Source: Acidimicrobiaceae bacterium (GTDB lineage: Bacteria; Actinomycetota; Acidimicrobiia; Acidimicrobiales; Poriferisodalaceae). Taken from it: 64,000 bases of DNA. The stretch is taken from assembly GCA_905182565.1 (NCBI GenBank), contig CAJJCB010000012.1, positions 1 through 64,000 of the forward strand. Direction: 5' to 3'. Position numbers and translations under genes: made by a program. Under the pieces are notes generated by a model. That model worked only from the letters and a program-made list of their open reading frames with translations. It did no database searches and was not told the DNA's origin. Shown piece after piece: positions 1 to 64,000 of the stretch (the stretch's first letter is position 1; each line of letters begins with the position of its first letter).

Positions 1-1
1 C

Positions 2-871
2 ATTATCGATAGCTCCAACCTGATGCATCGCGCTTTTCATGGCTATGGCAAAGCTATCGCGCGCGTTGCGGATCATAATGGCCACGACGTGACAGCCCTT
101 GCAGGTTTCTTGCGCATGACCACCAAAATGGTCAACGAAAACAATGTCTCAGCTATCGCTTTCGTTATGGACCCAACCGGTGATCAAGCCTGCAAATGGC
201 GAACCCATGTCTTCCCCGAATACAAGGGCGGTCGTTCCGAAACAGACCCACAACTGAAATCACAGATCTTGCGCCTACCCAACATGCTCGCCCATCTCGG
301 GCTACCTCTGGTAACAGTTGCTGGTGCTGAAGCCGATGATGCCATAGCTGACATCGTTTCGGCGCTTCGCCCTCGTTCCTCCCTGACTGCAATAATCTCA
401 TCCGGTGACAAAGACCTATATCAGCTCCTCGACCCAGCAAACCAAATAACACTCCTACGAGGCGCCCCCACCGCAACAACATGGGAATCTGTAACAGCAA
501 AACATAATGTGACACCAGACCGTTGGAGCGAGTATTCAGCGTTAGTGGGTGAAGGCGCTGACAACCTCCCGGGGATACCCGGCATAGGGCCAAAGAAAGC
601 CATAGCGCTCATAAACGCCTATTCAGATTGTGCTGACATGTTTGATGCAGAGAACCTGGAAGAAGTTGTTGGTAAAGCAGCGGCAGCAAAGATTCGGGCC
701 GGTGAGATAGATTATCACACATGCAAGATGTTGAATGAGCTCGGTACCGGCAAAGTCATAGATTTAACTCAATTTAAGCTCTCGAACATAGACACAGATG
801 CTCTCATAGCTGAGGCTCCTAGTTGGCTGACATCTGAAACCCGATCTCTAGCATCTGCGATCAACAAGTAA
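2..871 (+). CDS. 5'-3' exonuclease (PolA N-domain/FEN-like), 5' end outside window
   Basis: Predicted structure-specific 5'-3' exonuclease that removes RNA primers and flaps. The reading frame is open from base 2, so the start lies upstream; at least 289 residues are present. Visible family marks are IIDSSNLMHRAFHG at the N-terminus (metal-binding Asp), YKGGR, the acidic cluster GAEADDAIAD, SSGDKDLYQLL, and the helix-hairpin-helix GEGADNLPGIPGIGPKKA. The frame ends soon after the exonuclease domain, with no 3'-5' exonuclease or polymerase domain. It is therefore a stand-alone exonuclease and not polA, an arrangement common in actinobacteria. A downstream ATG at base 23 is internal to the conserved motif and is not the start. 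Confidence 0.9.
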   Translation: MIDSSNLMHRAFHGYGKAIARVADHNGHDVTALAGFLRMTTKMVNENNVSAIAFVMDPTGDQACKWRTHVFPEYKGGRSETDPQLKSQILRLPNMLAHLGLPLVTVAGAEADDAIADIVSALRPRSSLTAIISSGDKDLYQLLDPANQITLLRGAPTATTWESVTAKHNVTPDRWSEYSALVGEGADNLPGIPGIGPKKAIALINAYSDCADMFDAENLEEVVGKAAAAKIRAGEIDYHTCKMLNELGTGKVIDLTQFKLSNIDTDALIAEAPSWLTSETRSLASAINK

Positions 872-1048
872 CTCGCTTTAGGGAATTCTGTTGGGAGACC
901 TGTTCTGAGAGCGCGAGCCGAAACAGCGTATAGAAACTTCCGCATTTCGTAAAACGAAACAATGGAGTGCGCCCATAGGAAAGAGCTGGAGACAAACACC
1001 GTAGCCATTTGCTTGAGTTAGGCGCGTAACCTGAATTAGCTTTGGTGC

Positions 1049-1423
1049 ATGGACTTCGAAGAAGCACAGAAGATCACCAAGGGCTTTGAGGAATCCTATG
1101 TAACGGCCCACGCCAACCAAGACGTTGAAGTCCTACGCGAAGGATTTCACCCCGACGTTGAGATCTTTCTTAACGGCCACCTCCAGGCGCAGGGTCTCGA
1201 CGCCTACCTCGTCCTCTATCAGTCCCTGATTCCATCTATGCGCGACTTCGCTCTGACCAAGAAATGTCGTGGTGTCGACGGCGACCGGATCACCGTTACC
1301 TATGAGTGTTCGTTTAAGACCCCTCATGGCGACTCGAAGCTTGGCTACGGTATCGAAGTGTGGGACATGGAAAACGGTCAGCTCCGCCGATGGAAGCATC
1401 TCGCCGCAGAGGTCTACGAATAG
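1049..1423 (+). CDS. SnoaL/NTF2-like fold protein
   Basis: A 124-residue protein with the layout of the SnoaL/NTF2-like superfamily: an N-terminal helix region (EEAQKITKGFEESYVTAHAN), then FHPDVEIFLNGHLQAQGLDAYL, and alternating strands ending in YGIEVWDMENGQLRRWKHLAAEVYE. Members bind small hydrophobic ligands or act as isomerases or cyclases; the substrate cannot be read from the sequence. The start is the ATG at 1049. The gene stands alone, with gaps of about 180 and 295 bases around it, and looks somewhat richer in G+C than its neighbours. Confidence 0.75.
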   Translation: MDFEEAQKITKGFEESYVTAHANQDVEVLREGFHPDVEIFLNGHLQAQGLDAYLVLYQSLIPSMRDFALTKKCRGVDGDRITVTYECSFKTPHGDSKLGYGIEVWDMENGQLRRWKHLAAEVYE

Positions 1424-1436
1424 TTCGTTGTGGAGT

Positions 1437-1586
1437 TACCAATCAGATGAGAGCTGATTAGAACCCAGATAGATCTCGGGATCACCGTTCAACTGAAAAA
1501 CCGGAGCTTCGATGGAACGTGCGCGCTGAACCTCATCGAGGCAAGTAATCATGGACCTGAGTTGCTCCGGCCATACGTCGACGTTT
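1437..1586 (-). pseudogene. possible C-terminal remnant of an unidentified gene
   Basis: The 295 bases between the SnoaL-like gene and the P450 hold no intact gene. On the minus strand a stop-bounded frame of about 50 codons reads NVDVWPEQLRSMITCLDEVQ, then ARSIEAPVFQLNGDPEIYLG and a short tail before a TAA. Its composition looks protein-like, but an in-frame stop lies just upstream and no start is evident. It could be the tail of a decayed gene or chance. I do not recognise a family. Confidence 0.25.
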
Positions 1587-1717
1587 GGTTAATGCAGAGC
1601 AAACAACCATACCGACAATAAAATACTCCGAATTGCTTGAGTTCACGTAATAAGAATTAATGCTAAAGGAATTGATGTAAGAACGGACCTGGCAGTCGAT
1701 GGGATTGCACAGATGGC

Positions 1718-2896
1718 TTAGCTGCGATTTCCCCAAGACACTGGCACCGAGAGCGGGCCACGAAACGCCCAGCCTCTGAATTCAACTGGTGGACCATTGG
1801 GGTTCAGACGGAGTCCCTCTAGGCGTTCAAAAATCTTTGGTAGCGCGACATCACCAACCAAACTTCTCGAGGCAGCAGCTCCAGCGCAAAAATGTGGTCC
1901 TGCACCGAAGGTTAAAGCAGCGGTGGTGTCTCGCGTCACGTCAAAATCATTGGGGTTGTCGAAGTAACTTTCGTCGCGATTCGCTGAACTGAACATGAAG
2001 AAGACTCGGTCTTCGGGTTCGAACTCAACTCCGCCATAGGAGTGTTCCGTTGCTATCCGGCGAGGCGACATTCCAATAGGGGCTATCCAACGGCAATACT
2101 CTTCAAAGACTTGCCGCCAGGAGACATCTCCTGCTGTCACTAATTCAAGTTGGTCAGGGTGTTCCAGGAGAGCCCAGATAGTGCCGGCGATGGCGTCACG
2201 GGGTTCATTTTGTCCACCAGAAATAGTTAATTTAATGTTTGCTCTCACCATTTCGTCTGGCATGCCAGCTTGTGTCATCACTGAGAGCAAACTTGCATCA
2301 GCGCTTTCTTGAATGTCTGCCAGACGTTGATCGATAGCGTGATCAATGGCTTCTGTAGCGGACACGCAACGCGCCTCGATGCCAGGATCTCCTGTGTAGT
2401 TCGCGACACCATCGATCATTGCTTGGCTCCAGGCATCAAGATCCTCGAATTTCACCTGAACCAATCCAGTTATGGCTTTGAGCGCCTCTCCGCTCGTGGC
2501 TATCGCGTAATCGGGAACAAGATCAGTTGAGCCTGACGAAGCGAAGCGATCTAAAATGTTGTTTGTCAGTTCCACAAACAGTCCAGCCCAAATTTGTTCA
2601 ACTTTTCTTGGCGAGATGGTTGGGTAGTAAACAAATCGTTCTTTTCTGTGTTCTTCGCCGTCTTTTCGCATCATGTTGCGCCCCATGAGTACGTTCATAA
2701 GTCCGCTAGGTTGATCCGATGAAAAGACGCTCACGTTTTTTTCACATGTATGGATGTCGTCTCGACGGGTTATTAGAGTTGCTCCGAGCTCTGGCACGTA
2801 ACATATTGGAGCGACAGAGCGCATTTCGGCAAGGGTTGGGTACGGGTCCTGCCAAAAAGAAGCAGGATCAATATTCATGACCGGAGCAGACGACAT
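1718..2896 (-). CDS. cytochrome P450
   Basis: Soluble bacterial P450 monooxygenase of about 392 residues. The heme-binding motif FGAGPHFCAGAAAS is present with the proximal Cys near residue 337. The K-helix region reads EEYCRW (E-x-x-R), followed by the PERF-like stretch FEPEDRVFFMFSSANRDESYF. The I-helix reads SGGQNEPRDAIAG, so the usual acid-threonine pair is E-P instead of E/D-T. The start is placed at ATG 2896, because upstream only a TTG at 2914 remains. A ferredoxin reductase that could supply electrons lies at 53.6 kb; no ferredoxin gene is adjacent. The substrate is unknown. Confidence 0.93.
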   Translation of the reverse strand: MSSAPVMNIDPASFWQDPYPTLAEMRSVAPICYVPELGATLITRRDDIHTCEKNVSVFSSDQPSGLMNVLMGRNMMRKDGEEHRKERFVYYPTISPRKVEQIWAGLFVELTNNILDRFASSGSTDLVPDYAIATSGEALKAITGLVQVKFEDLDAWSQAMIDGVANYTGDPGIEARCVSATEAIDHAIDQRLADIQESADASLLSVMTQAGMPDEMVRANIKLTISGGQNEPRDAIAGTIWALLEHPDQLELVTAGDVSWRQVFEEYCRWIAPIGMSPRRIATEHSYGGVEFEPEDRVFFMFSSANRDESYFDNPNDFDVTRDTTAALTFGAGPHFCAGAAASRSLVGDVALPKIFERLEGLRLNPNGPPVEFRGWAFRGPLSVPVSWGNRS

Positions 2897-3062
2897 GCAA
2901 CCAGCATTACACAAGTGGAAAGCTCAATGAGATGCTACTTCGTCAATTCTCCTACCGCATTAACATGCTCACAGAACTTTCTGCAGTTTCGGTGTCCTAT
3001 AATTTTTAAAGCGCACACGAAGGTGTGGTCTACGTTGAGGCCTCTATTTTTAAAGCTTGGAG

Positions 3063-3290
3063 TTAGACCCGTGGGCGCACGGCTTCAGCCGGATCAAGGC
3101 GAGCTGCGCGAGCTGCGGGATACAAACCAGCAATAGAGCCGATAACAATAGCTAACCCAAGTCCGGCACCAAGTGAGCTAATCGAGATCGAAACAATCCA
3201 ATCTTGACTACGAGCATAGGCAATGGTGATTACCGCTCCTAAGAGAACTCCACCAAGTCCGCCGAGTGCAGCAAGCAGGGCTGAGCTTTC
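3063..3290 (-). pseudogene. remnant of FtsX/MacB-type ABC permease (C-terminal end)
   Basis: The frame ends in SIAGLYPAARAARLDPAEAVRP, the characteristic C-terminus of FtsX/MacB permeases. It is preceded by two hydrophobic segments (ALLAALGGLGGVLLGAVITI and LGAGLGLAIVIGSIAGLYPA). Resemblance stops near base 3290: residues further upstream in this frame do not look like a permease. The fragment also runs under the 5' part of the oppositely oriented hydrolase frame. No ATPase partner is nearby. I read it as the last about 75 codons of a deleted permease gene. Confidence 0.7.
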
Positions 3291-3370
3291 GTATGCTATT
3301 TTATTGGCACACGGACAGCCGACTTGCACTATCTGCGCCGCGAGGACGAAAGACACATTGGATCAACTTT

Positions 3371-4126
3371 ATGGACGGGTACGCAGATCTCTTTGACCAT
3401 CAAATCTTTTATCGTGTCATCGGCGACCTGAAGGCCGATAAACCCACGATTATTATGCTGCACGAGGGTCTCGGTTCTTCAAGTCAATGGCGCTCTCTGC
3501 CGGAGCTGCTCCATCAACAAACCGAATCGCCAGTTCTTCTTTATGATCGGAGTGGTTATGGTCGTTCTAGTTCAGGATCTCAGGTTTATGAAACCGACTT
3601 CATGCACCATGAAGGACAGTCGGTCCTTCCTGCTTTAGTTGCACACCTTGAGATCACAAAGCCCATACTTCTGGGACATAGCGATGGAGCTTCCATCGCC
3701 TTAATTGCTTCCGGCAGCAGGGCGGTAGAAGCTACGGCCATAATCACCATTGCCGCTCACATATTTGTTGAGATCGAATGCATCGCCGGTATTGAAAAAA
3801 TCAAGCAGAATCGCGACTCGATACTCTCTCCTCTAAGTAAGTACCACCAGGACTCTGCTTTGACTTTCGACCGGTGGGCACGTATCTGGCTAGATCCTGA
3901 ATTCGCTAAGTTCGATATCAGAAGTTTACTTCCCAAGATTGAATGCCCTGTCTTAGCCCTTCAGGGTGATCGCGATGATTACGGAACAGCAGAAATGGTC
4001 GACGGGATTACAAGAGAAACGCCGAATGCTGTTGGTCACATAATCCAAAATTGTGGCCACATGGCGCACCAAGACCAACCAGAAGTAATTACCAGTTGCG
4101 TTAAACAATTTTTAGCAAGCCACTAA
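3371..4126 (+). CDS. alpha/beta hydrolase
   Basis: A 251-residue alpha/beta-hydrolase. The nucleophile elbow is GHSDGAS with Ser104. The oxyanion region is MLHEGLGSSSQW, followed by LLYDRSGYGRS. A late NCGHMAHQDQPE carries the catalytic His at about 230, and the acid is probably in LQGDRDDYG. The start is set at ATG 3371, because the longer frame from 3266 crosses permease-like remnant sequence and adds residues atypical for the family. The gene ends 12 bases from the oppositely oriented hydrolase stop. The substrate is unknown; an esterase or C-C hydrolase is plausible. Confidence 0.88.
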   Translation: MDGYADLFDHQIFYRVIGDLKADKPTIIMLHEGLGSSSQWRSLPELLHQQTESPVLLYDRSGYGRSSSGSQVYETDFMHHEGQSVLPALVAHLEITKPILLGHSDGASIALIASGSRAVEATAIITIAAHIFVEIECIAGIEKIKQNRDSILSPLSKYHQDSALTFDRWARIWLDPEFAKFDIRSLLPKIECPVLALQGDRDDYGTAEMVDGITRETPNAVGHIIQNCGHMAHQDQPEVITSCVKQFLASH

Positions 4127-4137
4127 GCAACCTACAA

Positions 4138-4998
4138 TTAGTTCGGTGACCATAGCGAAGCAATTGCGTCATCAGCTATGCGATTAGGAGCTTCGAGTGG
4201 GCCAAAATGCCCGAGATCGGCATGAATTTTCAGTGATGCATTAGGAAGTGCTTCAAAAGCTGGGGTTCCTAAGTTTCCAAATCCTTCATCTGCTCCTTTA
4301 CCAATTACCACCGGAGCCAAACAATTCAAAATGCGATCAGTCGTAGATACTCTTTCGCCATCATAAACAGCTGCCTCGTGCATACCTGAGCAACGCAGCT
4401 GGATTGATTTGTTCGGAAGCATTTCAAAACCAAAATCGACATATGACTTTAAGGCATCCGCTCTGCAGACGCGAAAAGGACCCTTGGAGGCAAATCGCTC
4501 AAGAGCTTGCGCTCGAGAATCAAAAATTTGGCGTCGCTTTTGAGCACCTGCAACTAACGGGTTTTCTCCTTTCGCGAAGCATTCGCCTGGCCTCCACATG
4601 ATCGGTTCATATCCGTACATTGATCGAATCAGCCCAGGGCGAATTGAGTCAGCCAGCAAAAGCGTCGCCGCTCCGACCGAGTGACCGACACAGTCCAACT
4701 CCCCTATCTTAATTTCTAAATAATCAACAACGGCAAGAAGGTCCTCAGCAAGGCTTGTCCATTCATAATCTCCATTAGTCGGTGCTGTACTCCAACCGTG
4801 AGCCCGAAGATCTGGCGCCCAAATTGAATATTTCTTACATAAACGTTCAGTGAAGGGACCATACGTGTGGGCATTAAATCCTGTTGCATGAACAAACATC
4901 ACAGGACGGCCGTTGCCACCCAAGTGATGGAGCGCTATCTCTCCCCCTCCGATGGAAGGAAGCATTACCGGATCGACCAACTCAGATAACTCAGACAT
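4138..4998 (-). CDS. alpha/beta hydrolase
   Basis: A 286-residue alpha/beta-hydrolase fold enzyme. HATGFNAHTYGPF forms the oxyanion region, followed by WAPDLRAHGWS. GHSVGAA holds Ser107, and a late GHFGPLEAPNRIA holds the likely catalytic His264. It is convergent with the neighbouring hydrolase and is not obviously a duplicate of it. The start ATG at 4998 fits the family length. The specific substrate cannot be deduced. Confidence 0.88.
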   Translation of the reverse strand: MSELSELVDPVMLPSIGGGEIALHHLGGNGRPVMFVHATGFNAHTYGPFTERLCKKYSIWAPDLRAHGWSTAPTNGDYEWTSLAEDLLAVVDYLEIKIGELDCVGHSVGAATLLLADSIRPGLIRSMYGYEPIMWRPGECFAKGENPLVAGAQKRRQIFDSRAQALERFASKGPFRVCRADALKSYVDFGFEMLPNKSIQLRCSGMHEAAVYDGERVSTTDRILNCLAPVVIGKGADEGFGNLGTPAFEALPNASLKIHADLGHFGPLEAPNRIADDAIASLWSPN

Positions 4999-5108
4999 AT
5001 CTACACACCTAATAATTCGTTTACCAAAATGTAGCTGAATCTACTTGTTTCGCTATCAATACCAGCGACAAGCCCCTCTAGGGGTTTCGAGACTGCTAAG
5101 AATGTTCT

Positions 5109-5843
5109 ATGGAAGCCACCAATAGCAGCTATGACATTGAATTCTTTTGGGACCCAATCTGCCCATTCGCTTGGATTACATCGAGATGGATAGAAAAAGT
5201 CGTCGAACAGACCGGTTATTCAGTTGACTGGCGTTTCATCTCTCTAAGAATCCTCAACAAAGATAAAGATTACGACACTGAGTTTCCCGCCGGTTACGAA
5301 GTTGGGCATACATCAGGGCTGCGTTTTCTACGTGCTGCAGCTCATGCGCGCGAAGAACTCGGGAAAGAGCCGATGTCTGCTCTCTATAGTGCCTTTGGGA
5401 CACACTATTGGGACCTTGACCGCCAGCCAGGAAGGCGGACTCCCCTTGGCACAGTCAGCCACACAGAAGAATGTTTTAGAACTGCTGGACTTCCAACCTA
5501 CTTTGCAGCATCAGTAGATGATCAGTCCTGGGACCACATCATCGAAACAGAAACGGAAACTGCCTTAGAACGAACCGGTCGTGACGTAGGCACTCCAATT
5601 ATTTCCTTTAAGCCCCCAGAAGGACTTTCTTTTTTTGGCCCTGTGCTCTCACGCGTACCCGACGATGATCAGGCGGTTCCATTATGGAATGCCGTTATAG
5701 AATTAGCTGGTTTCCCTGGGTTTGCTGAAATGAAACGATCTTTAAGAGAGGTCCCTCAGATCAACGTCCTCGGATCCTTAGCAAGCGAACCTGCTATGGA
5801 AGATTGGGAAACCGGTGCACGAAAAGCTCACAAACCCACTTAG
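5109..5843 (+). CDS. DsbA-family oxidoreductase, mycothiol-dependent nitroreductase (Rv2466c) type
   Basis: A 244-residue thioredoxin-fold protein with the helical insertion of DsbA/HCCA isomerase proteins. The N-terminal FFWDPICPFAWITSRW closely matches the mycobacterial mycothiol-dependent reductase Rv2466c. DVGTPIISF (cis-Pro loop) and FFGPVLSRVP also match that family. The active site reads Cys18-Pro-Phe-Ala21, so the second Cys of a CxxC pair is missing and a monothiol mechanism with mycothiol is expected. Together with the mycothione reductase at 23.9 kb it supports a mycothiol-based cytosol. The assignment rests on family resemblance recalled from memory. Confidence 0.82.
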   Translation: MEATNSSYDIEFFWDPICPFAWITSRWIEKVVEQTGYSVDWRFISLRILNKDKDYDTEFPAGYEVGHTSGLRFLRAAAHAREELGKEPMSALYSAFGTHYWDLDRQPGRRTPLGTVSHTEECFRTAGLPTYFAASVDDQSWDHIIETETETALERTGRDVGTPIISFKPPEGLSFFGPVLSRVPDDDQAVPLWNAVIELAGFPGFAEMKRSLREVPQINVLGSLASEPAMEDWETGARKAHKPT

Positions 5844-5934
5844 AGAAACAGAGTGCTAACTACTCGATTCTTATTTCGGATTTCAAACAGCTGTTGGTGA
5901 TACGCGAGAGAATTTATAGGAATAGTCTATAAAC

Positions 5935-6531
5935 ATGACAGATAACCAGGGAACACTTTATGGACTTGGAGCCAGAAATCTACAAGACGCCTTTGATACA
6001 AGGCGTCTTGCGGATCGTCTTATGGAGGTCACTGTCAAAGACCATCTGTCCGAACAAGTAATCAACTACATTGGACAAGCAACCTACTTCTACTTGGCGA
6101 CCGTAGATGCAGACGGCTTCCCAGATGTGTCATACAAGGGCGGCATAAAAGGCTTCGTTTCAGTTACAGATAAGCAAACTCTTCGAATTCCGTCCTACGA
6201 CGGTAACGGCATGTTTCGATCACTAGGAAACGTTGCTGACACCGGACGGGTAGCTCTGCTATTCATTCGACAAAACGAACGAGCAAACCGTATGCGAATC
6301 CACGGCACAGCGAAAGTAGTTCTTGACCCAAGTATCGTTTCGCAATTTGAAGGCGCCGACGCTGTTCTAGAAGTGTCCGTCACCCGGGTCTTCCCGAACT
6401 GCCCGCGATATGTTCACAACCTTTCATCCGGTGAAGTATCAGAGTTTGCTCCGGCGCCCGGTCATACACCGCCCGAGGCCGAGTGGAAAAGCACGAAAGA
6501 CTTTACTGATGTGCTGCCAAAAAACAATTAA
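5935..6531 (+). CDS. pyridoxamine-5'-phosphate-oxidase-fold (PPOX) FMN/F420-binding protein
   Basis: A 198-residue split-barrel flavin or deazaflavin-binding protein. Family marks are QATYFYLATVDADGFPDVSY near residue 50, then GMFRSLGNVADTGRVALLFI and NRMRIHGTAKVV. The TAA stop is followed immediately by the ATG of the F420-dependent oxidoreductase, so the two are probably translationally coupled and co-regulated. It might reduce a small molecule with F420H2 or act with its neighbour. The exact reaction is unknown. Confidence 0.85.
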   Translation: MTDNQGTLYGLGARNLQDAFDTRRLADRLMEVTVKDHLSEQVINYIGQATYFYLATVDADGFPDVSYKGGIKGFVSVTDKQTLRIPSYDGNGMFRSLGNVADTGRVALLFIRQNERANRMRIHGTAKVVLDPSIVSQFEGADAVLEVSVTRVFPNCPRYVHNLSSGEVSEFAPAPGHTPPEAEWKSTKDFTDVLPKNN

Positions 6532-7578
6532 ATGAAAGTACTTACGACTCTGCCACAAGCGAACCTAAAGGACATCGCTTCGTCCGCGAAGCAAATTGAA
6601 GAAAATGGTTATGATGGGGTCGTCACTCTTGAGAACCGGCATGACCCGTTTCTGCCTCTTGGAATCGCAGCGGTCAACACCAGCCGGTTACATCTTGCCA
6701 CTGGGGTCGCTATAGCCTTCCCACGAAGCCCAATGGTTATGGCTAATACAGCTTGGGACCTTCAACACGCGAGTAACGGGCGATTCGAATTAGGTATCGG
6801 GACACAGGTAAAGGGCCACAACGAACGGCGTTTCAGCGTTCCTTGGACAGCACCGGTGCCCCGACTCCGAGAATACATCTTGTCTCTGCAGGCAATATGG
6901 GAATCTTGGATGAATGGGACGAAACTTCATTTTCAAGGTGACCATTACTCATTTACCTTGATGACACCAAATTTCACTCCTGAAGTAAACGAAAATATTT
7001 TGCCTCCTAAAATTTCGATCGCAGCAGTCGGACCAGCAATGCTTCGCCTGGCTGGTGCAACCTGTGCCGGCGTTCGGCTACATCCTTTTTGCACACCTAA
7101 ATATTTACAGAGTGCCGTCATGCCCGAAATAACAGTCGGCTTAGACAAAAGCCAAAGACAACGTTCAGACTTTGAAATTACTGGCGGGGGCTTCATCTGC
7201 ACTGGCAAAACTGATGAAGACGTTGAAAAAATGTTTGAGTGGGTTCGCTATCGCATCGGGTTCTACGGCAGCACTCGGGCGTATTGGCCCGTATTAGAAG
7301 CACATGACCTTGTCGATCTTGGCATTGAGCTTAACCGCCTATCAAAAACAGGTGCGTGGGGGAGCATGGCAGATTGTATTTCTGACGAAGTCGTTAATTT
7401 ATTTTCCGCTGTCGGGAGACACGATCAAATAGCTGACTCCATTGCAGAGAAATTCGGGGGGGTGTCAGATGCTTTGAATGCCAGCGTCTCAGCCGAAATA
7501 CCAGCTGACCTGCCGCCAGATGTAATCCAGGACATTCAGTCTATTCCAACAAGTTATGTGGAAGATTCAAAGCCCTAA
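6532..7578 (+). CDS. LLM-class F420-dependent oxidoreductase (TIGR03617-like)
   Basis: A 348-residue luciferase-like monooxygenase-fold enzyme that is predicted to use coenzyme F420. Typical elements are ENGYDGVVTLENRHDPFLPL, LHLATGVAIAFPRSPMVMA, LQHASNGRFELGIGTQVKGH and a region resembling the TIGR03617 subgroup. The start directly abuts the stop of the PPOX-fold gene. It is convergent with the beta-lactamase-fold gene, with 4 bases between stops. The substrate is unknown. Confidence 0.88.
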   Translation: MKVLTTLPQANLKDIASSAKQIEENGYDGVVTLENRHDPFLPLGIAAVNTSRLHLATGVAIAFPRSPMVMANTAWDLQHASNGRFELGIGTQVKGHNERRFSVPWTAPVPRLREYILSLQAIWESWMNGTKLHFQGDHYSFTLMTPNFTPEVNENILPPKISIAAVGPAMLRLAGATCAGVRLHPFCTPKYLQSAVMPEITVGLDKSQRQRSDFEITGGGFICTGKTDEDVEKMFEWVRYRIGFYGSTRAYWPVLEAHDLVDLGIELNRLSKTGAWGSMADCISDEVVNLFSAVGRHDQIADSIAEKFGGVSDALNASVSAEIPADLPPDVIQDIQSIPTSYVEDSKP

Positions 7579-7582
7579 TCTC

Positions 7583-8710
7583 TTACAACGCAGCATAAGT
7601 TGCAGCTGCAATATTCAAAGCTCGGCTATCTCCGAGCAGCTCATCAGCCATGTTGTTCATCACATAGGCAATTGACAAACGCTGATCTAAGTCAATAATC
7701 CCCATTGAACCACCCCACCCAAACCAATATAGAGTTCGCTTACTTGGAGTTATCGGTGCGTGCTCATGGTTGATACCAAAGCCCATTCCATATGGCACAT
7801 TCATTCCAAGCACTTTGTCAGGAACAAAGGTCTGACGAACCAACGCTAATTCAATTGCTTCTGGACTCATCAGCTTAACTCCGCCGACTGAACCTCCACA
7901 TGCAAGCATCGAATGCACCCGAGCTACAGACCGAGCGTTGCCTATTCCTCCAGCCGCAGGGATCTCGGCAGATCGCCACTCCTGGGTCAGGGGTTCGCTT
8001 CCATCAAGAATGCAACTGTCAAAGGTTCGGCCTGCAATTGAATCGCTAGCAACACCCATGGAACCACTCAGTGTTGATCCTGGCTGCTTAAGGTCTGCAA
8101 CGCGATGGCCTTCCGAGGCACTAAGACCTATATGAAAATCTGCTCCTAAAGGTTCAGCAATTTCTTCTTTAAAAAAAGTTCCCAAACTTCGCCCATCAAC
8201 CCTTCGAAGCACTTCAGCTTGCAGAGTTCCCTGGGTAATAGCGTGGTAACCAGGTCCTGTTCCGGGCTCCCACCAAGGCTTCATTCCAGCTAACAGGTCA
8301 GCCATCAAGGCATGATCATAAAGTTCTGACGCAGTAACGGGCCTTGGGAAACCTGAGCAGCCAGTCTGGTGGCTCATGACATGAGATAACAGAACCTTGG
8401 ATTTTCCATTAGCTGCGAACTCTGGCCAGTAGGTCGATACCGGCTCGTCAAAACTTATAGCGCCGCGATCAGCCAACATCAGCATGCAACTACTCGCCAT
8501 TGTTTTGGTAGTTGAATAAACGTTGCAGATAGTGTCTTTTTCCCAGGGGTCTCCGGCGCTGTTCTTATTACCAGCCCAAAGGTCAACAACGAATTCTCCA
8601 TCCAGGGTTACCGCCACAGAAGCCCCTAACTCAGTACCGCCTGCGAAGTTAGCTTCGAACGCTTCGCGCACTAGTTCGAACCGGGGATCACATAACCCAT
8701 TAGCTTTCAT
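7583..8710 (-). CDS. serine hydrolase, beta-lactamase (class C/EstB) fold
   Basis: A 375-residue penicillin-binding-protein-like esterase. The SxxK motif is NVYSTTKTMAS, with a Tyr-containing PGYHAITQGTL replacing the YxN element. The late YWFGWGGSMG takes the place of the KTG/HxG strand. No signal peptide is visible, so a cytoplasmic esterase or lipase is more likely than a cell-wall enzyme. The start is ATG 8710, preceded by GGAG at 8 bases; the longer frame begins with TTG at 8722. It is transcribed divergently from the CoA-transferase gene. Confidence 0.85.
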   Translation of the reverse strand: MKANGLCDPRFELVREAFEANFAGGTELGASVAVTLDGEFVVDLWAGNKNSAGDPWEKDTICNVYSTTKTMASSCMLMLADRGAISFDEPVSTYWPEFAANGKSKVLLSHVMSHQTGCSGFPRPVTASELYDHALMADLLAGMKPWWEPGTGPGYHAITQGTLQAEVLRRVDGRSLGTFFKEEIAEPLGADFHIGLSASEGHRVADLKQPGSTLSGSMGVASDSIAGRTFDSCILDGSEPLTQEWRSAEIPAAGGIGNARSVARVHSMLACGGSVGGVKLMSPEAIELALVRQTFVPDKVLGMNVPYGMGFGINHEHAPITPSKRTLYWFGWGGSMGIIDLDQRLSIAYVMNNMADELLGDSRALNIAAATYAAL

Positions 8711-8810
8711 GAATAACTCCAAACGTAGACTGACCTAGATATATGCAACATAATGCTCACAACCATCTCGAGGTCGCTAAATTTTCTATTAGAAAATGGG
8801 AAGGACAAAA

Positions 8811-9953
8811 ATGGGACCGTTAGAAGGACTCAAAATAGTTGAGCTGTGGTGCATCGGCCCAGGGCCATTTGCTGGAATGTTACTTTCCGACATGGGTGCT
8901 GAAATAATCAGAGTGGACAGACCGATTGAGCCAGACTACGGATATCCGGATCCAAAGTACCGGACCCTTTGGCGCAATAGGAAAGCTGTAGCGATTGATT
9001 TAGAAACCCCAGAAGGTATTAAAACTTTCAAGCGCCTTATCTCACAAGCAGATGGCTTCATAGAAGGGAACCGTCCAGGGGTTTGCGAAAAAATGGGCAT
9101 TGGCCCCGACGATTTACTCGCTATCAATCCTCGACTTGCGTACGGCAGAATGACGGGCTTTGGGCAAACCGGACCATTAGCGGACCAAGCTGGATTTGAT
9201 TTATCTTTCATCTCTCTCACAGGAGTTGCACACGCTGTCGGAACCGAAGAAGAGCCAGTTCCACCATTGATTCTCGGTGGCGACTTTGGAGGCGGTGGGA
9301 CATACCTAGCTTTGGGAATGCTTGCGGCTATATTATCTGCCCAAAAAACAGGTGTCGGACAAGTAGTTGACGCTGCAATGGTAGATGGATCTGCCAGCCT
9401 GATGAGCTATATGTACGGAGGGCTCCAATCTGGAGTTTGGAAAGATAAACGCGCCTCCAATAACGTCGACGGCGGGCATTGGTTGTATCGAATGTACCGC
9501 TGCGCCGATGACGAATTTATTTCCGTGGCATGTCTGAGCCCGAAACTTTACAAAAACCTTGAAAGCGGATTTTTGTTAGATCCAAAGATTTTCTCTTTTA
9601 AAGCAGGTCGGGATAATTGGAAAACGCTCGCTAGCAAACTACAAGATATTATCTTGAAACGAAGCAGAGATGAATGGGTAGAGCACTTTAAAGATCTTGA
9701 TGCTTGTGTTCAACCTGTCCTTAACATGGCGGAAGCTCCGAATAACGAACATCTCAAAGCGCGCAAGACTTTTGTGACTCACGGAAATGTCATTCAACCC
9801 GCACCTGCGCCACGTTTCAGCCAGTCTCAAAGCGAGATAATCAATCAACCACCTGAAAATGGGCAAGACACTGCCGAGGTTCTTCGAGACTGGGGTTTTG
9901 ATGAAAGCGAAATTTCACGCCTTCATAAACAAAAGATTGTAGGTAACCGATAG
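8811..9953 (+). CDS. class III CoA-transferase (CaiB/BaiF, alpha-methylacyl-CoA racemase family)
   Basis: A 380-residue member of the family III CoA-transferases. The N-terminal GPLEGLKIVELWCIGPGPFA, LLSDMGAEIIRVDRP, the block NRKAVAIDLETPEG and RMTGFGQTGPLADQAGFD are characteristic. The usual catalytic Asp falls in GFDLSFISLTG. Racemase and transferase activities are not separable by sequence. The start is placed at ATG 8811, which has AAGGA five bases upstream; ATG 8796 is in frame but has no such site. Confidence 0.88.
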   Translation: MGPLEGLKIVELWCIGPGPFAGMLLSDMGAEIIRVDRPIEPDYGYPDPKYRTLWRNRKAVAIDLETPEGIKTFKRLISQADGFIEGNRPGVCEKMGIGPDDLLAINPRLAYGRMTGFGQTGPLADQAGFDLSFISLTGVAHAVGTEEEPVPPLILGGDFGGGGTYLALGMLAAILSAQKTGVGQVVDAAMVDGSASLMSYMYGGLQSGVWKDKRASNNVDGGHWLYRMYRCADDEFISVACLSPKLYKNLESGFLLDPKIFSFKAGRDNWKTLASKLQDIILKRSRDEWVEHFKDLDACVQPVLNMAEAPNNEHLKARKTFVTHGNVIQPAPAPRFSQSQSEIINQPPENGQDTAEVLRDWGFDESEISRLHKQKIVGNR

Positions 9954-9998
9954 TTAGTTTGGTACCTAAGCCCATAGTGCCTTAAGTCGCTAATTAGT

Positions 9999-11003
9999 TC
10001 ACACCACCACTCTTGCGATCAGCAAGGCAAAACTAGCTAGACCAATCCATGCCACTGCTCCGAGAACAAGTGGCCGGCCACCCATAGAAAACATTGATTT
10101 GAGTCGAACTGATGATCCAACTGCAAACATCGCCATAGCAAATAGCCAGCTTCTGAATGAGTTAATCACATCGATCAGAGTCGATGGCAATAAATTCGTA
10201 GACCGCAAAACCACCGCTGCTACAAACAAGATCACAAATAACGGAACTACCGGCGGACGGTTAGTGATCTCAGAATTAACGCTGCCTCGCTGACACAAAG
10301 AAATTGCAAGAACTAAGGGAGCAAGCAACACGACCCGAGCCAACTTAACCACTACAGCTACTTCCAGAGCTAAATCTCCGTTTGACGATGAGGTCGCCAC
10401 GACTTGAGCCACATCATGCACCGCCGCTCCGGTCCACCATCCAAACTGCTCTGCGCTAAGACTCAAAATTGGGTCGCCTATAATTGGATAGAGAAGCATA
10501 GACAATGAACCAAATAGGGTTACCAACCCGATTGCATACGCAACCTCTTCTTCATCAGCTGCAGTCAAAGGCCGCACTGCCGCAATGGCAGAGACACCGC
10601 AAATTGAGTAGCCAGTGGCCACAAGCAGAGAAAGGCTGCCAGAAAGCTTCATAGCACGGCCCAGCAACGTAATCCCCACAAATGCTGCTACAACCACGAG
10701 AGCTGCTGCCAACAGACCCTTGATAGAACCAATCTTTTGTAAATCACCGAGAGCTAATCTGAACCCTAAAAGAATGACGCCCAACCGAAGAAGTTTTCGT
10801 GCCGCGAAGTCAATCCCCGGTTTACTTCCTTGGGTCAACAAGTTTGTGTTAGCCGCCAAGACTCCGAGTACTAAAGAAATAGTTACCGGAGAGATCTTGT
10901 CGTTTCTAGAAGCTACCGCAAATGCAGCTAGGGCGGCGATTAAGGCTAGTGAAATCCCGAGGCTTTTTAAACGAACGAATTCACAGACTGACTTAAAATT
11001 CAT
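9999..11003 (-). CDS. YeiH/UPF0324 family membrane protein (putative sulfate exporter)
   Basis: About 334 residues with roughly ten hydrophobic segments. Family marks are GVLAANTNLL, ARKLLRLGVILLGFRLALGD, ATGYSICGVSAIAAVRPLT, ADEEEVAYAIGLVTLFG and WTGAAVHDVAQVVA. The family is annotated as a putative sulfate exporter, but physiological evidence is thin. The start is placed at ATG 11003, which has CCTCC on the plus strand (GGAGG on the coding strand) 12 bases away. Forty-nine extra residues in the longer frame from 11150 are not membrane-like and not family-like. Confidence 0.88.
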   Translation of the reverse strand: MNFKSVCEFVRLKSLGISLALIAALAAFAVASRNDKISPVTISLVLGVLAANTNLLTQGSKPGIDFAARKLLRLGVILLGFRLALGDLQKIGSIKGLLAAALVVVAAFVGITLLGRAMKLSGSLSLLVATGYSICGVSAIAAVRPLTAADEEEVAYAIGLVTLFGSLSMLLYPIIGDPILSLSAEQFGWWTGAAVHDVAQVVATSSSNGDLALEVAVVVKLARVVLLAPLVLAISLCQRGSVNSEITNRPPVVPLFVILFVAAVVLRSTNLLPSTLIDVINSFRSWLFAMAMFAVGSSVRLKSMFSMGGRPLVLGAVAWIGLASFALLIARVVV

Positions 11004-11254
11004 ATAGCCAGAACACCTCCCACCAATGACACACCCAAAAAAATCAAGCATACGCCGCCTAAGGAGTATGTGTGAAGCATGAGCATTTTGACCAGAAACA
11101 GGACCCCTAATCAAAGTACCGAAACCAATGTCTTTGACCCTTAGCTTCATTTAATTCCACCGGTTCAGGTATCAAGGTTTCATCCGAATCAATTTGCTGG
11201 ATATTAATTCCTATGAAGCCACGAAACTCCTATCTCACCACTACCTTCGTTTAA

Positions 11255-12442
11255 GTGATAACCCCTGAAACAATACTTATTAGAGTTAGCGGCGATGATA
11301 AACCGGGTGTGACAAGTGGACTGTTGACGTTACTTGCTGACCTCGGTGCCGAAATTCAAGACATGGAACAAGTCGTAGTTCAACGACAACTAACGTTAGG
11401 TCTCGCCGTATCAGTTCCAGCGGGTCGAGATCTTGTGAAAGAGATTCTATTATTTGGCTGGGAAAGCGACCTAACGATAGATTTTGAGATTGTTAAGGAT
11501 ACTCCACCCAAATACGCTGCCCGTCACGTAGTCACCGCCCTAGCGCCAGAACTGTCACCTACGGATCTAGCTTTAACCGCAGGGGCGATAGCGCAAAGCG
11601 GCGGGAACATCGACCGAATTCATCGGTTGAGTCGTTATCCAGTTTGGAGTTATGAGTTCCTTGTCGAAGGATCTAATGCAAACCAGCTCAGAGCTTCCTT
11701 GCTGGAAGTCGCAGCAGACAGATCGATAGATATCGCTGTCCAGCCTCACGGTTTAAGTCGACGGTCCACTCGTCTGGTCGTCCTCGACGTTGACTCCACG
11801 CTAATCCGAAATGAAGTAATCGATCTATTAGCAGAAGAAGCTGGCTGCGGTACGCAGGTAGCAAACATCACCGAGCAAGCAATGCTTGGAAAGATTGACT
11901 TTGAAGGCGCTCTCCGTCAACGAGTTGCTCTGCTGGCCGGCTCTCCGGAAAGCATAATCACATCGGCAATAGCAAAAATAGTTCTCACCCCGGGAGCCCG
12001 TACTTTCATAAGAACGCTAAGAAGACTTGGCTACCAGATCGCAATCATAAGTGGAGGATTTACTCACTTCACTGATCATTTATCAGAAGTTCTCGGCTTA
12101 GACCACTCATTTGCTAATCAACTAGAAATAGTTAATGGAAAGCTAACTGGCAATTTATTGGGCCAAATAGTTGACGCACAAACAAAGGCGGATCTACTTA
12201 TCCAGATCGCGCATCTAGAGAATATTCCGCTAGAACAAACAGTTGCCGTTGGCGATGGAGCAAATGACCTACCAATGCTTCAACACGCCGGGTTAGGTAT
12301 CGCATTCAACGCGAAACCATTACTGAAAGGCGCCGCAGACACATCTATAAGCGTTCCATATCTCGATGCAATATTATTTATGCTTGGAGTTACCAGAGAA
12401 GAAGTTGAAGCAGCCGACGCGTCAGATCCCACAAAAAACTAA
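11255..12442 (+). CDS. serB: phosphoserine phosphatase SerB
   Basis: Last step of serine synthesis, phosphoserine to serine. The 395-residue protein has two N-terminal ACT-like domains (about 1-80 and 90-165, starting ETILIRVSGDDKPGVTSGLL), then a HAD domain. The HAD motif I is VVLDVDSTL (Asp178, Asp180), SGGFTHFTDHL is motif II, and VGDGANDLPML is motif IV. GTG at 11255 is the start. Serine made here feeds glycine formation, and the glycine cleavage genes lie close downstream. Confidence 0.95.
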   Translation: MITPETILIRVSGDDKPGVTSGLLTLLADLGAEIQDMEQVVVQRQLTLGLAVSVPAGRDLVKEILLFGWESDLTIDFEIVKDTPPKYAARHVVTALAPELSPTDLALTAGAIAQSGGNIDRIHRLSRYPVWSYEFLVEGSNANQLRASLLEVAADRSIDIAVQPHGLSRRSTRLVVLDVDSTLIRNEVIDLLAEEAGCGTQVANITEQAMLGKIDFEGALRQRVALLAGSPESIITSAIAKIVLTPGARTFIRTLRRLGYQIAIISGGFTHFTDHLSEVLGLDHSFANQLEIVNGKLTGNLLGQIVDAQTKADLLIQIAHLENIPLEQTVAVGDGANDLPMLQHAGLGIAFNAKPLLKGAADTSISVPYLDAILFMLGVTREEVEAADASDPTKN

Positions 12443-12498
12443 AACCAAACCTTAATTTCTGTAACCCTCTTAGTGAAGATTTATGAAAGGCTCTTTGA

Positions 12499-13239
12499 AT
12501 GAACCAACTGGTAACGCGAACCGACAGAGATGGCATTTCCACCCTTGAGCTAAATCGGCCACAAGCTTTAAATGCGCTCAGTCCATCAATGTTTGTGGAG
12601 CTAAGAGACCACCTCGAAGACCTTGCGCTCATGAAAGACGAAATCGGAGTGATTATTCTAAGCGCTGCCGGTAAATCATTTTCAGCAGGCAATGACCTGA
12701 AGGCGATCCAACGAGGAGATCGCTCCCCCTCACCTCATTATCAAGCAGAAACCCTTGACTTGATTGAATCTATGCCACAACCAGTCATCGCAGCTGTCCA
12801 AGGTTATTGCTACACTGGCGCACTCGAGTTAGTGCTCGCATGCGACCTACTCATATGCGCAGACGATGCAATATTTTGTGATAGTCACGGTAAATGGTCA
12901 ATGGTTCCGACCTGGGGAATGACGACTCGCCTACCCGAGCGAGTTGGACTTATGACAGCCAAAGACATTATGTACAGTGGCAGATCTATCTCCGGCAAAG
13001 AAGCCGTACAAGTTGGTCTTGCTAATCGCTCAGTTCCAGAAATTAAGTTAAAGGCAAGCGCTTTTGAGTGGGCCGCTAGTATCTCCGCAAATTCGTGGCA
13101 CACGTTAGCGGAAGAAAAAAAACAGATACTTGCCCTATCAGAAATGGAACGATCCGAGGGAATCAAGTGGGCCCGAGAAAACGGCCCTGGCGCTGGAGCA
13201 GATATGAAAGAACGGATACAAAATAGCTTTGGTCGCTGA
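12499..13239 (+). CDS. enoyl-CoA hydratase/isomerase (crotonase) family protein
   Basis: A 246-residue crotonase-fold protein. LELNRPQALNALSPSMFVEL and SAGKSFSAGNDLKAI form the first oxyanion loop. YCYTGALELVLACDLL matches the region with the first catalytic Glu of hydratases. The stretch where the second Glu normally sits reads SHGKWSMVPTWGM, with Lys at the Glu position, so classical hydratase activity is doubtful. An AAAGG sequence precedes ATG 12499 by 8 bases. The true substrate is unknown. Confidence 0.88.
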   Translation: MNQLVTRTDRDGISTLELNRPQALNALSPSMFVELRDHLEDLALMKDEIGVIILSAAGKSFSAGNDLKAIQRGDRSPSPHYQAETLDLIESMPQPVIAAVQGYCYTGALELVLACDLLICADDAIFCDSHGKWSMVPTWGMTTRLPERVGLMTAKDIMYSGRSISGKEAVQVGLANRSVPEIKLKASAFEWAASISANSWHTLAEEKKQILALSEMERSEGIKWARENGPGAGADMKERIQNSFGR

Positions 13240-13326
13240 TTAGCTTTCCTCAAATATTTGGCAAGGTATCCGCACCTCTCATGACGCTTTTTGGTACCGT
13301 CAGCACCAGTTCAACAAGGAGACTCC

Positions 13327-13686
13327 GTGAGTAAAGTAGTTATCTACCATAACCCTCATTGAGGGTCATCAAAAACTGCCTTAGCGGTCGCTGAGGATCA
13401 AGGTGTAGACGTAGATGTTGTTCTATACATGAAAACACCCCCAGACAAAGCAGCTCTTGAACATCTTGTTTCTGTTCTTGAAGATCCGGTAGAAGACCTG
13501 GTCCGTAAAGATTCACAGTTCAAAAAATTAGAACTTAACCCTGATGACTATGTAAATAATCCATCAGCAGTAGTAGATCTGTTATTGCAACGCAAAGCCC
13601 TGTTGCAACGACCAGTTTTAGTTAGTTCAACTCGCGCTATTATCGGACGGCCAAAAGATCGAATCGCTAATTTCTTGTCGAACTAG
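13327..13686 (+). CDS. arsC: ArsC-family arsenate reductase, selenocysteine-containing (in-frame UGA)
   Basis: Read from GTG 13327, with AGGAG five bases upstream, the frame gives VSKVVIYHNPH-U-GSSK. The TGA at 13360-13362 sits at residue 12, exactly where plasmid R773 ArsC has catalytic Cys12. The rest follows the family: DLVRK, QRPVLV and IIGRPK supply the three Arg residues equivalent to the arsenate-binding Arg60, Arg94 and Arg107. Total length is 119 residues. A 7-bp hairpin with a GGTC loop follows the UGA, and selD lies 8 kb away. A standard caller would begin this gene at the internal ATG 13429 and lose the active site. The alternative, a pseudogene with a nonsense mutation, is less likely given the hairpin and intact downstream frame. 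Arsenate as substrate is family knowledge. Confidence 0.88.
13379..13396 (+). promoter_or_regulatory. bacterial SECIS-like hairpin in arsC
   Basis: Bases 13379-13385 (CCTTAGC) pair with 13390-13396 (GCTGAGG) over seven base pairs, one of them U-G, closing a GGTC tetraloop. The first loop G is 24 bases beyond the last base of the UGA, within the usual window for bacterial SECIS elements, and the GG at the loop start fits the SelB-binding preference. The stem is inside the coding frame. Confidence 0.75.
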
Positions 13687-13829
13687 ATAACGATTCGTGA
13701 GACCTTCAAAAGTAACCGTTATGACAACGACGAAAAGCAACTGCTCGAGACTGCTTCTAGAACGATTACATTAAAATAGCCACCGCAAACAGGAATCGCC
13801 GTACTAGGTTATGTATTGCTGCTAACACT

Positions 13830-14040
13830 CAGTGGGAGAGCCCTTAAAGAATATTGCATTCTTGCAGGCGCCGAAGGAGCAACCGCCCCGGACAATCTCT
13901 CAGGCAAACGGACCGCTGGGAAGAAGCAACGCTGGAAAGATTTAAGGCATCAAAACCTTAAACACCGAAGGGGAAAACCGCTTTAGGGTGGCCAATCTCT
14001 CAGGTTCCCAGACAGCGCGGGGCGTCAAGATTTGACGCGA
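13830..14040 (+). ncRNA. tandem glycine riboswitch upstream of gcvT
   Basis: Two consecutive glycine aptamers lie in the 370-base gap before gcvT. The first has GGGAGAG (13834), GCGCCGAAGGAGCAA (about 13868-13882) and AATCTCTCAGGCAAA (13894-13908). The second has GCTGGAAAGA (13931), CACCGAAGGGGAAA and CCAATCTCTCAGGTTCC (about 13992-14008). A perfect 7-bp hairpin GCGTCAA-GAT-TTGACGC (14022-14038) sits 18 bases before the gcvT ATG and is not followed by a U tract. Control is therefore more likely of translation initiation than of termination. Glycine binding is expected to turn the operon on. Confidence 0.93.
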
Positions 14041-14056
14041 GCTACTGGGCCAGGGC

Positions 14057-15196
14057 ATGACTGAACGTAAACCAGAGATAACATCTAACAACGAATTAAA
14101 AAAGACTGCGCTCTACGATCTACATGTCGAGCTTGGGGGCAGACTCGTTCCTTTCGCCGGCTACGAGCTTCCCATTCAATACGATGGGGTGATAGCAGAA
14201 CACCGTGCGGCTCGCGAAGCAGCCGGGTTATTTGATGTTAGCCACATGAGAATAGTCGACGTCTCTTCGATGGATAGCTCAGATGTCGGCGAAACGTTAG
14301 AGCTGATCGCTCCTGGGGGTCTCATCACTCTTGGCCACAACCGACTTCGCTATTCGATGCTCACAAACGACACCGGAGGAATAGTAGACGACGTCATCTT
14401 TACACGAATGGCTAACCGTTTCCGCCTTGTACTGAATGCTTCCCGAGCAGAAATTGACCTTAAGTACCTGAATGCATTGTTAGGTGATCAGCTAATTTTT
14501 AGGCCTCGACAGGACTTGGCCCTTATCTCGATACAGGGACCGAAGGCAATAAGTGTCCTCCAGCAACATGATCCGGCAGTGGCCGATCTCTCCTTTATGG
14601 AAGCCGGGCTAATTAATTTCGGGGAAACCGAGTGCGATATTTCAAGAAGTGGGTATACGGGAGAAGATGGTTTTGAAATCGCTATACCCAATGATGAAGC
14701 AGAACAAATAGTTCGTTTATTGCTCTTGGACGAAACGTTAAAACCTGCTGGCTTAGGAGCGAGAGATACTCTTCGCTTAGAAGCGGGACTGTGCTTATAT
14801 GGTAACGAACTCAGCGAGAGCACGACTCCAGTTGAAGCAAATCTCAGTTGGACTATTCCGAAGCGACGCAGACAAGATCAGCGTTTTCCTGGTGCCCACA
14901 CAATTTGCTCACAACTTGAAAAAGGCACTGATAAAACGCGAGTTGGAGTAACCGCATTAGGAAAGAGACCTATCCGAGATGGGGCTCAACTGTTCAATGA
15001 GAACAACCAAATAGTAGGACTCATAACTAGCGGAGGTTATAGCCCCACTACTGGCAAGCCAATCGCAATGGGCTACATAGACACTCCGTACGCAAAAGAA
15101 GATAACTACTTAACTGCCGTTGTGCGAGGTAAACAAATCGGATGCACAGTCGCTCCGTTGCCATTTGTGCAACACCGATACAAACGATCTAAATAA
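14057..15196 (+). CDS. gcvT: glycine cleavage system aminomethyltransferase (T protein)
   Basis: Transfers the aminomethyl carbon from lipoyl-GcvH to tetrahydrofolate, releasing ammonia. The 379-residue protein begins TALYDLHVELGGRLVPFAGY and continues AGLFDVSHMR, SRSGYTGEDGFEIAIP, LGARDTLRLEAGLCLYGNEL, all T-protein signatures. A C-terminal barrel domain follows (GVTALGKRPIRDGAQLF). It is the first gene after the glycine riboswitch and is followed 16 bases later by gcvP. The start ATG 14057 lacks a clear Shine-Dalgarno, consistent with structural control of the leader. Confidence 0.96.
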   Translation: MTERKPEITSNNELKKTALYDLHVELGGRLVPFAGYELPIQYDGVIAEHRAAREAAGLFDVSHMRIVDVSSMDSSDVGETLELIAPGGLITLGHNRLRYSMLTNDTGGIVDDVIFTRMANRFRLVLNASRAEIDLKYLNALLGDQLIFRPRQDLALISIQGPKAISVLQQHDPAVADLSFMEAGLINFGETECDISRSGYTGEDGFEIAIPNDEAEQIVRLLLLDETLKPAGLGARDTLRLEAGLCLYGNELSESTTPVEANLSWTIPKRRRQDQRFPGAHTICSQLEKGTDKTRVGVTALGKRPIRDGAQLFNENNQIVGLITSGGYSPTTGKPIAMGYIDTPYAKEDNYLTAVVRGKQIGCTVAPLPFVQHRYKRSK

Positions 15197-15212
15197 TTTT
15201 TAAGGATTGCTA

Positions 15213-18119
15213 ATGAACACTGATGAACCAATCGGAACATTCGCTCAACGTCACATCGGGCCTAGGCCAAAAGATATCCAACTGATGCTGACTGCTCTTG
15301 GGGCACAATCATTGGACTCATTCATCGAGGACGTCCTACCCCCTGCCATAACTAACAACGCTGACCTTGCTCTCCCGACGGCTATCAGCGAAGCCGAAGC
15401 GATAGCAAAACTCAATCACAAAGCTCAACAAAACCAAGTGCTTACTTCTCTGCTCGGAATGGGCTATTACAACACAATCACACCAGCGGTGATAAAACGA
15501 AATATTTTAGAAAACCCATCCTGGTACACCGCATACACCCCTTACCAACCAGAAATAAGCCAAGGCAGACTGGAAGCATTACTCAACTACCAAACAATGG
15601 TTTGTGACCTTACAGGCATGGAAATTTCCAATAGCTCGCTTCTTGACGAAGGCACCGCCGCCGCCGAAGCAATGACAATGAGCCGGCGCCTATCCAGCAA
15701 AAGCGACGGCGCATTTTTTCTGGACAACGATTGCCACCCTCAAACAATCGAAGTAATCAAGACGAGAGCCGAACCATTGGGAATAGAAATCCAGGTTGGT
15801 AATCCATGGACCGATTTTGACTCAGCTGAGTGTTTCGGGATACTCATTCAATACCCAGGGTCTAGTGGCGATATCGGCGATATCGAAGTTGTAAGCCAAT
15901 CAGCGCATGCAAATAATTGTTTCCTAGTAGTTGCTGCCGATTTGCTTAGTCTATGTTTGTTAACTCCCCCGGGTGAATTGGGCGCAGATCTAGTTGTCGG
16001 CTCATCCCAACGATTCGGAGTTCCGCTCGGATTCGGTGGTCCTCATGCCGGGTATATCGGCGCCAAAGAAAAACACAAGAGGTCTATGCCCGGCAGACTC
16101 GTAGGCGTATCAGTCGATTCAGCGGGTCGGCCAGCCACGAGGCTTGCTCTACAGACACGCGAACAGCACATCAGAAGAGAGAAGGCAACTAGCAATATAT
16201 GCACTGCCCAGGTACTTCTCGCTGTTATCTCCTCGATGTACGCAGTTTGGCACGGCCCCGACGGGCTTCGTTCCATAGCTAATCGAGTACACAAATTAAC
16301 TACTGCTATAGTCGATTCCCTAAGGCGCAGCGAATTCAAGGTGCTCAACAAAAATTACTTTGACACGATTACGATTTCGACGCCGGGCGCTAGTGAAAAA
16401 ATCAGTGAAGTGCTTGCAGCTACGGGTATAAACGTACGACTAGTAGATAAAGACACTCTTGGCATTTCTCTAGATGAGACAACCGATGAGAATACCGTTG
16501 CTAGCCTGCTGAGCGCTTTCGGCTGTGAGCTTGACCTGGCTTGGGAACAAAAAGCTCTCGACTGTGGAATTCCAGAGAGATACAACAGAAAAACCGAATT
16601 CCTTACTCACCCGGTTTTTCATCTCTACCGTTCCGAAACTGAAATGCTTCGCTATCTACGTCGCCTGGCCGACAAAGATATTGCATTGGACAAAGCAATG
16701 ATTCCGCTCGGAAGTTGCACGATGAAATTAAATGCTACTAGCGAGATGGAACCGATTACCTGGCCACAGTTCTCAAATATTCACCCATTCGTGCCCTTGG
16801 AGCAAGCCGCTGGATATATCAGCATTATTAAGGAACTCGAAGACTGGCTACTTGCATGCACTGGGTACGAAGCTATTTCGTTGCAACCTAATGCAGGCTC
16901 CCAAGGAGAATTCGCTGGACTTTTAGCGATAAGGAAATATCACCAGAGTCGAGGTCAGCATGAGAGACAGATTTGTCTAATACCCTCTTCTGCTCACGGA
17001 ACCAACGCTGCTTCAGCAGTTATGGCAGGCTTCCGTGTTGTCGTAGTTGAATGTAATGAAAATGGAGACGTTGATCTCACAGACCTAACTCAGCGCATTG
17101 ATCAACATCGAGACCAACTTGCAGCAATTATGGTCACGTACCCCTCGACCCATGGAGTTTTCGAGGAAGGCATTGGACAAATTTGCGATCTCACTCACCA
17201 GGCAGGAGGCCAGGTCTACATCGATGGCGCAAATCTCAATGCATTAGTAGGGCTAGCTTCCCCAGGCCATATTGGGGCAGATATTAGTCACTTGAATCTA
17301 CACAAAACATTCTGTATCCCACATGGCGGCGGTGGGCCTGGCATTGGCCCCGTTGCTGCCAAAGCTCACTTAGCTCCGTTTCTTCCGAATCATCCGCTAA
17401 GACCCGAAGCCGGTCCGAAAAGTGGGCCTGGGCCAATATCGTCAGCGCCTTGGGGTTCAGCAGGCATCCTTCCTATTCCTTGGATGTACATAACCATGAT
17501 GGGAGGAGCCGGTCTGCAACATGCGACAAAGATTGCTATTCTTAGTGCAAACTATCTGGCACACCGACTATCAAAGCATTACCCGGTTTTATACACGGCC
17601 CCGAATGGCCGGGTCGCTCACGAATGCATAATTGACCTTCGGAGCTTCGATACAGTCGTAAGTGTCGATGATGTAGCTAAGCGACTAATTGACTACGGCT
17701 TCCATGCACCAACGATGTCCTTTCCAGTGCCTGGGACTCTCATGATTGAACCCACAGAAAGCGAATCTTTAATCGAGATAGATAGATTTTGTGACGCAAT
17801 GATCGCTATAAGATCCGAGATCAGCAAAATCGAAGAGGGAGTCTGGCCCAAAGATGATAATCCGTTAATAAATGCTCCTCACCCAGCAGAAGATCTGCTC
17901 GGTGACCATTGGGAGCATGCTTATACTCGTGCAGAAGCGGCCTATCCTTTGAATGAACTCAGGTCGAATAAATACTGGCCGCCCGTTGGGCGCATAGATG
18001 GAGTTTTTGGTGACAGAAACTTAGTTTGCAGTTGCCCAGACCCCAGAGCCTTCGAAGAGCTCGCACCAGAGCTAGGCCGAAACCTATCTGACAAGACACA
18101 CTCTGACAGTGTAAATTAG
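15213..18119 (+). CDS. gcvP: glycine dehydrogenase (decarboxylating), P protein
   Basis: A single-chain P protein of 968 residues, the PLP-dependent decarboxylase of the glycine cleavage system. The N-terminal [17 protein letters not shown] and [20 protein letters not shown] are typical. The PLP lysine lies in [19 protein letters not shown], and [11 protein letters not shown] precedes the second half. The start is ATG 15213, since AAGG lies 7 bases upstream; a TTG at 15207 is in frame. It works with GcvT immediately upstream and with GcvH encoded at 38.7-39.1 kb; the lipoamide dehydrogenase partner is not in this window. Confidence 0.97.
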
Positions 18120-18206
18120 TAATGCTCCACCCCACCCTGCTCAAATTTTCACAGGAACAGTTTTTCTTAATCTGAGTTACAAAAGTCTTCACAGATAGGT
18201 CAAGAT

Positions 18207-18920
18207 ATGGTTTTGCCAAAAACTCTAGCTTTTGAAATGAACCCAGATGAAACAGTCGAAGATATTCCCGACTACACCAAACTACTTGAATGGACTGCCG
18301 CCGAGACTTACGAATTGACTGACCAACAACTTGATTACGATGACCTTTCTCCAGAAAAGGAATGGATGTGGTGGTCGTGTCGTCGCCAAGTTTCTCACAT
18401 GTGCTGGGATGCTTTGGTCTTCCCAAAAAAGCGTTGCGGGGAGCTTCTCTGGCCTAACCAAGACCCCCCGAACATTATTCATTGGCCATCTCACCAGTTT
18501 GGCAAACGAGCTAAATTCGATCGGGTTCTTGACGAAGGTTTATTTTGGACATTACCAACGTTACTCCTAAAACTCGAAGTCGGGATTGGCTGGCTAAACC
18601 GAGTCATGACCGAAAATGATGGCAAGGATTTAAGACTAATGCTTCAGACTGTAACCGCTTCGGCTTTCTGGAAACACGTCATCAGCACACTTCCACGAGG
18701 TACCCGATTTAACGAAGAGGACAAAACTATTACCTACACTTTGGAAGCATCCTTGTGGATGGTCTTCTATGAAATTCTTTCTCATATACGTTCGATACAG
18801 CGACTAAAGTCTCATCAAGGTTTAAGTCCGGTAATCGAGTTGCCTAGAGTTGGCTACCTAACGCTACCTCACTACTGGGGCGACACGAACGATAATGGAC
18901 CAAGTCAGGACCGATTATGA
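18207..18920 (+). CDS. uncharacterised protein, possibly DinB-like metal-binding fold
   Basis: A 237-residue protein I do not recognise with certainty. It is rich in Trp and His, with conserved-looking blocks WMWWSCRRQVSHMCWDALV and EILSHIRSIQRLK. Spaced His residues in helical segments recall the DinB/YfiT fold, which binds a metal with three His, often in mycothiol-dependent transferases. This is a weak structural analogy only. The stop overlaps the start of the nucleoside hydrolase by four bases (ATGA), so the two form a transcription unit. Confidence 0.6.
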   Translation: MVLPKTLAFEMNPDETVEDIPDYTKLLEWTAAETYELTDQQLDYDDLSPEKEWMWWSCRRQVSHMCWDALVFPKKRCGELLWPNQDPPNIIHWPSHQFGKRAKFDRVLDEGLFWTLPTLLLKLEVGIGWLNRVMTENDGKDLRLMLQTVTASAFWKHVISTLPRGTRFNEEDKTITYTLEASLWMVFYEILSHIRSIQRLKSHQGLSPVIELPRVGYLTLPHYWGDTNDNGPSQDRL

Positions 18921-19840
18921 AACCAAAAATTATTCTCGATTGTGACCCAGGCCACGATGATGCCGTTGCCATGATGTTAGCTGGACGCACTACAGAAATA
19001 ATTGGTGTAACAACCGTTTCTGGAAATGCTCCATTAGCGCTAACAACTGAGAACGCGTTACTGATGACCGAACTTTTACAGCTCGATGTCCCAGTACACG
19101 CTGGCGCTAGTCGCCCTCTGATAGTTAAACCTTCGCATGCTGAAGAAGCTCATGGAAAGACAGGTCTTGATGGTCCAAAGCGGCCAGCTATCACACGCGA
19201 AGTTTCGAGCAACAACGCAGTTGAGTTCATCATCTCCACCATCCGGGAACAAGATGATATTTGGCTCGTTCCTATCGGACCACTAACCAATATCGCTCTC
19301 GCTGTAGCTCAAGCACCAGACATTGTGGACAAGGTCGCTGGAGTCTCAATAATGGGAGGTAGCACCGACCTGGGGAATGTCACGTCGAAAGGAGAGTTCA
19401 ATATATGGGCAGACCCGGACGCCGCAGCTATTGTTTTTGATGCAGGATTTAAAGACCTTAGGATGGCAGGACTCAACCTAACTCATCAACTCGGCATCGA
19501 CGACGAGGTCATATCGCAGCTAGACGCAATCGGCAATAAGACGGCAAATTTTATAGCTGACTTATTCAGGTTTTATTTAAACGCCTACAAGCAAAGGACT
19601 AAAGGCGATGTTGCTCCGCTTCATGACCCTTGCGCTGTCTTAGCCATTACACATCCGGATCTCATACAGTTCCAAAAAAAGAATGTACGAGTTGAGACCC
19701 AAGGAATTCACACTAGAGGCATGACGGTGATTGATGATCGCGAATACAGCCATGAATCATTTAACTGTGACGTAGGATATTCCATCGATAGAGACGTATC
19801 TCTAAGCGTAATTATTGATGCTATTTCTACCTATAACTGA
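18917..19840 (+). CDS. inosine-uridine preferring nucleoside hydrolase family
   Basis: A 307-residue nucleoside N-ribohydrolase. The calcium-binding motif IILDCDPGHDDAVAM starts at residue 5, followed by GVTTVSGNAPL. VPIGPLTNIALA, SIMGGSTDLGNVTSKGEFNIWADPDAA and a C-terminal acidic APLHDPCAVLA complete the active site. It cleaves ribonucleosides to base and ribose. Which base is preferred cannot be told. It overlaps the preceding gene by four bases. Confidence 0.92.
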   Translation: MKPKIILDCDPGHDDAVAMMLAGRTTEIIGVTTVSGNAPLALTTENALLMTELLQLDVPVHAGASRPLIVKPSHAEEAHGKTGLDGPKRPAITREVSSNNAVEFIISTIREQDDIWLVPIGPLTNIALAVAQAPDIVDKVAGVSIMGGSTDLGNVTSKGEFNIWADPDAAAIVFDAGFKDLRMAGLNLTHQLGIDDEVISQLDAIGNKTANFIADLFRFYLNAYKQRTKGDVAPLHDPCAVLAITHPDLIQFQKKNVRVETQGIHTRGMTVIDDREYSHESFNCDVGYSIDRDVSLSVIIDAISTYN

Positions 19841-20105
19841 TGAATAGCTAATAATTATTTAACAGTAGCTAGCAGCAGGGTTTACCCGTCTGAATTTATG
19901 AACACAGAACTGAGTGTTTCAAGCAATTAGACACATTCTTTACGTGCTTGGAACATCTTTACTCAAGGAACGCTCCGATAAGCGATCTAATCGTGCACTT
20001 GGCGCTCGCCCACATACGTGTACTGACTATCCGTTGGGTCGAAATAAGTTCAAAGGCTGGGATTTTTTCGCGTAGCTAGAAATCGCAGTAGGTTTTCGGA
20101 CCGCT

Positions 20106-21320
20106 CTAACTCTCGGGGTTATAAAAAAGTACGCCGTCGTCGAGCAGAGCCCTGTACTGTTCGTGACTCCGACCGGCTAGCTCACACGTCACGTATTCAT
20201 TATCTTCACCAAGTCGACGCGTTACCAACGCTGCATCGCCGGGAGTTTCGGAAAACTTGATAGGCATCCCAGGTACCAGTACTTTTCCAAGCACATCGTC
20301 CTCAACCCATCGCACTGCGCCAGCCTCGTGAAGGTACGGATGTTGGGCGGCTTCAGCCAATGTCAATACAGGAGCCGAGGGCACCCGACAATCATCGAGG
20401 AGATTCACAACGTCATCTCGGTGAGGCTGTGATGCTAGCCACGTCGCTATGAACGTGTTCACCTCATCTCGATTGGTGACGCGGTCGGGATTAGATGCGA
20501 ATCGAGGATCATCCGACAGCTCTGGCCGTCCCATAGCTTCAGTCAAACGCTGCCACTGACCGTTGTTGACCGCTGCAATCGTGACGTACCCATCACCGGT
20601 CTCGAACACCCCAACGCCGCCAACCACTGGATGGACGTTTCCCCGCCGGATGGGTTCGCTTTCGCCACCCGATACCGACCACTCTTGCCAGTTGACTTCA
20701 TGCGCCGTGGAATAGGCATCGAGCAACGACACAGACACTTCTTGGCCACGCCCTGTGCGCTCTCGATGGAACAGCGCCGCAGCTACTCCACCAAAAGCAT
20801 GAACACCGGCAAGCACATCACCCGGTGATATCCCGGCAAGAATTGGTGCCCGATCCTCATAACCCAACATGTGCAGCACTCCGGCCCATGACTGAGCAAT
20901 GGGGTCATATCCGGGTTTGAGAGCGAGCGGACCTTGGCGGCCAAATGCCGACATGTTGCACATCACGATGCGGGGATTGACCGCTGACACAACGTCGTAC
21001 CCGAGACCGAGCCGTTCCATAACACCAAGCGCGAAGTTTTGAATGACCACGTCAGCATGAGGAACGAGATCGAGGACGAGCTCTATTGCCCTCGAGTCAC
21101 GTAGATCAAGGCAGAAAGATCGCTTACCTCTGTTCTGCTGCACGTGATAACCCGAACGCGCTCCGTGTAAGCGAGGCAAGGTACGACCGGGGTCTCCCTC
21201 CTTGGCAAATTCTATCTTAATCACCTCGGCACCCAACTCGACTAAAAGCTTGGTCGCCGTGGGGCCGGCCAGCACTTGGGAAAAGTCGAGTACGCGAATT
21301 CCGTTGAATATCCTTTGCAC
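20106..21320 (-). CDS. class III CoA-transferase (CaiB/BaiF)
   Basis: A 404-residue family III CoA-transferase. Diagnostic stretches are FNGIRVLDFSQVLAGPTATK, VELGAEVIKIEFAKEGDPGR, QQNRGKRSFCLDLRDSRA and FGRQGPLALKPGYDPIAQSW with the catalytic Asp in GYDP. The start is GTG 21320. It differs from the CoA-transferase at 8.8 kb by having a full-length C-terminal domain. The gene looks clearly richer in G+C (sampled lines 53-60%) than the genes around it, which hints at acquisition from a higher-GC relative. The acyl substrate is unknown. Confidence 0.92.
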   Translation of the reverse strand: MQRIFNGIRVLDFSQVLAGPTATKLLVELGAEVIKIEFAKEGDPGRTLPRLHGARSGYHVQQNRGKRSFCLDLRDSRAIELVLDLVPHADVVIQNFALGVMERLGLGYDVVSAVNPRIVMCNMSAFGRQGPLALKPGYDPIAQSWAGVLHMLGYEDRAPILAGISPGDVLAGVHAFGGVAAALFHRERTGRGQEVSVSLLDAYSTAHEVNWQEWSVSGGESEPIRRGNVHPVVGGVGVFETGDGYVTIAAVNNGQWQRLTEAMGRPELSDDPRFASNPDRVTNRDEVNTFIATWLASQPHRDDVVNLLDDCRVPSAPVLTLAEAAQHPYLHEAGAVRWVEDDVLGKVLVPGMPIKFSETPGDAALVTRRLGEDNEYVTCELAGRSHEQYRALLDDGVLFYNPES

Positions 21321-21534
21321 AGCTAAATACTATAGCCCACCGTTCAGATGACCGCTGGGAACCTGCGAGGGTGGATTGGCCCTTTAGGAACAAGTTGGCA
21401 CATTGAATTTAACAGCAATTCAACCAAGAATCATCGTCATGATGTCTAGAGCGCTTGGACTTTTTTGGAGTATTTTTACGCGTACAGGAATGGGCTACTT
21501 GTGGTGTCTAATTAGCTAGAGGTACTGTATAAAC

Positions 21535-22590
21535 ATGTCCTCAATTCGCCTAACGCAATACAGCCACGGCGCTGGTTGAGCTTGCAAACTCGGTCCGGAT
21601 GACCTGGCGCACGTGTTGCGTCATCTACCTCTCTCACAACACCCGAGTCTTCTCGTCGGGTCTGAAACTAGTGATGATGCAGCTGTTTGGCGATTAAAAA
21701 ACGGAAGCTGCATCGCATCGACTACTGACTTTTTTGCTCCGATCGTAGACGATGCCAGGATCTGGGGGCGTATCGCTGCAGTAAATGCTGCGAGTGACAT
21801 ATATGCGATGGGCGGAACTCCTATATTTGCCCTGAATCTGGTGTCTTGGCCAAAAGATATTCTTCCGTTAGATCTTTTATCAGAGGTTCTGCTTGGTGGC
21901 AATGATGCCGCAGTCGAGGGTGACTGGATTATTGCTGGAGGCCACACAGTCGATGGACCAGAACCTATGTATGGACTTGCTGTCACAGGAGAAATAGATG
22001 CGGACACTATGCTCACTAACGCAGGAGGATTACCAAAGCAAGCGTTGGTCCTAACGAAGCCCATAGGGACAGGGCTCTTGGCCACAGCAGTCAAAAACTC
22101 CCCCGTGAGCGCAACGCAGCCTGGCGGTGCACTTGCAGCGATGTACGAAATTGGCGTGAACGAAATGTGCAGATTAAACGCTGCTGCAAGCTCAATCGCC
22201 TTAAACGTCAGGGCATCTAGCGCAACCGATGTGACCGGCTTTGGGTTGCTTGGTCACCTTGCAGAGTTAGCTACTGCTAGCGGCTTATCTGCTTCCATTA
22301 ACATGTCCCAGATTCCTCTCCTGCCCAATGTCGAAAGTCTGATAGATCAAGGCTTCGTAGCCAGTGGTAGCGTTCGAAACTTAGACTTCCTAGATGATTC
22401 CGTAACAGGCGGAACTCCCAGCCAACGGCTACTTCTTGCCGATGCGCAAACATCGGGAGGATTACTTTTTGCCTGTGATCAGTCAGCCGCTGAAGAAGCA
22501 TTGCACGCGCTAATTGAAACTGGACACACTGCCGCGATCATCGGAAGGCTCGATGATGGTGCTCCAGGTCATATTACGATCGATAGCTAA
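21535..22590 (+). CDS. selD: selenide, water dikinase SelD, with in-frame UGA (predicted selenocysteine)
   Basis: Makes selenophosphate from selenide and ATP for selenocysteine synthesis. Starting at ATG 21535 the frame reads YSHGAG-U-ACKLGPDDL: the TGA at 21577-21579 is residue 15, matching the catalytic Cys17 position of E. coli SelD, and Lys18 matches the essential Lys20. Downstream motifs are normal: SETSDDAAVWRL, STTDFFAPIVDD, NAASDIYAMGGTP, DVTGFGLLGHLAELA. Total 351 residues, normal for SelD. Calling the gene from the internal GTG 21613 would lose the active site. SelD enzymes with Sec are known in other bacteria. The gene is followed by a J-domain gene after 17 bases. Confidence 0.92.
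21605..21623 (+). promoter_or_regulatory. bacterial SECIS-like hairpin in selD
   Basis: Bases 21605-21611 (TGGCGCA) pair with 21617-21623 (TGCGTCA), including one G-U pair, closing a CGTGT loop. The loop G is 34 bases past the UGA, near the far end of the usual range. A shorter alternative, GGTC-CGGAT-GACC at 21592-21604, places loop G residues 18 bases past the UGA. Which of the two SelB would use is uncertain. Confidence 0.55.
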
Positions 22591-22607
22591 AAGTCTGCGT
22601 TTCTGCA

Positions 22608-23294
22608 ATGCGTAACACGGACGAGAACCTTTACGAGATACTTGGAGTGCCCTCCGACGCAAATCAAGCTTTAATTAAAAAAGCTTACAGAGATAAAGCC
22701 TTCGCGAATCACCCAGATCAGAACCCTGTCGACAATCGACAAATGAGTGAAATAAATTATGCATGGAGCATTCTCCAGGACCAAGAAACGCGTTCTGTCT
22801 ATGATCTCAGTTTGGCGAAAGACAGCCTCCCCTTTCTATCTCCCACCATCAAGCGACAAGAAAATTATTCTCATAGCTCGTGGAAAAAAACTGTTTGGGC
22901 TCAATGCCATGTTCTAGCCAACGAAGCACTTACAAGCGCCATTCACAAACTTGCCACCCGTAACCGAATTACACCAAGCCACTACGCTAGATCCGCTAGC
23001 AAAATTTTGCAGTCGATAGAAGACAGCGCCTCCACCAATTACGAACACGCTACCTTACAAATTATTGAACCTCTAGATATGTCATTAGCCATGGGTTTGT
23101 TAGGTATCCGAGACCACGCAGAAAAACTTATGCTTTATGCAGATAAAAACAATCCGACTGCAGACCACATCCTCGAGGCAGCGCTTCTCGATAGAGCGTG
23201 GGATATCCTATCTCATGGCTTAGAACGCGAGACTGAGATTGAATTAGGTGGAAATCCCAGAATGTTAAAGCATCTCACAGGACGGCGTATCTAA
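22608..23294 (+). CDS. J-domain protein
   Basis: A 228-residue protein with an N-terminal J domain: NLYEILGVPSDANQALIKKA, the HPD motif at 35-37 (ANHPDQNP), and MSEINYAWSILQDQETRSVYD. The rest (about 75-228) lacks the Gly/Phe, zinc-finger and DnaJ C-terminal domains, so it is not DnaJ itself but a specialised Hsp70 co-chaperone. It follows selD closely and its TAA overlaps the next ATG by one base, suggesting an operon. Confidence 0.85.
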   Translation: MRNTDENLYEILGVPSDANQALIKKAYRDKAFANHPDQNPVDNRQMSEINYAWSILQDQETRSVYDLSLAKDSLPFLSPTIKRQENYSHSSWKKTVWAQCHVLANEALTSAIHKLATRNRITPSHYARSASKILQSIEDSASTNYEHATLQIIEPLDMSLAMGLLGIRDHAEKLMLYADKNNPTADHILEAALLDRAWDILSHGLERETEIELGGNPRMLKHLTGRRI

Positions 23295-23869
23295 TGGAAC
23301 TCACCGGCATCTACCCGGGCTCATTCAACCCTCCCACGAGTGCCCACATAGAAATTTCTGAGGCAGCAAGAGAAGCACACCATCTCAAAAAAGTGGTTTG
23401 GAGTGTCAGTCGAATATCTCTTGCGAAAGAAAACGTGACCCTCCCTATATTTGAAGATCGAATTCTTGTGCTTCACGACGTAGCATCAAAGATTGCTTGG
23501 CTAGATATTCAGGTCACAGATAGACAACTGCTAGCAGATATTGCAAAAGGTTACGACTTGTTGATAATGGGAGCCGATAAATGGCACCAAATACATGACC
23601 CAAAATTCTATTCTGATGATTTAGAAAAGCGTGATGATGCAATTAATTCGCTACCACAAGTGGCTGTAGCTCCGAGGTCAACATTAAAAGTCCCTAGCGA
23701 AATAGCGCTGACAGTGCCTGAATCGGTTACAAATGTATCTAGCAGCATGGCCAGGAATGGACAAACCTCCATGATGCTCCCAGAAGCCATGAGCTTCGAC
23801 AAAAAAACTGGCGCTTGGACAGACCAAAGCCGATATAAAGCTTGGGCAGCAAATCGCCTACCAGACTAA
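23294..23869 (+). CDS. nucleotidyltransferase, NadD/CoaD-like superfamily
   Basis: A 191-residue adenylyltransferase-like protein. GIYPGSFNPPTSAHIEI is the nucleotide-binding motif, where TSAH (His18) replaces the canonical HxGH, and VSSSMARNG near the C-terminus matches the ISSTxxR signature. GYDLLIMGADKW lies between. The family transfers a nucleotidyl group, for example NaMN to NaAD. The altered first His position makes NadD identity unsure. The gene overlaps the J-domain gene by one base and runs four bases into the convergent mycothione reductase gene. Confidence 0.75.
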   Translation: MELTGIYPGSFNPPTSAHIEISEAAREAHHLKKVVWSVSRISLAKENVTLPIFEDRILVLHDVASKIAWLDIQVTDRQLLADIAKGYDLLIMGADKWHQIHDPKFYSDDLEKRDDAINSLPQVAVAPRSTLKVPSEIALTVPESVTNVSSSMARNGQTSMMLPEAMSFDKKTGAWTDQSRYKAWAANRLPD

Positions 23870-25269
23870 AAGTCGAGTAAAGCGTTCTCTATAAGTTCTG
23901 TTAACGCAGGGTGGATATAAAATTGACGCGTAGCTAATTCGTCAACAGTTTGACCAAATTCCATTCCTTGAATTAGCTGTTGGATCAGAGTTGCTGCTTG
24001 TGGTCCAATAATATGTGCACCAATTAGGGTTCGACTTTTTGCGTCAGCAATAAGCTTGCAGAAATTTTCTGTGTCCTCCATTGCCCAACCATATGCTGTG
24101 CCACCATAATCTTTTCGAGCTACCAAAATCGGTATATTAGCTTTACGAGCCTGTGTTTCAGTTAGACCAACTGAAGCGATTTGAGGATAGCTAAAGACTG
24201 CGTGCGGCACGTACTTATCATCAACGCTTCGCAACGGCTCGTCCAATCCCTCCGCCACTAACAAGTTATGTCGGAGAGCTTTCACCTCGGCATTAGCTAG
24301 GTGCTTCAGCTGATGTTCATTAGATAAATCTCCAAAAGCCCAAACCCCTTCTACATTTGTTCGAAAGTATTTGTCCACAACAACACGATTCGACTCATGA
24401 ATTACACCCGCAGCTTCCACGTTTAGCGAGTCACCATTTGGAACACGGCCAGCAGCGACCAGCACCAAATCTGCGTTTGCCTGCTCCTGATCACCATGTC
24501 GCTCAAATGCCACATGGAACCCATCGTTATCACTCCAAACTCTGCGAACGGTAGAACCACACTTAAGGTTGAAACGCGTACTTTGGCTCTCGGTAAACCT
24601 ATTCGAAATATCTTCGTCCTCATTCTTTAAGAGTTTTTCGCCTCTGTTGATGAGGGTCACGTCCACACCAAGAGCAGAAAATACGTGTCCTAGTTCCGTA
24701 GCTATATATCCTCCACCAAGAATGATCATCGTAGATGGCAGCTTGTCGATACGCATAACTGTGTCTGAGGTATGGAAATCTATCTCATCAAGACCCGGAT
24801 AGGGCGGGATAAACGGCCTGGCCCCAGCCCCCAAAACAATGTGTTTCCCTGATATCTCAGTCAAATTTCCGTGAGCATCCTCAACCTGAAGAACCTGTTC
24901 GTTCAAGAACTTTCCATGCCCTTTATAAACAGTGATATTTGAGCACTCTTCGCTTTTGCGGTAAGTTTCACCGCCTGCTGCAATCGGATCAATCCGACCA
25001 AAAACACGCTCCCTTATAGCGACCCAGTCAACAGATTCCAGTTTGGCTTTTATTCCATACCGCTCAGCACTACGTATAGTTTCGGCGACGTCTGCTGCGT
25101 AAACCAACATCTTAGACGGGATACATCCGACGTTGAGACACGTGCCTCCGAAAACCCCCTTCTCTACAATTGCTATGTCCCAATTATCAAACTCAGGACC
25201 TGGAATACTATTGCCAGAACCAGTGCCAACGATAATTAAATCGAATTTACGAATGTTTATTTCTGACAT
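23866..25269 (-). CDS. mtr: mycothione reductase (class I flavoprotein disulfide reductase)
   Basis: A 467-residue FAD/NADPH disulfide reductase. GTGSGNSIPGPEFDNW is the FAD-binding start of the mycothione-reductase subgroup, the redox pair is Cys44/Cys49 in GGTCLNVGCIPSK, ILGGGYIATELGHVF is the NADPH fold, and IHPALTELIENAL carries the C-terminal His-Glu pair. It keeps mycothiol reduced in the cytosol. The closest alternative, lipoamide dehydrogenase, usually begins with GGGPGG rather than GTGSGN. The start is ATG 25269. Confidence 0.88.
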   Translation of the reverse strand: MSEINIRKFDLIIVGTGSGNSIPGPEFDNWDIAIVEKGVFGGTCLNVGCIPSKMLVYAADVAETIRSAERYGIKAKLESVDWVAIRERVFGRIDPIAAGGETYRKSEECSNITVYKGHGKFLNEQVLQVEDAHGNLTEISGKHIVLGAGARPFIPPYPGLDEIDFHTSDTVMRIDKLPSTMIILGGGYIATELGHVFSALGVDVTLINRGEKLLKNEDEDISNRFTESQSTRFNLKCGSTVRRVWSDNDGFHVAFERHGDQEQANADLVLVAAGRVPNGDSLNVEAAGVIHESNRVVVDKYFRTNVEGVWAFGDLSNEHQLKHLANAEVKALRHNLLVAEGLDEPLRSVDDKYVPHAVFSYPQIASVGLTETQARKANIPILVARKDYGGTAYGWAMEDTENFCKLIADAKSRTLIGAHIIGPQAATLIQQLIQGMEFGQTVDELATRQFYIHPALTELIENALLDF

Positions 25270-25271
25270 TT

Positions 25272-26510
25272 TTACTCCAACGCTTGATAAACCAATGCCT
25301 TTAATTCTGGACGAAGAGGATACGTGCTCGAGGGCATTAGCTGCGTCAAAAAAATTACAGCGATGTCCTCAACCGGATCAACCCAAAAAGCAGTCGATGC
25401 AGCTCCGCCCCATCCGTATTCGCCCTTTTGGCAGAGAATATTTGCCTTACATGGATCGACGACGACTGAGAACCCGAGCCCAAACCCAACTCCATCATAG
25501 GCCGTTTCAGAAAATAGCGCTCGTCCATGCTCCGTGAGATCTGCACCACCCGGTAAGTGGTTAGAAGTCATATATTCCAAGGTTTTGCGCCCAATAATTC
25601 GTTGTCCATCAAGGGTTCCGCCCCTACGCAACGCATCGATGAATCGGTAATAGTCAGCCATAGTAGAAACTAGCCCACCACCGCCTGATAGAACCCGGGG
25701 CGGCTTGAGGTAACGAGATTTTCCTGCATCATCTAAAAGGTGTAGCCGGGCGTTACTTGGATTCGGTACATAATTGGACGCGAATCTATGTACGTCTTCT
25801 GAGAGGACTTGGAACCTAGTTTCAGACATACCCAACGGGATAAATACATTGTTTTGAAAGTAAGTATCTAAAGAGTCGCCGGAGATAACTTCAATTATTC
25901 GCCCCAGCACGTCGGTTGAGTAGGAATAATTCCATTCAGTTCCTGGGTCAAACAAGAGCGGCAGAGAAGCTAAAATTTTGCATGATTCCTCAAGATCTCC
26001 AGGCGTTCCCCAATTAAAGCCATTTTTTCTGTATATCTCATCTACGGGGTGGGCCATATGGAAGTCATAGGTCAATCCGCTCATATGGGTGAGCAAATCA
26101 TGGACATTAATTTCTCTCTTAGGTTCTCTAGTTTCTGGTTTCTGAGCATCACCTCCGCAGAACACGCGGGCGTTAGAGAACTCAGGTAGCCACTTTGAGA
26201 TCGGGTCCTTTAACTGGAAAAGTCCTCGCTCGTAAAGTTGCATAGCAGCAACTGAGGTCACCGGTTTAGTCATGGAATAGAAGCGATAAATGGTATCGCT
26301 TTCGACACCCGTACCTCGCTCTACGTCTCGATGGCCATACATCTCCCGATAAGCAACTTTCCCGCCACGAGAAACTAAAATATTAATTCCTGGAAGCTTC
26401 GCGTCATCTACATACTGTCGGAAATGTTGTCCAATCAGTTCGAGCCGATCGGCATCGAAACCCACCTCAGAAGGGTCAACTTGAACTTCAATGCTTTTAC
26501 TCTTTGCCAT
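25272..26510 (-). CDS. serine hydrolase, beta-lactamase fold
   Basis: A 412-residue class C-type serine hydrolase. SxxK is RFYSMTKPVTSVAAM, the tyrosine motif is WNYSYSTDVLGRII, and YGWGGAASTAFWVDP is the third-strand region. No signal peptide is visible, so cytosolic esterase activity is likely. The stop is two bases from the start of the mycothione reductase gene on the same strand, so the pair may be co-transcribed. It is distinct from the beta-lactamase-fold gene at 7.6-8.7 kb. Confidence 0.87.
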   Translation of the reverse strand: MAKSKSIEVQVDPSEVGFDADRLELIGQHFRQYVDDAKLPGINILVSRGGKVAYREMYGHRDVERGTGVESDTIYRFYSMTKPVTSVAAMQLYERGLFQLKDPISKWLPEFSNARVFCGGDAQKPETREPKREINVHDLLTHMSGLTYDFHMAHPVDEIYRKNGFNWGTPGDLEESCKILASLPLLFDPGTEWNYSYSTDVLGRIIEVISGDSLDTYFQNNVFIPLGMSETRFQVLSEDVHRFASNYVPNPSNARLHLLDDAGKSRYLKPPRVLSGGGGLVSTMADYYRFIDALRRGGTLDGQRIIGRKTLEYMTSNHLPGGADLTEHGRALFSETAYDGVGFGLGFSVVVDPCKANILCQKGEYGWGGAASTAFWVDPVEDIAVIFLTQLMPSSTYPLRPELKALVYQALE

Positions 26511-26772
26511 GTTCGGCTCATTTGTTCTCGTCTAAGGGCTATGTCGTTAAAGAGTATGCCCGTGTGTCGGTCATCTAAGCACAAAACCGGGTTTCAAAAA
26601 ACAAGAGAGATGATTGTCTATGATCAGCATCTCGCTAAAAATGCGACAATCAAACTTAGTGGTCTGCCAAAACTAAGAAAATAAACAGAGAAATTACAAC
26701 TCACTTAAGTGATTTACGATTCCTTGTCCTGCGCATAACAAGCCTTGATCAAATGGCCCTAGAGTGCTACTA

Positions 26773-27468
26773 ATGGCCAGCAAATCTTATGATCACAATA
26801 TTTTAGTTCGCTTCTTGCTTGTCAGACACGGTGAATCACAGGTAATGGTTGACGGTGTCGTTGGAGGCTTAGAGACCTGCAGTGGACTATCTGAGAAGGG
26901 ACGTCTTCAGGCAGGACTGCTCAGAGATCGGTTCGCAACCATGACCGAGCCCTCAATCGATGTTGTTTACAGCTCGCCGTTGCCCCGGGCCAAAGAAACA
27001 ACGGATATAGCGTTGTCAGGTTTACACCCACGACTCGCAATTGAAGTACACCCCGAACTTGAAGAGTTTCGTCTGGGCCAAGCCGATGGGTTGACTTGGG
27101 AGAAGGTACAAGAACAATACCCCGACATAAATCCCACCAACTCTGACCCCTACGAAACGTTGATACCCGGAGGAGATAGCCGTGCGGGTTTTCGACATCG
27201 AGTGTCGATGACTTTAAGTGAGATAGCGAAAAAACATCCGGGAAAAACAGTTTTTGTAGGTTGTCACGGCGGGGTTATCTCAGCTGCTATGGCTTCTGCG
27301 TTTGGGCTAGCCAATAACCAAACGACACTAGAAATAGCACCAACAGTTACTTCAATTACAGAACTCGAGTTGATAGAAGGTGATGGGAAACCTAGGCGTT
27401 GGGTTTGTCATCGTTACAACGATTCAGCCCATCTACGCGGATCAGAAGTTGATCCACTTAATCGTTAA
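26773..27468 (+). CDS. histidine phosphatase family protein (phosphoglycerate mutase-like)
   Basis: A 231-residue member of the histidine phosphatase superfamily. FLLVRHGESQV contains the phosphorylated His, VYSSPLPRAKETTDIAL the second Arg site, ELEEFRLGQADGLTWEKV the Glu region, and VGCHGGVISAAM the second catalytic His. The start is set at ATG 26773; the longer frame uses GTG 26764. It is followed by an MFS transporter gene after two bases. The physiological phosphoester is unknown. Confidence 0.87.
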   Translation: MASKSYDHNILVRFLLVRHGESQVMVDGVVGGLETCSGLSEKGRLQAGLLRDRFATMTEPSIDVVYSSPLPRAKETTDIALSGLHPRLAIEVHPELEEFRLGQADGLTWEKVQEQYPDINPTNSDPYETLIPGGDSRAGFRHRVSMTLSEIAKKHPGKTVFVGCHGGVISAAMASAFGLANNQTTLEIAPTVTSITELELIEGDGKPRRWVCHRYNDSAHLRGSEVDPLNR

Positions 27469-27470
27469 CC

Positions 27471-28727
27471 ATGCCAGACACGCCTAAGCAGCCCAACTTA
27501 ACTGAGTTGATAAGCAGACCTTCGGTAAGAAATCTTTTAATATCGCGAGCCTGTGGAATGTCCGGCGCAGTAACTCTAGCAATCGCATTAGGCATCTATG
27601 TGTATGAAATTACGGGGCGTGAATTAGACATTGGGTTAGTTGGGCTAGCTGAATTTCTGCCAACTTTTTTACTTGTACTTTGGGCAGGTGCTCTAGCCGA
27701 CCGGGTAGATAGACGAAAATTAGCATGTGCTGGGTACCTAGCTGAAGCGATTATTGCATTACTAATTATGATTTACGTTGCTAAGGGCGGGACTGCTATT
27801 TGGCCAATAATTACCTTAACTGTTGCCTTTGGCACTGCTCGTGGATTCGTCAATCCCGCCACCCGGGCTTTGCCTGCAAATGTTGTACCTCGATCAGATT
27901 TACCGCGACTCATACCTGCCCTTTCGACTGTTTGGCAACTGTCTGCAATAATCTCGCCGCTTATAGTCGGTGCCGTCTATGGACTCGGAGCGCATTGGAC
28001 ATTTCTTGCGATAGCAGGACTTGACACAATCAGCGCGTTGACAATACGAAATATCCAACTTGACTCGCCGCAAACAAACACCGTGGAACGACCAAGTCTC
28101 GCTAATGCTCTTGGAGGGCTTCGTTTGGTAAGACAAACGCCCCTACTCTTAGCGGTCATCGGACTGGATTTATTTGCTGTTCTGTTAGGAGGTGTCATAG
28201 CTTTAGCACCTGCCATCTCCACAAATCTGCTCTCAGCCGGCGAATCTGCTCCCTTCTGGCTACGTTCAGCAGGAGCCGTCGGTGCTGCTATTACTGCAGT
28301 AGCTCTTGCGAGAACGCCGCTCACTGCCCATATTGGTAAGACGCTGCTGCAAGCCATCGCTATCTTTGGTGCCCTTACAATTCTTGTAGCCTTCAGCCGC
28401 AATCTTGTAATTACTCTATTTCTGTTCGCTGCGCTTGCAGCCGCAGACATGGTCAGCGTTTTTATTCGAGCGACTATCGTTCCGTTAGCAACTCCAGATT
28501 CTTTAAGGGGACGAGTCCTTGCCGTAGAAGCTGTATTCATAGGCGCATCCAACGAACTTGGAGCCTTCGAGTCAGGTATCACAGCCGAATGGTTTGGTTT
28601 AGCTCCAGCGATCATCATTTCTGGCATCGCAACGATTATCGTCGTTCTACTATTCGCAATTTTTGTACCAGATCTACGCAAACTCAATCATTTCGATGAG
28701 ATAACAGATGGTATGGAGCCAATATGA
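27471..28727 (+). CDS. MFS transporter (MFS_3/EntS-like drug or siderophore exporter family)
   Basis: A 418-residue major facilitator with about 12 hydrophobic segments. The loop 2-3 signature is GALADRVDRRKLACAG, and NPATRALPANVVPRSDLPRL with WQLSAIISPLIVG matches the EntS-type MFS_3 group. DSLRGRVLAVEAVFIGASNE is a second signature. Transport direction is probably efflux. It starts two bases after the histidine phosphatase stop, so the two genes are likely one unit. Confidence 0.88.
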   Translation: MPDTPKQPNLTELISRPSVRNLLISRACGMSGAVTLAIALGIYVYEITGRELDIGLVGLAEFLPTFLLVLWAGALADRVDRRKLACAGYLAEAIIALLIMIYVAKGGTAIWPIITLTVAFGTARGFVNPATRALPANVVPRSDLPRLIPALSTVWQLSAIISPLIVGAVYGLGAHWTFLAIAGLDTISALTIRNIQLDSPQTNTVERPSLANALGGLRLVRQTPLLLAVIGLDLFAVLLGGVIALAPAISTNLLSAGESAPFWLRSAGAVGAAITAVALARTPLTAHIGKTLLQAIAIFGALTILVAFSRNLVITLFLFAALAAADMVSVFIRATIVPLATPDSLRGRVLAVEAVFIGASNELGAFESGITAEWFGLAPAIIISGIATIIVVLLFAIFVPDLRKLNHFDEITDGMEPI

Positions 28728-28807
28728 AAGCGCTGCCGTAATCCAGGGAGTACCTTTACAATGTCGATTTCTAAATTTAGCTGACAAGAACCGAAAGGCC
28801 TTTGGTC

Positions 28808-30301
28808 GTGGAGCACAATCAAGACCTTGCGACTTACATCGACAGCTGGGCTGATCACAGGCCTGAAGCCGCAGCAATAGAATTTGAAGATCAATCCAGT
28901 ACGTATCTCCAACTTTCAAACAACATTGAGACTGTCGCTAACGCACTTTATGATCTCGGAGTACGTCGAACAAACCGTGTAGCTTGGCTAGGTCACAATC
29001 GGCCATTGGCCATAGAAATGCTGCTTGCTTGCTCGCGTCTAGGAGCCATCTATTTGCCGCTTAACTCTCGATTAACAGTTGCCGAACACCAATGGATTCT
29101 CAACGATGCAACCCCAACTGTCTTGGTGGCGGATACAGATTTCCGTGAGCAAGCTAACGCTGCTCTCATAGCGTCAGAGCTAAAGGTAAGCGCAGAAGCG
29201 GAACTGTACGTCGCAAGCCCAAGCGCTCCGCGCACCGGTGCGTCAAATGATGATGTTCTACTTGCTTACACTTCAGGAACTACGGGGCGACCAAAAGGAG
29301 CTGTACTAACACAAAAAGCGCTAGTGGCAAATGCTGTGAACGCAACACATGCACACGATTTTTCAAGTCACGATCGAGTCCTCACTTTGCTTCCTCTTTT
29401 CCATGTCGGTGGTCTTAACATCCAAACGCTTCCAGCCTTATTCGCTGGCGCTGCGGTATTGCTCCACAAGAGCTTCAATCCCGAAGCCTGGCTAAAAGAT
29501 GTTCAAAGATGGAAACCAACTTGGTCTTTGCTGGTACCAGCTACCTTGAACGCAGTCAGCAAGCATCCAAATTTTAATGACACAGACTTAACTTCACTTA
29601 CCGGATTGATGACCGGCTCATCGACGATTCCTGCATCATCTGTGCAACCCTTTACCGATCGCAACTTAGTCGTCGGCCAGGTCTACGGTTCAACAGAAAC
29701 AGCGCCAACTTCTATTCACCTAAGAATAGATGCCGCTAATGAGCATCCCGGCTCTTGCGGCAAGCCATCTCCTCTCACTCAACTGAGAATTGTCGATTCA
29801 GAGGGTCGCGATGTTTCACCTGGAACGTCCGGTGAGCTCTGGGTCAAGGGCCCCAACATTCTATCTCGATACTGGAATAACCCCGTGGCAACACAAGAAG
29901 CTATAACAGATGGCTGGTTTCACACCGGCGACATTGGGCATCGAGATCCTGACGGCTGGGTTTATATCGATGACAGGAAAAAAGACATGATTATTTCTGG
30001 AGGAGAAAACATCTACCCTGCCGAGTTAGAGGAAATTCTTAACGACAGCTCTTTTTTCTCGGAGGTGACGGTCGTTGGAATTAAAGATGAGCAGTGGGGT
30101 GAAATACCTATCGTATTAGGTGTTTCGGCATCCGATGAGAAACCATCAGATGGTACAATTTTTGAACTTTTCAATACCCGAGTTGCGAAGTTCAAACACC
30201 CCAAGCGGCTAATTTGGATGGCTGAGCTTCCACGAAACGCAATGGGGAAAGTTCTCAAACATGAGCTTAAAGCAATTCTTAAACGTGACTTTGATTGTTA
30301 A
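28808..30301 (+). CDS. acyl-CoA synthetase / AMP-dependent ligase
   Basis: An approximately 497-residue ANL-superfamily enzyme that activates a carboxylate with ATP and CoA. The P-loop is LLAYTSGTTGRPKGAVLTQK, QVYGSTETAPTSI is the A5 motif, GWFHTGDIGHRDPDGWVYID the A7 motif, and RKKDMIISGGENIYPAELE the A8 hinge. The catalytic Lys is in NAMGKVLKHEL. The start is GTG 28808, which has AAAGG nine bases upstream. Chain length preference cannot be determined. It precedes a VOC protein gene. Confidence 0.93.
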   Translation: MEHNQDLATYIDSWADHRPEAAAIEFEDQSSTYLQLSNNIETVANALYDLGVRRTNRVAWLGHNRPLAIEMLLACSRLGAIYLPLNSRLTVAEHQWILNDATPTVLVADTDFREQANAALIASELKVSAEAELYVASPSAPRTGASNDDVLLAYTSGTTGRPKGAVLTQKALVANAVNATHAHDFSSHDRVLTLLPLFHVGGLNIQTLPALFAGAAVLLHKSFNPEAWLKDVQRWKPTWSLLVPATLNAVSKHPNFNDTDLTSLTGLMTGSSTIPASSVQPFTDRNLVVGQVYGSTETAPTSIHLRIDAANEHPGSCGKPSPLTQLRIVDSEGRDVSPGTSGELWVKGPNILSRYWNNPVATQEAITDGWFHTGDIGHRDPDGWVYIDDRKKDMIISGGENIYPAELEEILNDSSFFSEVTVVGIKDEQWGEIPIVLGVSASDEKPSDGTIFELFNTRVAKFKHPKRLIWMAELPRNAMGKVLKHELKAILKRDFDC

Positions 30302-30372
30302 GTATTCATTCGAGTTACGATCACTGACGAAACATTTTCAAGACAATTTTTCTATCTGAACCGGATTGGACT

Positions 30373-30768
30373 ATGGCCCTAGGACATATCGGCATAAACA
30401 TTTTCAACTTCGAAGAGTCTCGTTCTTATTATGCATTCCTTATGCCCTTACTGGGCTATGAATTGTTCATCAACCATGATGACCAATTTGCGTATCGACC
30501 GAGTGGAAACAAAGTAGGAACATATTTATTTTTTTACGAAGCAGAAGCTCCTGGATTTGACCAACAAGTAGCAGGGCTTCAACACCTCGCCTTTATGATG
30601 CCATCTCGGGAGTCTGTCACGAGCCTGCATAAATCTGTATCCGATATGAACTCTCAGATTGTTCATAGCCCGCGCGAATGGCCTGAGTACCCTCCGCCTT
30701 ATTATGCTTTTTTCTGGAAAGATCCAAATGGAATAATGCTTGAAGCTGTCTGCCATAAACACTCTTGA
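30373..30768 (+). CDS. VOC-fold (glyoxalase/bleomycin resistance) protein
   Basis: A 131-residue vicinal-oxygen-chelate protein with paired beta-alpha-beta modules: GHIGINIFNFEESRSYYAFL (metal His at the start) and GLQHLAFMMPSRESVTSLHK, then FFWKDPNGIMLEAVCHKH with the terminal Glu. Members bind a divalent metal and act as lyases, dioxygenases or resistance proteins. The function is unknown. It ends 13 bases before the 3-hydroxyisobutyrate dehydrogenase-family gene. Confidence 0.8.
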   Translation: MALGHIGINIFNFEESRSYYAFLMPLLGYELFINHDDQFAYRPSGNKVGTYLFFYEAEAPGFDQQVAGLQHLAFMMPSRESVTSLHKSVSDMNSQIVHSPREWPEYPPPYYAFFWKDPNGIMLEAVCHKHS

Positions 30769-30781
30769 AAGGTTTCAAAAC

Positions 30782-31663
30782 ATGAATGCTCTGCCAACAG
30801 CGGCTTTTATCGGCCTCGGAGTTATGGGTTTCCCTATGGCTGGACATTTACAACGTTCTGGTTTCCAAACTACCGTTTACAATCGAACGAACTCCAAGGC
30901 CATTGAGTGGGTTGCACAGCATGGGGGCTCAATCGCCTCAAGCCCTAAAAAAGCTGCGGCAAATTCTGACTACGTCTTTATCTGCGTCGGAGATGACAGC
31001 GATGTCCGAGAGGTAGTTAGTGGACCATCTGGAGTTCTCGAAGGAATGCGAGCAGGGAGTACACTAATTGACCACACCACCGCATCCGCCGAGCTTGCAA
31101 GGGAATTAGGTCAAACCTGTTTCGAGAAAGACATTGGTTTTCTTGATGCACCCGTATCTGGTGGACAGGCTGGAGCCGAGAACGGCAAACTAACCATCAT
31201 GTGTGGTGGTGACCCAGCCGTCTTTCATAACTCCAGAAGCGCTCTGCAGAGTTATAGTCAGCAATGCACTTTGATAGGGCCGACTGGCTCTGGGCAACTA
31301 ACAAAGATGGTTAACCAAATATGTATCGCCGGTCTCATACAGGGGCTGTCTGAAGGTCTCGAATTTGGCCGACGCTCTGGGCTTGATTTGGAATTGGTTC
31401 TTGAAACTATTTCAAAGGGCGCCGCTGGCTCCTGGCAAATGAACAATCGCGGTAAAACAATGATCAAAAACGAGTTCGACTTTGGTTTTGCAGTGGATTG
31501 GATGCGAAAAGATCTAGGAATTGTATTCAGCGAAGCGGCGACAAACGGATCACCATTACCGATTACCAAAATGGTAGATGGATTCTATGAAAAGGTTCAA
31601 CAGCGGCAGGGGAATCGGCTTGACACGAGCAGTTTGATATCCCTTCTGAGGAATTCTGATTGA
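30782..31663 (+). CDS. 3-hydroxyisobutyrate dehydrogenase family NAD-binding oxidoreductase
   Basis: A 293-residue beta-hydroxyacid dehydrogenase. AAFIGLGVMGFPMAGHL is the Rossmann GxGxxG, LDAPVSGGQAGAENGKLTIM the substrate signature, and GQLTKMVNQICIAGLIQGLS contains the catalytic Lys. The C-terminal helical domain is complete. Substrate could be 3-hydroxyisobutyrate or tartronate semialdehyde. The start is ATG 30782; a longer frame from 30740 overlaps the VOC gene and adds atypical residues. Confidence 0.9.
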   Translation: MNALPTAAFIGLGVMGFPMAGHLQRSGFQTTVYNRTNSKAIEWVAQHGGSIASSPKKAAANSDYVFICVGDDSDVREVVSGPSGVLEGMRAGSTLIDHTTASAELARELGQTCFEKDIGFLDAPVSGGQAGAENGKLTIMCGGDPAVFHNSRSALQSYSQQCTLIGPTGSGQLTKMVNQICIAGLIQGLSEGLEFGRRSGLDLELVLETISKGAAGSWQMNNRGKTMIKNEFDFGFAVDWMRKDLGIVFSEAATNGSPLPITKMVDGFYEKVQQRQGNRLDTSSLISLLRNSD

Positions 31664-31737
31664 GTTTCTCAATTATTAGTCTGCCAAAGAGGCCTTTTTA
31701 GTCAGCATTGTGACCGATTGAGTTGTAGCGTAAAAAT

Positions 31738-32817
31738 GTGATTCACGCCGACCGTATTCTTATGGGCCCAGGCCCTTGCAACCCCTACCCAGAAGTAATC
31801 GAAGCATTCACAAGACCGATATTGGGTCACTTAGACCCCGACTTCATTCAATTACTTGATGAGCTAAATGACAGGCTGCGGAAAGTTTGGCGCACAAACA
31901 ATCAGCTCACTTTCCCAATCAGCGCTACGGGCTCAGCTGGAATGGAAGCTTCTTTTGTCAACTTCGTTAACCCTGGCGACACTGTAGTAATCGGCGTTAA
32001 TGGTGTATTTGGTGGACGAATGTGTGATGTTGCTGCGAGAGCAGGTGCATCCGTTGTTGTTGTCGAAGAAGCATGGGGTAAAGCAATCGATCCACAAAGA
32101 CTTTTAGATGCTCACCCAAATCCGAAGATTATTGCTGTCGTGCATGCCGAGACTTCAACAGGAGTCCGAAACGACATAGAGTTATTAGGAAAAAATAAAG
32201 GTGAATCTCTTTTACTAGTTGACTGCGTCACCTCTCTAGGAGGCATTCCAATGCTTCTAGATGAGTGGAATGTAGACATTGCCTATAGTGGCACTCAAAA
32301 GTGTCTGGGAGTGCCACCAGGCTTGTCCCCGATCAGCGTTAGTGACAGAGCACTTGAATTTTTGGTAGCGAAACCTCAAAGCTGGTACCTCGATCTCAAT
32401 ATGATCCGGAACTATGTGACAGGAGACGGAGCGCGTGCCTACCATCACACAGCGCCAATATCGATGCTTTATGGGCTTCATGCTGGGCTCGGAGTTGTGT
32501 TAGAGGAAGGGCTCGAGAATGCCTGGGCGCGTCACCAAGCTTGCGGAGATGAACTTCATAAGCGATTACCTGAACTCGGCTTTGACCTTTGGGCCCAGCC
32601 GGGCCACCGGCTCCCTGACCTAACGACAGTGACCCTGCCCGAAGGGCTTGATGATGCAAAAGCTCGAGCTACTCTTTTGAATGAGTACGGGATTGAAGTC
32701 GGCGGTGGCCTCGGTCCGGTGGCCGGCAAAGTATGGCGAATCGGTTGCATGGGCCATACCGCAAGAATGCGAAACGTTAGGATGCTCCTAGGAGCATTAG
32801 GAGAAATAGTTAGCTAA
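31738..32817 (+). CDS. class V aminotransferase (alanine/serine-glyoxylate transaminase-like)
   Basis: A 359-residue PLP enzyme. RILMGPGPCNPYPEVIEAF is the N-terminal signature of the alanine-glyoxylate group, and AYSGTQKCLGVPPGLSPISV carries the PLP Lys. TVTLPEGLDDAKARATLLNE and VEVGGGLGPVAGKVWRIG complete the fold. GTG 31738 is the start. Likely substrates are glyoxylate with alanine or serine; a phosphonate transaminase is less likely. It may connect serine and glycine metabolism (serB and gcv genes are in the same window). Confidence 0.87.
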   Translation: MIHADRILMGPGPCNPYPEVIEAFTRPILGHLDPDFIQLLDELNDRLRKVWRTNNQLTFPISATGSAGMEASFVNFVNPGDTVVIGVNGVFGGRMCDVAARAGASVVVVEEAWGKAIDPQRLLDAHPNPKIIAVVHAETSTGVRNDIELLGKNKGESLLLVDCVTSLGGIPMLLDEWNVDIAYSGTQKCLGVPPGLSPISVSDRALEFLVAKPQSWYLDLNMIRNYVTGDGARAYHHTAPISMLYGLHAGLGVVLEEGLENAWARHQACGDELHKRLPELGFDLWAQPGHRLPDLTTVTLPEGLDDAKARATLLNEYGIEVGGGLGPVAGKVWRIGCMGHTARMRNVRMLLGALGEIVS

Positions 32818-32878
32818 GAGGATTAGATTCCTCAAAGTTATAGTTCCTTACTAAAGACAAGCATTATCAGCTGCTGTC

Positions 32879-33775
32879 TTATTTTTCAGTTTCCCACGGA
32901 GCAGGTCCATCTTGGGGTGGTTCAGGCACTCCGTCTAGCCATTTGTTAAATACTGGCGTTCGTTTCTCTAAAAATGCTGCCCCACCTTCTCGTGCATCTG
33001 CGATGTGGTCAGTGACCGCTGTTTTAGAAGCAATCTCATCCAGGGACTGATCCCAAGTTAACTCTGATGCTAGATAGATGGAACGCTTCAGCATTCTCAT
33101 CGCAATTTGCGGCCCGTTGGCCAGTTCGGTAGCCAATTCTATGGTGGCGTTCATCAGCTCAGCATCATCAACGACTTGGTGAACTAGTCCTAATTCGGCC
33201 GCTTCCTCGGCGGTCACAATTCGCTTTCGCATCATAAAGTCCATAGCTCCCGCAACCCCTAGGTGCTGCACCAATAACCATTGCCCACCTTCATCGGGCA
33301 AAAGCCCAAATCTGAGCGTGGCGCTTCCCATCTTGGCTGATCGGGCAGCGACTCGAAAATCGCAAGCAAGAGCGGCTGAGAAGCCTGTCTGAATGGCAAA
33401 GCCATTTATAGCTGCAATAGACAGTTTGTCCAGGTTCCTGATCGATGTGTTAACCGCCTGCGAAATGCTTCTCAGACCGTTGTAAGTGCCGATTTCTCGA
33501 TGGTGCCCTCCGTGAATCGGAGGAACCTCGCTACTCTTCGCTCCTGCGTAACCTTTCAGATCATCGCCAGCCCAAAATGCTTTTCCAGTTCCGGTAAGGA
33601 CAACCACCCTAAGCGAATCATCCATTTGGATTTGAGTAAAAACTTCTACTAGGTCCCGTTTCATCGGGGCAGTTGAAGCGTTCAACGACTCGGGGCGGTT
33701 GAAAGTTATCGTCGCTATCCCAGGATTCAAAACGCTCGTCTCGAAGCCACAGTATTCACCAATCCGCATACCCAT
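32879..33775 (-). CDS. enoyl-CoA hydratase/isomerase (crotonase) family protein
   Basis: A 298-residue crotonase. TFNRPESLNASTAPMKRDL and GTGKAFWAGDDLKGY form the first half, and INGFAIQTGFSAALACDFRV is the second oxyanion loop. The two canonical catalytic Glu positions read Ser and Leu, while DEGG later in the helix may supply an acid, so isomerase or another crotonase chemistry is more likely than hydration. A C-terminal extension (FNKWLDGVPEPPQ) follows. It is convergent with the aminotransferase gene 61 bases away. Confidence 0.85.
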   Translation of the reverse strand: MGMRIGEYCGFETSVLNPGIATITFNRPESLNASTAPMKRDLVEVFTQIQMDDSLRVVVLTGTGKAFWAGDDLKGYAGAKSSEVPPIHGGHHREIGTYNGLRSISQAVNTSIRNLDKLSIAAINGFAIQTGFSAALACDFRVAARSAKMGSATLRFGLLPDEGGQWLLVQHLGVAGAMDFMMRKRIVTAEEAAELGLVHQVVDDAELMNATIELATELANGPQIAMRMLKRSIYLASELTWDQSLDEIASKTAVTDHIADAREGGAAFLEKRTPVFNKWLDGVPEPPQDGPAPWETEK

Positions 33776-33859
33776 ATCGATTCCTCCTATAGAGCAACGA
33801 CGATACTCTTAAGTGCCTATTCACTTCCAAAAAAGTTAAATTATTGATACGTTTGTCAC

Positions 33860-34222
33860 GTGTCAATAGAAAATGTGTATCAACCGTTCTCTGATTCATT
33901 AATGCTTAAACTCGATATAAATGGCTCAAACGGGTATCGAGTTCATTACATAACTCCGTTTGTCACAGATGGCTGCCGCCTTTATATTTTCGATGAGCCC
34001 AGCCACGATCCTGACAAGTTTGAGCTAATGCTGCTCGGTCAGAACGTGACCGTTACCTCGAAGGCCTCTGGAGATTACACGACGACAGGAGTCGGAAGAC
34101 TACCCAACGAAGCTGAGAACCTCTGGAGCAGAAAAGCCTGTACCGAACGTTTTTATTACGATCAAGCGATACAAGATTTAGCTCAGTTGGGCCCAATAAT
34201 TGTTCTGGGTCACGAATTGTAA
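33860..34222 (+). CDS. uncharacterised protein
   Basis: A 120-residue protein that I do not recognise. It starts at GTG 33860 with no evident ribosome site. The N-terminus, SLMLKLDINGSNGYRVHYIT, and middle, GCRLYIFDEPSHDPDKFELM, alternate hydrophobic and polar residues as in a beta-rich fold, and the C-terminus holds FYYDQAIQDLAQLGPIIVLG. No signal peptide or membrane segment is seen. It stands between a crotonase and a TauD-family gene. Confidence 0.55.
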   Translation: MSIENVYQPFSDSLMLKLDINGSNGYRVHYITPFVTDGCRLYIFDEPSHDPDKFELMLLGQNVTVTSKASGDYTTTGVGRLPNEAENLWSRKACTERFYYDQAIQDLAQLGPIIVLGHEL

Positions 34223-34242
34223 ATTATCCGCAAAAATTTTAG

Positions 34243-35082
34243 CTAAACCGGAACTTCCCCAGCGAGAGTTACTCTGTACATTTCTCTTCTGTGGCCAGCG
34301 TAATCGTCAACGGCAAAATGTTGGACAACGCGGTTATCCCACATGACTAATGTTCCTGGCGCCCACCGCACACGACTTGTCATTTGAATCTGCCGGCTAT
34401 GTTGAAGCAAGAACTCCAGAATCGGAGAACTTTCAGCGGCGGGCATTCCATGAATGCCAACCGTGTAGACATCGTTTATGAACAAGGATTTTTTCCCGGT
34501 TACTGGGTGGGTTCGAACCAGAGGATGGAGTTGTTCTTTGACTGCCTTTTCATCGCCGTGAATTTCCATTGATGATTTCGGGTCGTGTCGGCCGAAAGTT
34601 CCGGTAGGCCCATAGCTACGCCGAGCGCTATGCACTCCTTGTAAACCTTGGAGAAAGTCTTTCATAACATCCGATAGGGTTTCATATGCAAGGTATTGAT
34701 TTGTAAACGCCGTATCGCCTCCTGCTTTGGGTACTTCAACTCCATACAAAATCGTTGCGCTTGGTGGCTCAACTTGAAAACTCCAGTCACTGTGCCAACC
34801 GCTTCCGAACAAGGGTCCGGCTTCATTTTTCTCGCGTAACACTCTGAGGACGTTGGGATGACTATCTAAAGTTTTGATAAATGGAGTTTCTCCATACGAG
34901 CCCAATGAAAGAGCGAACGACTCAAGCTCTTCCAGCGTCAGAACTTGATCTCTGAACACGAGGACCATGTGGTCAGCAAAAGCAGTTTTAATTTGATCGA
35001 CAGCTTCCCCATCTAAAGGTTGAGCTAAATCAATTTCGAGCGCTTCAGCGGTAAATGAACCCGTGAGCGGAAGTAGATGCAT
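34243..35082 (-). CDS. TauD/TfdA-family alpha-ketoglutarate-dependent dioxygenase
   Basis: A 279-residue non-heme Fe(II)/2-oxoglutarate dioxygenase. The metal triad is His97-x-Asp99 (GWHSDWSFQVEPPSATILYG) and His255 in VQHFAVDDY, with a 2-oxoglutarate-binding Arg in HRREMYRVTL. The start is ATG 35082; the longer frame begins with nine atypical residues at 35109. It is divergent from the F420-dependent enzyme. The family ranges from taurine to phenoxyacetate and alkyl sulfate substrates; none can be assigned. Confidence 0.9.
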   Translation of the reverse strand: MHLLPLTGSFTAEALEIDLAQPLDGEAVDQIKTAFADHMVLVFRDQVLTLEELESFALSLGSYGETPFIKTLDSHPNVLRVLREKNEAGPLFGSGWHSDWSFQVEPPSATILYGVEVPKAGGDTAFTNQYLAYETLSDVMKDFLQGLQGVHSARRSYGPTGTFGRHDPKSSMEIHGDEKAVKEQLHPLVRTHPVTGKKSLFINDVYTVGIHGMPAAESSPILEFLLQHSRQIQMTSRVRWAPGTLVMWDNRVVQHFAVDDYAGHRREMYRVTLAGEVPV

Positions 35083-35162
35083 CCTTAAATGGTAGCGCCC
35101 TCTTGTCAAGCAATATCCGAATTAACGAGTTATTGCTGTCGGTCTGGACTAAAAACGTTGGC

Positions 35163-36215
35163 ATGAAGATATCTATCTCATACGGCGGAGCCGACTCAGG
35201 AAAAAAAGATGACTGGGATCAGCAGGTTGATTTTTTGATTGAGGCTGAACGTATGGGGGTAGATATTATTTGGTCAGCTGAGGCTTGGGGTATGGATGGA
35301 GTGACGACGCTCGCTTACCTTGCTGCTGTAACTAGCAAAGTAACTCTCGGAACTGGGATACTACAAATTTCTGCAAGAACTCCGGTAATGACGGCTATGA
35401 CCGCTCTCTCAATGGCTGCAATTTCGAATAATAGATTTATTTTGGGTCTAGGGGTTAGCGGACCTCAGGTAGTGGAAGGTCTCCATGGTGTTCCATTTGC
35501 ACAACCACTCAAAAGACTCCAAGAGACAGTTGACATTGTTCGGCAAGCATTCGCTGGTGAGAAAATTCTTTATGACGGCCGACACCACTCCCTGCCTCTA
35601 GCGGGCGGGCAGGGAAAGTCTTTGCGTTTGTCTCAGCCTGCAAACGAACAAATCCCGATCTGGCTTGCCACGCTCGGTCCTCAATCTTTAACTTATACCG
35701 GGAAATCTGCTGATGGATGGGCAGGGACGTGCTTCACTCCTAGCGGTCGAGCTGCAACTATCGGCCATGTGCAAAAAGGGGCTCTCGAAGCTGGTCGGGA
35801 TCCCGCTTCGATTGATTATCAGGCTGGCGGAGCGCTGCAGTTTGGCGATGATCTTGATTCTCTTATAACGCCGCGAAAGAATGGGGTAGCTTTCACGCTC
35901 GGAGCGATGGGGTCGGCCACGTCGAACTTCTACAATGATGCATACAGCCGAGGAGGATTTGCAGATGAAGCTAAGCATATCCAGCAGCTTTGGTTGGATG
36001 GTAAACGAGATCTTGCAGCTGCCGAAGTTCCTGATGAGCTAGTTTTGCAGACTAATTTCCTTGGAACAGTTAACCAGGTCACCGAACGAGTAAAAGCTTA
36101 CAAGGATGCTGGGGTTAGCGTATTACGAGTGGCACCTGAGGGAGATAGCCAGCAGGACCGTTTAGATGCACTCGGCCAAATAGTTGACATCGTTAGAGAT
36201 TTGAATCGTCAATAG
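35163..36215 (+). CDS. LLM-class F420-dependent oxidoreductase
   Basis: A 350-residue luciferase-like enzyme predicted to use F420. MKISISYGGADSGKKDDWDQ starts the barrel, then EAERMGVDIIWSAEAWGMDG, LGTGILQISARTPVMTAMTA and RFILGLGVSGPQVVEGLHG, and IPIWLATLGPQSLTYTGKSA. The start ATG 35163 is preferred to 35103. A divergent neighbour encodes a TauD-type dioxygenase; a shared promoter region is likely. Confidence 0.9.
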   Translation: MKISISYGGADSGKKDDWDQQVDFLIEAERMGVDIIWSAEAWGMDGVTTLAYLAAVTSKVTLGTGILQISARTPVMTAMTALSMAAISNNRFILGLGVSGPQVVEGLHGVPFAQPLKRLQETVDIVRQAFAGEKILYDGRHHSLPLAGGQGKSLRLSQPANEQIPIWLATLGPQSLTYTGKSADGWAGTCFTPSGRAATIGHVQKGALEAGRDPASIDYQAGGALQFGDDLDSLITPRKNGVAFTLGAMGSATSNFYNDAYSRGGFADEAKHIQQLWLDGKRDLAAAEVPDELVLQTNFLGTVNQVTERVKAYKDAGVSVLRVAPEGDSQQDRLDALGQIVDIVRDLNRQ

Positions 36216-36245
36216 GCAACCTGTAAGTAACCAGTTCAAGGGCAG

Positions 36246-36449
36246 TCAGATACTAACATTGTGATCATTTAAAGATTCAACGATAGATACGTCTGCAGTT
36301 CTGTAGCTTGCAACGCGATGAGACCATGTGTCGACGTATTGGCGTCCAGCGTTGTCAAAGAAAGTTAGTAATGGGCCTTCTTGTTCGTAGGTATCAGCGC
36401 CAGCGATATGAATCGTCCTGCCATCAGCAAGGGTCAGTCTGTAGGTCAT
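36246..36449 (-). CDS. small uncharacterised protein
   Basis: About 67 residues from an internal ATG: TYRLTLADGRTIHIAGADTY is followed by EGPLLTFFDNAGRQYVDTWS and a polar C-terminus. The sequence looks protein-like (alternating strands, balanced composition), and no other frame explains it. The longer frame from 36611 would overlap the msrB start in the opposite direction. I do not recognise a family, and it could be spurious. Confidence 0.5.
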   Translation of the reverse strand: MTYRLTLADGRTIHIAGADTYEQEGPLLTFFDNAGRQYVDTWSHRVASYRTADVSIVESLNDHNVSI

Positions 36450-36603
36450 TCCATCAACTGTAAACCACTTGGTTTGTGGGCAACTAGTGCTATAAACCTG
36501 TGGGGTTTCAGTGCGTAAGTCAATACTTTTCCACAGAGGAACTAGTGGAAAGCGTTTCAAAGAGTCTAAAATAGCAACTCTAAACATCGAGGGAGATTTA
36601 GCT

Positions 36604-37011
36604 ATGGGCACACCTCCAACTGATCACTCAGAAGAAGATCTCAGAGATAGGTTGTCTCCTCTTGAGTTCCATGTCACCCAAGAGTCAGGCACAGAACAGC
36701 CCTTCACTGGTGAAACGTGGGATAACAAGGCAGATGGTTCTTACGCCTGCAAAGTGTGCGGAACCGAACTTTTCTCTTCCGACACGAAATTCGAAAGTGG
36801 CTCTGGTTGGCCAAGTTTTTGGCAACCAACGTCAACGGAAAATGTTTCAGTGACCACAGACAGCTCACATGGAATGGTCCGCACAGAAGCATCGTGTGCC
36901 AAGTGCGGAGCGCATTTAGGACATATATTTCCCGATGGCCCTCAGCCTACCGGAGATAGGTATTGCATGAACTCCGCTTCCCTTAGCTTCCTTGCCCAAG
37001 AAAACAGCTAA
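36604..37011 (+). CDS. msrB: peptide-methionine (R)-S-oxide reductase MsrB
   Basis: Repairs methionine-R-sulfoxide in proteins. The 135-residue protein has zinc pairs Cys49/Cys52 (ACKVCGTELF) and Cys98/Cys101 (SCAKCGAHLGHIF), SGSGWPSFWQP, and the catalytic Cys121 in RYCMNSASLSF. The catalytic residue is Cys, not Sec, although this organism seems to use Sec elsewhere. The start is ATG 36604, with GAGGGAGA upstream; the longer frame from 36511 adds unrelated residues. It is convergent with merR four bases away. Confidence 0.94.
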   Translation: MGTPPTDHSEEDLRDRLSPLEFHVTQESGTEQPFTGETWDNKADGSYACKVCGTELFSSDTKFESGSGWPSFWQPTSTENVSVTTDSSHGMVRTEASCAKCGAHLGHIFPDGPQPTGDRYCMNSASLSFLAQENS

Positions 37012-37015
37012 ATAT

Positions 37016-37492
37016 TTAGACTGCTTCAGAAAAGCTAACCGGGTGTTTCTTAGGGAAAAGTTCAATAATTGCTTGATCTAGCTGTTCTTTAACACCGGCA
37101 AGTGGGAGGACATTTAGGACGCCCTGCCCTTTCTTTATTAGATCAATTATTTCGTCACCTGAAACCAACAAAGCCGATGTGCCATTTATGACGAGATTGG
37201 CCGACGCCACATCTTCCCCTAGATTTTCGCGCAGGTAAGAGAAGACTTCTCGAACTAGTTCAAGCCTGATCCCTGCATCCAGAAGGGTTTTGATTACTTT
37301 AAGCTCAAGGAGATTTTGGTACGAGTAACGACGCCGACTTCCACTACCTTTTGCGTCGCTTAGAGAAGGTCTTATTAGATCAGTTCGAGCCCAATAGTCG
37401 AGCTGTCGATAAGTGATGCCTACAAGTTCAGCTGCTCTGCTACCGGCGAAACCTTCTTCCAGTAACCCTTCGTTTTTAGATTTTTGAGCCAC
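37016..37492 (-). CDS. MerR-family transcriptional regulator (Rv1828-like)
   Basis: A 158-residue DNA-binding regulator. The winged helix-turn-helix is AAELVGITYRQLDYWARTDL with a basic wing GSGSRRRYSYQNLLELKVIK and a helical dimerisation part IRLELVREVFSYLREN; the C-terminus lacks metal-binding Cys. Order merR, DUF151, FHA and gcvH matches Mycobacterium Rv1828-Rv1826, where the regulator belongs to the same neighbourhood. The start is GTG 37492. An inverted repeat about 100 bases upstream may be its operator. Confidence 0.86.
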   Translation of the reverse strand: MAQKSKNEGLLEEGFAGSRAAELVGITYRQLDYWARTDLIRPSLSDAKGSGSRRRYSYQNLLELKVIKTLLDAGIRLELVREVFSYLRENLGEDVASANLVINGTSALLVSGDEIIDLIKKGQGVLNVLPLAGVKEQLDQAIIELFPKKHPVSFSEAV

Positions 37493-37589
37493 TGCATCTC
37501 CTCGACACTTGGAAGTTCCGAGCTCTTGCTCGAACTACACGCGTGTTACTAACCATAGAATGCTTATCCACACTTAGCAAACACCCTAA

Positions 37590-37616
37590 GCGCGATTATC
37601 GCGCGCTGCGCGCGAT
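37590..37616. promoter_or_regulatory. overlapping inverted repeats between DUF151 and merR
   Basis: Two dyads share bases: GCGCGA-TTA-TCGCGC (37590-37604) and ATCGCGCG-CTG-CGCGCGAT (37598-37616), both perfect. They cannot form together. They lie in the 161-base gap about 38 bases past the DUF151 stop and about 100 bases before the merR start. No U tract follows on either strand, so a MerR-type operator is more likely than a terminator. Confidence 0.45.
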
Positions 37617-37653
37617 GATTTAGTGTCGCAGACGTAGAGATAGTGGCACTTGC

Positions 37654-38178
37654 CTAAGAAAAATCATCTGGGTTCAGGCCATCGAGAAACTCCTTGAATT
37701 CGTCAAGAAGTTCATCGGGCGCAATTTCTTCAACTGGAGCGTCAGCTTCGACATTATCAAAATCACCTAATGGCGTTTCAATTATTTGTCCCGCAGCAGC
37801 TAACACAACTTGCTGGGCATAAATCGGAATTTCTCTTCGTACGGCGAGAGCAATCGCATCGCTGGGCCGAGCTGAAACCACGTGACTTTTACCATTAAGG
37901 TCAAGTTGAATCTCAGCGAAAAACGTACGCTCTCTAAGCTCGGTAATTACTACCTTCGAGATCTTTGCACCTATTTCTTCTAACAAAGCCAGTACCAAAT
38001 CATGTGTTAACGGACGAGCCATTCGGATGCCTTCGATCCCACGATAGATCGCCTGGGCTTCTGGTCCATCAATAACTATAGGCAATACCCGTCCTGCTCC
38101 TGATAACTCTTTAAGTAAAAGCATTGGACTGTTAGAAGGAATTTCTACCTGCACTCCAAGTAATTCCATCTCAATCAT
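37654..38178 (-). CDS. DUF151/bifunctional nuclease family protein (Rv1829-like)
   Basis: A 174-residue protein of the BFN family. MELLGVQVEIPSNSPMLLL begins it, then LPIVIDGPEAQAIYRGIEGI, RPLTHDLVLALLEEIGAKI and RPSDAIALAVRREIPIYA. The acidic C-terminus is typical of actinobacterial members. A nuclease activity has been reported for plant homologues; the bacterial role is unclear. The start is placed at ATG 38178. It sits between FHA and merR genes on the same strand. Confidence 0.87.
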   Translation of the reverse strand: MIEMELLGVQVEIPSNSPMLLLKELSGAGRVLPIVIDGPEAQAIYRGIEGIRMARPLTHDLVLALLEEIGAKISKVVITELRERTFFAEIQLDLNGKSHVVSARPSDAIALAVRREIPIYAQQVVLAAAGQIIETPLGDFDNVEADAPVEEIAPDELLDEFKEFLDGLNPDDFS

Positions 38179-38221
38179 GAAACACAATCTAGCCCTATAG
38201 AGACACAACCGTTAGACATAG

Positions 38222-38701
38222 CTAAATTCCGGATTTTGAGACCAAAAACAAAAGCTTAAACTTACCGATTTGAAGCTCATCGCCGTTCGTTAGAAGTATT
38301 GAATCCTCTCCAATGCGCTCACCATTTAGGTATGTCCCGTTCAAAGAGCCGGGATCAGTGATTGAGTAACCCATGGGTGACAGATGCAGCTCAATATGTT
38401 TTCGAGAAACGGTTATATCATCAAGGAAAACATCGCTCTCTGGATGACGACCCACAGTCACGAAATCCTGCTCAAGAATAAACCTGCTTCCAGCTCGGTG
38501 ACCAGCAGCAACAATTAAAGCAGCCCCATTTTTCAGACCTGAAGTCATTTCTGGATCAGTTTCGAAGATCTCTTTGTCCGTTAAATCTAATCCTTCAGTT
38601 CTGTCTTCATTACTACGTTGTAGCTCTACACCGCAACTGGAGCAAAAGCGCGCTCCGATATCATTTCCATGGGAACAGTTACTGCAAGGAATAGATGACA
38701 T
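38222..38701 (-). CDS. FHA-domain protein with N-terminal zinc ribbon (GarA-like)
   Basis: A 159-residue protein. A zinc ribbon at about 6-24 has the pairs CSNC and CSSC. An FHA domain at about 70-155 contains VTVGRHPESDVFLDDITVSR, SRKHIEL and SLNGTYLNGERIG, the phosphothreonine-binding loops. Synteny with gcvH, DUF151 and merR suggests a GarA-like regulator of central metabolism controlled by Ser/Thr kinases. The N-terminal ETTSVFRADF-type phosphorylation motif of GarA is not seen; the zinc ribbon replaces it, so control may differ. It starts three bases after the gcvH stop. Confidence 0.87.
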   Translation of the reverse strand: MSSIPCSNCSHGNDIGARFCSSCGVELQRSNEDRTEGLDLTDKEIFETDPEMTSGLKNGAALIVAAGHRAGSRFILEQDFVTVGRHPESDVFLDDITVSRKHIELHLSPMGYSITDPGSLNGTYLNGERIGEDSILLTNGDELQIGKFKLLFLVSKSGI

Positions 38702-38704
38702 AAA

Positions 38705-39097
38705 TCATGCCTCTGGGTCTTGGGAAACGAAAGCAAGATATCTTTCAGCGTCCATGAGTAATTCTAAATGACCGATATCAGTCGGCTTGATTACGCAAAC
38801 CCAACCGTCTCCATAAGGGTCTTCGTTGACTAATTCAGGCTCATCTTCCAACACTTGGTTTACTTCTACTATCTCCCCAGCTAACGGAGCAAAAATATCG
38901 GAGACCGACTTAGTCGACTCCACCTCTGCAAACGCCAGGTCACTGGCAATAATGGTTCCGACCTGCGGCAAGTCAACATAGACAACATCACCAAGGGCAT
39001 CTTGCGCAAAGTCAGTAATACCAACTCTGACGTAGGCACCCTCGTGCCGAACCCATTCATGATCTTTCGAATATCGAAGCTCTTCTGGAGTCTGCAT
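38705..39097 (-). CDS. gcvH: glycine cleavage system H protein
   Basis: A 130-residue lipoyl carrier of the glycine cleavage system. RYSKDHEWVRHEGAYVRVGI is the N-terminal signature and VESTKSVSDIFAPLAGEIVE carries the lipoyl Lys63. It is separated by 20 kb from gcvT-gcvP and is not preceded by a glycine riboswitch here, so its expression follows the pgsA-merR block. The start is ATG 39097; a TTG six bases upstream is in frame. Confidence 0.95.
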   Translation of the reverse strand: MQTPEELRYSKDHEWVRHEGAYVRVGITDFAQDALGDVVYVDLPQVGTIIASDLAFAEVESTKSVSDIFAPLAGEIVEVNQVLEDEPELVNEDPYGDGWVCVIKPTDIGHLELLMDAERYLAFVSQDPEA

Positions 39098-39147
39098 TAG
39101 CAAAACCCTAGCCGACGATCAGCAAGTTATGGCTGCAACAACTTGCG

Positions 39148-39738
39148 TTAGTCAATTCTTCCAGAGCGACCCTCTTGCAACGCCTGACGAGCTAACGGGA
39201 TATAGCCGAACGCTGAGTAATAATGAATCGGCATCCCAACAACGATGCAAACCCAAGCTCCTACATTGAACAAAGTTGCTCCCTGAACGTCACTAGCTCC
39301 AGCTAAGAAAAAAGGAAACGCAAACATAACAAAAAATGTTCCAGTTTTACCCCACCAGGTAACGTCGATCTTACGCGCCCCCAAAGCTGCTATCACGATC
39401 GCAACTATCGCCACCAAGGCTTCTCTTATAAGAGCAAGCGCCGCTACCCAGATAGACACTGAACCATCTACCATAATGGCGAAGATACCAATAAGGAGCA
39501 TTAGCCGGTCAGCCGTAGGATCTAGAATTTTGCCTAATTCGCTTACTTGATTAAATCGTCGCGCTATGTATCCATCTACCCAATCGCTAGCACCTAGAGC
39601 GCCTAGCATCAGAGCAGCAGACCATCTGTCATTTTTTCCAAAAAGTAACCAAATAAATATAGGGATACAACACAGTCTCAAGAGGCTAATCAAGTTCGGA
39701 ACTGTGAACGGCCTCCAATCGGTTCGCTCTTCTACCAT
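39148..39738 (-). CDS. CDP-alcohol phosphatidyltransferase (PgsA-like)
   Basis: A 196-residue membrane enzyme joining a CDP-diacylglycerol head group. The CDP-alcohol motif D-x2-DG-x2-AR-x8-G-x3-D-x3-D is intact: Asp52, Asp55, Gly56, Ala59, Arg60, Gly69, Asp73 and Asp77. N-terminal TVPNLISLLRL and about five hydrophobic segments fit phosphatidylglycerophosphate synthase. Mycobacterium has a pgsA gene near the same gcvH block. The exact alcohol (glycerol-3-phosphate or inositol phosphate) is not settled by sequence. Confidence 0.87.
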   Translation of the reverse strand: MVEERTDWRPFTVPNLISLLRLCCIPIFIWLLFGKNDRWSAALMLGALGASDWVDGYIARRFNQVSELGKILDPTADRLMLLIGIFAIMVDGSVSIWVAALALIREALVAIVAIVIAALGARKIDVTWWGKTGTFFVMFAFPFFLAGASDVQGATLFNVGAWVCIVVGMPIHYYSAFGYIPLARQALQEGRSGRID

Positions 39739-39781
39739 GACCCATAGCGTAGAGCGTCAAGCTCCTAGTTAAGCTTCATAC

Positions 39782-40201
39782 ATGACATCCGTTTTTAGCA
39801 AAATTATCTCCGGTGACTTGCCTGGTACTTTTTTGTGGGACGACGAATTGTGCGTTGTGTTCATGTCTATAAACCCTGTCGAAAAAGGCCATGCTTTATT
39901 AGTTCCGAAATTAGAAATCGATCACTGGCTTGATGCACCTGAGGATCTTCAAACACACTTGATGAAAGTCGCCAAGATCATCGGCAAGGCCCAGCAGAAG
40001 GCATTTAATCCGAATCGAGTCGGTTTAATGATCGCCGGATTTGAAGTGCCTCATCTCCATATCCATTTGATTCCGGCTTACACCATGGAAAGTCTAAACT
40101 TTACCGAGGTTCCACAAGTGGCTACCATCGAGGAGCTCAGCGAAGCCGCAAATCAGATCAAACATTATCTGGAACCCCGCACGGGAACCGGCAATGACTG
40201 A
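39782..40201 (+). CDS. HIT-family nucleotide hydrolase/transferase
   Basis: A 139-residue histidine-triad protein. SVFSKIISGDLPGTFLWDDE is the conserved start, HALLVPKLEIDHW follows, and the triad His91-x-His93-x-His95 is in PHLHIHLIPAY. Members hydrolyse nucleoside phosphoramidates or dinucleoside polyphosphates. It is divergent from pgsA and ends 20 bases before thrB. Confidence 0.9.
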   Translation: MTSVFSKIISGDLPGTFLWDDELCVVFMSINPVEKGHALLVPKLEIDHWLDAPEDLQTHLMKVAKIIGKAQQKAFNPNRVGLMIAGFEVPHLHIHLIPAYTMESLNFTEVPQVATIEELSEAANQIKHYLEPRTGTGND

Positions 40202-40221
40202 CGAACGCTTACTGTACGATC

Positions 40222-41034
40222 GTGACCATGCTGATCTCTGTTCCTGCGTCAACTGCTAATTTAGGTGCAGGTTTTGATTGCCTAGGCCTTGCTTTAGATC
40301 TGAAATTCAATGTCCATATTGATGACCCTGACCACACGGGCCCTCCGACTGCCGCTAGACATCCAGCCCAGGTAGCTTTCAACAAAAGTGGTGGCACTGG
40401 GCCTATCTACGTAAGCACCGAAATACCTCCTGGTAAAGGGTTTGGTTTTTCGGGAGCAGCGCGCGTAGCAGGTGCCGCTGCAGCGCTTCTTCAGCGAAGC
40501 GGGTCTACCAACTTTTCTGAGTTACTTGAAGCTACAACTGAGCTAGAAGGGCACGCTGACAACGTTGCCGCTTCTATATACGGTGGGCTCACAGTCGTTT
40601 CAGATGGTCGAGTCGTCCGGCTCTCCCCTCATCAAAAATTTCAAATCTTAATGTGGGTTCCTGATTCAGCCACTTCGACTGTCGCTTCGCGACAGAAACT
40701 TCCCAAACATGTCTCATTCGCTGACGCCTCTCAGGCCATCGGAAAAGCAACGCTTATGGTGGCCGCCATGATCACCGGCGACAAATCAGCGCTTCGGACA
40801 GCTTGCAAAGATCAGCTTCACCAGCCCACGAGACTAGAGTCTGCGCCGCAATCTGTCATTGCTCTCGCTAACGCTTTAGAAAACGGCGCGTCAGCTGCAT
40901 GGCTTAGCGGTTCAGGACCATCTATCGCTATCTTGGCGGAACCTCATCTTGTAGAGCACTTGCAATCTTGTATGCCCGAGTCAGGTCACACAAAGTCCGT
41001 CGCAATTTCGCGCTACGGACTACAAGTTAGCTAA
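40222..41034 (+). CDS. thrB: homoserine kinase ThrB (GHMP family)
   Basis: Phosphorylates homoserine for threonine synthesis. The 270-residue GHMP kinase has VPASTANLGAGFDCLGLALD at the N-terminus and an ATP loop PPGKGFGFSGAARVAGAAAA, with LSGSGPSIAIL as motif 3. The loop differs from the common GLGSSSA by GFGFSGA. The start is GTG 40222 or ATG 40228. It overlaps the convergent leuS stop by eight bases in a perfect palindrome. Confidence 0.83.
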   Translation: MTMLISVPASTANLGAGFDCLGLALDLKFNVHIDDPDHTGPPTAARHPAQVAFNKSGGTGPIYVSTEIPPGKGFGFSGAARVAGAAAALLQRSGSTNFSELLEATTELEGHADNVAASIYGGLTVVSDGRVVRLSPHQKFQILMWVPDSATSTVASRQKLPKHVSFADASQAIGKATLMVAAMITGDKSALRTACKDQLHQPTRLESAPQSVIALANALENGASAAWLSGSGPSIAILAEPHLVEHLQSCMPESGHTKSVAISRYGLQVS

Positions 41035-43930
41035 CTACTAAGTTCACCATTCTCCCAGGGATACTAATTACTTTTCTAATCGTCTTTCCATTTACCAAAG
41101 CTGCTATTTTCTCGTCGGCAAGCGCCATGGCTTCTAATGCGGTTGCATCTGTGTCCGCTGCAACCGTCAAACGACTACGAACTTTACCATTAATCTGAAT
41201 CGGAATTTCAATACTATCTTCCACTAGAAAGTTCTTATCGGCGACAGGAAAAGAAGCCTTAACAACAGACGTTTTCTGGCCTAAAAGTTCCCAAAGCTCT
41301 TCCGCTACATGCGGCGTGAGCGGACTTAACAACCTCACAAGCGAGTCAGCGACTTCTCGTGGTACCGGTTCATTCGATCTAGTCAATTCATTATTCAGTT
41401 CAGTAATACGAGCGATGGCTGAGTTGAATCGTAACTCAGCCATAGCATCACCAACTGATTCAATAGTCCTATGCATAAGACGTTTGAGGTCTTCATCTGG
41501 GTCTACATCTGCTACTCGCAGATCCCCGGACGATTCATCTACGAGATTACGCCAAACTCGTTGCAATAACCGGTGCGAGCCCACCACCGACTTGGTTTCC
41601 CACGGACGGTCTTGGTCTAATGGCCCCATAAACATTTCATACAACCGCAACGTGTCAGCTCCATAAGCTGCGTACATGTCATCTGGAGTAACCGAATTTT
41701 TTAGAGATTTTCCCATCTTTCCAAATAAACGAGTTACTTGTTGTCCCTCAAAAGTATGGACACCATCATTTTCCTCTACTTCTTCCGCCTCGACATACAC
41801 TCCCCGACTGTCTTGAAAAGCCGCTGCTTGAATATAGCCCTGATTAAACAACCGCTGAAAAGGCTCCGGCCCAGAGACATGCCCAAGGTCAAAAAGCACT
41901 TTGTGCCAGAACCTCGAGTACAAAAGATGCAGAACAGCGTGTTCCACACCACCCACGTAGAGGTCGACGCCGCCAACCCCGCCGTCATCATCGCTCATCC
42001 AATAACGTTCAACCTTCTCATCAACGAATCGTTCGTCATTTGTCGGGTCAAGGTAGCGAAGGTAATACCAACACGATCCGGCCCATTGAGGCATCGTGTT
42101 GAGCTCTCTTTGGAATTGCCGCTCTCCAAGTCCGTCACCAATATCGTAAGTAGCTGTAGTCCATTCGCTTGCTCTACCTAAAGGTGGTTCCGGATCAGAT
42201 TCCTCGTCTAAATGTCGCGGAGCCCAATCAATAAGATCGGGGAGTTCTACAGGTAGCTGCTCTTCTGGCACAGCTATTGGTATCCCGCTCTCGTCATAAA
42301 CAATTGGAAACGGCTCACCCCAGTATCGCTGTCGAGAGAAAAGCCAATCTCGTAATTTGTATGTAACAGTTCTTTCGCCGCATCCGTTTGCTTCTAACCA
42401 TTCTCGAATCTGCGTCTTGGCCTCAGAAATTTCTAAACCATCTAAGAAGCCACTATTAATTGCTGGCCCATCTCCCGTGTAAGCTTCGCCGTCAAAAGAC
42501 TCTGGTGGCTGAACAGTCCTTACAATTCCTATCTCATACTTTTTAGCAAAATCCCAATCACGTTGGTCTTGACCTGGCACACTCATTACCGCACCGGTCC
42601 CGTATCCCATAAGCACATAGTCAGCTATAAAAATTGGCAGCGACTCGCCGTTTACCGGATTGACACAGTTTGAACCTAGATATACGCCGGTTTTCTCCTT
42701 ATTCTCCTGTCTTTCTAATTCGCTATGCTCTGCGGCCTGTTGTTGGTAACTAGCTACTGCTTCGGCAGGGCTTGCACATTTATTTTTCCAAAGCTCAGGC
42801 GTTCCCGAGGGCCAATCTGTGGCAACCAAACGGTCGATAAGGTCGTGTTCAGGAGCAAGAACCATCGCTGTCGCTCCGAATAAGGTGTCAGGTCTGGTAG
42901 TGAAAACAGTAATTTTTTCGTTTATCGCAAGATCAAAACTAACAAGAGCGCCTTCAGATCTACCGATCCAGTTACGCTGCATCGTCTTCACAGATTCAGT
43001 CCAATCCAGCCGATCAAGATCGGATAGAAGACGGTCTGCGTATGCTGTAATTTTCATCATCCATTGCTTCATCGGTCGCTTGAATACTGGATGGTTTCCT
43101 CTCTCGCTGCGCCCTTCGTTAGTAACTTCTTCGTTGGCTAACACGGTTCCAAGTCCTGGGCACCAATTCACTGGAGCTTCACCCAGGTACGCCAACCGCC
43201 ATTGACTTAGTTCTTTACGATGGTCAGACTCGGTCATTTCCTCCCAAAGACGCCCGTCAATAGTCTTACGGTTTCCTTCTTCGAACAACAATTGCAGCTC
43301 ATCAATGTGTCTAGCTCGGTCAGACTCGACGTCGTACCAACTATTGAATATTTGCAAAAAAATCCATTGTGTCCAGCGATAGAATTCGACGTCTGTAGTT
43401 GCAATGCTTCGACGTTGGTCATGACCTAACCCCAAACGGTCCAGCTGTCTTTGCATGTTCGCAATATTATTTTCTGTATTTTTTCGAGGATGCTCGCCTG
43501 TCTGTCTTGCATGCTCTTCAGCAGGCAGCCCGAAAGCGTCATAACCCATCGTATGCAGAACGTTGTGGCCCGTCATTCTTTTGAACCGAGCGAACACGTC
43601 GGTGCCAATATAACCCAATGGGTGCCCTACATGCAGCCCAGCGCCCGATGGGTAAGGGAACATATCCATGACAAAAAGTTTGGGTAGGTCTATCGCAGCG
43701 CCGTCGGACGAGCTTAGGTCTCCTGATGGATTATCTGTATGGTAGGTACCTTCTCTACGCCATTTTTCCTGCCATTTAGCTTCTATGACCTCAGCTAATC
43801 GAGCATCATACCTATATGGCAAATTCGGATCGGTAAGTTTTTTTTCTGGATGAGAGGAAGGAGTTGACGAGAGCACAGAGGTAAAGCATGCCATGCCCAG
43901 AGAGGTTTTTGTCACATGAACAAAGTTCAT
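41027..43930 (-). CDS. leuS: leucyl-tRNA synthetase
   Basis: A class I leucyl-tRNA synthetase of 967 residues in this frame. The HIGH motif lies in YPSGAGLHVGHPLGYIGTD and the KMSKS motif reads GKMGKSLKNSVTPDD. The editing domain (TTRPDTLFGATAMVLAPEHD) and anticodon-binding C-terminus (SIEIPIQINGKVRSRLTVAA) are complete. The first about 35 residues are not family-like, so the true start may be a downstream codon; AGGG precedes ATG 43930. There is little room for a T-box leader, since the divergent mutA gene starts 48 bases away. Confidence 0.96.
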   Translation of the reverse strand: MNFVHVTKTSLGMACFTSVLSSTPSSHPEKKLTDPNLPYRYDARLAEVIEAKWQEKWRREGTYHTDNPSGDLSSSDGAAIDLPKLFVMDMFPYPSGAGLHVGHPLGYIGTDVFARFKRMTGHNVLHTMGYDAFGLPAEEHARQTGEHPRKNTENNIANMQRQLDRLGLGHDQRRSIATTDVEFYRWTQWIFLQIFNSWYDVESDRARHIDELQLLFEEGNRKTIDGRLWEEMTESDHRKELSQWRLAYLGEAPVNWCPGLGTVLANEEVTNEGRSERGNHPVFKRPMKQWMMKITAYADRLLSDLDRLDWTESVKTMQRNWIGRSEGALVSFDLAINEKITVFTTRPDTLFGATAMVLAPEHDLIDRLVATDWPSGTPELWKNKCASPAEAVASYQQQAAEHSELERQENKEKTGVYLGSNCVNPVNGESLPIFIADYVLMGYGTGAVMSVPGQDQRDWDFAKKYEIGIVRTVQPPESFDGEAYTGDGPAINSGFLDGLEISEAKTQIREWLEANGCGERTVTYKLRDWLFSRQRYWGEPFPIVYDESGIPIAVPEEQLPVELPDLIDWAPRHLDEESDPEPPLGRASEWTTATYDIGDGLGERQFQRELNTMPQWAGSCWYYLRYLDPTNDERFVDEKVERYWMSDDDGGVGGVDLYVGGVEHAVLHLLYSRFWHKVLFDLGHVSGPEPFQRLFNQGYIQAAAFQDSRGVYVEAEEVEENDGVHTFEGQQVTRLFGKMGKSLKNSVTPDDMYAAYGADTLRLYEMFMGPLDQDRPWETKSVVGSHRLLQRVWRNLVDESSGDLRVADVDPDEDLKRLMHRTIESVGDAMAELRFNSAIARITELNNELTRSNEPVPREVADSLVRLLSPLTPHVAEELWELLGQKTSVVKASFPVADKNFLVEDSIEIPIQINGKVRSRLTVAADTDATALEAMALADEKIAALVNGKTIRKVISIPGRMVNLVVS

Positions 43931-43977
43931 TTTCCCTAAGCGAGACGATAGGCAAGAAGTCGAATAGCCTCTAAGTC

Positions 43978-45849
43978 ATGTCAGCAATGTCTTCTAGCAG
44001 CCCAACAGGCGATTTTGTAGCCCCAGATCATTCTCAATGGGAAGAAGCTGCCACTAAAGCTTTGCGCGGTGACTCGCTGAGCTCGATAACTCATCAGACG
44101 ATTGACGGTTTCAATATTGACCCGCTCTACACAGAGCGTGATCACTCAATAGACCACGAACAAATCGGACTGCCCGGAAAGTTCCCCTTTACACGCGGAA
44201 GCAAGCCAGCAAACCAAACTGGGTGGGAAATAAGACAAACCCATGATGCTCTAAATCAAGACGCAAACGAAACAATACTCTTAGACCTGCAACGCGGTGT
44301 CACAGGCATCACCCTTAAGAATTCACCTTCTGAGATCAACGGTCTCGACAGAGTTCTTGCTGATGTGTATTTAGATCTCGCACCAGTCCACTTAGCTCCA
44401 GGCTCAAATCGCGAACAGGCAGAAGCGCTCTTAGGCTTGGCAGAAACTAAGTCTATTGAGACTCATTTGATTAGAGGAAACCTTGGGTTGGACCCAGCTA
44501 GACGAGCTATCCGTCACGCTGAACCTTCTGAAGACCTCGCTCAGACAGTTCAAGAAATTGCAGCTTATGCTTCCACCCTCGCTTCCACTCATCCGAATGT
44601 AACGGCGATAGCGGTAGACGCGTCCACATACGCCGACCTAGGAGCGTCTGACTCCCAAGAAGTTGGCACTGCCTTAGCCATTGGCTTGATGTGGATTCGA
44701 GCATTCTCTGAAACAGAGAGCGATTTGATATCAGCGCTCAAAAAAATAGAGTTTACTTTTTCTGCAGGACCAGACCAGTTCATGACCATCGCAAAACTTA
44801 GAGCGGCTCGAACTTGTTGGGCTCGAATCACTCAGGCCTGCGGGTTAAATGCAGATCAAATCCCTATGCGAGTGCATGCGATCACAGCTTCAACAATGAT
44901 GAGCCAACGAGATCCTTGGGTTAACATGCTCAGAACTACCACAGCATGCTTTGGAGCAGCACTCGGTGGAGCAGATGCAATAACTGTTCAACCATTTGAC
45001 GCAGCTATAAGAGATCCAGAGGCATTGGGGTTCCGAATAGCACGCAACACTCAACTTATTCTGCAAGAAGAGACCAAGGCAGGAGCGGTGACCGACCCCG
45101 CTGGCGGCAGTTGGTACATCGAAGACCTAACCAAAAATTTAAGTATCGCGTCCTGGAGAGAATTCCAACTGATCGAAAAAAATGGTGGTCTGATCTCCGC
45201 TCTCGATTCAGGAATTTTAGCAAACGCTTTCCAAGAAACACGCCAAAAACGAATGACAGACATCGCATCTCGCCGTGCACCTATCACAGGAGTAAGCGAG
45301 TTCCCCGATCTTAATGAGTCCCCAATCGGGAAATGGGAGAAAAGGCAGCTCGAAGAGTTAGATACAGTACTCAACCCTACAACCCCCTACCAGACTGTTC
45401 GCTGGTCTGAACCATTCGAAATAATTCGTGATGCAGCGGAAACCGCTGATCAGAAGCCATCTATTTTTTTGGCCAACCTCGGAGACTTGCCGAGCTATAG
45501 CGCTCGCTCTACCTTTGCTAAAAACCTGTTCGAAGCTGGGGGAATCACAGTAAATGATCGTGGCGGATTCTTTGGCGCTTCTGACACAGCTAAAGCCTTC
45601 CTCTCATCGGGTTGTCAAATCGCTTGTATCTGTTCGTCCGACTCTATTTACTCGCAGGAAGCAGAATCAACTGCAATGGCACTCAAACAGTCAGGAGCCA
45701 CATTAGTATTTTTGGCCGGCCATCAAGGAGACAAAGCCAACCAGTTGAGAGCCGCTGGCGTAGATGATTTCATATTCATAGGCTGCGACGTCCTAGAGTT
45801 ACTGTCGGCGACTCTTAGGCTTTTCACCAACGAAGCGAGTAAATCATGA
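43978..45849 (+). CDS. mutA: methylmalonyl-CoA mutase small (beta) subunit MutA
   Basis: Non-catalytic partner of the B12-dependent mutase, 623 residues. A catalytic-like barrel is present, with [40 protein letters not shown] and [13 protein letters not shown]. The C-terminal domain reads [15 protein letters not shown] where the large subunit has DGHDRG, so the B12-ligating His is absent, as expected for MutA. The stop overlaps mutB by four bases (ATGA), indicating translational coupling. MeaB is encoded 2.8 kb downstream. Confidence 0.95.
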
Positions 45850-48023
45850 ACATAATCCCCGATTTTTCTCGAATCCCTCTGGAGCTCGACCAAATACCCA
45901 CATTCGATTCTGAAAGTGCAGGCAGCGAGGGCTCTGAAGGAGGAGCAACCGAAGTAGATAACTTGCCTCTAGAGACCCCAGAAGGAATAAGTATTAAATC
46001 GCTCTACACATCCGAAGATCTGGGCGATAGCAGTGACAGACATAGTTATCCAGGTTTCGCTCCGTATCTGCGCGGACCATATCCAACTATGTACACGAAC
46101 CAGCCATGGACTATCCGTCAGTACGCAGGATTCTCTACCGCCGAAGATTCAAATGCGTTCTACCGACGCAACCTTGCCGCTGGACAAAAAGGCCTTTCCG
46201 TTGCCTTCGATCTCCCCACTCACCGTGGCTACGACTCAGACCACGAGCGTGTCATAGGAGATGTTGGCATGGCTGGTGTTGCTATTGACTCGATATACGA
46301 TATGCGTACCTTGTTTGATGGAATACCTCTCGATCAAATGAGTGTTTCAATGACCATGAATGGGGCAGTTCTTCCGATCCTCGCTTTATACGTTGTCGCT
46401 GCTGAAGAACAGGGGGTGGCTCCCGAGAAACTGGCTGGAACTATTCAAAATGATGTTCTCAAAGAATTCATGGTGCGAAACACCTACATCTATCCGCCTC
46501 AGCCATCGATGCGTATTATCGGGGACATTTTTGAATTTACCAGTCGCTACATGCCCCGGTTCAATTCGATTTCAATTTCTGGTTACCATATGCAAGAAGC
46601 TGGAGCGACTGCCGACCTTGAGCTGGGCTATACCCTTGCTGATGGCCTTGAGTATCTTCGGACCGGACAAGCAGCCGGGCTTGGCATAGATGATTTTGCA
46701 CCACGATTAAGTTTTTTTTGGGCAACCGGAATGAATTTTTTTATGGAAGTTGCAAAACTACGCGCAGCCAGGATCCTGTGGGCTCGATTAGTTAGCGACT
46801 TCAATCCCCAAAACGAGAAATCAAAGTCATTACGCACACATACCCAGACGTCTGGCTGGAGTTTGACGGCGCAAGATGTATACAACAATGTTGTTCGAAC
46901 ATGTGTAGAAGCCATGGCAGCGACTCAAGGCCACACTCAAAGTCTTCATACCAACGCATTCGATGAAGCGTTAGCTCTACCGACTGACTTCAGTGCCCGA
47001 ATCGCACGAAACACACAGTTGTTTCTACAACAAGAATCTGGAACTACAAAAACAATTGATCCTTGGGGTGGGAGCTACTTTATAGAAAGCCTTACCCAAG
47101 ATTTAGCAAACAAAGCATGGAACCATATTCAGGAAATTGAGAATATGGGCGGCATGGCTAAGGCCATAGAGGCCGGGATTCCCAAAATGCGTATTGAAGA
47201 AGCAGCTGCGAGAACCCAAGCGCGCATTGATTCAGGAAAGCAGGTAGTGGTCGGCGTAAACAAATATCAATTAGATGTAGAAGACAAAGTAGACGTACTG
47301 AGAATCGATAATGCTGAGGTTCGAACTGCTCAACTTGCGAAACTAAAACGATTAAAAAACGAACGCACTCAATCAGAAGTAACACGTGCTTTAGATGCGC
47401 TGACTGACGCAGCCAAAAATGAAACCGGGAACCTTCTTGGTCTTGCGATAGATGCCGCTAGAGCAAAAGCAACTGTAGGTGAAATTAGTCTTGCATTAGA
47501 AATAGCCTATGGCCGCCACACCGCTCAGATTAGATCGATTTCCGGGGTGTACAATAAGGAGGTGGGTGAGCAAAGCAAAGACATAAAAGAAGTCATGGAC
47601 AAAGTTGATGCTTTCGCCGCTGAAGAAGGCCGCCGGCCAAGAATACTTATCGCGAAAATGGGACAAGACGGACATGATCGAGGCCAAAAAGTTATTGCAA
47701 CAGCGTTTGCTGACCTTGGCTTTGACGTAGACATCGGCCCGTTATTCTCCACCCCTGAAGAAGCCGCCCGACAAGCAGTAGAAAACGATGTACACATTGT
47801 TGGTGCTTCTTCCCTAGCGGCAGGTCACCTAACTTTGATTCCTGCTTTGCGCAATGCTCTCGCTGAGCAAGGGAGAAGTGACATTATGATCGTCGTAGGC
47901 GGAGTGATTCCAGAGCAAGACTTCGAGGCGCTAAAAGAAGCAGGGGCATCAGCAATATTCCCACCGGGAACAGTTATCTCCGATGCTGCAGGAGAACTGC
48001 TGGTTCAGTTACAAACTCAGTAG
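45846..48023 (+). CDS. mutB: methylmalonyl-CoA mutase large (alpha) subunit MutB
   Basis: The catalytic B12-dependent subunit, 725 residues, converting (R)-methylmalonyl-CoA to succinyl-CoA. [20 protein letters not shown] and [20 protein letters not shown] lie in the barrel. [20 protein letters not shown] and the cobalamin motif [14 protein letters not shown] are present with the ligand His in DxHxxG. With mutA and meaB it makes a propionyl-CoA assimilation or degradation branch. No cobalamin riboswitch precedes the pair. Confidence 0.97.
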
Positions 48024-48042
48024 CCAAAGAGGCTGCTAGCTA

Positions 48043-48076
48043 ATGCTGAATCACAGCATCAATAACGTTTTTTTTG
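48043..48076 (+). terminator. possible terminator after mutB
   Basis: ATGCTG (48043-48048) pairs with CAGCAT (48054-48059) around an AATCA loop, and a run of eight T residues begins at 48069. The ten-base gap between hairpin and T run is longer than usual, and it overlaps the end of the convergent membrane-protein gene. Confidence 0.35.
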
Positions 48077-48613
48077 ATTATTGCTTATTTTTTTCTTCGC
48101 ACGATTAGCGCGATAAGCAGAAGAAGGTGTTTTCTTAGTAGTTCCGCGTCCTAGCGTTTCATCAGCTGCATGCAATTTTACGTGGTACCGCTTGTGTACC
48201 CAAAGTTTTTCATTTCCGATCAGAATGTGTGACCAAAACTGATTACCTACTTCAAATTTTCGTGTCCGTGGAAATCGATTAATCAGCTCTACCGGCTTGG
48301 CTGGTCTCCAACCTCTAGTGCGTAAAAGCAGAACATCATCAGCACTGATAACGATTAAGCGATAACGAGCCGTGGAAAGAACGGCAATGACGAGCGTGAC
48401 TACAACGAATAACGCTACGCCTTGGACCCAGGACCGGTCGTCGATGAACACAACTACACCCAGGACTACTACAGCAAATGCCAGCATCGTAAACGGGTGC
48501 AAGCCTCCTTGAGCTGGGAGTATCCACTTGGCCTCCTCTTCAGGCTCAAGGAACTCGTCAACAGGGTGCACACGGTTAGAACCTCGTTGCAGTAAACGAC
48601 TTGTTATTCCCAT
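48059..48613 (-). CDS. membrane protein with PH-like (bPH2) domain
   Basis: A 184-residue protein with two adjacent hydrophobic segments (about 40-75: TMLAFAVVVLGVVVF and VQGVALFVVVTLVIAVL). A beta-rich part follows, TARYRLIVISADDVLLLRTR and LINRFPRTRKFEVGNQFW, resembling bacterial PH domains. A Lys/Arg-rich tail ends it. The function is unknown. It is convergent with mutB and divergent from meaB. Confidence 0.72.
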   Translation of the reverse strand: MGITSRLLQRGSNRVHPVDEFLEPEEEAKWILPAQGGLHPFTMLAFAVVVLGVVVFIDDRSWVQGVALFVVVTLVIAVLSTARYRLIVISADDVLLLRTRGWRPAKPVELINRFPRTRKFEVGNQFWSHILIGNEKLWVHKRYHVKLHAADETLGRGTTKKTPSSAYRANRAKKKISNNQKKRY

Positions 48614-48759
48614 TCGCTATAACCCTAGACCTCTCTGTGTCTCTAATTTAGTCTAAAAGCATGGCTACCAATTAATTAGCTTGAGACTAGTACTTGAGTT
48701 TTCTCGAAATGCAATCACACGAATAAGGGCTAAGACAATTGCGCTGTACAGTTTAAGAT

Positions 48760-49746
48760 GTGGCTTCTGTCCCTTCTATTTCCCAGCTAGCTGAAGGAAT
48801 CCAGTCAGCTGATCGTGCCTCCATAGGTCGTGCTATCACACTGATTGAAAGTTACCGGCCGGATCACCGCGCTCTCTCTCAGGAACTATTAACTCAACTT
48901 TTGCCTTTCGCCGGAAAAGCTCACAGAGTTGGGATCACGGGTGTCCCTGGAGTCGGAAAAAGTACGTTCATTGAGAACCTCGGCACAAAGCTTGTCGAAG
49001 ATGACCACAAAGTAGCTGTTTTAGCAGTCGACCCGTCGTCAAGCCGGACTGGCGGCTCAATTCTGGGAGACAAAACACGGATGGCAACGTTAGCGAACCA
49101 TCCTGCAGCTTTCATACGCCCATCTCCAACTTCTGGCGAGCTTGGCGGTGTAAATCGTATGACTCGAGAAACTATGTTGATATGCGAAGCAGCTGGATTT
49201 GATGTCGTCCTGGTCGAAACTGTTGGTGTCGGGCAGTCGGAAACTGTGGTGGCTGACATGGTTGACTTTTTCTTAGTCTTGATGCTTCACGGGGCTGGTG
49301 ATGAGCTTCAGGGCATCAAAAAGGGAATACTCGAGCTAGCAGACATGGTGGCTATCAATAAGGCTGACGGAGAGAACGCTCAGAAGGCTGCTGTAGCGGC
49401 CAAAGAGTATGAAATGGCCCTACACCTAATGGCGCCCACTTCTGATCTCTGGACGGCTCCTGTCGTCACGTGCGCCGGCCTCACCGGCGAAGGCATCTCG
49501 GAGCTTTGGGCCAAAATCATGAACCATAAAAATATCTTTTCCGAAGCTGGGGCGACAACGCTTAGAAGAGAAGAGCAGCGAGTTAGGTGGATGTGGGCAA
49601 TGCTCGACGACCGACTCGTGGACGCTCTAAGAAGTCATGAACGAGTCCGGGAACTTCTTCCTGTCCTAGAAGCACAGGTACGCTCAGAGCAAACTACTCC
49701 TGTAGCAGCAGTCGATCATCTGATAAGCACATTCTTGGAGAGCTAA
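48760..49746 (+). CDS. meaB: methylmalonyl-CoA mutase chaperone GTPase MeaB (ArgK)
   Basis: A 328-residue SIMIBI-class G3E-type GTPase. The Walker A is GVPGVGKST, followed by VLAVDPSSSRTGGSILGDKT and RPSPTSGELGGVNRMTRETM, VLVETVGVGQSETVVADMVD and the base motif INKADG. It protects and reloads adenosylcobalamin on MutB. The start is GTG 48760. It lies on the same strand as mutAB but is separated from it by an opposite-strand gene. Confidence 0.96.
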   Translation: MASVPSISQLAEGIQSADRASIGRAITLIESYRPDHRALSQELLTQLLPFAGKAHRVGITGVPGVGKSTFIENLGTKLVEDDHKVAVLAVDPSSSRTGGSILGDKTRMATLANHPAAFIRPSPTSGELGGVNRMTRETMLICEAAGFDVVLVETVGVGQSETVVADMVDFFLVLMLHGAGDELQGIKKGILELADMVAINKADGENAQKAAVAAKEYEMALHLMAPTSDLWTAPVVTCAGLTGEGISELWAKIMNHKNIFSEAGATTLRREEQRVRWMWAMLDDRLVDALRSHERVRELLPVLEAQVRSEQTTPVAAVDHLISTFLES

Positions 49747-49767
49747 ACGCTTAGCTGAAGACTGAGC

Positions 49768-50856
49768 CTAGAAGGATTCATCAAATGCGACGCTTCCTTC
49801 AACACCGACTTGGTAAGCAGAAACTGGTCTTTCAAAGAAATTAGTGAGCTCTTGAACATCTTGCAGTTCCATGAAATCAAAAGGATTTTTCGATCCATAT
49901 CTAATTGGCATACCAAGCATTTTTAAGCGTTGATCTGCCACGAATTCTAAATAAGTTCTGGTGTCTTTAGCAGACATGCCTGCAACGCCACCAGACAGAA
50001 CGTCCACTGCGAACTGCGCCTCTACATCAATGGCTTCTTCAAGCATTTCCACTACCCGCTCAGCCAAATCTTGATCAAACAATTCTGGCTCTTCTTTACG
50101 AATAGTCTCCACTACGGTAAATGCAAAGTTCATATGGCATGACTCATCGCGAAAGACCCAGTTAGTCCCCGCAGCTAGACCATTCAGGTAGCCTTTACTT
50201 CTCAAAAAATACACATACGCAAATGCTGCGAAGAAAAATAGACCCTCGATGCACGCAGCGAAACAAATCAAATTGAGTAGAAACTTTTTCCGATCTTCTA
50301 CAGTGCGAAGCTCATTAAGTTCGGAAATACTTCCCATCCATTTAAAACAAAATTCTGCTTTGCGGCGTATCGATGGAATATTTTCGACCGCAGCGAATGC
50401 TTCAGCGCGTTCATCTACATCAGGTATGTAGCTATCAAGGAGCGTCAGATAGAATTGCACGTGCAAAGCTTCTTCATAGAGCTGGCGACTCAGGTACATC
50501 CGAGCTTCTGGACTGTTAATGTGCTGATAGAGGTTGAGTACCAAGTTATTCGAAACGATCGAATCTCCAGTAGCGAAAAAAGCAACCAGCCGGTTAATTA
50601 AATGACGTTCCGATGGGAGTAATTTCCGATCTAAATCCACTATGTCATCAGAAAAATCAATCTCTTCAACGGTCCATGTGTTCTTGATCGCATCCCTGTA
50701 CATGTCGTAGAAAACCGGGTATCGCATTGGCCTAAGCGTAAGGTTGAAACCGGGATCTAGAATCTTTTGGTTTTGGGTTTCCGCGGCTGGAACCCTTGCA
50801 TCAAATTGGTCGTTGTGATGTTCCGTATATAGATCGTTTTGCTCAGCAAATGCCAT
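49768..50856 (-). CDS. nrdB: ribonucleotide reductase class I small (beta) subunit
   Basis: The 362-residue radical-generating subunit of class I ribonucleotide reductase. LVAFFATGDSIVSNN carries the first ligand Asp, YEEALHVQFYLTLL holds Glu, His and, four residues later, a Tyr at the radical position. LFFFAAFAYVYFL with the preceding Glu and FRDESCHMNFAF (Glu, His) complete the metal site. The Tyr suggests a stable tyrosyl radical (class Ia/Ib). The metal cannot be read from sequence. It is 54 bases downstream of nrdA on the same strand. Confidence 0.94.
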   Translation of the reverse strand: MAFAEQNDLYTEHHNDQFDARVPAAETQNQKILDPGFNLTLRPMRYPVFYDMYRDAIKNTWTVEEIDFSDDIVDLDRKLLPSERHLINRLVAFFATGDSIVSNNLVLNLYQHINSPEARMYLSRQLYEEALHVQFYLTLLDSYIPDVDERAEAFAAVENIPSIRRKAEFCFKWMGSISELNELRTVEDRKKFLLNLICFAACIEGLFFFAAFAYVYFLRSKGYLNGLAAGTNWVFRDESCHMNFAFTVVETIRKEEPELFDQDLAERVVEMLEEAIDVEAQFAVDVLSGGVAGMSAKDTRTYLEFVADQRLKMLGMPIRYGSKNPFDFMELQDVQELTNFFERPVSAYQVGVEGSVAFDESF

Positions 50857-50910
50857 TTAATATCTATTTCCTAGCGGTCTTAAGTTGGTTGTTATTCATA
50901 ACTCGTAGAA

Positions 50911-53316
50911 CTAATCGCATGCTTCACACGATTCTGGGTTCTCTAGAGAGCAAGCTAGCGCTTCCTCATCAGTAAATGTCTGTGGCGGGTTAATCACTGT
51001 ATTATCGGTTCCCTCATCAGAATTAGTTTGATTTATGCGCGTTGCTGGCCGTGACCGAAGGTAATAGGTGGTCTTCAGGCCGACCTTCCAAGCGTGCATG
51101 TACATAGAGGAAAGTTTTCCAATGCTTGGACTCTCCATGAACAAATTAAGAGATTGACTCTGGTCGATATATGGCCCTCTTTGCGCAGCCAGATCTATCA
51201 GAGAGCGTTGCGGAATTTCCCAAGCAGTCCGATATATGGCCCTGAGGTCTTCAGAGATCTCTGTTATCCCTTGAATTGACCCCTCCGCTCTTTTAATGCG
51301 AGCAGCCATCTCTTCATCCCAAAGACCTTGACTCTGAAGATCGCGCACTAAGTATCGATTAATTTGGAGAAACTCACCAGACAATGTTTCCCGTTTGAAA
51401 AGGTTAGAGACCTGAGGCTCTATACATTCGTAACATCCAGCTATAGAAGCAATGGTTGCCGTTGGAGCAATTGCGATCGTTAGTGAATTTCGAAGTCCGT
51501 GTTGGCTAATTCGATCTTTCAGCGTAGCCCACTTGGAAACGTCTGTAGGTTCGACGCCCCACAAGTCGAATTGCAAATCGCCTAAAGCGGCTCGAGTCTC
51601 ATCGAAACCTTCATGAGCTCCGTGCTCTTGCGCCAAATCACAACTTGCTGACAACGCCCAGTAGTAGATCTCTTCACTAATTCGAGTCGATAGTTCAAGA
51701 GCTTCCGGCCCATCAAAAGTCATACCAAGCTGAAAGAACACGTCTTGAAGGCCCATGAGACCTAAACCGACAGGGCGCCATTTACTGTTCGATTTACCCG
51801 CCTCTGAAGTCGGGTAAAAGTTAATGTCAATGACTCTGTCCAAGAACGGAACAGCTGTTCTTACCACTTCACCTAAACGGCCAAAATCAAACTCGCCGTT
51901 TCGGACGAGCCTTCCCAAATTAACCGATCCGAGGTTACAAACCGCTGTTTCATCTTGGCTCGTAACTTCAAGAATTTCGGTACACAGATTAGAGAGGTGA
52001 ACAACGTTTCCGTCTTTGCCCGTTTGATTGCATTTAAGATTAGAGGAGTCTTTAAACGTGACCCAGCCGTTACCAGTTTGAGCCAAGGTTCTCATCATCC
52101 GTGAATACAACTGTCGAGCGGGAACCTGCTTGTCGAAGAGCCCCGCTTGTTCAGCACCTAAGTAAGCCTGGCGAAAATCATCGCCATACAAATCTGTAAG
52201 ATGTGGCACTACCTTGGGATCAAAGAGTGACCACTGCCAGTCGTTCTCAACTCTTTCCATGAATAAATCTGGGATCCAATTAGCTAAATTCAGATTGTGC
52301 GCTCGTCGCGACGAGTCGCCAGTGTTGTCTTTCATTTCTAGAAAATCTTCAACGTCTGAGTGCCATGACTCTAAGTAGACGCAAGCAGCTCCTTTTCGAC
52401 GGCCACCTTGGTTAACTGCTGCAACAGAAGAATCAAGGGTTTTTAGCCAAGGCACGATTCCGTTTGACAATCCATTTGTGCCCTCGATAAGCGAACCCTT
52501 AGCCCGTACCCGATGCCAAGCAACACCTATTCCGCCTGCGAATTTTGAGAGCTTTGCAACATCGGTGTATCTCTTGTATATGCCCTCCAAAGAATCTTCT
52601 GGACTATCCAGAAGATAACAAGAAGACATCTGAGGGTGTTTAGTTCCGGAGTTAAACAAAGTCGGGCTTGAAGTTAGATATTCCAGACTCGACATTAAGT
52701 CATACAGAGTTATCGCTTCTTCAGCCGATTGGGCCAAGCCGCACGAAACACGTAACATGAAATACTGCGGTGTTTCGATTACTGACCTTTTGATGGGATG
52801 CCTAAGTAGGTAGCGGTCGTAAACGGTTCTCAAACCAAAAAATTCAAACAAATTATTTCTATCGGCCGCTACTGCATCGTTAAGTTTGCGTGCGTTTTCA
52901 CGAACGAAATTCAAGACATCGCCGTTTATCAGTCCGCAATCGAATCCAAGCTCTATTGACTGACTGAACGAGTACACATTCTCGTTTTGAACTTCTTTAT
53001 CTACGAAAGTTCCAAGCAAGCGAGCTGCTAGGAGAGAATAGTTAGGTTCCTCGATGATTAAAGCTGCCGCAGTACGAATTGAAAGCTCATCAAGTTCTGT
53101 TGTTGTAGCGCCGTCGTGTAAACCTGAAATAGTTCGAGTCGCTATACGCAACGGGTCTACTCCAGCAAGGCCTGTTGCGCAGCGTTCAACAGCGCGAACT
53201 ATCTTATTAACATCCACAGGCTGCAACGATTTATCACGCTTCTGAACGCGCATCGCTGAGCCGGAGCTCGAGCTATCACTTAGATTACTTGCTGTTTCTT
53301 CTTCAGTTACCGCCAC
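50911..53316 (-). CDS. nrdA: ribonucleotide reductase class I large (alpha) subunit
   Basis: Catalytic subunit, 801 residues, making deoxynucleotides. An N-terminal ATP-cone (about 21-110; VDVNKIVRAVERCATGLAGV) suggests allosteric control of overall activity. MSSCYLLDSPEDSLEGIY carries the first active-site Cys, NLCTEILEV the thiyl Cys and Glu, AVCNLGSVNLGRL the partner Cys, and the C-terminus ends in CEACD, the thioredoxin-reducible pair. The start is GTG 53316 with GAGGA seven bases upstream. A perfect inverted repeat lies about 56 bases upstream. Confidence 0.96.
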   Translation of the reverse strand: MAVTEEETASNLSDSSSSGSAMRVQKRDKSLQPVDVNKIVRAVERCATGLAGVDPLRIATRTISGLHDGATTTELDELSIRTAAALIIEEPNYSLLAARLLGTFVDKEVQNENVYSFSQSIELGFDCGLINGDVLNFVRENARKLNDAVAADRNNLFEFFGLRTVYDRYLLRHPIKRSVIETPQYFMLRVSCGLAQSAEEAITLYDLMSSLEYLTSSPTLFNSGTKHPQMSSCYLLDSPEDSLEGIYKRYTDVAKLSKFAGGIGVAWHRVRAKGSLIEGTNGLSNGIVPWLKTLDSSVAAVNQGGRRKGAACVYLESWHSDVEDFLEMKDNTGDSSRRAHNLNLANWIPDLFMERVENDWQWSLFDPKVVPHLTDLYGDDFRQAYLGAEQAGLFDKQVPARQLYSRMMRTLAQTGNGWVTFKDSSNLKCNQTGKDGNVVHLSNLCTEILEVTSQDETAVCNLGSVNLGRLVRNGEFDFGRLGEVVRTAVPFLDRVIDINFYPTSEAGKSNSKWRPVGLGLMGLQDVFFQLGMTFDGPEALELSTRISEEIYYWALSASCDLAQEHGAHEGFDETRAALGDLQFDLWGVEPTDVSKWATLKDRISQHGLRNSLTIAIAPTATIASIAGCYECIEPQVSNLFKRETLSGEFLQINRYLVRDLQSQGLWDEEMAARIKRAEGSIQGITEISEDLRAIYRTAWEIPQRSLIDLAAQRGPYIDQSQSLNLFMESPSIGKLSSMYMHAWKVGLKTTYYLRSRPATRINQTNSDEGTDNTVINPPQTFTDEEALACSLENPESCEACD

Positions 53317-53371
53317 GCTTCGTCCTCAGAACATCAACACCATTAGCCACGACATTGACGACCTCCTAGAA

Positions 53372-53393
53372 ACTGACCAAATATCTGGTCAGT
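53372..53393. promoter_or_regulatory. perfect inverted repeat upstream of nrdA
   Basis: ACTGACCA (53372-53379) and TGGTCAGT (53386-53393) are perfect reverse complements separated by six bases. The 22-base dyad lies between the divergent nrdA and reductase genes, 56 bases from the nrdA start. The layout is that of a TetR-type operator. It does not match the NrdR box as I recall it. A second short palindrome, ACAACGTTGT, is at about 53438-53447. Confidence 0.5.
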
Positions 53394-53589
53394 AAACCGT
53401 CAACATTCCTGGACTAATGATTACAGCCTTGTAGTTACAACGTTGTCAAGCATGTGTACAGGTCGCGAGGAGCTAGTTCAAGGAACTTTTAACTTTCTTT
53501 TCAATTATCACAACTCAGACAATATTTTTTGAACCACTTAGAGTAGTCGAAAATCTTCTCATGAGAGACAAGCACTAGTATTGACAAAC

Positions 53590-54807
53590 ATGACAAACGA
53601 TATCCGCCGGATTCTCGTCGTTGGCGCTTCACTAGCTGGCGCTAGAGCGGCACAAAATTTACGCGTAGAAGGTTTCGAAGGAGAACTAACTCTTATAGGT
53701 TCTGAGTCACACCTACCGTACGACAGACCTCCCCTTTCGAAAGGAATACTTAGTGGGGAGACCGTCGCCGAAAACTTGACCTTGAACCCCGCCTCAACTT
53801 ATGCAGCCGCTTCGATTGAGTTGCTCCTTGGTGAACCAGCCTCACAGTTAGATACAGCTAAACAAATTCTCACTGTAGGTGGTGAGCAATTAAACTACGA
53901 TGCTTTGATAATTGCTACCGGAGCCACCCCAAGAAAACTTTCAGGAATACCTCAAATAAGCGGCGTGGAGGTGCTTCGAACCATCGACGACGCGCTAGCT
54001 ATTAGATCTCGACTCAAGAAAGACGCTCGAGTCATCGTAATCGGAGCTGGCTTCATAGGATCGGAAGTGGCTTCCTCCGCTGCAAGCCAAGGATGCCATA
54101 CCACGGTCGTGGAAGCAGCCGGGACACCGCTTACTCGTGGGCTTGGGGCTCAGATGGGCAAAATCTGTGGCGATCTGCACTCAGCGAACCAGGTCACACT
54201 GTTGACGGGGACAACAGTTCAACGCGTAATCGGTAACGAACAAGTTGAAGCGGTGCTTTTGAGCAATGGGCTTACGTTGCCTGCAGATCTAGTAGTGGTC
54301 GGTATCGGTGTCGAACCATGCACTAACTGGCTAGCCAATTCAGGTTTAGAAATATCCGATGGAATCGTTTGCAACCCGTACTTGAATGCAGGTGCACCCG
54401 GAGTCTACGCAATCGGTGATGTCGCTAAGGTTCCTAATCAATGGATAGGGCCAGAACCGAAAAGGTTTGAACATTGGACTGCTGCTACAGAACAAGCCAT
54501 GCTCGTAGCCAAAAATTTACTCAATCCTGACTCAGCTAAGCCATACAATTCGGTTCCGTTCGTGTGGTCAGACCAATATGGTAGCCGTATTCAAATCGCA
54601 GGAAATCCAGAAGGCACTAATCAGGCACAAGTCCTAGTTGGCTCGACTGCAAGCAATTCTTTTGTAGCTGGCTACCGCAGTTCTGAACGCCTTACAGGAG
54701 TAATGGCATTAAATAGCATTAAGCCGTTTGTTCAGTACCGACGGCTACTTATGAACCATGGTTCTTGGGCTGACGCTACTGAATTGGCAAAAAGCATGAA
54801 CGAATAA
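53590..54807 (+). CDS. FAD-dependent ferredoxin/rubredoxin reductase
   Basis: A 405-residue pyridine nucleotide-disulfide reductase-type flavoprotein without redox Cys. GASLAGARAAQNLRVEGFEG is the FAD fold, LPYDRPPLSKGILSGE is the BphA4/rubredoxin-reductase signature, RVIVIGAGFIGSEVASSAAS the NAD fold, and a C-terminal reductase domain (FVWSDQYGSRIQIAG) is present. It could pass electrons to the P450 at 1.7-2.9 kb through a ferredoxin not found here. The start is ATG 53590; TTG 53581 is an alternative. Confidence 0.9.
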   Translation: MTNDIRRILVVGASLAGARAAQNLRVEGFEGELTLIGSESHLPYDRPPLSKGILSGETVAENLTLNPASTYAAASIELLLGEPASQLDTAKQILTVGGEQLNYDALIIATGATPRKLSGIPQISGVEVLRTIDDALAIRSRLKKDARVIVIGAGFIGSEVASSAASQGCHTTVVEAAGTPLTRGLGAQMGKICGDLHSANQVTLLTGTTVQRVIGNEQVEAVLLSNGLTLPADLVVVGIGVEPCTNWLANSGLEISDGIVCNPYLNAGAPGVYAIGDVAKVPNQWIGPEPKRFEHWTAATEQAMLVAKNLLNPDSAKPYNSVPFVWSDQYGSRIQIAGNPEGTNQAQVLVGSTASNSFVAGYRSSERLTGVMALNSIKPFVQYRRLLMNHGSWADATELAKSMNE

Positions 54808-54900
54808 CTCTATAAAGTAGTCTCCTGATGCTCAACGAATTCAGACGAAGACAACACCAACATTTCTGATAGCCAGCCAATAAAAGCGAGAGCTCATGTC

Positions 54901-55491
54901 ATGAATGCCTCAACCAAATACAATGCGCTTAGCGTCTTCTGCGGCTCATCAATCGGGAACAGCCCAACCTACAGCGCCCTTGCTTACGACTTAGGTCAAT
55001 GCCTAGCTAAAAATAAGGTCACTTTAGTTTTTGGTGGAAGCAACGTTGGCCTTATGGGGATTCTCTCTGACTCTGTGATCGAAGCGGGCGGTGAGGCAGT
55101 TGGGGTTTACCCATCCAACACATTCTCGATGGATGTTTCTCACAAAAAACTCTCTAAGCTCCACCTCGTAAACTCCATGCATGAACGCAAAGCATTGATG
55201 TACGAACTTTCCGATGGAGCCGTTGCCCTTCCCGGCGGTTTCGGAACCCTTGAAGAGTTGACTGAAACATTAACGTGGACGCAGATAGGCATTCATTCCT
55301 TACCAACTGCGTTGCTAGGCCCTCAAATTTTTTGGCAGTCGTTTGTTAAGTTTTTAGATGTCGCTCACACCGAGGGCTTCATCAGGGAACAATCGCGAGG
55401 TTTACTGAAGGTGGCTACCGATCCTCAAGATATTTTTAAGGTTCTTGACGACTCACTGGATCAGATCAACGCCAACATGCGAAATCGATAA
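54901..55491 (+). CDS. LOG-family protein (TIGR00730)
   Basis: A 196-residue Rossmann-fold protein. VFCGSSIGNSPTYSALAYDL and VFGGSNVGLMGILSDSVIEA are followed by the PGGxGTxxE motif in LPGGFGTLEELTETLTWTQI and MHERKALMYELSDG. The family hydrolyses cytokinin or purine nucleoside 5'-monophosphates to free base; a bacterial housekeeping role is likely. The gene ends 40 bases before the tRNA remnant. Confidence 0.9.
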   Translation: MNASTKYNALSVFCGSSIGNSPTYSALAYDLGQCLAKNKVTLVFGGSNVGLMGILSDSVIEAGGEAVGVYPSNTFSMDVSHKKLSKLHLVNSMHERKALMYELSDGAVALPGGFGTLEELTETLTWTQIGIHSLPTALLGPQIFWQSFVKFLDVAHTEGFIREQSRGLLKVATDPQDIFKVLDDSLDQINANMRNR

Positions 55492-55530
55492 CCATCGGTT
55501 GGGTTTGTGGACACTAAGTAGCCAGAAACG

Positions 55531-55580
55531 TCAGGCTGAGAGGATTTGAACCTCCGACCCCTTGTCCCCCAGTTAAGTGC
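55531..55580 (-). pseudogene. 3' half of a tRNA-Pro (putative att repeat)
   Basis: About 50 bases on the minus strand match the 3' half of the intact tRNA-Pro at 58.5 kb: anticodon loop (GGG anticodon), variable loop, T arm and acceptor 3' strand. By hand alignment 41 of 50 positions agree. The T stem differs but remains paired (GGAGG with CCTCT, coding strand). The D arm and 5' half are missing. Same orientation as the intact tRNA and placement at the far end of the segment fit an integration repeat. Confidence 0.6.
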
Positions 55581-55918
55581 AGGTTGTTCGTAGCTGTTCG
55601 CTGGTGTTCTTAAATCGCGCCAATTCAGGGGTGCGAACATCAGCGGATAGTGCTCTAGTGGGGGAACAACTTCACTTCCGCGTGAAGCTCTTCATGCCGT
55701 CACTGGCATGCATTGCTAGTAAAACTTGTATATCCAAGCTATCACCTCGGCCCATATCAAAGATTCCAGAGACAGCGTTGTAAACGCTGATTGCGACGGC
55801 ATGGCGATGCCCTCTGGCACAGGTTGGCAATTAATTGCGTAGTCCTTGCAGGCAGAGAGACACAGGCCGGTCCTTCGCATAGGAGTAGGGTTGCCATACC
55901 TCCTAAGAATGGACGTCA
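55581..55918. other. intergenic stretch without a convincing gene
   Basis: Between the tRNA remnant and the first lipoprotein gene no frame is convincing. Short open frames occur on the minus strand (about 50-65 codons) in two phases, without a recognisable family, start context or conserved motif. Decayed integrase or cargo is possible but unproven. Confidence 0.4.
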
Positions 55919-57226
55919 TTGCCGACTAAACGACCAGTGTTTAATTCAATCTCTTTGCTGGTTGCTGGGGCTCTGTTTCTTGCTTCCTGCGCAACCGTGA
56001 GCCAGGGCAGATCGAATGAGGATGTAAACGCGGAATCTTCGACTGAGAGTGCGGCGAATTTGCCATTCGAGATGTGCCTATCGGATGCGGATACTTGTTT
56101 TTCTTGGTCGCCCGATGCCAGCCAGGAATGCATAGATAATTACCCGCTACTTCTAACCGAGGAAAACCGATTTGCACGCGGGCCGTTTGAAGAATGCGTC
56201 TACGAACTGGATTTTTTGGGGATAGAACATCTAACCCCTGAGAGGTTCATGGGCCCGGTGTCTGAAATAGCCAAGGAGAATGCGAAGAGACTCCAATCCC
56301 TCGGGTGGCACCGACCACAATTGAATGCCGTTCGGATGCTGGCCACACCCGATGTACCGCAGTACATTCTTGATGCCACCGCTGAGTCCTTGCAGGCTGC
56401 CATAGACTACTTAGGAAATTACGGTCCACTCAAGTTTTACACAGTAGGTAATGACCCCGAAGTAGTTGAGCCAATAATCAAAGACTTCTGCTCTTGGGGC
56501 AACCCCGACATCAGCTTCGAACAGTGCTCGCAAGATCAAGGGGAATCAATGCGAGAAATGTCATCAATCTATCCCGGTGGCAACGCGTTCGCCGGAGCCG
56601 CCTGGTACTTAGATGAGCCAGTTTCCTACTTCGTAAACAACCCTTGTGCCAACGAGCAAAACGAATTTTGTTCCCTGAAGCATCCCGAGGAGCTAATCGA
56701 CTTGCAGAAGGTGACTGCTCATGAATATTTCCATGTTTACCAAGGGTCCCAGCAGCTCTTCAGGCCGCATTACGAAGGAGGCTTTCCAATGCCTCGATGG
56801 TTTGAAGAGGGAGCTGCAGAGTATTTTGCTATCTTTCTGACTCAACAGGAGGGCTGGAATCCGAACATTCGACTGGACATGACTCGAGAGTTCATTGGTG
56901 ACGTGCAACGTGGCCTGGAAACTTGGCCGAGCTTACGCCTGATTGACATCGAGACGGAAGCTGCCACCACCAGAACCAAGAGTTACTGTCAGAGCGAACT
57001 GTGCATTGGGTTTCTTCAGTATGGAATGGGCTACCTGGCCATGGCGTTCTTGGCCGATATAACTTCAGATGAGGCGATCTTTTTTGACTTCTACGAGGCC
57101 AATAAAACTGATGGCTTCTACAAAGCGTTCGCAGATGTTTTCGGCAGAGACATAGACGCTTTCTATGAGGAATTTGATGTTTTCCTGAAGCTGTCTCCGG
57201 AGAAGCAACTAGAAGCACTCTCCTAA
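55919..57226 (+). CDS. predicted lipoprotein, HExxH zinc peptidase-like
   Basis: A 435-residue exported protein. A short basic N-terminus, hydrophobic stretch and lipobox LASC (Cys24) mark a type II signal peptide, followed by a Ser/Glu-rich linker. The zinc motif is HEYFH (268-272) in VTAHEYFHVYQGSQQL, and WFEEGAAEYFA supplies a likely third ligand Glu297, exactly 24 residues after the second His. Eight or more Cys in the ectodomain suggest disulfides. Start TTG 55919 is tentative. It is convergent with, and related to, the lipoprotein gene 34 bases away. Substrate and biological role are unknown. Confidence 0.78.
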   Translation: MPTKRPVFNSISLLVAGALFLASCATVSQGRSNEDVNAESSTESAANLPFEMCLSDADTCFSWSPDASQECIDNYPLLLTEENRFARGPFEECVYELDFLGIEHLTPERFMGPVSEIAKENAKRLQSLGWHRPQLNAVRMLATPDVPQYILDATAESLQAAIDYLGNYGPLKFYTVGNDPEVVEPIIKDFCSWGNPDISFEQCSQDQGESMREMSSIYPGGNAFAGAAWYLDEPVSYFVNNPCANEQNEFCSLKHPEELIDLQKVTAHEYFHVYQGSQQLFRPHYEGGFPMPRWFEEGAAEYFAIFLTQQEGWNPNIRLDMTREFIGDVQRGLETWPSLRLIDIETEAATTRTKSYCQSELCIGFLQYGMGYLAMAFLADITSDEAIFFDFYEANKTDGFYKAFADVFGRDIDAFYEEFDVFLKLSPEKQLEALS

Positions 57227-57260
57227 CTTCAGGGGCCTCAACCAGCCAGGGCCGCGGATG

Positions 57261-58361
57261 CTACTGAGTAAGTGCGGTTTCGGAAAACCTAAAAACGCCC
57301 TCACTAACTTCTGAGTAATCGAACCAATAATCTTTCGCCACCTGAATGTTTTGCGGACTAAAGGCCTCGGGTTGTCCTCCGCACTTCTGGTACAAAGACC
57401 CGTCCATAACCTCGGATGTTACTAGCTGCCCCCGATCAGCGAGCAACCGCAACGCTATAGCGCCCTTTTCGGCGATGCCGGGGTCCTCAAACTCAGAGCT
57501 AATTACCTGGTTACCCAGCAAATCGGAAACAAAGCTCATGTGGTCAGCCCACACCAATGCAGAATCTAAGTCCGCAAGTTCAGCCGCTATCTCCAGTCCG
57601 AAGAACGATGCACCAGCCTCATGAATCCAAAATTGATCATCATCTGGGGCACCGGAATAATTACAGGTGGGTCCGGGACTGGCTTGAACTGTGTGGAACA
57701 CCTCGTGAAAAAAAGTTACAACTAGATCTTTGGAAGGGCCTGCTCTGTCGGGATCAATGCTCAAAACCATCCATCGCTTCTTCGCACACTTATCCGAACC
57801 GCCCGCGGATGCTGCAACCTGCTGCCCTCCGCCCAATTCAGCAAAGCGTGATACTTGGCGAGCGTGGTATGCCGCAGCGTCCTTGCCGCAGGCAAGTTCT
57901 AAATAGCTTTCCAGCGAACTGGCCATCGAGTCCCTTTGGTCCGCTGTAATTACCGGCTCAAAACCAGGACCCTTGTAAATGGTGTCGTTATCCTTCACCT
58001 CACCGGGGGGCAAGAGTATCGGCCCCACTGGATAGATAATCATCATTACGTCAGTTTGCATCTCGGCAATTTTATTCACCGCAAAATTAAAGCAATTTAT
58101 GATTTCATCGTCTGGATAATCCGAAAAGTTAACCAGGCTAAGTTGGTTTTCTGGGATCGGAGATTTTGGACAGTCGAGCACCTCTGCAAACCCGGGCTCG
58201 GAAGAGACTTCTTCCTCGCTGGCAGCCATGTCCTCCGCGGTTGGAGATGGAAGAGCTGAGTCTGTAGCAGGCTCATCGCTCACAGTCGCGCAGGAGGTCA
58301 GCAATAAAAGCCCAGCAGCTAGTGCGGAGATGTACGTCAGCGTCAGTGACATAGTTTTCAT
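57261..58361 (-). CDS. predicted lipoprotein, HExxH zinc peptidase-like (paralogue)
   Basis: A 366-residue exported protein. The type II signal peptide ends in LTSC, again with Cys24, followed by an acidic Ser/Glu/Thr linker to about residue 58. The zinc motif is HEVFH (219-223) in TFFHEVFHTVQASPG, and WIHEAGASFF provides Glu248, 24 residues past the second His, the same spacing as in the neighbour. Otherwise the proteins are divergent, so an old duplication or a family pair is likely. The gene lies next to tRNA-Pro, transcribed in the same direction as that tRNA. Confidence 0.78.
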   Translation of the reverse strand: MKTMSLTLTYISALAAGLLLLTSCATVSDEPATDSALPSPTAEDMAASEEEVSSEPGFAEVLDCPKSPIPENQLSLVNFSDYPDDEIINCFNFAVNKIAEMQTDVMMIIYPVGPILLPPGEVKDNDTIYKGPGFEPVITADQRDSMASSLESYLELACGKDAAAYHARQVSRFAELGGGQQVAASAGGSDKCAKKRWMVLSIDPDRAGPSKDLVVTFFHEVFHTVQASPGPTCNYSGAPDDDQFWIHEAGASFFGLEIAAELADLDSALVWADHMSFVSDLLGNQVISSEFEDPGIAEKGAIALRLLADRGQLVTSEVMDGSLYQKCGGQPEAFSPQNIQVAKDYWFDYSEVSEGVFRFSETALTQ

Positions 58362-58404
58362 TGAAATCCGACCGCTAAAGATAAGGTCACCCTACTCTGC
58401 TTAT

Positions 58405-58438
58405 CTTAGGGGGTTACTTAGGGGTTATTGCCCCCAAT
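58405..58438. repeat. tandem 11-12-base repeat and short hairpin before tRNA-Pro 3' end
   Basis: CTTAGGGGGTTA (58405-58416) is directly followed by CTTAGGGGTTA (58417-58427). The second copy's GGGG can pair with CCCC at 58431-58434 around TTATTG. This lies between the lipoprotein start and the 3' end of tRNA-Pro; it could be a lipoprotein promoter element, a tRNA terminator or an integration-site core. Confidence 0.4.
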
Positions 58439-58453
58439 ATGCTTCACACCCCG

Positions 58454-58528
58454 TCGGGCTGGCGGGATTTGAACCCGCGGCCCCTTGTCCCCCAGACAAG
58501 TGCGCTAACCAAGCTGCGCCACAGCCCG
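58454..58528 (-). tRNA. tRNA-Pro (GGG anticodon)
   Basis: A complete 75-base cloverleaf without encoded CCA on the minus strand. The acceptor stem CGGGCTG pairs with CAGCCCG, with the C1-G72 pair typical of tRNA-Pro. The anticodon stem is CTTGT/ACAAG around CTGGGGG (anticodon GGG), and the T arm is GCGGG-TTCAAAT-CCCGC. Discriminator base A is at 58454. The 3' end faces the two lipoprotein genes and a partial tRNA-Pro copy 2.9 kb away. Confidence 0.93.
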
Positions 58529-58601
58529 GGCACACCATTACCATAGCGCCGCTACAGCGCAGAAAACCCTCAGGAACGAGCGTATGAAGTTAGCCGGCTG
58601 C

Positions 58602-58829
58602 TTACAAAAGCTGTTGAATAATCCAAACTACTAGTTCAACAGCTCGCCACCCCAGATACAGCGCAGCTCCCGCCACAACCACCCAGAAATGCCACGGAGC
58701 ACTTGGGCTCTTAGATGGTTCACCAATCTGCTCACCGCAAGAAGGGCAGCCACCCTGGCTGCTCAACAATCCTTTATCTACGTGACGGTCGCAAGACTCA
58801 CACCAAGGCACAACTAACATCCATTGCAT
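58602..58829 (-). CDS. small zinc-ribbon membrane protein
   Basis: A 75-residue protein with two Cys pairs (CESC and CPSC) forming a zinc ribbon and one C-terminal transmembrane segment (WHFWVVVAGAALYLGWRAVE). It lies directly downstream of der, 21 bases after its stop and in the same direction, so it is likely co-transcribed. The function is unknown. Confidence 0.65.
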   Translation of the reverse strand: MQWMLVVPWCESCDRHVDKGLLSSQGGCPSCGEQIGEPSKSPSAPWHFWVVVAGAALYLGWRAVELVVWIIQQLL

Positions 58830-58850
58830 TAGCGACAGGCATAGTTCCCG

Positions 58851-60164
58851 TTATCCCCGCCTGCGAACACGCATACGTATAGGAGTTGCTCCTAAGTCGA
58901 ATGCTTCTCGCAGTTTGCGTTCTAAATACCTCATATAACTCGCCGGTATCTCTTTATTTGAGAACAAAGTAAAAGTAGGCGGTTGAGCTGCTCCTTGAGT
59001 AGCGTAAAGGACTCGAGCCCCATGTGGCCCCGGCTGTGCTGATTGAGCGAGTTGGATCACCTCGTTAACTTTACGGGTTGGAACCCGAGTCTCATATGCA
59101 TTTATAGCCGCCTCAAGAGCCGGTATCAGCCGATGAACGCCTTGACCTGTGCGTGCGCTGATTCGCAATATTGGCGATTCTCCTAAAAAATGTAGCCGTT
59201 GGCCTACTTGATACATAACTTCATCTTTTTGTTCTTGATCAAGGACCTCCCACTTATTCATCAAGACCACAATTGGGCATCCGGCTCCGTCTACTCTCTC
59301 GGCCAGGCGTTGGTCCTGAGCAGTAACACCTTCGCTAGCATCGATAACCAAAAGTGCAACATCAGCCTTATCCAATGCTCTCAAGGCGCGAAGGTTGGAA
59401 TAGTACTCAGTGTCATCATCAACGCGAGCTTTCCTCCTCATGCCCGCAGTGTCGATGAAACGAACCGGACCCAAATCAGTATCAACCACTGTGTCTATTG
59501 CATCTCGTGTAGTGCCCGGCATGTCATGCACTACAGAACGCTCGTCGCCGATCATTCGATTAAACAATGTGGATTTCCCGACGTTTGGGCGTCCCACAAT
59601 TGCTACTCCAGGAACCCCATCGTCTTCTATCTCAAGGCTTGATAGCACATCTTCATCATCAGCTTCAGATGGCAACATCTCGACTATACGATCCAACAAA
59701 TCACCTGTATGACGGCTATGAAGGGCGGAAACCGCAAAGGGTTCGCCTAAACCAAGACCCATAAAATTCCATACATCAAGGTCGCGTCCTGAATGGTCAA
59801 CCTTATTAACAACCAGCAAAACATTAGTATCGATACGGCGAAGCAGACTAGCGATACGGCTGTCTTCTTCTGTAATTCCTGTAGTCGCGTCAACGAGCAT
59901 CAGGAGCAAATCCGAGTCATACATAGCTTTTTCACTCTGAGCAGAAACTTTTTCATCAAGATCTGTGCCTGAAGGCATCCAACCGCCAGTGTCAACGAGT
60001 AAAAATGAATTACCTGACCATTCTGCTTCCAAAGTTTTACGGTCTCTAGTAACGCCGGACCGCTCTTCAACTATCGCCTCTCTTCGACCAATTATACGAT
60101 TGAACAAAGTTGACTTCCCAACATTTGGTCTCCCAATAACTGACACAACAGGTAACTCAGCCAT
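58851..60164 (-). CDS. der: ribosome-associated GTPase Der (EngA)
   Basis: Essential double-GTPase for 50S subunit assembly. Two G domains are each marked by GRPNVGKSTLFNR, with matching DTGGW and DTAGMRR switch regions, VNKVDH and MNKWEV base motifs, and a C-terminal KH-like domain (IPASYMRYLERKLREAF). The start is ATG 60164 with AGGAG upstream; the longer frame to 60266 is not family-like. It overlaps the preceding DUF512 gene by eight bases. Confidence 0.97.
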   Translation of the reverse strand: MAELPVVSVIGRPNVGKSTLFNRIIGRREAIVEERSGVTRDRKTLEAEWSGNSFLLVDTGGWMPSGTDLDEKVSAQSEKAMYDSDLLLMLVDATTGITEEDSRIASLLRRIDTNVLLVVNKVDHSGRDLDVWNFMGLGLGEPFAVSALHSRHTGDLLDRIVEMLPSEADDEDVLSSLEIEDDGVPGVAIVGRPNVGKSTLFNRMIGDERSVVHDMPGTTRDAIDTVVDTDLGPVRFIDTAGMRRKARVDDDTEYYSNLRALRALDKADVALLVIDASEGVTAQDQRLAERVDGAGCPIVVLMNKWEVLDQEQKDEVMYQVGQRLHFLGESPILRISARTGQGVHRLIPALEAAINAYETRVPTRKVNEVIQLAQSAQPGPHGARVLYATQGAAQPPTFTLFSNKEIPASYMRYLERKLREAFDLGATPIRMRVRRRG

Positions 60165-61611
60165 GATTTTCTCCTGGTATTGACCGTTGCGACGTGCGCT
60201 CAAGAACAGCTCGCAATGATATGCCATCAGCAGGCACAACTTCGACACTTCGAGGAAGATCGACAACTTCTATGCCATCCAGAAACCGGCCCGAACTAAG
60301 GCAAACATCTGGTAACAGATAACGGTGACCCTCGGGCTCAACTTCTAAGACCCGACTTATATCTGCTCCAACCATCAAACCGCTAACACCAATATTTCCA
60401 CCAAAAAACTTATTTTCAACTTCTATAAGTCTTACATCTTCTCGGTCTAATTCCTCTAAGAGCGGGGCAAGGACCCGCATACCATAACTGCCAGTAAGAA
60501 TGCCGATCGGAGCTTTTTTCCTAGGTGTTAACTGGACCGGCACAGAAGACCCTTGCAGGTCTTCAATATCGCTTAATAGCTCTCCACCTCTATTGGCAAC
60601 AACGGGTTTTTCTCGAGGAGCGCGATAGCCCTCAGCCGGTGCTCCGTCTACCCAATGAAAAAAACCTGCTCTAGGACCGATTCCGCTTTCAACGGCTCCG
60701 TTAAATTCCGCCTCGAAGGCACGGACCATTCCAATCCCATCTTCATGCATTGGGAAATCTCCGTATGTCGAGGAACTCGGGAACGGCACATTGGCAAGCA
60801 GATAATACTCATCTGCTGCAAAGACCATCCTGCGCCCCAACAACTTCAAAAATCGATTCTGCCAGTCTTCAACAATTTCTACTACTTTACGAGCCTCATC
60901 TTCGCTATGCGCTCGCATTGAGCTCTCACGGTTGTAGTCGCTAACGCCTAGGGGAACTACGGCCACAGAAGCTAACTCCGGGTATTTATCTAAAATACCC
61001 ATGAGGCTTTGGTCAAGGAGGTCCCCATCGTTAAGACCGGGACACACAACAATCTGGCCATGGATTTCGATGCCATGATCAAGCAGCGCCCTCAGCCATC
61101 TCAAGCTATAAGCCCCTCGCTTATTTTTGAGCATACGACTTCGAACTTCAGGATCTGTAGCGTGGATGGACACATAAAGCGGTGACAAACCCTCAGAAAT
61201 CACTCTTTCAAGATCGGCTTCAGTGAAACGGGTAAGAGTCGTAAAGTTTCCATACAAAAAAGACAACCTATAATCGTCATCTTTCATATAAAGGCTGCGC
61301 CTCATGCCCTTAGGCAGTTGGTAGATAAAGCAGAACTCGCAATGATTGTCGCACGTTCTCACACGATCAAATATCGCTGCATCGACATCAGCCCCTAACG
61401 GGCTGCTCGCCGGTTTAGTTACTATCACACTGATTTCGAGTCCACCGCGACTAATCTCAAAAACTGGGTCGGGCTCGTCAACTAAGAGTTGCCACCTAAT
61501 GACGTCGGTCGGAACTTCTCCATCGATTGTTACGATTTCATCACCGGGAAGCAAACCAGACTCGTACGCCGGACTGCCTGGCTCTACGGCGACGATAATT
61601 GGACGTGACAT
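60157..61611 (-). CDS. PDZ-radical SAM-DUF512 family protein
   Basis: A 484-residue putative Fe-S enzyme. A PDZ-like N-terminus (AVEPGSPAYESGLLPGDEIV, about 5-60), a radical SAM core with the cluster motif CDNHCEFCF (about residue 85), and a C-terminal DUF512 domain with GILTGSYGMRVLAPLLEEL are visible. The family is known from cyanobacteria and actinobacteria; its reaction is not established. It overlaps der, pointing to a shared operon and perhaps a role linked to ribosome assembly. Confidence 0.87.
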   Translation of the reverse strand: MSRPIIVAVEPGSPAYESGLLPGDEIVTIDGEVPTDVIRWQLLVDEPDPVFEISRGGLEISVIVTKPASSPLGADVDAAIFDRVRTCDNHCEFCFIYQLPKGMRRSLYMKDDDYRLSFLYGNFTTLTRFTEADLERVISEGLSPLYVSIHATDPEVRSRMLKNKRGAYSLRWLRALLDHGIEIHGQIVVCPGLNDGDLLDQSLMGILDKYPELASVAVVPLGVSDYNRESSMRAHSEDEARKVVEIVEDWQNRFLKLLGRRMVFAADEYYLLANVPFPSSSTYGDFPMHEDGIGMVRAFEAEFNGAVESGIGPRAGFFHWVDGAPAEGYRAPREKPVVANRGGELLSDIEDLQGSSVPVQLTPRKKAPIGILTGSYGMRVLAPLLEELDREDVRLIEVENKFFGGNIGVSGLMVGADISRVLEVEPEGHRYLLPDVCLSSGRFLDGIEVVDLPRSVEVVPADGISLRAVLERTSQRSIPGENHG

Positions 61612-61736
61612 ACCTGATTAAGGATAGGCCTATCTGTTCTGTCTCCTCACTGATCTGGGTGATCCTCTTAGATTCAGGGCCATCGACTAACAGATCCTCT
61701 TCTTTCTCGACCCCAGAGCACGCTAGCCTCAAAGAC

Positions 61737-62771
61737 GTGAACGTAGACCAAGTTCTTCTCGCTTCCCCTCGAGGTTTTTGCGCGGGGGTGGAAATGGCTA
61801 TCAAAGCACTTATCTGGATGGTGAGGTCATTCGAGCCGCCGGTCTACTGCTATCACGAGATTGTTCACAACCAAATAGTTGTAGACCGGTTTCGCCAGCT
61901 TGGTGTGGAATTCGTCGACGATATCTCTGAAGTCCCTAAAGGGCGGCCTATCATGCTGTCCGCCCATGGTTCGGCTCCGGAAGTGGTCTCTGAGGCAGAG
62001 CGTTCTGGTGGGTTCGTTGTAAATGCGGTCTGCCCATTGGTAACGAAGGTTCATCACGAAGTTCAAGTACGGGTGGGAAAAGGCTACCGAATTGTATACG
62101 TCGGGCATGAGGGGCATGAGGAAGCAGTCGGCACTATGGCCGTTGCCCCAAAGGAAATAAGCCTTGTTGAAACTGCAGAACAAGTCGAGGCATTACCCCA
62201 GTTCGATGAGCCGATTGCTATTTTGGCCCAAACAACTTTAAGCCATAAAGACTGGGAAGGAGTGCTTGAGGCTACTATCGACAAGTTTCCTGATGTTTGG
62301 ATGCCTGGCCGCAGCGATCTTTGTTTCGCCACTACTAATAGGCAGTCAGCTCTTTCAGCTATCTCAGCACAATGCGATGCAGTTATAGTTATAGGTTCTG
62401 CTAATTCTTCCAACACAATGGCGTTAGCGAAACTCGCTCATGAGGCAGGCAACACCGAAGTCTTCAGAATAAATTCAGTCTCAGAGCTACCGGGCAACTT
62501 GGAAGGCATCGTAGGCGTCACCGCAGGAGCTTCAGCTCCGGAGGAATTAGTTCAAGCAGTGATTAATAAACTCGCTCCCAACAATGGGGTGCGAGAAATC
62601 TCTATTACTCAAGAAGATGAATACTTTCCGCCTCCTCGAGAGCTACGCACTTTACTTACTTCGCTCGAAGCTGCCGTTCATGTGATGCTCGCAGTCGCAC
62701 CCAATTGCAGAAAAGCCGTAAGAGATCGAGACGTATCTGCTAGCGAGGTGCTTTCGGTGCTCGCTCACTAA
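61737..62771 (+). CDS. ispH: 4-hydroxy-3-methylbut-2-enyl diphosphate reductase IspH
   Basis: Last enzyme of the MEP isoprenoid pathway, 344 residues. The three Fe-S Cys lie in SPRGFCAGV, NAVCPLVTKVH and SDLCFATTNRQSA. YCYHEIVHNQIVVDRFRQLG and SAHGSAPEV are family signatures. The start is placed at GTG 61737, just before the conserved VLLASPRGFCAG; the frame is open further upstream to 61599 but those residues are not conserved. Confidence 0.95.
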   Translation: MNVDQVLLASPRGFCAGVEMAIKALIWMVRSFEPPVYCYHEIVHNQIVVDRFRQLGVEFVDDISEVPKGRPIMLSAHGSAPEVVSEAERSGGFVVNAVCPLVTKVHHEVQVRVGKGYRIVYVGHEGHEEAVGTMAVAPKEISLVETAEQVEALPQFDEPIAILAQTTLSHKDWEGVLEATIDKFPDVWMPGRSDLCFATTNRQSALSAISAQCDAVIVIGSANSSNTMALAKLAHEAGNTEVFRINSVSELPGNLEGIVGVTAGASAPEELVQAVINKLAPNNGVREISITQEDEYFPPPRELRTLLTSLEAAVHVMLAVAPNCRKAVRDRDVSASEVLSVLAH

Positions 62772-62800
62772 CCTGACTGCGGCCGTGTTCGCTCCTGACA

Positions 62801-63526
62801 TTAGTTCCCTTCAGGGCTCTCAGGTTGCTCTTTGTTATCTCGCCGGTTAGGTGTTCCGGCTTTTATTTGAGCTCGATCGAAAAGACTCTGAATTTCTTCG
62901 CGAAGCAACTCGGTCGTCTTTTTCACTTCTCTCCGAGATAACCTTCCTGTCTCTGATAAAGCTGGTGGTGACATAGGTTTACCTATAATCACGTGAACTC
63001 GTTTGGGATAAATCATCTTTGCACCTCGCGGCATAGCTGCTGCCGTACCTCCTATACCCACCGGAACAATTGGCACCTGCGCCTTTGAAGCAAGATACGC
63101 AGCTCCGTCAAAGAGGGGGTGCACACGTGGACCGTCTTTCCTCTCACCTTCCGCAAAAGCAACAACCGGATCCTCGCTGCTCATCAAGACGTTTAGAGCT
63201 GTAGTCAATGCGGCCCTATCAGATGTTCCCCTGCTGACCGGGAAACTACCAATCGTTGTGAAAAGCCACCCGAAGAATCGATTATCCCACATGGAATCTT
63301 TCCCCATGAAACGAAGCCTGACCGGAATGGCAGCTTGCAACGGGGAATCTATGTAGCTCCTATGATTCGGAGCCCACACGCATGCGCCTGCTGGTATGTT
63401 CTCTATGCCTTCGATGGTTACACGATTCCATACTTTAAAAAAAAGCCAGAGAAGATATTTAAGAATCCGATACATAGCTCGGTTATACCAACTAGCCCTT
63501 TTGTCTTTGAGTAATTCTACAGTCAC
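62801..63526 (-). CDS. 1-acyl-sn-glycerol-3-phosphate acyltransferase (PlsC family)
   Basis: A 241-residue acyltransferase of phospholipid synthesis. The HxxxxD motif is NHRSYIDSPL, followed by FMGKDSMWDNRFFGWLFTTI and FPVSRG, then AEGERKDGPRV (block III) and VPVGIGGTAAAMPRGAKMIY. Its GTG start follows the cytidylate kinase TAA without a gap, so translation is probably coupled. It is convergent with ispH. Confidence 0.93.
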   Translation of the reverse strand: MTVELLKDKRASWYNRAMYRILKYLLWLFFKVWNRVTIEGIENIPAGACVWAPNHRSYIDSPLQAAIPVRLRFMGKDSMWDNRFFGWLFTTIGSFPVSRGTSDRAALTTALNVLMSSEDPVVAFAEGERKDGPRVHPLFDGAAYLASKAQVPIVPVGIGGTAAAMPRGAKMIYPKRVHVIIGKPMSPPALSETGRLSRREVKKTTELLREEIQSLFDRAQIKAGTPNRRDNKEQPESPEGN

Positions 63527-64000
63527 TTATTGACTCACCTCTGAGCGAAATAACATTCCAAGTAATTCAACAGTTTCAGCAATCGTCGAGTTGCTTGTGT
63601 CGACGATCACAGCGTTGGCTGCTATTCGAAGAGGCGAGTCTTGCCTACTAGAATCTGTCTCATCACGAGCTAAAATTTCTTTTTTAACCTGCCCCAAAGA
63701 CTGATCGGAGCTCTCACCAAACCTACGCTTTGCCCTAACATCTACAGTTGCTGTCAAAAATATTTTTAGAGCAGCATCAGGAAACACGGCTGTTCCGATA
63801 TCTCTTCCCTCCATAACACCACCGCCTGCTTCAATAGCCCAACGTCTCTGTCGTTCTACTAGAATCTTTCGAACTAAGGAGTTTGCTGCGACAGCACTTA
63901 CGTTCTGTCCGACTTCAATCCCACGAATTCTTTCGCTTACATCAACGCCATCGACCTGAACTCGTGACCCGACTGTTATTTCGATTTTTTCTGCTAAGAG
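63527..64000 (-). CDS. cmk: cytidylate kinase, 5' end outside window
   Basis: C-terminal 157 residues of cytidylate kinase, which phosphorylates CMP and dCMP. On the minus strand the frame reads QVDGVDVSERIRGIEVGQNV, then the signature VMEGRDIGTAVFPDAALKIF, FLTATVDVRAKRRF and ARDETDSSRQDSPL. The reading frame remains open to base 64000. An internal ATG at 63814 is not the start. Its stop abuts the plsC start. Confidence 0.94.
   Translation of the reverse strand, partial: LLAEKIEITVGSRVQVDGVDVSERIRGIEVGQNVSAVAANSLVRKILVERQRRWAIEAGGGVMEGRDIGTAVFPDAALKIFLTATVDVRAKRRFGESSDQSLGQVKKEILARDETDSSRQDSPLRIAANAVIVDTSNSTIAETVELLGMLFRSEVSQ

Follow-up and report, generated by a model that had tools for sequence, protein, structure and literature searches.

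A selenocysteine-containing ArsC-family protein in Acidimicrobiales with a conserved SECIS hairpin and a proposed role in oxyanion reduction

An ArsC-like gene that carries a TGA codon at the place of its catalytic cysteine raises two questions: is this codon read as selenocysteine (Sec), and if so, what does the resulting protein reduce? Such a gene lies on the forward strand at positions 13327-13686 of the stretch of DNA analysed here (64,000 nucleotides, hereafter the window), which comes from contig C12 of the 2.65 Mb genome (95.6% complete) of an uncultured Acidimicrobiales relative.

The frame opens with a GTG codon at 13327 and closes with TAG at 13684-13686; its sole in-frame stop is the TGA at 13360-13362 (codon 12, forward strand). 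Read through, it encodes 119 residues, with Sec as residue 12 (motif HNPHUGSS). A ribosome-binding site, AAGGAG, occupies 13316-13321 of the same strand, 5 bases upstream of the start, in agreement with the good ribosome site and GTG start of the preliminary description, and AAGGAG or GAGGAG-like sites also precede the start in many relatives. With the TGA read as a residue, the product scored 50.5 bits against the ArsC domain PF03960 (cut-off 24); it also matched solved ArsC structures, with E-values as low as 1.5e-16, the best of these being arsenate reductases. Plain table-11 calling yielded only 13429-13686 (85 aa), so that a standard caller, as had been predicted, starts at 13429 and misses the active site. 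Being the only table-11 ORF of this frame in the ORF list, the short ORF could be regarded as the real product and the upstream part as a leader. However, it would be devoid of the catalytic residue and of the N-terminal third of the domain, while codons 4-34 are conserved to the same degree as the remainder of the gene and the good ribosome site precedes 13327, which makes this explanation very improbable.

Alignment with R773-type ArsC (glutaredoxin-coupled; TIGR00014; PDB 1jzw/1i9d), for which the reference letters were those of the solved chain over the aligned part, leaving out the C-terminal tail, together with the PF03960 match, placed the TGA exactly at Cys12, as originally proposed. 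The two proteins belong to the same fold family and share, besides position 12, the residues His8, Ser15, Arg60, Arg94 and Arg107; the claim that the rest of the protein, including the three arginines, is intact was thus borne out. In contrast to the R773-type enzyme, the protein has Sec instead of Cys12 and no other cysteine, its equivalog score stays below the cut-off, and pump genes were not found (see below). The comparison covered 101 Sec and 20 Cys homologues: Ser15 and the three arginines were identical throughout, and so was His8, except in one row truncated at the end of its contig. The encoded protein is completely free of cysteine, as are 99 of the 101 Sec proteins. The gene product is very probably an ArsC-family selenoprotein (thioredoxin/glutaredoxin-like fold, COG1393) with Sec chemistry of the Grx-coupled type.

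A TGA at this position might also be a nonsense mutation in a pseudogene or a misread TGC or TGT, since TGC and TGA differ by a single base, and one genome alone would look alike in these cases. We found the gene in 36 of the 39 genomes of the source's family, and the best match contained exactly one TGA in 36 out of 36. Codon 12 was TGA in all 30 family homologues read and in 80 of the 80 best named-genome loci, which were mostly Acidimicrobiales MAGs with some Verrucomicrobiota; the nearest of the named records, from an uncultured Acidimicrobiales bacterium, shared 97% identity in the matched segment. The preliminary description had pointed to stops scattered elsewhere in the frame of relatives as counter-evidence, but the listed relatives have none. 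The recurrence of this TGA in dozens of genomes that were assembled separately (83 distinct stretches), the lack of any other disruption, the synonymous freezing and pair-keeping changes immediately 3' of the TGA and the full Sec system of the genome (both described below) leave damage or sequencing error an exceedingly small probability.

In the whole order, a homologue was found in 238 of 397 genomes. Forty further homologues were read base by base, picked by the stop count of the search so that about half had a stop and half did not: codon 12 was TGA in 20 and TGC in 20, and nothing else (one TGA case had been scored as stop-free since its match began past the TGA at a contig end). Cys and UGA therefore alternate at position 12, as the alignment suggested at the outset was to reveal, with no other residue in the loci read. 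The Sec and Cys states are clustered, requiring 3 changes on a tree built without the codon-12 column; as this tree is based on few columns and has many weak forks, we make no claim on the directions of change. The actinobacterial context, initially described as less familiar, is not exceptional, since most relatives with the gene are Acidimicrobiales.

Verrucomicrobiota of several groups (loci L093, L095, L106, L108, L110, L111, L114, L115, L117, L120 and L122) encode Sec-ArsC proteins 67-73% identical to the one described here, with nearly the same SECIS. Most Verrucomicrobiota rows fall in a supported branch alongside Acidimicrobiales rows, which suggests that Sec-ArsC may have been transferred between the phyla Actinomycetota and Verrucomicrobiota. 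Phage records contained distant ArsC only, and the exact SECIS pattern was absent from the viral contigs searched.

Insertion of Sec at UGA by means of SelB and a SECIS element is established for bacteria. Downstream of codon 12, at 13379-13396 of the forward strand and 16 bases after the UGA, the RNA can form the hairpin CCUUAGC-GGUC-GCUGAGG (7 bp, loop GGUC; folding energy -10.4 kcal/mol). Among 83 distinct sequences the loop GGUC was present in all 83 and the two inner pairs were invariant, while pair 5 was GC in 59, AU in 15, GU in 8 and CG in 1, with no mismatch. In the pair table of the family alignment 98.4% of the cells were paired, a value that no slid version approached. In all of 110 genes the fourfold degenerate codons 20 and 21 were GCG and GTC, and GCC stood at codon 18 in 109 of them (as some assemblies are counted here in two collections, there are closer to 83 distinct sequences); the median synonymous heterozygosity at conserved columns of the gene was 0.57. 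The Cys homologues are devoid of the hairpin sequence, and when the codons were recoded at random with the amino acids kept, 0.13% of trials produced such a GGTC hairpin. Folding of single sequences was weakly better than that of shuffles for a 54-nt stretch (z=-1.28), and gave z=-2.55 for the isolated 25-nt hairpin. The comparative support for the hairpin, as judged from these alignments, is thus far stronger than that from single-sequence folding. Rfam scans returned no match to a SECIS family, a result which we took as uninformative. On comparative grounds, we assign the hairpin at 13379-13396 as a bacterial SECIS.

The genome contains a tRNA-Sec (65.5 bits, above the cut-off; identified by ARAGORN as tRNA-SeC, anticodon UCA), SelA (393 bits) and SelB (293 bits), both above their cut-offs, with selA adjoining selB; all three are located on a contig other than that of arsC. 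SelD also scored above its cut-offs, and its gene lies inside the same window as arsC (21535-22590, forward strand). This selenide water dikinase is itself a selenoprotein (motif HGAGUACK), with a UGA codon for Sec at 21577-21579 of the forward strand, the usual Sec/Cys site of SelD. The proposed genome search for selA, selB and tRNA-Sec thus recovered all of them, plus selD, and as tRNA-Sec and SelB are present, the objection that a genome lacking either would have raised does not arise. Across the 148 genomes of the order whose stop count was listed, selB was present in 117 of 120 with the TGA versus 8 of 28 without it (Fisher p=1.7e-15); completeness is 74-84% in the three TGA genomes from which selB is missing. 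When the window was searched for further selenoproteins by a simple hairpin rule, four candidates emerged, and only two of them, arsC and selD, are plausible. A standard gene caller would truncate selD.

A single in-frame TGA, taken by itself, would also permit an alternative genetic code, in which TGA means Trp or Cys throughout the organism. However, the surrounding genes read without interruption under table 11, with TGA as the stop codon of some of them (e.g. that at 12499-13239), the genome carries tRNA-Sec(UCA) and SelB, and in selD, the second gene found with a TGA, the UGA stands at the usual Sec site; the probability of such a code is practically negligible. Conservation, the SECIS and the Sec machinery led us to reject the pseudogene, the sequencing error, the alternative code and the short ORF.

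We propose that the UGA at 13360-13362 is decoded as Sec by tRNA-Sec and SelB, the latter being bound to the GGUC-loop SECIS at 13379-13396; if selenium were lacking, the product would stop after 11 residues. Sec12 stands where R773 ArsC has Cys12; positioned by His8, Ser15 and the three arginines, it would attack an oxyanion, most likely arsenate. Judging from active-site identity alone, arsenate is the probable substrate, and we hold this view with some reserve. In Grx-coupled ArsC an outside thiol completes the cycle. As the protein lacks Cys, the adduct could not be resolved internally and an outside thiol would be needed, so that resolution would be left to a low-molecular-weight thiol and a glutaredoxin-type protein. 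The search of the genome with PF00462 yielded a single protein, which is mycoredoxin-like (CGFC; TIGR02200 64 bits, below the curated cut-off of 89.5); this points to mycothiol and mycoredoxin as the likely partners, a pairing that we judge about equally apt to be right or wrong. The Sec codon, the SECIS, the Sec machinery, the active-site residues and the absence of other cysteines are features read from the DNA itself.

What the protein does in the cell must be considered in the light of its surroundings. The gene order is serB, enoyl-CoA hydratase, arsC, glycine riboswitch, gcvT and gcvP, the names of the four protein-coding neighbours being presumed from general recognition of their translations. 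The riboswitch aptamer (13823-13925; RF00504, 62.3 bits) is situated directly 3' of arsC and before gcvT (14057-15196), which is followed by gcvP. The arsC locus is not part of an ars operon. In the genome (95.6% complete) neither ArsB (PF02040) nor Acr3/SBF (PF01758) had a match, and hits to the arsenite methyltransferase model were weak, partial and below its cut-off. Scanned with C for Sec, the protein reached 90 bits with the TIGR00014 equivalog, whose cut-off is 106, and is therefore not granted the name "arsenate reductase" by that rule; it is the sole TIGR00014 match in the genome. Since neither pump was found, we put forward the arsenate role as a proposal.

The selenoprotein might instead have a non-arsenate task, acting as a selenol reductase for another oxyanion or for a mixed disulfide, in housekeeping and not in resistance. 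This would agree with the negative search of the genome for ArsB and Acr3 pumps, with the lack of an ars operon, with the synteny with serB, enoyl-CoA hydratase, gcvT and gcvP, which is kept in part of the family, with the near-universal presence of the gene in the 39 family genomes and with the missed TIGR00014 cut-off. On the other hand, Ser15 and the three arginines of R773 ArsC are retained in every Sec and Cys homologue examined, as is His8 save for the one truncated row, and arsenite may leave the cell by another route. We regard a housekeeping task as possible, with less than even confidence. More speculative, and in our opinion unlikely as a whole, is the scenario in which Sec-ArsC became fixed in much of the Acidimicrobiales, passed together with its SECIS between Actinomycetota and Verrucomicrobiota, and serves, in genomes with no known arsenite pump, for an undescribed selenol-based housekeeping reduction, not for arsenate resistance.

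The preliminary description placed Sec-containing ArsC-like proteins in marine metagenomes, and they are indeed on record there. The Sargasso Sea selenoproteome (2005) included 14 Sec arsenate reductases with the motif UXXS and a bacterial SECIS (PMC1088965), and the GOS selenoproteome (2008) comprised 77 sequences of 'ArsC 1' with UxxS (PMC2398784). The UxxS ArsC family also appears, with MBT3519430.1, in two reviews from 2022 and 2026 (PMC9312934, PMC13188914), the later of which describes the functions of such selenoproteins as still largely uncharacterised (PMC13188914). Our literature search turned up no biochemical study of a natural Sec-ArsC and, within its partial coverage, no paper tying the UxxS ArsC family to Acidimicrobiales or Verrucomicrobiota.

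The protein studied here resembles that family in its domain (pfam03960/COG1393), Sec at the catalytic Cys, the motif UxxS (here UGSS), the common occurrence of Cys homologues, and a bacterial SECIS that closely follows the UGA and has a G in its apical loop. The following marks of the family were found: domain, UGA/UxxS, Sec/Cys pairs, SECIS and a host with selA, selB, selC and selD; the likeness to the published entries (AACY01238341, MBT3519430.1) is drawn from their descriptions. In contrast to the metagenomic and mostly hostless Sargasso and GOS reports, a host group, its complete Sec system and an order-wide distribution are given here. Another ArsC-related selenoprotein, the ArsC-like UxxC type (NF041106; GOS 'Arsenate reductase 2', cd03032), differs in that its second redox residue is Cys, whereas here it is Ser in a Cys-free protein. 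The regulators Spx and MgsR share the ArsC-like fold and family, but Spx models scored much lower on our protein; Spx proteins are characterised by CxxC and by their interaction with RNA polymerase.

The selenoprotein is genuine, and its family has been known from ocean metagenomes since 2005. The new findings are that it occurs densely in Acidimicrobiales and is shared with Verrucomicrobiota, that its SECIS is frozen, and that neither an ArsB nor an Acr3 pump was found. Host organisms can hereby be assigned to a selenoprotein family for which ocean reads have been the main source until now. Moreover, dozens of distinct members with a near-frozen SECIS constitute training material for selenoprotein finders, which is useful because ordinary annotation truncates or misses such genes. 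An apparent arsenate reductase that is near-fixed in a family, with no ArsB or Acr3 pump found in the one genome closely examined, also poses a testable question.

Eight genomes (G236, G124, G178, G331, G163, G057, G351 and G411) contain selB together with an ArsC match without TGA; they are candidates either for loss of Sec in arsC or for old Cys lineages. Finally, some distant Sec homologues (e.g. L180-L182) differ at the hairpin site, where they have GCC GTG CGC ATT, so that the SECIS is not uniform across the order. In L180, L181, L182, L184, L185, L186, L188 and L189 a conserved stretch, AAT GCC GTG CGC ATT GCN GAR, follows the UGA. Replacing the GGUC hairpin, this stretch is possibly a second type of SECIS for arsC.
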